20,760 bases of DNA. It comes from a virus. Location of the stretch: the IMG/VR virus record IMGVR_UViG_3300042465_005926, positions 1-20,760 of that record; one strand, 5' to 3'. Below are positions 1 through 20,760 of this stretch, piece by piece. The notes under the pieces are model-generated. The model was not told the origin of the DNA and searched no databases. It saw only the letters and a program-made list of their open reading frames with translations. How positions within the stretch are numbered: the first letter of the stretch is position 1; every line of letters begins with the position of its first letter. A program made the position numbers and the translations under genes.

Positions 1-44
1 GTGTCGCGTTCGTGAGGGAATTGAGATTTTTACCCAGTCCCTAG

Positions 45-395
45 TTATGCCGTAGGGGGGTTGTTGCCTCTTGAGGAGTTACAGGATTTATGTGCTGGTA
101 ATAGTGGTGAATCTGGGACACCAGGGTAGTAGTGGTCTGCTGTGATTTGTTTTTTATCTGTGAATGGTTGTTTGCATAGCCAACATATTGTGGCTGTTTC
201 TCTTACTTGTTTTGCTCTTTTGCGATAATCGCTTGAATAGTGTGTTCTGTTTGGTTTACGTTTTTGATCTAGTTTTGCAATGTATTCGCTTTGGTGCTTT
301 TGACAGCGGTTTCCTTTCTCAACGAGTGTGCCGCAGTTGAGGCAAGGTCTTTTGAATCCCATTGTTTTATTGTCCCATTGGTTTGGGATACCCAT
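45..395 (-). CDS. HNH endonuclease (terminase-associated type)
   Basis: A 116-aa protein with an HNH fold. An N-terminal zinc knuckle (C18, C21, C31, H34) is followed by a basic stretch, and then the HNH core: C71 and C74, the D87-H88 pair, H102, C105 and N106. In tailed phages HNH proteins of this size usually lie just before the terminase genes and help DNA packaging. Here the terminase would lie left of the window edge, which fits the leftward transcription. The ATG at 395 gives a 127-bp overlap with the upstream Ntn hydrolase gene. A second in-frame ATG at 362 (residue 12, MGFKRPCLNCG) leaves the zinc knuckle intact and shortens the overlap. Neither start has a clear ribosome-binding site. 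The family call is firm; the start and packaging role are inferred. Confidence 0.85.
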   Translation of the reverse strand: MGIPNQWDNKTMGFKRPCLNCGTLVEKGNRCQKHQSEYIAKLDQKRKPNRTHYSSDYRKRAKQVRETATICWLCKQPFTDKKQITADHYYPGVPDSPLLPAHKSCNSSRGNNPPTA

Positions 396-958
396 CCGTA
401 GATTGGTGGGTGGGAGAAAGAGTCGTGGGTGATGGCTGTTTCTATTGCTTCATATAAATATGTTGGATGATTTGTGTCCCAGTCTTTTTGTTTCCTGTGT
501 GCTGTTGCTAATGATCCAAGTGCTAATGAGCCACCTGAACCTATTGCCCAGTATGGTGTGCATCTGCTGATGCCTAGTGTGTTGCTTATGCTGAATGCTT
601 TGCCGTGTGTGACAAGGATTAGTTCTGAGTCTGGTAGTTCTGCTACACCATCTTTAACATCTAGGGTTAGTTGTTCTTGCGCAATCTTTCTGATTAAAGG
701 AATAACTCTTTTCGCTATCCATTGATACCAACTCATTTCATCCTCTTTCTTTTTTAGTTGTGGCGGGATTGCTGGGTACTTAACTATGTACTGGAGTGTG
801 TCGCAGACCCTATCGCTTCCAGCAGCAGCAATAAGCCATTCGCCTTGTCTGATGATTTTGTTCATTGGCATTGCAGTTGTGAATTGCTCATCAGTTATTC
901 CACTCTCAGACATCATTACGCATTGTTTGTTTGTTGATGCAATCCCAATTGTTGTCAT
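269..958 (-). CDS. Proteasome-beta/HslV-like Ntn hydrolase
   Basis: A 229-aa protein that begins MTTIGIAS. After removal of Met it would expose Thr1, the nucleophile of proteasome beta and HslV peptidases. In mature numbering a Lys falls at position 33 (PMNKII) and a Glu at 17, where those families have Lys33 and Asp17. A GSGG motif at residues 140-143 and an Asp at 179 match the conserved glycine-serine-glycine and late Asp of the fold. Length fits a beta subunit without a propeptide. No AAA+ unfoldase such as HslU or Mpa is seen nearby. It could act as a phage protease or have lost activity. The ATG overlaps the stop of the 35-aa gene upstream, and the C-terminus overlaps the HNH gene. Fold assignment comes from motif spacing; activity is inferred. 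Confidence 0.72.
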   Translation of the reverse strand: MTTIGIASTNKQCVMMSESGITDEQFTTAMPMNKIIRQGEWLIAAAGSDRVCDTLQYIVKYPAIPPQLKKKEDEMSWYQWIAKRVIPLIRKIAQEQLTLDVKDGVAELPDSELILVTHGKAFSISNTLGISRCTPYWAIGSGGSLALGSLATAHRKQKDWDTNHPTYLYEAIETAITHDSFSHPPIYGWVSQTNGTIKQWDSKDLASTAAHSLRKETAVKSTKANTLQN

Positions 959-1062
959 TTAACTTTTAGGCTCTCTCGGTCAATGGATATGTTTGCAGCC
1001 TGTAAGCATTCGGCATAGGTTTCGTGGTCTTGTGTATCGCAACCACTACGACAGTTACTCAT
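955..1062 (-). CDS. Small Cys-containing conserved phage protein (35 aa)
   Basis: A 35-aa reading frame starting MSNCRSGCDTQDHETYAECL and ending LKVK. The pattern CxxxC, then TQDH-x-x-YAECL, resembles small proteins found in many actinophages, whose function is unknown. It overlaps the stop of the upstream 65-aa gene by 8 bp, and its TGA overlaps the ATG of the Ntn hydrolase (ATGA junction), the normal packing of this operon. The three cysteines could bind a metal, but no complete site is visible. Confidence 0.65.
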   Translation of the reverse strand: MSNCRSGCDTQDHETYAECLQAANISIDRESLKVK

Positions 1063-1252
1063 CTGCTAACACTTCACTAGCGGGAGCAACATAGTTCTGT
1101 CTCTTGTACTCACGTATCTTTAACTTTGCTGGGCTGTAACCACCAATGGTTCTACCAGTCTTACGTTGTTTACGTGGCTTCTTCTTCCACGCCTTGCCAC
1201 ACTTACGATTGTCGTTACGAGTACCACCTGACTTGCTTCTACCTTTAGCCAC
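1055..1252 (-). CDS. Small highly basic protein, unknown function
   Basis: A 65-aa protein very rich in Lys and Arg in its first 50 residues (for example KKKPRKQRKTGR), with a neutral to acidic C-terminus. The start is GTG at 1252, and GGAAAGG lies 8 bases upstream, overlapping the end of the preceding gene. The charge suggests nucleic-acid binding, possibly accessory to packaging or DNA compaction, but no fold is recognised. An overlapping frame at 1120-1320 is most likely a shadow. Confidence 0.6.
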   Translation of the reverse strand: MAKGRSKSGGTRNDNRKCGKAWKKKPRKQRKTGRTIGGYSPAKLKIREYKRQNYVAPASEVLADE

Positions 1253-1570
1253 TTACTCGACCTTTCCAATAACTGAACCTTTACCTGAAGCAACATCAAC
1301 AGCGTGCAGAACACCAGCAATGAACAATGTTGGTATCTGATGATCAGTTGAGTTAGCGTTACGAAAGGTCATAACCTCAACCTCAGCCATAATTGAATCA
1401 ATTACTGCTTGTCTTGCGAAAGAAACAATTAGATGAGTTCGATCAATAGATTCTTCTAATGATTCAGGTTTGCCCTCGTAATGATCCATAGCATAATTCA
1501 TTAACAAGGATTTGATTCGCTGACCAACAGGGTCATCAAAGATTTCTATTCCCACGATTGTTTCAACCAT
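1253..1570 (-). CDS. Conserved hypothetical protein (105 aa)
   Basis: I do not recognise this 105-aa protein. It looks like a soluble, mainly helical protein of mixed charge, with no membrane segment and no cysteine motif. The ATG at 1570 lies 25 bp inside the end of the upstream HNH gene, with AAGG almost abutting it. A GTG at 1555 is an alternative start. It belongs to the same left operon, and its position between HNH and the basic protein says little about its job. Confidence 0.6.
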   Translation of the reverse strand: MVETIVGIEIFDDPVGQRIKSLLMNYAMDHYEGKPESLEESIDRTHLIVSFARQAVIDSIMAEVEVMTFRNANSTDHQIPTLFIAGVLHAVDVASGKGSVIGKVE

Positions 1571-1827
1571 CCTTGCTCGTGTGCTTCTTTAGGATTTTGT
1601 GTAACCCAGGTATGGCAAGGGCGACATAACGCCACGAGGTTGTCTATTTCTGTGATTGACCCGCCGCGCGAACGGCTCTTTATTTCGTGTATGTCGTGGC
1701 TTCTATCAGACAAACACCTTTGACAAACAGGTCTATCAGCCAAGAGTTTGCGAACAAGATTCCTACGCTTGGTTGCATAAAGTTGTTCCATCTTCGCTGA
1801 TCTTGGTCTAATAGGTTTCCTGTTCAT
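1546..1827 (-). CDS. HNH endonuclease, classic type
   Basis: A 93-aa protein from the ATG at 1827; a TTG at 1833 would add two residues. It contains a compact HNH motif: C35-x2-C38, H47-E48, N63, then C68-x2-C71-H72, with the DNLVALCRPCH signature of the family. The N-terminus is strongly basic. It follows the SSB gene by a few bases. Stand-alone HNH proteins of this size in phages act as homing or packaging nucleases. This is the second HNH protein of the window, and its sequence differs clearly from the one at 45-395. Confidence 0.88.
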   Translation of the reverse strand: MNRKPIRPRSAKMEQLYATKRRNLVRKLLADRPVCQRCLSDRSHDIHEIKSRSRGGSITEIDNLVALCRPCHTWVTQNPKEAHEQGWLKQSWE

Positions 1828-1836
1828 AATCAAATC

Positions 1837-2256
1837 TTAAAAGGTATCTGATACCCAAGGATTGTTATCTGACTGAGTTGCAGCGGGCTTGTCACGCATA
1901 ATTTCGCTATGAGGGCTGAATGCTTTACGTCTAAGTTCAGCACCTACTGAGTCTGCTTCTACTTCAAAAACAGTTTTCTCTGTGCCGTCTTTGGCTGTGT
2001 AGGAGCGTTGTTTGAACTTTCCTGTGATTACTACTGTGTCGCCTTTGCTTACAGTTTTGGTTGTGTTTTCTGCTGTGTCGTTCCAAACGTTTACGTTCAA
2101 AAATACTTTGTCACCATCAACCCATTGACCTGCTGGGTCTTTCTTACGTTCTGAGCAGGCAACACGAAGTGAAGCAACTGCTTTACCTGTTGTTGTGAAA
2201 CGGAGTTCTGGGTCTTGCGTTAAGTTACCTACAATGATGATCGTCGGTAATGGCAT
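1837..2256 (-). CDS. ssb: Single-stranded DNA-binding protein
   Basis: A 139-aa SSB. The N-terminal OB fold covers about residues 1-108, with typical stretches IIIVGNLTQDPELRFTTTGK, RVACSERK, LNVNVWNDTAE and GDTVVITGKFKQRSY. The C-terminal tail is short and ends NNPWVSDTF, so the acidic DDDIPF-like tip that recruits partner proteins in bacterial SSB is only weakly kept. A strong ribosome-binding site (AAAGGAG) precedes the ATG. It should coat single-stranded phage DNA during replication or recombination, with the annealing protein and resolvase encoded nearby. Confidence 0.95.
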   Translation of the reverse strand: MPLPTIIIVGNLTQDPELRFTTTGKAVASLRVACSERKKDPAGQWVDGDKVFLNVNVWNDTAENTTKTVSKGDTVVITGKFKQRSYTAKDGTEKTVFEVEADSVGAELRRKAFSPHSEIMRDKPAATQSDNNPWVSDTF

Positions 2257-2660
2257 TATTTATCTCCTTTGATTTTTGTTAAACGGCTTCCCTGAGTTAT
2301 AGGAAAGAAACCAACAGACTTAGTTCTTTTGCTTTTGTTTTCGAACTGTGTTGTTGTTGGTAAATCTGTTTGGTCTTTCCACTCTGGTTCAAATAGGCGT
2401 AAATCGAAAGCCCACACACCTTGAGGAGTTGAACAAATGTAAGTTGGAATCATTCCTCTTTCACCAGCCTCATATTTCAAGCGAGCATATTTTGATTGCT
2501 CAATCATCAGGTTTTCATAATGAGAATTACGACATTTAAGTTCAATAAACAGTTGTCTAGAGTTAGAAAAACAATCATATGATGCGTAAACACTAGATGA
2601 TTTAATCAAATCTGGCATATAAAACTCTTTTAACTTATCAAATAATTCTTTTTCGTTCAT
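2256..2660 (-). CDS. PD-(D/E)XK nuclease-like protein
   Basis: A 134-aa protein in which D29 and the E40-L-K42 of FIELKCR form a plausible PD-(D/E)XK active site. An IEQSKY helix follows, as in many restriction-like folds. The second half (ICSTPQGVWAFDLRLFEP) reads as the end of the same domain, and the basic C-terminus (NKSKRTKS) may help DNA binding. Its ATG overlaps the WhiB stop (ATGA) and its stop meets the SSB start. Target and role are unknown; DNA processing with SSB and the resolvase is an inference. Confidence 0.6.
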   Translation of the reverse strand: MNEKELFDKLKEFYMPDLIKSSSVYASYDCFSNSRQLFIELKCRNSHYENLMIEQSKYARLKYEAGERGMIPTYICSTPQGVWAFDLRLFEPEWKDQTDLPTTTQFENKSKRTKSVGFFPITQGSRLTKIKGDK

Positions 2661-3001
2661 AATCTGTGCGCAATCACTCGAATAACTTTTCTTTTATCCT
2701 TAACGTTCTCAGGAAGTGGAAACGCTTTTCTTAATCGTTCTCGCTCTGCGGCACTAAAACTGCCCCACACACCAAAACGTTGTTTAGATTCCCAAGCATC
2801 TTCTAAACAGAAACCTCTAACAGGACAACCTAAACAAATTTTTATTGCTCTTTTCATACCTGCAACATCATCTGCTTCACAGAAAAACATTTCAGGATCA
2901 GCATCCAAGCATTTTGCGTGTTTCTCCCAATCATCTGGTCTTGGGCAAGTTCCACAAATCTCTGTACCCTCAATCACAGGATGATTGCAATCTTTTAGCA
3001 T
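2657..3001 (-). CDS. whiB-like: WhiB-family iron-sulfur transcription regulator
   Basis: A 114-aa protein with the WhiB signature. C31, C56, C59 and C65 form the 4Fe-4S ligand set (C-x24-C-x2-C-x5-C), followed by the FGVWGS turn at 76-81 in place of the usual G(V/I)WGG, and then a basic C-terminal tail. The ATG at 3001 is preferred over a TTG at 3007 because GAGGA lies 8 bases upstream of the ATG but only 2 from the TTG. Four further cysteines (C5, C16, C19, C41) lie in the N-terminal part, which is unusual. WhiB proteins bind the main sigma factor; phage copies can reprogram host transcription. It overlaps the resolvase gene by 32 bp. Confidence 0.95.
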   Translation of the reverse strand: MLKDCNHPVIEGTEICGTCPRPDDWEKHAKCLDADPEMFFCEADDVAGMKRAIKICLGCPVRGFCLEDAWESKQRFGVWGSFSAAERERLRKAFPLPENVKDKRKVIRVIAHRL

Positions 3002-3335
3002 TCTCAAGTTCCTCTATCAGTCTGGTTATGGTTTCCAAACTTACTACTGCCCACCAATCTGAAACGCGAGACACTCCTATACCTACTGGCTTAATAACAA
3101 GAACACCAAGGTTTGCAGCGGCATTTACTCGTTCAGTTTCTGTTTCCCTCATCCATTCCTGAATCTTGTAAGACCTTTGATTTTTAACTTCAACAACACA
3201 GCCAGGAACGCCAGCAATGTCTCCAGTATCAAATTTGCCTTGGAGAGCACGTCTTTCAACTGCTGGGAAAGTTTGCCTCAAATAATCAGCAACAGCAGTT
3301 TCAGCCAACGTTCCTTTCTGCTTTGATTTGCTCAT
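2970..3335 (-). CDS. Holliday-junction resolvase-like nuclease
   Basis: A 121-aa PD-(D/E)XK nuclease of the type annotated as Holliday-junction resolvase in actinophages. E12 (KGTLAETAVADYLR), D39 (GDIAG) and the E49-V-K51 pair form the metal-binding site. The spacing and the GVPGCVVEVKNQ stretch fit archaeal-Hjc-like and VRR-NUC enzymes. It would cleave branched DNA during recombination or before packaging. The ATG overlaps the TGA of the 23-aa micro-ORF upstream. Fold confidence is high; substrate is inferred. Confidence 0.82.
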   Translation of the reverse strand: MSKSKQKGTLAETAVADYLRQTFPAVERRALQGKFDTGDIAGVPGCVVEVKNQRSYKIQEWMRETETERVNAAANLGVLVIKPVGIGVSRVSDWWAVVSLETITRLIEELENAKRLQSSCD

Positions 3336-3403
3336 CTAACAAGCAACTTCACAACAAAATACATAATCCCAAACAACATAAAAGCAATCAAAATCTCACC
3401 CAT
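3332..3403 (-). CDS. 23-aa putative membrane micro-protein
   Basis: A very short frame, MGEILIAFMLFGIMYFVVKL plus LVR, which is one hydrophobic helix ending in positive charge. It starts directly after the stop of the 47-aa gene (TAA then ATG), with GGGG 7 bases upstream, and its TGA overlaps the resolvase ATG. The tidy packing supports translation, but length alone cannot prove it. Confidence 0.45.
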   Translation of the reverse strand: MGEILIAFMLFGIMYFVVKLLVR

Positions 3404-3547
3404 TTAGTAACCCCAAACTTTTTCATCAGCACGATCTTTTGCAGCCAAATCAGCATCAGGTTGCCACTTAGGTTCAGAGTTCAACAACTCATCCCAAGAC
3501 TCATAAACAAAAGTTATTGAACCATCAGCATTGTTTCGTGTGATCAT
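3404..3547 (-). CDS. 47-aa hypothetical protein
   Basis: A 47-aa acidic frame with no recognised domain, starting MITRNNADGS and ending DEKVWGY. Tryptophans at positions 18, 28 and 45 and the mixed composition look like a real soluble peptide. The ATG at 3547 overlaps the stop of the 30-aa frame upstream (ATGA), and its TAA is followed at once by the ATG of the 23-aa frame. A GGGA lies about 9 bases upstream. Confidence 0.55.
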   Translation of the reverse strand: MITRNNADGSITFVYESWDELLNSEPKWQPDADLAAKDRADEKVWGY

Positions 3548-3636
3548 TTATTTTTCCCAGGTAGTTTGTGGATAGTCCAAGGAAGTGTTAAAAGAAACAA
3601 ATAAATCATCCACACAGCGTAATCGTAGAAATTCAT
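3544..3636 (-). CDS. 30-aa putative membrane micro-protein
   Basis: A 30-aa frame (MNFYDYAVWMIYLFLLTLPW and then a KLPGKNK tail): one membrane-spanning helix with a basic cytoplasmic end. Its ATG shares a base with the stop of the 133-aa gene (TAATG), and its TGA overlaps the next ATG. It may be a phage membrane effector, but nothing identifies a function. Confidence 0.5.
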   Translation of the reverse strand: MNFYDYAVWMIYLFLLTLPWTIHKLPGKNK

Positions 3637-4037
3637 TATTTGACCACGCAATCGTGCGATTCGCCTTTAACAAAACCTTTATGGCAATCAACACAAATCT
3701 TGACCAAGCGCAGATGCCTTTCTTTGTTTTGTTTCATAACAGGACCGAACTCTTGCTTCGGTTCTTCATAAATGCTTTCAGCCAACTCATCACAAAGTTC
3801 CAACGCTTCAGCCCCATCCAAAACGATTGACCAGTCCACAATATCCAAGAGGACTGACAATTCATCCACAAGAGAATCTTGTTTTGCAAAATCTCCGTGA
3901 ACAATCGTTTGAGCCAGTTCTAAAACCTTGTCAGGATTCTTCTCAATCGAATGAGCAGCAAACCTGATGAAAGAATCTAAATCCTTTTTTGGAACACGAA
4001 CAATAGTAAAATTGCCGTCTTTAATAACTTTTGACAT
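3636..4037 (-). CDS. Hypothetical protein with C-terminal Cys/His knuckle
   Basis: A 133-aa acidic, mainly helical protein. The last 20 residues carry CVDCHKGF...SHDC, a likely single zinc site (CxxC with His and Cys). No family is recognised. A good ribosome-binding site (AAAGGGA, 6 bases before the ATG) is present, and the start overlaps the stop of the 73-aa gene (TAATG). Together with the 73-aa and 132-aa neighbours it makes a run of small proteins with putative metal knuckles in the first operon after the non-coding region. Confidence 0.7.
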   Translation of the reverse strand: MSKVIKDGNFTIVRVPKKDLDSFIRFAAHSIEKNPDKVLELAQTIVHGDFAKQDSLVDELSVLLDIVDWSIVLDGAEALELCDELAESIYEEPKQEFGPVMKQNKERHLRLVKICVDCHKGFVKGESHDCVVK

Positions 4038-4258
4038 TAGAAGTCCCTTTGATTAGCAGGATGGGAAGCAAAGTAATGATCAATAACAACTGTTCCAGCC
4101 ATCACCTGACCATTCCAAGAGTTGTCGTGCTTGCAACCAAAACCACATTCCAAGCAAACAAGTTCACCATCAGGATTAACCGATTGATCTAAAATTGATG
4201 CAAACAAATCAAAGTTCTCATAGATTGCATCAGGTAAAGCCTCTTTTGTTCTGCTCAT
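4037..4258 (-). CDS. Hypothetical protein with CxxCxxxC cluster (73 aa)
   Basis: A 73-aa protein with a Cys-rich middle (VCLECGFGCKHDNSW) that could bind zinc, followed by VVIDHYFASHP. The ATG overlaps the TGA of the 51-aa gene upstream. Function unknown. The pairing of Cys residues with His in the following stretch suggests one metal site. Confidence 0.65.
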   Translation of the reverse strand: MSRTKEALPDAIYENFDLFASILDQSVNPDGELVCLECGFGCKHDNSWNGQVMAGTVVIDHYFASHPANQRDF

Positions 4259-4410
4259 TTGTTTCTCAAATCGTCAATCAAAACTTGCAATTGCTTTTGA
4301 GTAACAACTGTTGAAAGCAAACCAGCAAACGCCTCAACAGCATTGTCTTGCCATTTATCTCTCATTAGACCAACTAATTCGTTAAGTTGATCGTTTTCTT
4401 TTACTGCCAT
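4255..4410 (-). CDS. 51-aa hypothetical helical protein
   Basis: A 51-aa frame starting MAVKENDQLNELVGLMRDKW and ending VLIDDLRNK, predicted by eye as two amphipathic helices. It has a strong ribosome-binding site (AAAGAGGA, 4 bases before the ATG), and its TGA overlaps the next ATG. Such small helical acidic proteins in phages are often adaptors or inhibitors, but nothing specific is visible. Confidence 0.7.
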   Translation of the reverse strand: MAVKENDQLNELVGLMRDKWQDNAVEAFAGLLSTVVTQKQLQVLIDDLRNK

Positions 4411-4433
4411 TTTGTCCTCTTTCTTTTGTAGGG

Positions 4434-4471
4434 TTCTGCTGGCCGATTACGCAGGTATCCGACCAGCAGAA
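4434..4471 (-). other. Intercistronic stem-loop
   Basis: A perfect 9-bp inverted repeat, TTCTGCTGG at 4434-4442 and CCAGCAGAA at 4463-4471, with further inner pairing (CGAT with ATCCG, one bulge). It lies in the 71-bp gap between the 132-aa and 51-aa genes, the only sizeable gap in this operon. There is no downstream U tract on the minus strand, so it is more likely an RNA-processing, stability or partial attenuation hairpin than a full terminator. Confidence 0.6.
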
Positions 4472-4481
4472 GATTGATTCT

Positions 4482-4880
4482 TTAGAAGTGTGGGTCTCTG
4501 TATTCTTTTGCGTAACCAACAGCAACTTCACCACTCCAAGTACGAGCAATAAACTTGTAAATGCCTCTTGCTTTTTGATTACACCAAACACAATTCTTTG
4601 GATCGGCAGAATCTTTTGAGCAAGAATAATTTGTGCATTTGATTTCTTTTGCGTGGAATCTTGTTTTAACACCATTTACTTCGTGTGTTGTTTCAAGATA
4701 GTTAATTTGTCCTGCTCTTGCACCAGATTTGAATCTAACTACATTAGTTACAATGTCAGCATAAGAATCTGATCCAACATAATACGTTGCAACATTTCCA
4801 ACTTCTACTTCCATCATTGCAATTGCTGGGAATCTTTCATTGTATTCTTCTACCCAACTTTTAATTACTGTGCTTTCCAT
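4482..4880 (-). CDS. Hypothetical protein, first gene of the left operon
   Basis: A 132-aa protein of unknown function. Its middle (TYYVGSDSYADIVTNVVRFK) looks beta-rich. Towards the end it has a cysteine group, CTNYSCSKDSADPKNCVWC, that could form a zinc ribbon. The ATG follows AGGAAAGG by about 7 bases, a strong ribosome-binding site. It is the first gene downstream of the long non-coding stretch and of the predicted promoter at 4919-4946, so it probably heads the operon that runs to the left edge. Confidence 0.75.
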   Translation of the reverse strand: MESTVIKSWVEEYNERFPAIAMMEVEVGNVATYYVGSDSYADIVTNVVRFKSGARAGQINYLETTHEVNGVKTRFHAKEIKCTNYSCSKDSADPKNCVWCNQKARGIYKFIARTWSGEVAVGYAKEYRDPHF

Positions 4881-4918
4881 TTTGACCCCTTTCCTAAGGT
4901 CTTGTGCTTACATAACTA

Positions 4919-4946
4919 ATATTACTCTTTTGTTATACAAATACAA
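4919..4946 (-). promoter_or_regulatory. Candidate promoter of the left operon
   Basis: On the minus strand TTGTAT (4946-4941) and TAATAT (4924-4919) are separated by 16 bp, close to a sigma-70-type -35/-10 pair. They lie 39 bp upstream of the 4880 start. The three GATAAC iterons lie about 20 bp upstream of the -35 element. This is a motif match only. Confidence 0.4.
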
Positions 4947-4965
4947 GGTATTTCAAGCATAATTA

Positions 4966-4998
4966 GATAACGATTTGATAACAGTTTGATAACGAAAG
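4966..4998. repeat. Three GATAAC iterons at 11-bp spacing
   Basis: GATAAC occurs at 4966-4971, 4977-4982 and 4988-4993, exactly 11 bp apart. The two gaps are CGATTT-like and AGTTT-like, so the unit is close to GATAACGATTT. Spacing of one helical turn puts all copies on the same DNA face, typical of a cooperative protein-binding site next to a promoter or of origin iterons. Confidence 0.7.
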
Positions 4999-5090
4999 TC
5001 TAAAATGTCTGAAATTACTAGAACACTTGTTCGGTTTACGTTCAGGCGGAGAAAACTAGGCAGAGGATGGCAAGGAAACCCTCACCAACC

Positions 5091-5145
5091 CCGAATTACG
5101 CCCAGTATGGAGACTGAGGCTTCGGATGGGTGGTCTTTTGACCAC
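5091..5145. other. Structured element: bulged hairpin plus tetraloop hairpin
   Basis: CCGAA (5091-5095) pairs with TTCGG (5121-5125). Inside it GCC pairs with GGC and CAG with CTG, leaving TTAC and A bulges and an 8-nt loop: 11 base pairs in all. Directly after it GTGGTC (5130-5135) and GACCAC (5140-5145) form a 6-bp hairpin with a TTTT loop. An upstream ACCC (5088-5091) can pair with GGGT (5128-5131), so two mutually exclusive folds exist. The strand that is transcribed is not known. Confidence 0.5.
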
Positions 5146-5253
5146 GATTGCGCCATATGTAAATAAAGATTGGTAGATCAATGTTAGGCAACCAGTTTTA
5201 ACATCTCTTAAATTTACTCGCACATTTTCGATCTTGTGCTCGCTTGATTATTT

Positions 5254-5263
5254 TCTTGCAAGA
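5254..5263. promoter_or_regulatory. 10-bp palindrome TCTTGCAAGA
   Basis: A perfect palindrome that touches the left end of the cloverleaf-like element. It could be a site for a dimeric regulator. Palindromes of this length occur by chance at low frequency, so the call rests on its position in the non-coding stretch. Confidence 0.3.
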
Positions 5264-5353
5264 TAAAACATCTGCCTCAAACGCAGATTTAACCTGTGAT
5301 TGGCAGGTCAAGAGAATTTAACGAGCCTCTCCCACTCGACTACAAGTTTTACC
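5262..5353 (-). other. Cloverleaf-like RNA fold
   Basis: Read on the minus strand, GGTAAAAC (5353-5346) pairs with GTTTTATC (5269-5262) over 8 bp (one G-U pair) and closes three hairpins. These are CGAG/CTCG with a 9-nt loop, ACCTG/CAGGT with a 7-nt loop, and ATCTGC/GCAGAT with a 7-nt loop. The order and sizes recall the D, anticodon and T arms of a tRNA. It is not a standard tRNA: the middle loop CCAATCA lacks U33, the last loop GTTTGAG is not a TTCRA loop, and the linkers are too long. It lies just downstream of the 97-aa gene, so it may also serve as its 3' end structure. Confidence 0.4.
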
Positions 5354-5376
5354 ACACTTTGTTCTGTAATACCAAA

Positions 5377-5670
5377 TCAGACTAGATTTTCCTCAAGCCC
5401 AAGATCGTTGTACAACATATTTATAGATAAAGCGACAACACGTTTTTCATCTTCAGATAACATATTTATTTCCGAAATACGAATCAAAGACTCACCGCAG
5501 TTAATAAATCTTAGAACTTCAACTAAAACTTTTTCTGATCTTGTCCACTCTTGTAAATCGATTGTTTTCCAATCAACAACATTTATATCAAGATCAGTTG
5601 TTATGAATGCTGGGTGTTCACGCATCCAAGTCATCTTTACTAAATTTGCAGCGACTTTTGCTCTGTTCAT
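5377..5670 (-). CDS. 97-aa hypothetical protein paired with the RHH regulator
   Basis: A 97-aa acidic, helical protein without a recognised domain; no membrane segment, one cysteine. Its ATG overlaps the stop of the ribbon-helix-helix gene (ATGA), with CAGAGG 7 bases upstream, so the two are co-translated. The pair is bounded by non-coding DNA on both sides. A DNA-binding protein followed by a small partner resembles a regulator/co-regulator or toxin-antitoxin layout, but no toxin motif is seen. Confidence 0.7.
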   Translation of the reverse strand: MNRAKVAANLVKMTWMREHPAFITTDLDINVVDWKTIDLQEWTRSEKVLVEVLRFINCGESLIRISEINMLSEDEKRVVALSINMLYNDLGLEENLV

Positions 5671-5822
5671 CTTTTGGCCTCTGGAATCATCATCTCGATT
5701 GAAATACGGATTACTTCTGATACTGATGCGTTGTGCTGTTTTGCAAACGCTTTAATTGCACGCATTTGGTTGTTGTTCAAACGCAGGGCAATTAGGTTTT
5801 CTTTTCCTGACTTGTCAGACAT
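5667..5822 (-). CDS. Ribbon-helix-helix DNA-binding protein (51 aa)
   Basis: A 51-aa protein: MSDKSGKENLIALRLNNNQM, then RAIKAFAKQHNASVSEVIRI and SIEMMIPEAKR. The pattern of a short strand (LIALRLN), helix (QMRAIKAFAKQHN), turn and second helix (SVSEVIRISIEMM) is the MetJ/Arc/CopG fold, which binds DNA as dimers on repeated short sites. A strong ribosome-binding site (AAAGGA, 5 bases) precedes the ATG. The upstream DNA carries three GACACAA elements, plausible operators for autoregulation, and GATAAC iterons lie 0.7 kb downstream. The fold is confident, the targets inferred. Confidence 0.85.
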   Translation of the reverse strand: MSDKSGKENLIALRLNNNQMRAIKAFAKQHNASVSEVIRISIEMMIPEAKR

Positions 5823-5871
5823 TATTTTCCTTTCGCAGTTAGGTTAATGTTATACGAAGTGTTTTGTGAGG

Positions 5872-5918
5872 TTGTGTCGGGTCAGCGGAAAGGGGACACA
5901 AGTGCCAACCCGACACAA
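5872..5918. promoter_or_regulatory. GACACAA element array, candidate operator
   Basis: TTGTGTCGGGT (5872-5882) is the exact reverse complement of ACCCGACACAA (5908-5918), an 11-bp inverted repeat. An extra GACACAAG lies at 5895-5902, a direct repeat of the one at 5912-5919, 17 bp apart. Thus three copies of GACACAA precede the RHH gene, near a TATAAC that could be its -10 box (5854-5849). In RNA the first arm could pair with either of the two others, giving alternative hairpins. Confidence 0.5.
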
Positions 5919-5977
5919 GAGAGCCCCGCCAGGGAACTCTCGGTGGACATCTGAGCCACTAGGGAATGACTCAGATG
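5919..5977 (-). other. Two further stem-loops, possible structured RNA or terminator
   Basis: GAGAGCCC (5919-5926) pairs with GGGAACTCTC (5932-5941), with an AA bulge and a CGCCA loop. CATCTGAG (5948-5955) pairs perfectly with CTCAGATG (5970-5977). The second stem overlaps the last codon and stop of the 78-aa gene. Both loops contain a TTCCCT-like run on the minus strand. No U tract follows, and the GC content is above that of the surroundings, which favours a structured RNA or processing site over a simple terminator. Confidence 0.45.
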
Positions 5978-6207
5978 ACATCTTTAAGATTCGCTCGAAG
6001 TTTCTGAACCTTAATTCTAACCCACGCAACATAAGCCAAAGTGTCATCAAGTTCTTCAATTGCTTCATCTAAAACCTGATCTAAACCTTTGTCCTCAATT
6101 TTTTGTTTATCATTCTTTGAGTACTGTTGCGCACCAATGCCAAGAATTCTTTTCTCAACATTTTGTATAGCGTGACTGATTGCTTTTGCTAGTTGCTCAC
6201 TTGTCAT
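5971..6207 (-). CDS. 78-aa hypothetical phage protein
   Basis: A 78-aa helical protein. The stretch KRILGIGAQQYSKNDKQKIE followed by an acidic helix (LDEAIEELDDTLAYVAWVRIK) resembles small actinophage proteins of unknown function; the acidic EELDD helix is reminiscent of MazG-like nucleotide hydrolases, but the domain is too short to assign. It starts by overlapping the stop of the metallophosphoesterase gene (ATGA) and has no ribosome-binding site of its own, so translational coupling is likely. Confidence 0.7.
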   Translation of the reverse strand: MTSEQLAKAISHAIQNVEKRILGIGAQQYSKNDKQKIEDKGLDQVLDEAIEELDDTLAYVAWVRIKVQKLRANLKDVI

Positions 6208-7562
6208 AAAACAGCCAAGTCTGACCAGCCACGCAAATCGTGTTTACCAACAAGCAAAGTCATAGAACCTGGAGAACTCCATTTGCCGCTGGAATCTGTG
6301 TAATATTTTGATCCTGAACTACTTGATAAACCATCTGATTCTTGGCTTGGGCATTGGAAACGAGTGAACACACCAAAGTCATCAATTTTAATATGATGGC
6401 GGTGACCAGTAAACCAAATCTTAGGTTCTTGACCATTATCTCTGAGCAGTCTTAAAGATTGTCCACGTAACCATTCAAATTCGTTTCTAGCAATTTTATG
6501 TCCGTGAGTGAACGCGCATTCCATTCCAGATAAATTACTTGTCACAGACATTTGATCGTGTGGGATAACCCATTCATCAACAAGTTTTTTATCATCAAGG
6601 ATTCGTTTCAAAGTTTCTGATAAGAATCCGTCAGCGGAATCGCTATCTGTGCTTTGGCTTTTTCCGTTACGTCTGTTCCATTCTCCGTGATTAGAGAGAG
6701 TAGAAATAAATTTCATTTTTGGTGCTAAACCTGCAAACATTGAAACACCCAATGTCCACAAATCTAAAGCAAGAAGCAATTGTTCTCTTTGTGTGAGTTG
6801 AACGCTAAATAATTGAGATGGATAAAACTCGTTATTACATCCCTCAACTGGGTCACCCATATTCACAAAAGCAATCTGCTCAATGTTGCGACCAGTCTTT
6901 TGCAGTTCTTGAATCCTTTTAACAGTTTTTTCAAAAGAATCCAGAACACGTTTAGTTGTTGCCGCTGGACCACCAGAAGCAGACTTACCTAACTGCCAAT
7001 CAGAGGCCAAAAACACAAATGTTGATGGTTCTTGTGAAACAGCCTTAGAAGCCTGTTTAGACGGCTTAAAAGCCCTAATATTGGCACGAATTTGATTTAT
7101 GTCACTATCATCTATGGTTGGTGCTTTTCTGCGAGCAAAAGTGGCTCTATATGAATATAACCAAATGGAATCTCTATCGCCATTTTCCAAACGTTTACTG
7201 GACATCCACTTCGACATTCGAACTTTGTCACCAACAACTTCAAAAACGTTAGGATCAAGACCAAAAGATTTAAGAACAGCAGACCAGTCATCACCAATAG
7301 GTTCAGTTAAAACACCTGTTGCGATTTCTCCACCATCAAGCCCAATTTCAGCATAAGGTTTTGTCGCTGTGTTAGTTGGAACGTTTTTGTATTTTTCTTC
7401 TTGTATTTGTTCTTCTCGAATAAATGCTGCTAAGGCTTCTTCAGCCTCAATCTTTGAATCAAAAGTTCCAAGAGTTGTATGTCCGTGCTTCTTACCAATT
7501 CTTACTCGGTAACGATTATTTGCACGTTTCTCAACTGTGCCATAAGGGCGTACTTCTTTCAT
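6204..7562 (-). CDS. Metallophosphoesterase with N-terminal DNA-binding domain
   Basis: A 452-aa protein. Residues 6-52 (YGTVEKRANNRYRVRIGKKH...LGTFDSKIEAEEALAAFI) look like an AP2-type or integrase arm-type DNA-binding domain: a three-stranded sheet and one helix. Residues 180-430 form a calcineurin-like phosphoesterase, with D188 (SDWQLGK), G236-D237 (NMGDP), N291-H292 (SNHGEW), H353 and H355 (THGHK), and H387 and H389 (GHRHH). Motif I has DWQ instead of the usual DxH. It is probably a DNA nuclease or phosphodiesterase of the SbcD/Mre11-like group working with the annealing protein encoded nearby. A ribosome-binding site AGAGGA precedes the ATG. Confidence 0.85.
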   Translation of the reverse strand: MKEVRPYGTVEKRANNRYRVRIGKKHGHTTLGTFDSKIEAEEALAAFIREEQIQEEKYKNVPTNTATKPYAEIGLDGGEIATGVLTEPIGDDWSAVLKSFGLDPNVFEVVGDKVRMSKWMSSKRLENGDRDSIWLYSYRATFARRKAPTIDDSDINQIRANIRAFKPSKQASKAVSQEPSTFVFLASDWQLGKSASGGPAATTKRVLDSFEKTVKRIQELQKTGRNIEQIAFVNMGDPVEGCNNEFYPSQLFSVQLTQREQLLLALDLWTLGVSMFAGLAPKMKFISTLSNHGEWNRRNGKSQSTDSDSADGFLSETLKRILDDKKLVDEWVIPHDQMSVTSNLSGMECAFTHGHKIARNEFEWLRGQSLRLLRDNGQEPKIWFTGHRHHIKIDDFGVFTRFQCPSQESDGLSSSSGSKYYTDSSGKWSSPGSMTLLVGKHDLRGWSDLAVL

Positions 7563-7678
7563 CTGTCCTCTTTCTCGGTTAGATCACAATATCGTTTGAA
7601 ATTGTAAAGAACTGTAATAAACCCAGCGAGTCCAAGAATAATTAAAATAATTCCTTGAAAGATGAGCGCAGGATTCAC
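7559..7678 (-). CDS. 39-aa single-pass membrane protein
   Basis: A short frame from GTG at 7678: MNPALIFQGIILIILGLAGF, then ITVLYNFKRYC and a charged tail. One transmembrane helix is obvious, with positive charge after it. Its TGA overlaps the ATG of the metallophosphoesterase gene. The AAAAGG just before the GTG is too close to be ideal, so coupling with the preceding gene is likely. It follows the transglycosylase-like gene and may assist lysis, but that is an inference. Confidence 0.55.
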   Translation of the reverse strand: MNPALIFQGIILIILGLAGFITVLYNFKRYCDLTEKEDR

Positions 7679-7681
7679 CTT

Positions 7682-8050
7682 TTAGTACCAACCTTTTCTG
7701 TCGTGAAACGCTAAAGCCCTACAAGGATTTCCTTTATATCTGGACTTTATGTAATCGATTCCCCAATTTACTTGGGTATAAGGATTAGTTGCGAAATCGA
7801 CTCCGTGAGAAACCATTTTTGCAGCAGGTAATGCTTGTGGTATTCCATAAGCACCACTTGACGGATTTCTGGCTCTCCAAGGTTTCTTTTTCGTTTGCCA
7901 AGAACTTTCTCTTTGCCACAACTCGTCAATACATTTCCATTGTGACGCAGAATATTGCTTCTTAACATATTGTCTAACTGCGTTGATTACTACCTTTTCA
8001 TCTTGTTCAACATAAGTTGGCGCAAGTAATATAAGTAGGTTTTCTAGCAA
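7682..8050 (-). CDS. Transglycosylase-like (SLT) peptidoglycan hydrolase
   Basis: A 122-aa protein. WKCIDELWQRESSW supplies the likely catalytic Glu (E48). NPSSGAYGIPQALPAAKM and the end motif ALAFHDRKGWY match the lysozyme-like transglycosylase domain common in actinobacterial and actinophage proteins. The TTG at 8050 is chosen because AAAGGA lies 5 bases before it and a stop lies just upstream. There is a weakly hydrophobic N-terminus (LLENLLILLAP) but no clear signal peptide, and no cell-wall binding domain. It is placed among recombination genes, away from the M23 lysin, so it may act in lysis or be carried in the virion. Confidence 0.82.
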   Translation of the reverse strand: MLENLLILLAPTYVEQDEKVVINAVRQYVKKQYSASQWKCIDELWQRESSWQTKKKPWRARNPSSGAYGIPQALPAAKMVSHGVDFATNPYTQVNWGIDYIKSRYKGNPCRALAFHDRKGWY

Positions 8051-8062
8051 TAGATTCCTTTG

Positions 8063-8719
8063 TTAGTTGGTCGGCGTAACCCAAGGATCATAATCTGCGC
8101 CTTTTTTGGCTCTCACCAAGTTATAGAACACAGACGATTCACCTTGTTGTTTTGTTTTTTGCAAATCTGCAATGAAATGTGAAATTTGTTTCATAGAGAA
8201 ATCTTCAAGTGTTTGGCACTTGTATTCCTCACACGCCCATTTCATTACATCCTCAAAACTGAATTCCAATCGTTGTGCGATTTCTTTCAGCATTGAGATT
8301 GCAAAACCTATTTGTTTTTCTGTTGCTTTAGCACGACCCATTGGACCATCAGAAACGTTTACTGGTCGAGATTCTTTAGCAACAACTCGTTCCATTTCTT
8401 CACGAGATGGTCTTGGTTCTTTTTGACCATCCTTTCGCGTTGAGAGGCCGAGAGTCGATATGCATCTTCCCAAAGCAGAAGTAGAGCACGTTTCTAAAGG
8501 AAAATTCTTTGTTGTCATAGATGCACCAACTGTTTCTTGTGCGTAATCTGTTGCACTAGGAAACTGATCAGTTGCGTTTTTATACGCTGATGCTTTCACA
8601 ATGTAAGAAGTATCAGAATGATAAACAAGTTCTGTTTCCAGACGACCATTTGGATAAAGTTGCCAAAATTCAGCAATTCTTTCCTGAACTGTGGCATACG
8701 AACTTAAATCAAAACCCAT
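8063..8719 (-). CDS. ERF-like single-strand annealing / recombination protein
   Basis: A 218-aa protein. The N-terminal half (VQERIAEFWQLYPNGRLETE...KASAYKN) and the motif LETCSTSALGRCISTLGL fit the ERF/Sak-type annealing proteins seen in actinophages, where the ETSALGRALA-type motif is the signature. The C-terminal helical part (ATEKQIGFAISMLKEIAQRL) is the usual second domain. The ATG at 8719 follows GAGAGGA by about 6 bases and overlaps the stop of the upstream gene; an ATG-less extension to 8767 is not supported. It would pair single strands during recombination or replication with SSB, the resolvase and the metallophosphoesterase. Confidence 0.75.
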   Translation of the reverse strand: MGFDLSSYATVQERIAEFWQLYPNGRLETELVYHSDTSYIVKASAYKNATDQFPSATDYAQETVGASMTTKNFPLETCSTSALGRCISTLGLSTRKDGQKEPRPSREEMERVVAKESRPVNVSDGPMGRAKATEKQIGFAISMLKEIAQRLEFSFEDVMKWACEEYKCQTLEDFSMKQISHFIADLQKTKQQGESSVFYNLVRAKKGADYDPWVTPTN

Positions 8720-8862
8720 CAGAAGTCCTCTCCACAAGTGCAAACATATTGGTAACAAGTACCACATCTTGAATCGGCTAAATCAGCCTGAAAAGCAAGA
8801 AACTTTGTTTTCGCTTGGATTGATAATTTGTCCCAGATTTCTGGGTCTGTAATATTAGGCAA
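8719..8862 (-). CDS. 47-aa protein with C-terminal Cys cluster
   Basis: From a TTG at 8862, with AAAGGA 6 bases upstream, the frame gives MPNITDPEIWDKLSIQAKTK and ends CGTCYQYVCTCGEDF. CxxC plus CxC suggests a zinc or redox site. A longer version from TTG at 8910 (63 aa) has no ribosome-binding site but cannot be excluded. It overlaps the annealing protein start (ATGA). Function unknown. Confidence 0.6.
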   Translation of the reverse strand: MPNITDPEIWDKLSIQAKTKFLAFQADLADSRCGTCYQYVCTCGEDF

Positions 8863-8910
8863 TTCTTGTCCTTTCCCTGTTATACACAATATAAAGGGTA
8901 GGTCTGACAA

Positions 8911-9180
8911 TTAAAGGCTTTGGGGGACTTTCAGCGTGTCCTCAAGGGTTTGCACACGATCATCAAGTTTCTCCAACTTGACCTCAACCCTTTTAATCGC
9001 ACGTATAACATCTGGGAGTGATTTTCCGCCATTTGCAGTAGGGGAAATTGGGTAGGTCGCTTTATCAATATAATTTTGAATCGGCTTAACAACAACATAT
9101 TTAACAATGACGTAAACAACAGCCCCAATTGCTGATAAAGCACCAGCAACCTGACCAGCCATAATAATTGCTTCAGTCAT
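8911..9180 (-). CDS. Membrane protein with coiled coil, holin-related type
   Basis: An 89-aa protein: N-terminal transmembrane helix at about residues 8-33 (AGALSAIGAVVYVIVKYVVV), a short linker, and a C-terminal coiled coil (IKRVEVKLEKLDDRVQTLED). This layout is like DUF2746-type proteins of actinophages, which lie near lysis genes and are suspected second holins. Ribosome-binding site AAGGG is 6 bases before the ATG. A role in lysis is inferred from layout and neighbours. Confidence 0.7.
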   Translation of the reverse strand: MTEAIIMAGQVAGALSAIGAVVYVIVKYVVVKPIQNYIDKATYPISPTANGGKSLPDVIRAIKRVEVKLEKLDDRVQTLEDTLKVPQSL

Positions 9181-9349
9181 CAGAATCCCTTAAAGGCAGA
9201 GTTACAAGCCATATTACTAGACCACCAAGAATGAGAAAACCAGTAATTTTCTTCGCGCTTCCATCAAGTGTGAAAAAAGCAATAAGTAATCCAACGTACG
9301 TGTAAATATCGCCCGACATAGCAACAACATATTTTCTAACCCAATTCAT
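9173..9349 (-). CDS. 58-aa two-helix membrane protein, holin candidate
   Basis: A short frame starting MNWVRKYVVAMSGDIYTYVG. Two membrane helices are visible, about residues 15-28 (IYTYVGLLIAFFTL) and 36-52 (TGFLILGGLVIWLVTLP), with a short charged loop (DGSAKK) between and an acidic tail. Its ATG shares a base with the stop of the stalk-protein gene (TAATG), and it overlaps the next gene by 8 bp. Size, two helices and place next to lysis genes fit a small holin. Confidence 0.7.
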   Translation of the reverse strand: MNWVRKYVVAMSGDIYTYVGLLIAFFTLDGSAKKITGFLILGGLVIWLVTLPLRDSDD

Positions 9350-10353
9350 TATTTACTTGACTTTCTCGTAGAAGATTGTGATACAGAAATGCTGGTTATA
9401 GAAGCGATCTGCGTAATAATAATTGCCCCCACAACAACAGACTGTGATTCTTCACGTTGTTCTTGAGTCATATCAGAACCAACATTCATAATCGCTTCGG
9501 TTGCCGCAAAAAGTTCAGCAACACCAGGTATTTCTGCAAGCGCAGTTGGTACTGCTAATTCTATTGTATTTTCAGCAATGTATTCTTCGTTTATTTGTTC
9601 CTGTATTTCCTCTACACTTAATTCAGGTTCAACGATAGGAGTTTCAATTGTTTCTTCTTCAACAATTTGTTCAACTATTTCTGGTTCTATCACTTCTATC
9701 TCTGGCAGGGCTATCTCTGGTGTTGGGGTTGGAATATCCTGAATTAAAATCGGTTCGTTTTGTTGGTTATTTGTGTTTGTTTGTGGCTGCGGTTCTTGTG
9801 TTAATTCTGGTGTTGGGATTGGTGTAGGTGAAAAAGTTTCAGTTGGTGATGGTTCGGGTGTTGCGCTGGGAGATGGCTCACTTGTGGGAGTCGGCTCTAT
9901 TGTCGGCTGTGGGCTTGGCTCTGCTGTTGGCGTGGCTGTTGGGATAGTTGTAACACCATTCCAAGTTAAAAGATAACTACCTGTTGGTGACTGGTTGCAG
10001 CACATAAAAGCGTAAGAAGTTGCTCGAATAAAATATGATCCTGCTTCAATTGGTGCAGAAATATAAGATGCTAAAACATTTGTGGCTGAATGTGCGCCAT
10101 CATCATTGGCAAACAATTTAGTTGCACCTTGCCAAAGTTCAACCCAAGAATCAATAAACCCAGGATTAGTTTGAGGTGTTCCAGTTGTTGTCTGAATAGT
10201 TATAGTCGTTGGTTCTGTTGCCTCAACAGGAACATCAACATAAGAAACTTCTGGTGACAATTCAATTGTTTGTTCATCAGCAAAACTTGGTTGCATAACA
10301 AATACAAATAAAAGTGAGAAAAGAATTAAGCGCAGTTTGGTGCGCTTATACAA
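9349..10353 (-). CDS. Exported, membrane-anchored stalk protein with PPC-like domain
   Basis: A 334-aa protein. Residues 1-25 are a signal peptide (KRTKLRLILFSLLFVFVMQPSFA). Residues 26-133 form a beta-sandwich like the bacterial pre-peptidase C-terminal domain (WVELWQGATKLFANDDGAHS...AGSYFIRATSYAF). Residues 134-215 are a Pro/Thr/Ser/Glu-rich low-complexity stalk (TPTAEPSPQPTIEPTPTSEP), then an acidic Glu/Ile/Pro stretch. Residues 306-324 are hydrophobic and are followed by a basic tail, so the protein should be anchored facing outwards. Start TTG at 10353 with GGAAG 5 bases upstream. Such a protein is unexpected between a lysin and holin candidates. It may change the host surface or take part in lysis. 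Confidence 0.72.
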   Translation of the reverse strand: MYKRTKLRLILFSLLFVFVMQPSFADEQTIELSPEVSYVDVPVEATEPTTITIQTTTGTPQTNPGFIDSWVELWQGATKLFANDDGAHSATNVLASYISAPIEAGSYFIRATSYAFMCCNQSPTGSYLLTWNGVTTIPTATPTAEPSPQPTIEPTPTSEPSPSATPEPSPTETFSPTPIPTPELTQEPQPQTNTNNQQNEPILIQDIPTPTPEIALPEIEVIEPEIVEQIVEEETIETPIVEPELSVEEIQEQINEEYIAENTIELAVPTALAEIPGVAELFAATEAIMNVGSDMTQEQREESQSVVVGAIIITQIASITSISVSQSSTRKSSK

Positions 10354-10743
10354 TTATGCTTCCAAAATTCCTTTAGGATCAATGTCTTTACCAGCAGACC
10401 AACGAATGTTATCTCTCATTTCAAAATGCAAATGAGGGCCAGAAGAATTACCAGTATTACCTGACAAACCTATTTTTTGACCTTTAACAACTTTGTCTCC
10501 AGGTTTGACTTCAAGTTTTGAAAGATGAGCATAAATAACCCAGCCACCCTCAACTTTTTGTACTGCCTGAATCCCGTAACTTTTTCCCCAATTAGCAGGT
10601 TCAATTTTTCCGTCTGCAACAGCCAAAATCTCTGTGCCTGATTTAACAGCGAAATCAACTCCTGTGTGATAACCCTTAGACCACATTTTTCCAAGTTTTT
10701 TGTAAGCAGTTGTAATTTTTCCATCTTTAATTGGTAATCCCAT
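10354..10743 (-). CDS. M23-family endopeptidase (endolysin)
   Basis: A 129-aa single-domain M23 metallopeptidase. H26 and D30 (YHTGVDF) and H106 (GPHLHFE, H104-L-H106) are the zinc ligands, with H73 (YAHLSK) and H104 completing the active site, as in lysostaphin-type enzymes. It should cut peptide bridges of the cell wall. There is no signal peptide and no separate cell-wall binding domain, so release depends on a holin. The ATG shares a base with the previous stop (TAATG). Confidence 0.95.
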   Translation of the reverse strand: MGLPIKDGKITTAYKKLGKMWSKGYHTGVDFAVKSGTEILAVADGKIEPANWGKSYGIQAVQKVEGGWVIYAHLSKLEVKPGDKVVKGQKIGLSGNTGNSSGPHLHFEMRDNIRWSAGKDIDPKGILEA

Positions 10744-11123
10744 TAAATAATCATCCCTTTGAATTGTCTAATCTCTGAAATAATACTTGATTTTCCGTTA
10801 TGGTAAACCATACAAGAAATAGGTGTACCAGGTTTTGCTTTGAAGAACCAAGAAAGAGTGAACTGAACAGAAGTAACATCTGCTGGGACAGCGTAAGTAT
10901 TTGTGCCAGTAGTGTCATTCTTGCCTTTGTAATCTCTTGAGTAATTCATTTTCACATAGGTTGGTCTACCTGTTTTAGGTAAAGTTAAATGCAGTTGGGC
11001 TTCCCAAAAACAATTACCCTCACTTGTTGGATCAATGGCATCTTTACCATTGAGGACCATAGGTGTCCAAACATTAGGTTTGAAAAATTGTTTAACTTTG
11101 TCGTCTTTCCATTGAATATACAA
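10743..11123 (-). CDS. Hypothetical beta-rich protein upstream of the lysin
   Basis: A 126-aa protein without a recognised family. It starts at TTG 11123 (an in-frame stop lies just before it), with GAGGGCGG about 10 bases upstream. Alternating hydrophobic residues and aromatic positions (FWEAQLHLTLP, VQFTLSWFFKA, ISCMVYHNG) suggest a beta-sandwich. It sits between the holin-like gene and the M23 lysin, so a minor tail, cell-wall binding or lysis accessory role is possible. Confidence 0.65.
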   Translation of the reverse strand: MYIQWKDDKVKQFFKPNVWTPMVLNGKDAIDPTSEGNCFWEAQLHLTLPKTGRPTYVKMNYSRDYKGKNDTTGTNTYAVPADVTSVQFTLSWFFKAKPGTPISCMVYHNGKSSIISEIRQFKGMII

Positions 11124-11126
11124 AGT

Positions 11127-11381
11127 TTATTTGCCGCCCTCAGCCTTTTTGTTGGCTTTCTTAAATATTGCATCAACTTCTTCTTGAGTAAGTTTTCCGT
11201 CATCCAAAAACGCTTTGGCGAGATCAGTTGCAATTTTTGAGACAGCGAGTGCTCCCGCAATAACAGCGGAATTTATTGGTTCAACACCAATGAACGCACC
11301 AGCACCGATTGCTGGAAGTGCTGTAACAAGGAATAGTGCTATTGATCTAAAAATTACGTCTTTAATTATTGCTGGTTTCAT
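11127..11381 (-). CDS. Holin-like membrane protein
   Basis: An 84-aa protein with two likely membrane helices at about residues 11-30 (RSIALFLVTALPAIGAGAFI) and 37-54 (NSAVIAGALAVSKIATDLAK), then a charged tail (LDDGKLTQEEVDAIFKKANK). Size, helices and position two genes before the M23 lysin fit a class II-type holin; the tail is like that of small actinophage proteins found in lysis cassettes. Strong ribosome-binding site AGAGAGG before the ATG. Confidence 0.68.
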   Translation of the reverse strand: MKPAIIKDVIFRSIALFLVTALPAIGAGAFIGVEPINSAVIAGALAVSKIATDLAKAFLDDGKLTQEEVDAIFKKANKKAEGGK

Positions 11382-11424
11382 TAGAACCTCTCTAAAAATA
11401 GATGCGCAGGTTCATAATTTTATT

Positions 11425-12264
11425 CTATACCTGAGTTTCCAAACTCATTTTAAGATACTTTTCCCTAGAAACAACCCAAGGTAACTTCTTATCAGCCATC
11501 TGTCTTTTGAAATCTGAGTGCTGGTTAGCAAAATAACCCCAAGGCTCAGAATTCAGCCTAAAAATGTGTCTATCATTATAGGAATCTTTCAAATAATGCC
11601 AATCACGTTTCAGGTTTCTTCGCAAAAACTCTGCGTTAGCCCCACGACCATCCATAATTATTTGTGTACCATTCCACAAAAAGAATTCCCTTTGTAAAAC
11701 ATCCGCTGCCATTGGTAAAGAAAAATTATTGTATTTGTATCCTTTGATTTCTGTTGGTATTTGTTCAGGATCAGGTCCATCAATGTAGATTAAATCTGGG
11801 CTGAAGTTAGGTAAATCTGTCCACCTGTTCGCTATCTGTCCACCTGCCCCACCAAACTCAAACAATTCCACTTCCGAACTATGCGAAGTTACAAATTTTT
11901 GTATTTCTTCTGGGATTCTTTTTATGCTGGTTTCAAGGAAATATGGTGAAGCATCAAGTGTTAGTAATTGGAAAGCGTTTGGGTGTGTGCATTTTTTTAA
12001 GTATTCTTGCCCGAATTGTAAATAGTTTTGGTACAGCGCGATTGCAAATATTAGGGTTGAGTAGCCTGATCCGAATTCTAGGATTGAAACAGCGTAGGAT
12101 TCTCTGGTTGTTTTGTACAAAAAATATAAATCACTAAATTCTGGGGGGTCTAATTGGTTTTCTCTTTGCGCTTTACTGGCTGAAACAAGTTCATCATTTG
12201 TGAAACTGTTTAAGAAGTCGTTGAATTGTTGTTCTGTTGCAATGTCAGTATTGTGCCAAAACAA
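11425..12264 (-). CDS. Class I SAM-dependent methyltransferase-like protein
   Basis: A 279-aa protein with a Rossmann-type SAM site. Motif I is ILEFGSGYSTLIFA (61-74), the acidic end of strand 2 is D104 (LTLDAS), and PDLIYIDGPD (156-165) and IIMDGRGAN (202-210) mark strands 4 and 5. It lacks a DPPY/NPPY motif, so it is not an adenine DNA methylase; a sugar or small-molecule methyltransferase is more likely. Start TTG at 12264 has GAGGT 5 bases upstream and a stop in frame just before it. It follows the fibre genes, so a role in modifying fibre-bound glycans is possible. Confidence 0.75.
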   Translation of the reverse strand: MFWHNTDIATEQQFNDFLNSFTNDELVSASKAQRENQLDPPEFSDLYFLYKTTRESYAVSILEFGSGYSTLIFAIALYQNYLQFGQEYLKKCTHPNAFQLLTLDASPYFLETSIKRIPEEIQKFVTSHSSEVELFEFGGAGGQIANRWTDLPNFSPDLIYIDGPDPEQIPTEIKGYKYNNFSLPMAADVLQREFFLWNGTQIIMDGRGANAEFLRRNLKRDWHYLKDSYNDRHIFRLNSEPWGYFANQHSDFKRQMADKKLPWVVSREKYLKMSLETQV

Positions 12265-12279
12265 TGTTTACCTCGCAGG

Positions 12280-12301
12280 TTGTATATACGTTGTATATAC
12301 G
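12280..12301. repeat. Tandem 11-bp repeat TTGTATATACG x2
   Basis: TTGTATATACG occurs twice in direct succession (12280-12290 and 12291-12301). Each unit contains the palindrome GTATATAC. The repeat fills most of the 43-bp gap before the methyltransferase start and could be a promoter -10 region or a binding site for a regulator. Confidence 0.6.
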
Positions 12302-12307
12302 TGATGA

Positions 12308-12694
12308 TTATTCAGGTATTTCTACTTCTGTCCATTGTTGTTGATCTTCATCCCAAGTGTAAAATTTGTCGTCAGTTGGGTAAGGAACTGGTGATTCCCA
12401 AATACAAGAATCTTCGTTTAATATCCAAGATGGGAAAGGTTGTGGTGCATAAAAAGCATCTTTTGTTTCATCATAAACATAACCAACACCAGCATAATTT
12501 TTACGCAATGCTTTTGTTTGATCTGCGCTTGGTTCGTTTGTTTCAGAGTTGTGATGAACTCCGCCTCTTGTATTGTATGAGGTTTGTACCCAAGTTCCTG
12601 TGTATCGTGTTTCACGATTTTCATTAAAATAATCTTCGTCAATCACATTAACTTGTGTGACGATTCCGTCTACTACTTTTGCAAAATGTGCCAT
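12308..12694 (-). CDS. Small tail-fibre-associated protein (MAHFAKV type)
   Basis: A 128-aa protein opening MAHFAKVVDGIVTQVNVIDE and containing WVQTSYNTRGGVH and, later, YDETKDAFYAPQPFPSW. This pattern is well known from small proteins of marine myoviruses and pelagiphages near tail fibre genes, where the function is not established. A good ribosome-binding site (AAGGAAAA) precedes the ATG. It follows the glycine-rich adhesins and probably belongs to the adsorption apparatus. Confidence 0.75.
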   Translation of the reverse strand: MAHFAKVVDGIVTQVNVIDEDYFNENRETRYTGTWVQTSYNTRGGVHHNSETNEPSADQTKALRKNYAGVGYVYDETKDAFYAPQPFPSWILNEDSCIWESPVPYPTDDKFYTWDEDQQQWTEVEIPE

Positions 12695-12703
12695 ATGTTT
12701 TCC

Positions 12704-13534
12704 TTAGTTTATGCCTATTCTAACTACTACTATTCCTGAACCGCCAGAACCAGCAGTTGCATTTGCATTATTACCTGCTCCAGCATTACCAGTATTTGAT
12801 GCACCATTCTCAGGGGTAATTGTTCTATCACCAATACCACCAGCAGCATAAGTTACAGCAGTTTCACTAATAGAATTAGAGACCCCAACGCCACCACTAT
12901 TATTACTTGAACCAGCACCATTTGCACCAACGCTACCTGCACCACCGCCACCACCACCAGATTGATTTACGGAGTTACCACCAGCAAAACCTTGGTTAGC
13001 AGTACCAGTACCACCAGTTCTTGAACCGCCTTGACCACCAGCACCACCACCAGAGCCACCAGTTGTTCCATTATTTAATCCCGAAGCACCACGACCACCA
13101 CCAGTCGAAGTTATTGTGCTAAAAACAGAATTCAAACCACTTGCTTCCGAAGCACCACCAGCACCGACTGTAACAGTAAAACTTTGTACACTAAAAGGTA
13201 AAAGTGTTTCTAAACTTCCACCACCACCTGTTGCGGTAATTGTTGAACGCATACCACCAGCACCCCCACCGCCACCTTGGTCTTTTCCACCACCACCGCC
13301 ACCAGCAACAACAAGATAATCAATATCTCTTGCACTATCAACATAGCGAGCAAAACCTGTTGCTTTAGTCGCTTGAGTAATTGCTAAAGTTCCATCAGAA
13401 GTAAAAGTGTAAACTCTTGATTTACCTAAATTATTTAATGTTCCACCTGTTATAGAAATAAATTGTGCATCAACATCTGTTGAATTATATTTTCTACCTG
13501 CAATTGTTGATCCACCTGCGCGTCTTATCGCCAT
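12704..13534 (-). CDS. Polyglycine tail adhesin 2
   Basis: A 276-aa protein. Residues 1-70 form a small N-terminal domain (MAIRRAGGSTIAGRKYNSTD). The rest is a glycine-rich array (YLVVAGGGGGGKDQGGGGGA) broken by short beta strands (FTVTVGAGGA, FSTITSTGGG), ending GSGGSGIVVVRIGIN. This is the PG-II sandwich style of phage receptor-binding tips such as S16 gp38, and of the wider glycine-rich fibre family. It is a paralogue of the gene just upstream; their stop and start overlap (TAATG). It probably recognises the host surface. Confidence 0.75.
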   Translation of the reverse strand: MAIRRAGGSTIAGRKYNSTDVDAQFISITGGTLNNLGKSRVYTFTSDGTLAITQATKATGFARYVDSARDIDYLVVAGGGGGGKDQGGGGGAGGMRSTITATGGGGSLETLLPFSVQSFTVTVGAGGASEASGLNSVFSTITSTGGGRGASGLNNGTTGGSGGGAGGQGGSRTGGTGTANQGFAGGNSVNQSGGGGGGAGSVGANGAGSSNNSGGVGVSNSISETAVTYAAGGIGDRTITPENGASNTGNAGAGNNANATAGSGGSGIVVVRIGIN

Positions 13535-14391
13535 TATGCTAAATACCTCACTATAACTATTCCTGAACCACCAGAACCAGCAGTATTACCACTTGCGCCA
13601 CCACCACCACTACCAGTATTAGTAGTGCCATTACCACCAGGGTCTCCACCATTACCCCCACCACCTGTGCCACCTGTGCCTGTAGTTCCAGAAGCAACTG
13701 CACCACCGCCACCACCTGCTCTAGTAACAGATGTTCCTGTAATTGAAGATGCTAAACCATTACCACCATTTCCACCTACGCTTCCACTTCCATTACTACC
13801 TACTTGGCTTGCACCGCCACCACCACCGCTTCCAAAAGCAGCACTAGCAGTACTTGCAGAGCCGCCACCAAAACCTTCTACTGGTGAATATCCACCTTGA
13901 TTTCCTGCACTTGTTCCGCCAGCAACACCGCTTCCTGAACCACCACCACCGCCTGAACCGCCAGTATCTCCTGCTAAACCACCACTATCGTTACCACGAC
14001 CACCACCACCACCACCAGTAGAAGTTATAGTACTAAAAGCAGAATTAACTCCTTTGAAACCATTGCCTTCTACAACAGTTCTTCCAGCACCACCAGCACC
14101 AACAGTTACAGTGTGATTTCCAATATTGATACTTAAAGTAGAAGTCCTATATCCACCAGCACCACCACCACCACCACGACCTTTACCACCGCCGCCACCA
14201 CCACCAGCGACAACTAAGTACTCAACATTCAAAGCCTTATTGGCTCTAAAAGTTCCATCGCCAGTAAAAGTATGAATAAAATAACCATCTTTATATGTAA
14301 CAGTTCCACCAGTAGCAGGAACAGCATCAGAAGTTCTGCTGTATTTGATGCTATTGGTGATATTAGAAGAAACAAATCTTCTTATCGCCAT
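13534..14391 (-). CDS. Polyglycine tail adhesin 1
   Basis: A 285-aa glycine-rich protein with the same plan as its downstream paralogue: a short N-terminal domain starting MAIRRFVSSN, the strand VEYLVVAGGGGG, several strands between polyglycine stretches (HTVTVGAGGA, FSTITSTGGG), and the end GSGGSGIVIVRYLA. Loops between the polyglycine helices would form the host-contact surface. There is no ribosome-binding site before the ATG, so coupling with the upstream 108-aa gene is likely. The two copies are clearly similar yet differ in the glycine-rich middle. Confidence 0.75.
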   Translation of the reverse strand: MAIRRFVSSNITNSIKYSRTSDAVPATGGTVTYKDGYFIHTFTGDGTFRANKALNVEYLVVAGGGGGGGKGRGGGGGAGGYRTSTLSINIGNHTVTVGAGGAGRTVVEGNGFKGVNSAFSTITSTGGGGGGRGNDSGGLAGDTGGSGGGGGSGSGVAGGTSAGNQGGYSPVEGFGGGSASTASAAFGSGGGGGASQVGSNGSGSVGGNGGNGLASSITGTSVTRAGGGGGAVASGTTGTGGTGGGGNGGDPGGNGTTNTGSGGGGASGNTAGSGGSGIVIVRYLA

Positions 14392-14393
14392 AA

Positions 14394-14720
14394 TTAGTTA
14401 ATTTCTGCGCCGAAAGCGTTGAAAGTAAGATTAGTTGTACCAGAATAAACAGATACAACATCATTACCATTCAAAGTAATACCCAAAGTCAAAGCAATAG
14501 TGTCATTTGCTGGGCAAGAAGCATCATAAGCAATGTAATGCTGATTAGCAATAGATTCACCATCAGGTCGAACAGCAATACGATAAGTGTCAGCGGCAGT
14601 ACCACGATTAGCAATAGTGATCGTTGAAATAACTGCTTGTTCTGAAGCACCCGCTGTATAAAGTGTTGTCAATGCTGGTGTTCCGATTGTTTGTCCAAGA
14701 ACTGCGTATGTTGTGGTCAT
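14394..14720 (-). CDS. Small beta-rich tail or decoration protein (108 aa)
   Basis: A 108-aa protein of alternating polar and hydrophobic residues (VISTITIANRGTAADTYRIA, NDVVSVYSGTTNLTFNAFGA), typical of an Ig-like or jelly-roll beta sandwich. Strong ribosome-binding site AAGGAG. Similar small proteins accompany fibre genes in many phages. A structural role in the tail tip is likely; no enzyme motif is seen. Confidence 0.7.
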   Translation of the reverse strand: MTTTYAVLGQTIGTPALTTLYTAGASEQAVISTITIANRGTAADTYRIAVRPDGESIANQHYIAYDASCPANDTIALTLGITLNGNDVVSVYSGTTNLTFNAFGAEIN

Positions 14721-14729
14721 ATTTTCTCC

Positions 14730-14993
14730 TTATGCGCCCATCAATAAAAATTCGTTAAATGTTGCTCCGCCGCCACCAGAAGTAAAGGCTTGCCACGCAG
14801 CACCATCATAATATTCCAAAGCATTAGTGTCAGTTAAATAGGTAAACATTCCCTCACTAGGTGAAGCAATAGCACTACCTCTAGCCGCAGTCCCAGCGAA
14901 AACCATTAGGGATTGTTCCATTAAGAATGTATTAACTTGACTTGCCTGTAACACATCACCAGCAGTAAAAGTTCTAAAACCTGCACCAGCCAT
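14730..14993 (-). CDS. Small minor tail protein (87 aa)
   Basis: An 87-aa protein with FRTFTAGDVLQASQVNTFLM, then MVFAGTAARGSAI and FTYLTDTNALEYYDGAAWQ. This is a recurring module in actinophage tail regions: the N-terminal part resembles tail-fibre attachment segments and the YYDGAAW part is a small beta unit. A glycine run (SGGGG) precedes the end FNEFLLMGA. Ribosome-binding site AAAGG, 7 bases before the ATG. Confidence 0.75.
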   Translation of the reverse strand: MAGAGFRTFTAGDVLQASQVNTFLMEQSLMVFAGTAARGSAIASPSEGMFTYLTDTNALEYYDGAAWQAFTSGGGGATFNEFLLMGA

Positions 14994-15018
14994 TTAACTA
15001 CCTTTCTTTAGAAGTATT

Positions 15019-16245
15019 CTAATTGCCTAAACGACCTGTGTCGAGTAGACCAAAAACGGCATCATCAAGCACGAATTCAGCAAAATCAAGCGTACTTAAC
15101 TTGAATGTTAGTTCGTGAACAAATATACCAATGTTATGTTCAATCCCGATAATCTCCCCATACTTAACTATCTGTGAACCTAAATTGTTTGGGGTAAATT
15201 TGACCTCAATCTGATTAGTCAAATCTAAAGCCAACAAATTATTTTGCTGCTGAGAAGTCAATTCAGACATTTGAACAGTAATCGAATCAAAACGATACTC
15301 AGGTTCAGAATATTCACCAAGTAAAGAATCAGCCAAAGCCAGAGCATCAAGATCAGAATTGAACAACAAACCATCTAAGTTATATGAAGAAATACCATAA
15401 GCGTTCTGTGAATTAAAATCATCAACAGTTTGAGGATTACCACCAGCCCTAGTCACAACAATTCGGTTATACAAAAATTCTGATCCGTAAACAACAGCAA
15501 CATTAGAAAAAGGAATCCCAGAACCATCATCTGCTAATACAACTAAATCAGTAGAACTTGGGCCAGCCAAAGTGTCTTGAAAAGTTGCGTTACCTGAGTT
15601 GTCAATGAAGAAAGAACCACCCTCAGTTTGTTCAACAATTTGTAGATAAGTTAAAGCACCAGTTCCGTCATCAACTATGTCACCTTGTAAGTTAATTGTT
15701 CCAACATCAATATTTCTATTCGCTAAAGGCCAATTAACTTCAGGTCTGCTAAGAACAGTATTTATTCTTGCACCAGTAAGTTGAGGAGTAGCGGTGTGTG
15801 CTGCTAATGCTTGTGTTGCAAGCAAAGTGAAACCATCAGAAGCCAAAGCAACAGCCTGATTATCACCAGATGGTTGATATAACAAATTCCAGTCATCAAT
15901 CAGCCCATAAAAAACTGCTGAACCATTTGATCTGACACGGATTTCTCTGTGAGGAACAATCTGACCAGCGTAAGGACTTAAAGCGTACAGAGGATCAAAA
16001 ACTCTTGTTGTGTTATCAAAAATAACTTCCAAGTTTCCAGCATCATATCTATCAAGTTCACGAGTTTTACCACGATTAGTATTTATTGAAATAACATAAT
16101 CTGTGACATCATAAAAAAGTGTTCCACCAAGAGTAAACTCTGTGTTATCTAAAACACCTTGTACTTCATCATCAAGAGTGAAAAAAGGTCCACCTTGTGA
16201 AGTTAAATCAAAACCAATTTCAACTGTTTTTGTTGGTAAAGCCAT
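15019..16245 (-). CDS. Minor tail protein (baseplate hub-type)
   Basis: A 408-aa protein immediately after the tape measure gene, the usual place of distal tail or hub proteins in siphoviruses. It is beta-rich. Residues 45-130 (YDVTDYVISINTNRGKTREL...IFDNTTRVFDPLY) match the start of many actinophage minor tail proteins. The ends carry related motifs: FTLDDEVQGVLDNTEFTLGG at 22-41 and FVLDDAVFGLLDTGRLGN at the C-terminus. The start codon follows the tape measure stop directly. Confidence 0.8.
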   Translation of the reverse strand: MALPTKTVEIGFDLTSQGGPFFTLDDEVQGVLDNTEFTLGGTLFYDVTDYVISINTNRGKTRELDRYDAGNLEVIFDNTTRVFDPLYALSPYAGQIVPHREIRVRSNGSAVFYGLIDDWNLLYQPSGDNQAVALASDGFTLLATQALAAHTATPQLTGARINTVLSRPEVNWPLANRNIDVGTINLQGDIVDDGTGALTYLQIVEQTEGGSFFIDNSGNATFQDTLAGPSSTDLVVLADDGSGIPFSNVAVVYGSEFLYNRIVVTRAGGNPQTVDDFNSQNAYGISSYNLDGLLFNSDLDALALADSLLGEYSEPEYRFDSITVQMSELTSQQQNNLLALDLTNQIEVKFTPNNLGSQIVKYGEIIGIEHNIGIFVHELTFKLSTLDFAEFVLDDAVFGLLDTGRLGN

Positions 16246-18573
16246 TTAGACTCTCACAAACACTTGACCAGATGAGCGTTCATATTTTCTTATTGCTTCA
16301 ACAATGTCGCGGCCAACTTGTGCGCCATTTGTTCCGATACCAGCATTAACAGTTATGTTGTAAGTACTTCCCATTCCAGCGTTTTTACCTGACAGAGGAA
16401 TAACTGCTTCAGGTCCAGCCTCGCCAATAAGTGCATTTGTTGGGCCAGTAACAATTCCACCTTTAGCCATACGAACAGTTTTATTTTGCAGAGCATAAGC
16501 CAAAGCAGTATAAGAAGCCGCTGCTGTTCCAGAAGTTTTCAAAACATTTGCCGCTTTAGCAAATTGAGTTGAGGTTAAAAGTTTTCCTGGTTGCAATATT
16601 GTTCCTGTATCAGTTTTGCGTTTTTCTTCAGGAGCAGGTCCACTTGGGCTAGGAGCACCGCCTGTTGGCCCAGTTGTTGATAAACTTTCAACTACTGATT
16701 TTAGGTCTGCTCTTGCTCTTTCTAATTCTGCTTTGATTCCAGCGACCATAGCCTCTGCTTGTTTAACACCAGCGTCATAAAAAGCCACAGCACCAAATTC
16801 ACCAACTTGATCAGCAACATTGAATATTGAATCAACAAGAGTATTGACTTGATCAACTACTGTTGCGCCACCAATAATTATGCTGTCAGCAATCTTCGAA
16901 CCAGCCTCAAAACCTGCATTCAAAACTTGTCTAATAGCACGTTCATTCAAACCAAGAACAACAAGTTGTTTAACCTTGTCAGCGAAAAGAGTCGCCTTAG
17001 TTGCCTGATCCGCTAAACCTTTTAAGAAATCCTCAGATTCGGCTGCTTTACCAAAATCTAAAATACCTGTAATTGTGTTGCCAATTGCATCTTTGAAATT
17101 TGTAAATTTTCCACGAACGTCATCAAGTGCTGATTCGGCTTTACGTAAAGCATCTTCAAGATTATCCACAACAACTTGAGCCGCACCTTTTGCTGCTTCT
17201 TTAACTTTTTTAAGTTCTTCAGAAGTTTTTTCTAATCCTTTGTTCATTTTTCCTACGCTTGGGACAACTTCAGTAGAAATTGCTGTACCTAACGTATCTG
17301 TTTGTGCTGCTAAAGCACCCATATTGTTAGATGCTTCAACTGTTGAAAGACTGATGCGTTTAAGTGCGACTGGGGCTATTTGCCCAACTTCTTTAACATC
17401 AACCCCAAACATTTGTAAGCCTCTAATTACTAAATTCATTCCTTTCAAAAACAGATTCATATGATCAATAACAAAATTAAGTGCGCCCTCAGCAAAAGTA
17501 ATAAAAGCGTTACCCAGTTTTTGTATTCCTTGACGGAATTTGTCTGAGGTTTGAAAAGCGTGAATCAATGCAACAACTAAAACTGCTAGTAGTGCTGCTA
17601 CTGCATATATTGGGTTTGTTAATAAAACTAACGATAATACTTTGAAAACTCCAATAAATACTTGAATTGCTCCAATAACTTTTCCAATGACAATAAGTAG
17701 TGGTCCAAGGATTGCAATTAAACCTAAAACCTTTAACCCTGTTTCAACTGTTTCAGGACTTAAAGCCTTAAATTTATCGACAAGTTTTTGAATTTCAGGA
17801 ATCACTCTGTCTTTTATGACTGCGCTGATTTCCATTGCAATAGGAAGAAATACTGAACCAAGTTCTTGTCTTAAGTCCCCAAATTCTCTCTGTAAGGCAA
17901 TAATTCGACCCTCTGGAGTTGCTAAAAGTGATTCATTGAAACCTTTGTAAGTTGAATTCAAAACATCAACTAATGCTGCGGCACGTTCAGATTCTGTACC
18001 ATTAGCAATCTTTTTCTTAGTATCCTCATCAAGAACGAAACCAACTCTTGTTAAAGAACCGAATTGACCATTCAAGGCTTGAGCCAAACCATTTGTCATT
18101 GACTTGAAATCGTCAGCGGTTGCCGTAGCACCTTTTTCTGCTAGAACATAATCTAAAATCGCTGGAGTAAGTGAAGAAATTGTGTTGGCTTGTAAATCAA
18201 AAGTTGCTAATTGTGCTTGTGTTGTAACAATGCTTTCCCTTGAAGCAACACCAACTTTTTCTAAAGCAGCGGCTTGTTTTAATAAAGCATCAACTTGAGC
18301 GTTTGTTGCACCACCAGTTGTTAATAAAATTTGTCTAAGTCTTGAAGTTACAGCCTCGGCCTCTATGGCCTCTTTGATCATAAAACCTAAAGCCCCACCA
18401 ACAGCAAGAATTGGGACTGTTAAATTCTTTGTTAAAGATTGGCCAACGTTGTCAAAAATCTTTCCAACAGCACCAAATTTATCTATACCTGTTTTGGCTC
18501 TTTCAAATTCTCTAACAGCAGACTTGATTCCTTTGTCATCAAACTGCGTGAGAATCGGGACAATAATTGCCAT
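16246..18573 (-). CDS. Tape measure protein
   Basis: A 775-aa protein. N-terminal helical region (REFERAKTGIDKFGAVGKIF), a hydrophobic segment near 50-65 (LTVPILAVGGALGFMI), long helical repeats, and a cluster of membrane-like helices at about 285-340 (VLGLIAILGPLLIVIGKVIG and onwards). The end carries the TMP-typical MAKGGIVTGPTNALIGEAGP and EAVIPLSG. The length implies a tail of somewhat over 100 nm at about 1.5 angstrom per residue. The ATG shares a base with the previous stop (TAATG). Confidence 0.95.
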   Translation of the reverse strand: MAIIVPILTQFDDKGIKSAVREFERAKTGIDKFGAVGKIFDNVGQSLTKNLTVPILAVGGALGFMIKEAIEAEAVTSRLRQILLTTGGATNAQVDALLKQAAALEKVGVASRESIVTTQAQLATFDLQANTISSLTPAILDYVLAEKGATATADDFKSMTNGLAQALNGQFGSLTRVGFVLDEDTKKKIANGTESERAAALVDVLNSTYKGFNESLLATPEGRIIALQREFGDLRQELGSVFLPIAMEISAVIKDRVIPEIQKLVDKFKALSPETVETGLKVLGLIAILGPLLIVIGKVIGAIQVFIGVFKVLSLVLLTNPIYAVAALLAVLVVALIHAFQTSDKFRQGIQKLGNAFITFAEGALNFVIDHMNLFLKGMNLVIRGLQMFGVDVKEVGQIAPVALKRISLSTVEASNNMGALAAQTDTLGTAISTEVVPSVGKMNKGLEKTSEELKKVKEAAKGAAQVVVDNLEDALRKAESALDDVRGKFTNFKDAIGNTITGILDFGKAAESEDFLKGLADQATKATLFADKVKQLVVLGLNERAIRQVLNAGFEAGSKIADSIIIGGATVVDQVNTLVDSIFNVADQVGEFGAVAFYDAGVKQAEAMVAGIKAELERARADLKSVVESLSTTGPTGGAPSPSGPAPEEKRKTDTGTILQPGKLLTSTQFAKAANVLKTSGTAAASYTALAYALQNKTVRMAKGGIVTGPTNALIGEAGPEAVIPLSGKNAGMGSTYNITVNAGIGTNGAQVGRDIVEAIRKYERSSGQVFVRV

Positions 18574-19133
18574 TACTTAACCACCAATAAGTTTCTGTTC
18601 ACCTTTGCGGATGCTTCTTGTAAAGAACGTTCAATACTATTATCGATCAAATTCTGATTTTTCAAAGCGGCAGGCCAAACGTAACGTGAAGCACCAGAAG
18701 TCCTATTCAGGTTTCTTATCAGGGCTGTTCCTTGACCATTCAATCTGTAACCAGTTGGTCTGCGATTAGATGGTTTAGCACGACCTGAAGAACGACCAGA
18801 AGTTTTTTTACGACCAGCCATATCAACAATCGCCATTCCTCGACCTAAAACAATTACTTTCAGTAAAGAAGTTGGTTTACCAGCGCTAGGTTTCTTTGTG
18901 CTTGTTTTGACTTTAGTTTTATTCTCAGAACTCTTGAAAGCGGTTGCTCCTGAATGGGTAAAACCTGACAATGGAGCAGATTTAGGTAAAGCGTTTTCTA
19001 TGCTTCTTGCATATGGTAAAGCAAAATTTTTAACATCAGTATTTAACTGATCGTAAAGACTTTTATCTAATTGTTTTAATTCTAAAAGAGTTTCTCGTAA
19101 ACCACGCACTTCGGTTTGTACTGTGAAACCCAC
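18573..19133 (-). CDS. HK97 gp10-like tail-completion protein
   Basis: The GTG at 19133 (MGFTVQTEVRGLRETLLELK) is preferred over an upstream TTG because AAGAGG lies 5 bases before it and it starts 2 bp after the end of the frameshifted chaperone. The 186-aa product has an N-terminal LRETLLELKQLDKSLYDQL helix, then a basic middle (GRKKTSGRSSGRAKPSNRR), and ends in helices. This resembles HK97 gp10-like neck/tail-completion proteins, placed here between chaperone and tape measure. The fold match is moderate. Confidence 0.62.
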   Translation of the reverse strand: MGFTVQTEVRGLRETLLELKQLDKSLYDQLNTDVKNFALPYARSIENALPKSAPLSGFTHSGATAFKSSENKTKVKTSTKKPSAGKPTSLLKVIVLGRGMAIVDMAGRKKTSGRSSGRAKPSNRRPTGYRLNGQGTALIRNLNRTSGASRYVWPAALKNQNLIDNSIERSLQEASAKVNRNLLVVK

Positions 19134-19135
19134 TA

Positions 19136-19542
19136 TTACCTCTTGTTTGCTTCTGTTGCTCTCCAACGCAAGTACATTCCCAATGTGAAAAGCATACGAT
19201 CAGTCTCCGCTAATAGCAAAGAGGGCGCAATTCCTGTTTCACAAGCCAAGTAAGCAATAAACCAATGCTCAGAGTTTTCTCCGAGCGGCTTTATTTTGGG
19301 TCGTTGTCGCTTACACCAATTTCATCAACTTCATCTAACCAATTATCGAATTCTTTTTTCGTTGCATTGGTTCTTTTTTCACTATGCCACGCTAAGAAAA
19401 GCAGGTCAGTAAGTTTGAACTCGGCTTCGAGTTTTGCTACTGACCTGCTGTACTTTTCTTCAAACGCAACTAAGTCTCTTGCTGAACAAACTACTTCTTT
19501 AGAATTACCATCTTGGTATTTCACGCGCAGGTTGATTTTCAT
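19136..19542 (-). CDS. Tail assembly chaperone GT, made by -1 frameshift
   Basis: Ribosomes that slip back one base at CCCAAAA (19294-19300) pass the TAA at 19291 and read 52 further residues (IKPLGENSEHWFIAYLACET...) to a stop at 19136. The extension ends in the YLRWRA motif typical of the T half of actinophage chaperones (ETDRMLFTLGMYLRWRATEA). The result is a 135-aa G-T fusion. The frame was read directly from the sequence. Confidence 0.9.
19291..19542 (-). CDS. Tail assembly chaperone G
   Basis: An 83-aa protein starting MKINLRVKYQDGNSKEVVCS. It is the short, more abundant product of the chaperone pair that coats the tape measure protein during tail assembly. It lies between tail tube and tape measure genes, as expected. 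A strong ribosome-binding site (AAAGGA) precedes the ATG. It ends SDNDPK, right at the slippery site. Confidence 0.9.
   Translation of the reverse strand: MKINLRVKYQDGNSKEVVCSARDLVAFEEKYSRSVAKLEAEFKLTDLLFLAWHSEKRTNATKKEFDNWLDEVDEIGVSDNDPK
19294..19300 (-). promoter_or_regulatory. -1 ribosomal frameshift slippery site
   Basis: On the minus strand the heptamer is C CCA AAA in the zero frame (GAC CCA AAA TAA). It fits the X XXY YYZ rule, and a stop codon follows immediately. Downstream sequence is GC-richer and may add a stimulatory structure. It links the G and GT chaperone products. Confidence 0.88.
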
Positions 19543-19560
19543 TTGTTTCCTTTGTTTTAA

Positions 19561-19971
19561 TTACGCAGCAGTTCCGCGAACAACAGCACCACTTACTGGG
19601 AAAGTGACAGAAAGGGTTGCTATATCACCTACGGATGATGCAAATGGACTGTATTGAGTTACCAATGCGGTCATTGTATAAGTTGGGTTTGTTGAAGTTA
19701 CTGTTCCACTTGTAGGTTTGATTACAACTGTTGCAATTGAACCTAGTAATGGGTTAAGTGTTGCATCAACTGAACCTGCACCGAAATCTTGCATAAAGTT
19801 TAGTGTTAGTGATGCTTGTTTTAAGCCACCGATTCTAGTTCTCCAAGAAGAACCGAAAGCGGTAGTTTCTAAATCGTCAGCCTCTTGTGCCAATTCAACA
19901 GAATTAAGATTTGCAGAGAAATCTACACCATTGATTGAAACAAAATAATCTGTTGCAGCAAATTTTGCCAT
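19561..19971 (-). CDS. Major tail (tube) protein
   Basis: A 136-aa protein. The opening MAKFAATDYFVSINGVDFSA, the middle DDLETTAFGSSWRTRIGGLK with ASLTLNFMQDF, and the end TFPVSGAVVRGTAA match the compact major tail proteins of actinophages. These stack as hexamers to form the tail tube. It lies between the terminator and chaperone genes. A strong ribosome-binding site (AGGAG) precedes the ATG by 9 bases. Confidence 0.88.
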   Translation of the reverse strand: MAKFAATDYFVSINGVDFSANLNSVELAQEADDLETTAFGSSWRTRIGGLKQASLTLNFMQDFGAGSVDATLNPLLGSIATVVIKPTSGTVTSTNPTYTMTALVTQYSPFASSVGDIATLSVTFPVSGAVVRGTAA

Positions 19972-19983
19972 TTGTTTTTACTC

Positions 19984-20391
19984 CTAGTCTGCGTAGCAGA
20001 GAACTGTAAACTCCGCTGTAAGATATACTATCTCAGAAACTGGTAATTGGCCGTAGTTTCTCATCTCAGTAACTCTTGTATCGAACACAACTCCACCAAG
20101 AGTTTTGTCACCCTCAATTGCTAATTTGATGCTTGAAGTGCCTGTGCTTGAAACATAGGCATCAAGATTTGATTGCGCTGTTCGTTCATCAACGCGGCCA
20201 ACAATGACCAAAACATTAAAAACATAAGTTTGCATACCTCTATGAAAAGTGTCGTCATAGGAAACACTTGACGGCATAACAATCGCCACAGGCGGATTTG
20301 GATTATCTGGCATAAAAGCAGAAGTTCTTAAACCTGTAATTGTTCCCAAACGAGTTGCTAAACCACTTCTGATTTGTGATATTGATGCCAT
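19984..20391 (-). CDS. Tail terminator protein
   Basis: A 135-aa protein starting MASISQIRSGLATRLGTITG. The layout of an N-terminal helix (IRSGLATRL), a strand (PPVAIVMPSS), and a conserved VGRVDERTAQSNLDAYVSST turn and helix is like tail terminator/completion proteins that cap the tail tube and join it to the head. The ATG shares a base with the stop of the connector gene (TAATG). The order connector, terminator, tube supports the call. Confidence 0.78.
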   Translation of the reverse strand: MASISQIRSGLATRLGTITGLRTSAFMPDNPNPPVAIVMPSSVSYDDTFHRGMQTYVFNVLVIVGRVDERTAQSNLDAYVSSTGTSSIKLAIEGDKTLGGVVFDTRVTEMRNYGQLPVSEIVYLTAEFTVLCYAD

Positions 20392-20760
20392 TAGGCGAAG
20401 TTTCGCAATCTTCTGTAAGGCATTACAAGTTGTGCAACGTCTGGATCAAGTTGGCTAGATACTCTGATTGCACCTAAATCTCCGAAGCCAGCAACGCCAA
20501 GAGGAGAGTCTAAACGTTTGTATATTCTTGATGCCTGAATAATGCAAGCCTGTTTAACTGCAATTGGTACAGACGGCCAACCATAAACACCTACAACTTT
20601 AATTAACGCTTCTCCACCGCTGATAGGCCACAAATAATCTCCGACAGCGCGAATTTGATTGTAAGGCCAAGGGATGCCATCAAGCACACCATTCAAAGGT
20701 TCAAGTTGGTAATCATCTGTTCCCCAAGTTGTGTCAAAAACACCATCAGCGTCTTGTGCT
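20391..20760 (-). CDS. Head-tail connector protein, partial at window edge
   Basis: The reading frame stays open to the right edge, so the gene is cut and its true start lies beyond 20760; a TTG at 20696 is not the start. The visible part contains TTWGTDDYQLEPLNGVLDGI, WPSVPIAVKQACIIQASRIY and the end SSQLDPDVAQLVMPYRRLRN. The helical KRLDSPLG...YRRLR plan resembles gp6/gp15-like head-tail connectors of siphoviruses. At least 122 residues are present. It places the capsid genes just right of the window. Confidence 0.75.
   Translation of the reverse strand, partial: AQDADGVFDTTWGTDDYQLEPLNGVLDGIPWPYNQIRAVGDYLWPISGGEALIKVVGVYGWPSVPIAVKQACIIQASRIYKRLDSPLGVAGFGDLGAIRVSSQLDPDVAQLVMPYRRLRNFA

Follow-up and report, generated by a model that had tools for sequence, protein, structure and literature searches.

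BPH, the beta-proteobacteria proteasome homologue, forms rings; its hallmark is an elongated acidic pore loop, and it has no known unfoldase (PMC5777263). Two further proteasome homologues, AAH and PPH, are found in phages, and an AAA+ partner has not been identified for them (Fuchs, Alva and Lupas 2021, PMC8665760). In the same work, AAH was found in no phage specific to Actinobacteria. HslV without HslU has been noted in a Salmonella jumbo phage (PMC7823757). Because of these reports (PMC8665760, PMC7823757), lone proteasome-like genes in phages are not new. Connectase also has a proteasome-like fold, and it is a monomeric ligase (PMC8665760).

The window, i.e., the whole stretch of viral DNA analysed here (20,760 nucleotides), carries a gene of this broad type. 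An earlier note, made from the sequence alone, described its product as a proteasome/HslV-like peptidase.

Fold, family and active site of the peptidase

The peptidase is encoded by an ORF of 229 amino acids (269..958, minus strand), which begins MTTIGIASTNKQCVMMSESGITDE...MNKII. Its parts and its neighbours are shown in Table 1. Near relatives (83-100% identity) are found on nine viral contigs, and the proteins of farther relatives (55-69% identity) stop at residue 205-206. Codons 1-150 are under strong purifying selection (Ka/Ks 0.07-0.12; the value of contig L027 is left out, as an indel shifts its frame). In the last 24 residues, where the ORF overlaps the HNH gene, Ka is at least as high as Ks. 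Because of this tail and of the earlier stop in divergent relatives, the conserved and functional peptidase is about 205 residues long, and the tail is a run-through into the HNH gene. Promoter and terminator scans gave no excess over shuffles.

Table 1. Coordinates of the peptidase gene parts and of neighbouring genes in the window.
Feature	Position	Strand	Evidence or remark
HNH endonuclease-like gene, first on the downstream side; overlaps the 3' end of the peptidase gene	45..362	-	phrog_338, E=3.8e-8
Non-conserved 3' extension of the peptidase ORF (residues 207-229 and stop)	269..340	-	overlaps HNH gene; unselected in the peptidase frame
Conserved core, proteasome-like Ntn hydrolase (residues 1-206)	341..958	-	T2, E18, K34, G47, G140-S141-G142, D179, S182
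Residues 97-112 (LTLDVKDGVAELPDSE), a predicted pore loop lying between H2 and S7	623..670	-	analogy to BPH (PMC5777263)
35-aa Cys/His microprotein ORF (MSNCRSGCDTQDHETYAECLQAANISIDRESLKVK)	955..1062	-	matches phrog_10483, of unknown function
Conserved ORF of 65 aa, highly basic, on the upstream side of the peptidase	1055..1252	-	no family match
Conserved 105-aa ORF	1253..1570	-	no convincing family match
Upstream HNH endonuclease	1546..1833	-	PF01844, E=2.6e-8
Single-strand binding protein (SSB)	1837..2256	-	PF00436, E=2.9e-26
WhiB-family regulator, actinobacterial host marker	2657..3007	-	PF02467, E=1.3e-17

With the single window protein, Pfam gives no match (the gathering score of PF00227, Proteasome, is not reached), and phmmer against PDB gives only chance matches. 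Profile and fold methods were therefore needed, and the family placement rests on them. A match to the BP39L lectin (E=0.003) was dismissed, since it involves repeats, scores low and spans 31-46 residues. Among the PHROG families, the peptidase matches phrog_1040 ('peptidase HslV family') with E=1.1e-13. A profile of 38 phage homologues searched against PDB sequences finds BPH over its full length (E=2.6e-13), followed by HslV and proteasome beta, and PF00227 is matched, with E values of at most 0.1, by 30 of the 38 aligned sequences. The AlphaFold model made with this alignment (pLDDT 85, pTM 0.80) has the Ntn sandwich fold with proteasome beta topology, and its best Foldseek match is again BPH (E=7.8e-12), followed by the proteasome beta of T. 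acidophilum and HslV. When only the window's own clade is aligned, the model is weaker (pLDDT 69) and has the same fold; each of the 50 best PDB matches of this model is a chain of a proteasome or of HslV. Gp16 of Microbacterium phage LeeroyJenkins, an independent hold-out, scores 78 bits against the family profile. The peptidase is thus confirmed to be a proteasome/HslV-type Ntn hydrolase, as the earlier note had it, and an unrelated fold, which would have spoken against that assignment, was not what the structure prediction returned.

In the tree, the window clade is separate (support 100/100) and stands on a long stem. Its position beside bacterial BPH-like rows (support 85/78) was set aside on account of long branches. 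A first scan of 84,980 species genomes with the clade profile gave no relatives, and a second genome scan gave BPH-like proteins of Proteobacteria only, so that no origin from a host gene was traced.

With Met1 removed, residues T2, E18, and K34 of the ORF fall at T1, E17, and K33. The catalytic Thr, the Lys, and the oxyanion Gly (residue 47) are each invariant in the 38 phage homologues (38/38), as is G140-[S/T]-G142, and position 17 is always acidic (29 Asp and 9 Glu). The window peptidase therefore has the whole catalytic set of the proteasome-like family (Thr/Ser1, Asp17 or Glu17, Lys33, and oxyanion Gly). The Thr1, Glu17, and Lys33 spacing and the GSG motif were already pointed out in the earlier note, and related phages agree with it at the two residues, T2 and K34, whose loss would have counted against it. 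All nine Glu17 rows belong to the window clade; the other clades have Asp17. In the clade-only profile, this Glu is aligned to the Glu in a proteasome beta chain of an archaeon, S. acidocaldarius, and Glu17 is therefore regarded as a natural variant and not a lesion. Glu17 is likewise used by the proteasome of Thermoplasma.

The counterparts of Asp166 and Ser169 of proteasome beta are residues 179 and 182 in the alignment; other clades vary there to Asn and Thr. Asn at the Asp166-equivalent is found in 11 of the 38 homologues, which form a branch among the ct2KA10 relatives, and may alter activity in that branch. Such a change would fit a structural or decoy subunit without catalytic activity, e.g., one poisoning the host proteasome, but it occurs in other clades and nothing in the window clade speaks for such a subunit. 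With T1, the acid at position 17, K33, the oxyanion Gly, and GSG all kept under strong purifying selection, a dead subunit is highly improbable. The inactive scaffold considered in the earlier note is unlikely for the same reason, i.e., the preserved catalytic set.

Every alignment row starts with Met-Thr, and a propeptide is absent. When the window and two phage relatives were scanned with the profile, each had one proteasome-like ORF and no other. On this evidence, the peptidase lacks both the alpha-subunit partner and the cleaved propeptide of a 20S proteasome beta subunit. The predicted pore loop follows the pattern L-x-L-[DE]-x-KDGVAELP-x-SE in the window clade. Its net charge is -4 in 14/14 clade members, and its KDGVAELP core is invariant.

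Gene neighbourhood and the question of a virion role

Relatives were compared for gene order, each as far as its contig reaches. The order is largely kept: RusA-WhiB-(orf134)-SSB-HNH-orf105-(basic65)-peptidase-HNH-(MTase)-TerS-TerL. The 35-aa microprotein, which the earlier note missed, lies directly upstream of the peptidase and is kept in most relatives; its stop codon TGA shares letters with the start codon ATG of the peptidase (ATGA, a stop-start). In three contigs (L023, L024, and L027), the gene adjoining the peptidase is a different one, with an ATGA overlap of this kind. The earlier note placed the peptidase next to HNH and terminase genes. The HNH neighbour is indeed there, overlapping the 3' end, but the window contains no terminase; relatives have TerS and TerL about two to three genes past the peptidase.

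Some other features of these genomes are as follows. In a related Asp17 clade, a WhiB-type gene is found directly downstream of the peptidase (L029 at about 2188, L080 at 4612-4872, and L011 at 5715-5954), while the WhiB gene of the window is about 1.7 kb upstream. Contig L173 has, between the HNH gene and TerS, a ParB-like domain fused to an N6/N4 DNA methyltransferase (14010-15086). The window also encodes two tandem similar glycine-rich proteins of 276 and 285 amino acids (12704-14391, minus strand), which are perhaps of the tail adhesin type.

The WhiB gene and the terminase of a relative, which is 58% identical to that of Pontimonas phage phiPsal1, point to an actinobacterium as the host. 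phiPsal1 has matches to WhiB, RusA, MTase, TerS, TerL, and the downstream HNH genes, and an SSB is annotated. The peptidase was not found in this syntenic relative, which has its own prohead protease. Since phiPsal1 has the neighbouring genes without it, the peptidase gene is considered accessory.

The position two to three genes upstream of the terminase could suggest a processing protease of virion assembly, acting on capsid or scaffold, and the earlier note hinted at such a role. The ct2KA10 clade, in which the homologue directly follows the portal gene, is in line with it. However, window relatives have a prohead protease of the canonical Peptidase_S78 type (E=1e-44 to 1e-46), phages LeeroyJenkins and Pitbull each have a separate capsid maturation protease in addition to the Ntn peptidase, and phiPsal1 has a prohead protease without the peptidase. 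The presence of a separate protease in phages that bear the peptidase argues against a role in capsid maturation here. The peptidase is also not the sole candidate for a prohead protease beside portal and capsid genes; its gene precedes the terminase. The capsid-protease reading is rejected for the window clade on these grounds, the hint of the earlier note has little behind it there, and a virion-assembly protease is on the whole quite unlikely.

In the ct2KA10 clade, the order is terminase-portal-peptidase, which puts the homologue in the usual slot of a capsid protease (L095, L162, L168, and L184 at 17155-17691, minus strand). An S78 protease was not detected in 15 contigs of this clade. 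Because of these two observations, the homologue may have a virion role in that clade.

Unfoldase partner and proposed function

No AAA, AAA_2, HslU, or Mpa/ARC gene is found in three relatives of 32-36 kb (G001-G003), and AAA_2 is not found in 24 contigs of other clades. As the window record is a 20.8-kb fragment, the claim that there is no ATPase rests on these three relatives. Two of them have overlapping ends (81-95% identity), which suggests near-complete coverage. AAA matches of 342-354 amino acids exist in Actinomycetia phage DSL-LC01 and in the genomes G013 and G015, with a further frame of 589 amino acids in DSL-LC01. In DSL-LC01, HslU is not matched and Mpa gives only a sub-threshold fragment of 19 residues, and AAA_2 matches neither G013 nor G015; these proteins are therefore not taken as unfoldases. 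The gene content thus supports the view that the phage encodes no ATPase partner for the peptidase, and the remark of the earlier note that no unfoldase gene is near extends to the longer relatives.

A phage without an AAA+ unfoldase gene might supply a proteolytic chamber and borrow the unfoldase of its host (Mpa/ARC, ClpX, or similar), and AAA+ proteins are present in all control prokaryote genomes. Proteasomal ATPases dock on alpha rings. Such rings are missing from the phage, and the pore loop is acidic and BPH-like. In addition, no AAA+ partners were found to co-occur with the novel homologues of the proteasome-like family (Fuchs 2021, PMC8665760). A borrowed unfoldase is therefore unlikely. 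While the sequence cannot separate this possibility from a peptidase acting alone, acting alone is favoured because of the BPH-like anatomy.

The best reading, to which we give a probability of about 0.55, is that this accessory phage gene encodes an active compartmental peptidase, BPH-like and independent of ATP, for the replication-to-packaging stage in an actinobacterial host. Behind it stand the results on fold, catalytic residues, purifying selection, operon position and the lack of an AAA+ gene in the phage. We infer the following course. Methionine aminopeptidase of the host would clip Met1 and expose Thr1. The subunits would then form a ring or double ring that encloses the active sites, and the invariant acidic pore loop would lie at its entrance. 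This ring may take in unstructured polypeptides, or particular small proteins of host or phage, and degrade or trim them without unfoldase or ATP. It would do so between replication and packaging in the infected actinobacterium.

Purified BPH rings are inert on standard peptides and casein (PMC5777263). For this reason, intact residues are no guarantee of general proteolysis, and the specificity of the peptidase is possibly narrow. A point against the best reading is that a proteasome-like fold can be that of a ligase, as in connectase (PMC8665760). The peptidase would then be a sequence-specific processing or ligating enzyme, or another Ntn amidohydrolase, and not a degradative one. Both the membership of connectase in the proteasome-like family (PMC8665760) and the general substrates left uncut by BPH (PMC5777263) are consistent with this. 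Against it, helices H1 and H2 are both modelled in the peptidase (H49-58 and H74-97), while connectase is without this pair, which makes inter-subunit contacts in ring-forming homologues (PMC8665760). The AlphaFold model also has no S3-S4 insertion of the connectase type. A connectase-like enzyme is thus improbable.

A more elaborate form of the compartmental-peptidase reading involves the microprotein. A phage-specific, ATPase-free ring protease with an acidic gate might be controlled by, or act on, the 35-aa protein to which it is stop-start-coupled, and the two might form a minimal self-contained proteolysis module, by which a particular protein of host or phage is removed when replication gives way to packaging. 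We regard this as very doubtful.

Comparison with known proteasome-like systems

No substrate is known for BPH, AAH, PPH, or the phage HslV-like genes, all of which are proteasome-like and without unfoldase. A small phage of 33-36 kb, in which the peptidase is under strong selection and shares a conserved operon with a coupled microprotein, is well suited to a search for substrates of such rings.

HslV of HslUV shares the fold, the catalytic set, and the AIGSGG motif with the window peptidase. There is, however, no HslU, the TIGR03692/HslV models are unmatched by the window protein, and the window pore loop is longer and acidic. AAH and PPH are similar as Group I proteasome-like proteins found in phages with no AAA+ partner identified (PMC8665760). 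PPH has about 140 residues and lacks H2 (PMC8665760), while the window peptidase has about 205 and includes H2 (helix 74-97); it is not a PPH. The window phage looks actinobacterial, which bears on the published gap for Actinobacteria-specific AAH phages, but the peptidase itself is not assigned to AAH here.

BPH (PDB 5ovs, 5ovt, and 5ovu; PMC5777263) is the best match by both profile and fold, and it shares the Thr1-acid17-Lys set, the acidic pore loop, and the lack of an unfoldase partner. The identity is only about 17%, and BPH is chromosomal and proteobacterial and has Asp at position 17. BPH is a solved, epoxomicin-reactive, homo-tetradecameric double ring, while for the window peptidase the single-chain fold and the predicted acidic pore loop agree with BPH.

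The phrog_1040 phages (e.g., Arthrobacter phage Pitbull gp77, Microbacterium phage LeeroyJenkins gp16, and DSL-LC01) belong to the same broad family and have the same catalytic residues. Their proteins are annotated as 'peptidase HslV family' or 'protease', and several are encoded in actinophages upstream of the terminase. They are about 20-30% identical to the window clade and have Asp17, while the window clade forms its own 100/100 branch. What is new is this deep Glu17 clade (100/100) in apparent actinophages, with its invariant acidic pore loop, its conserved operon, and the coupled 35-aa microprotein.
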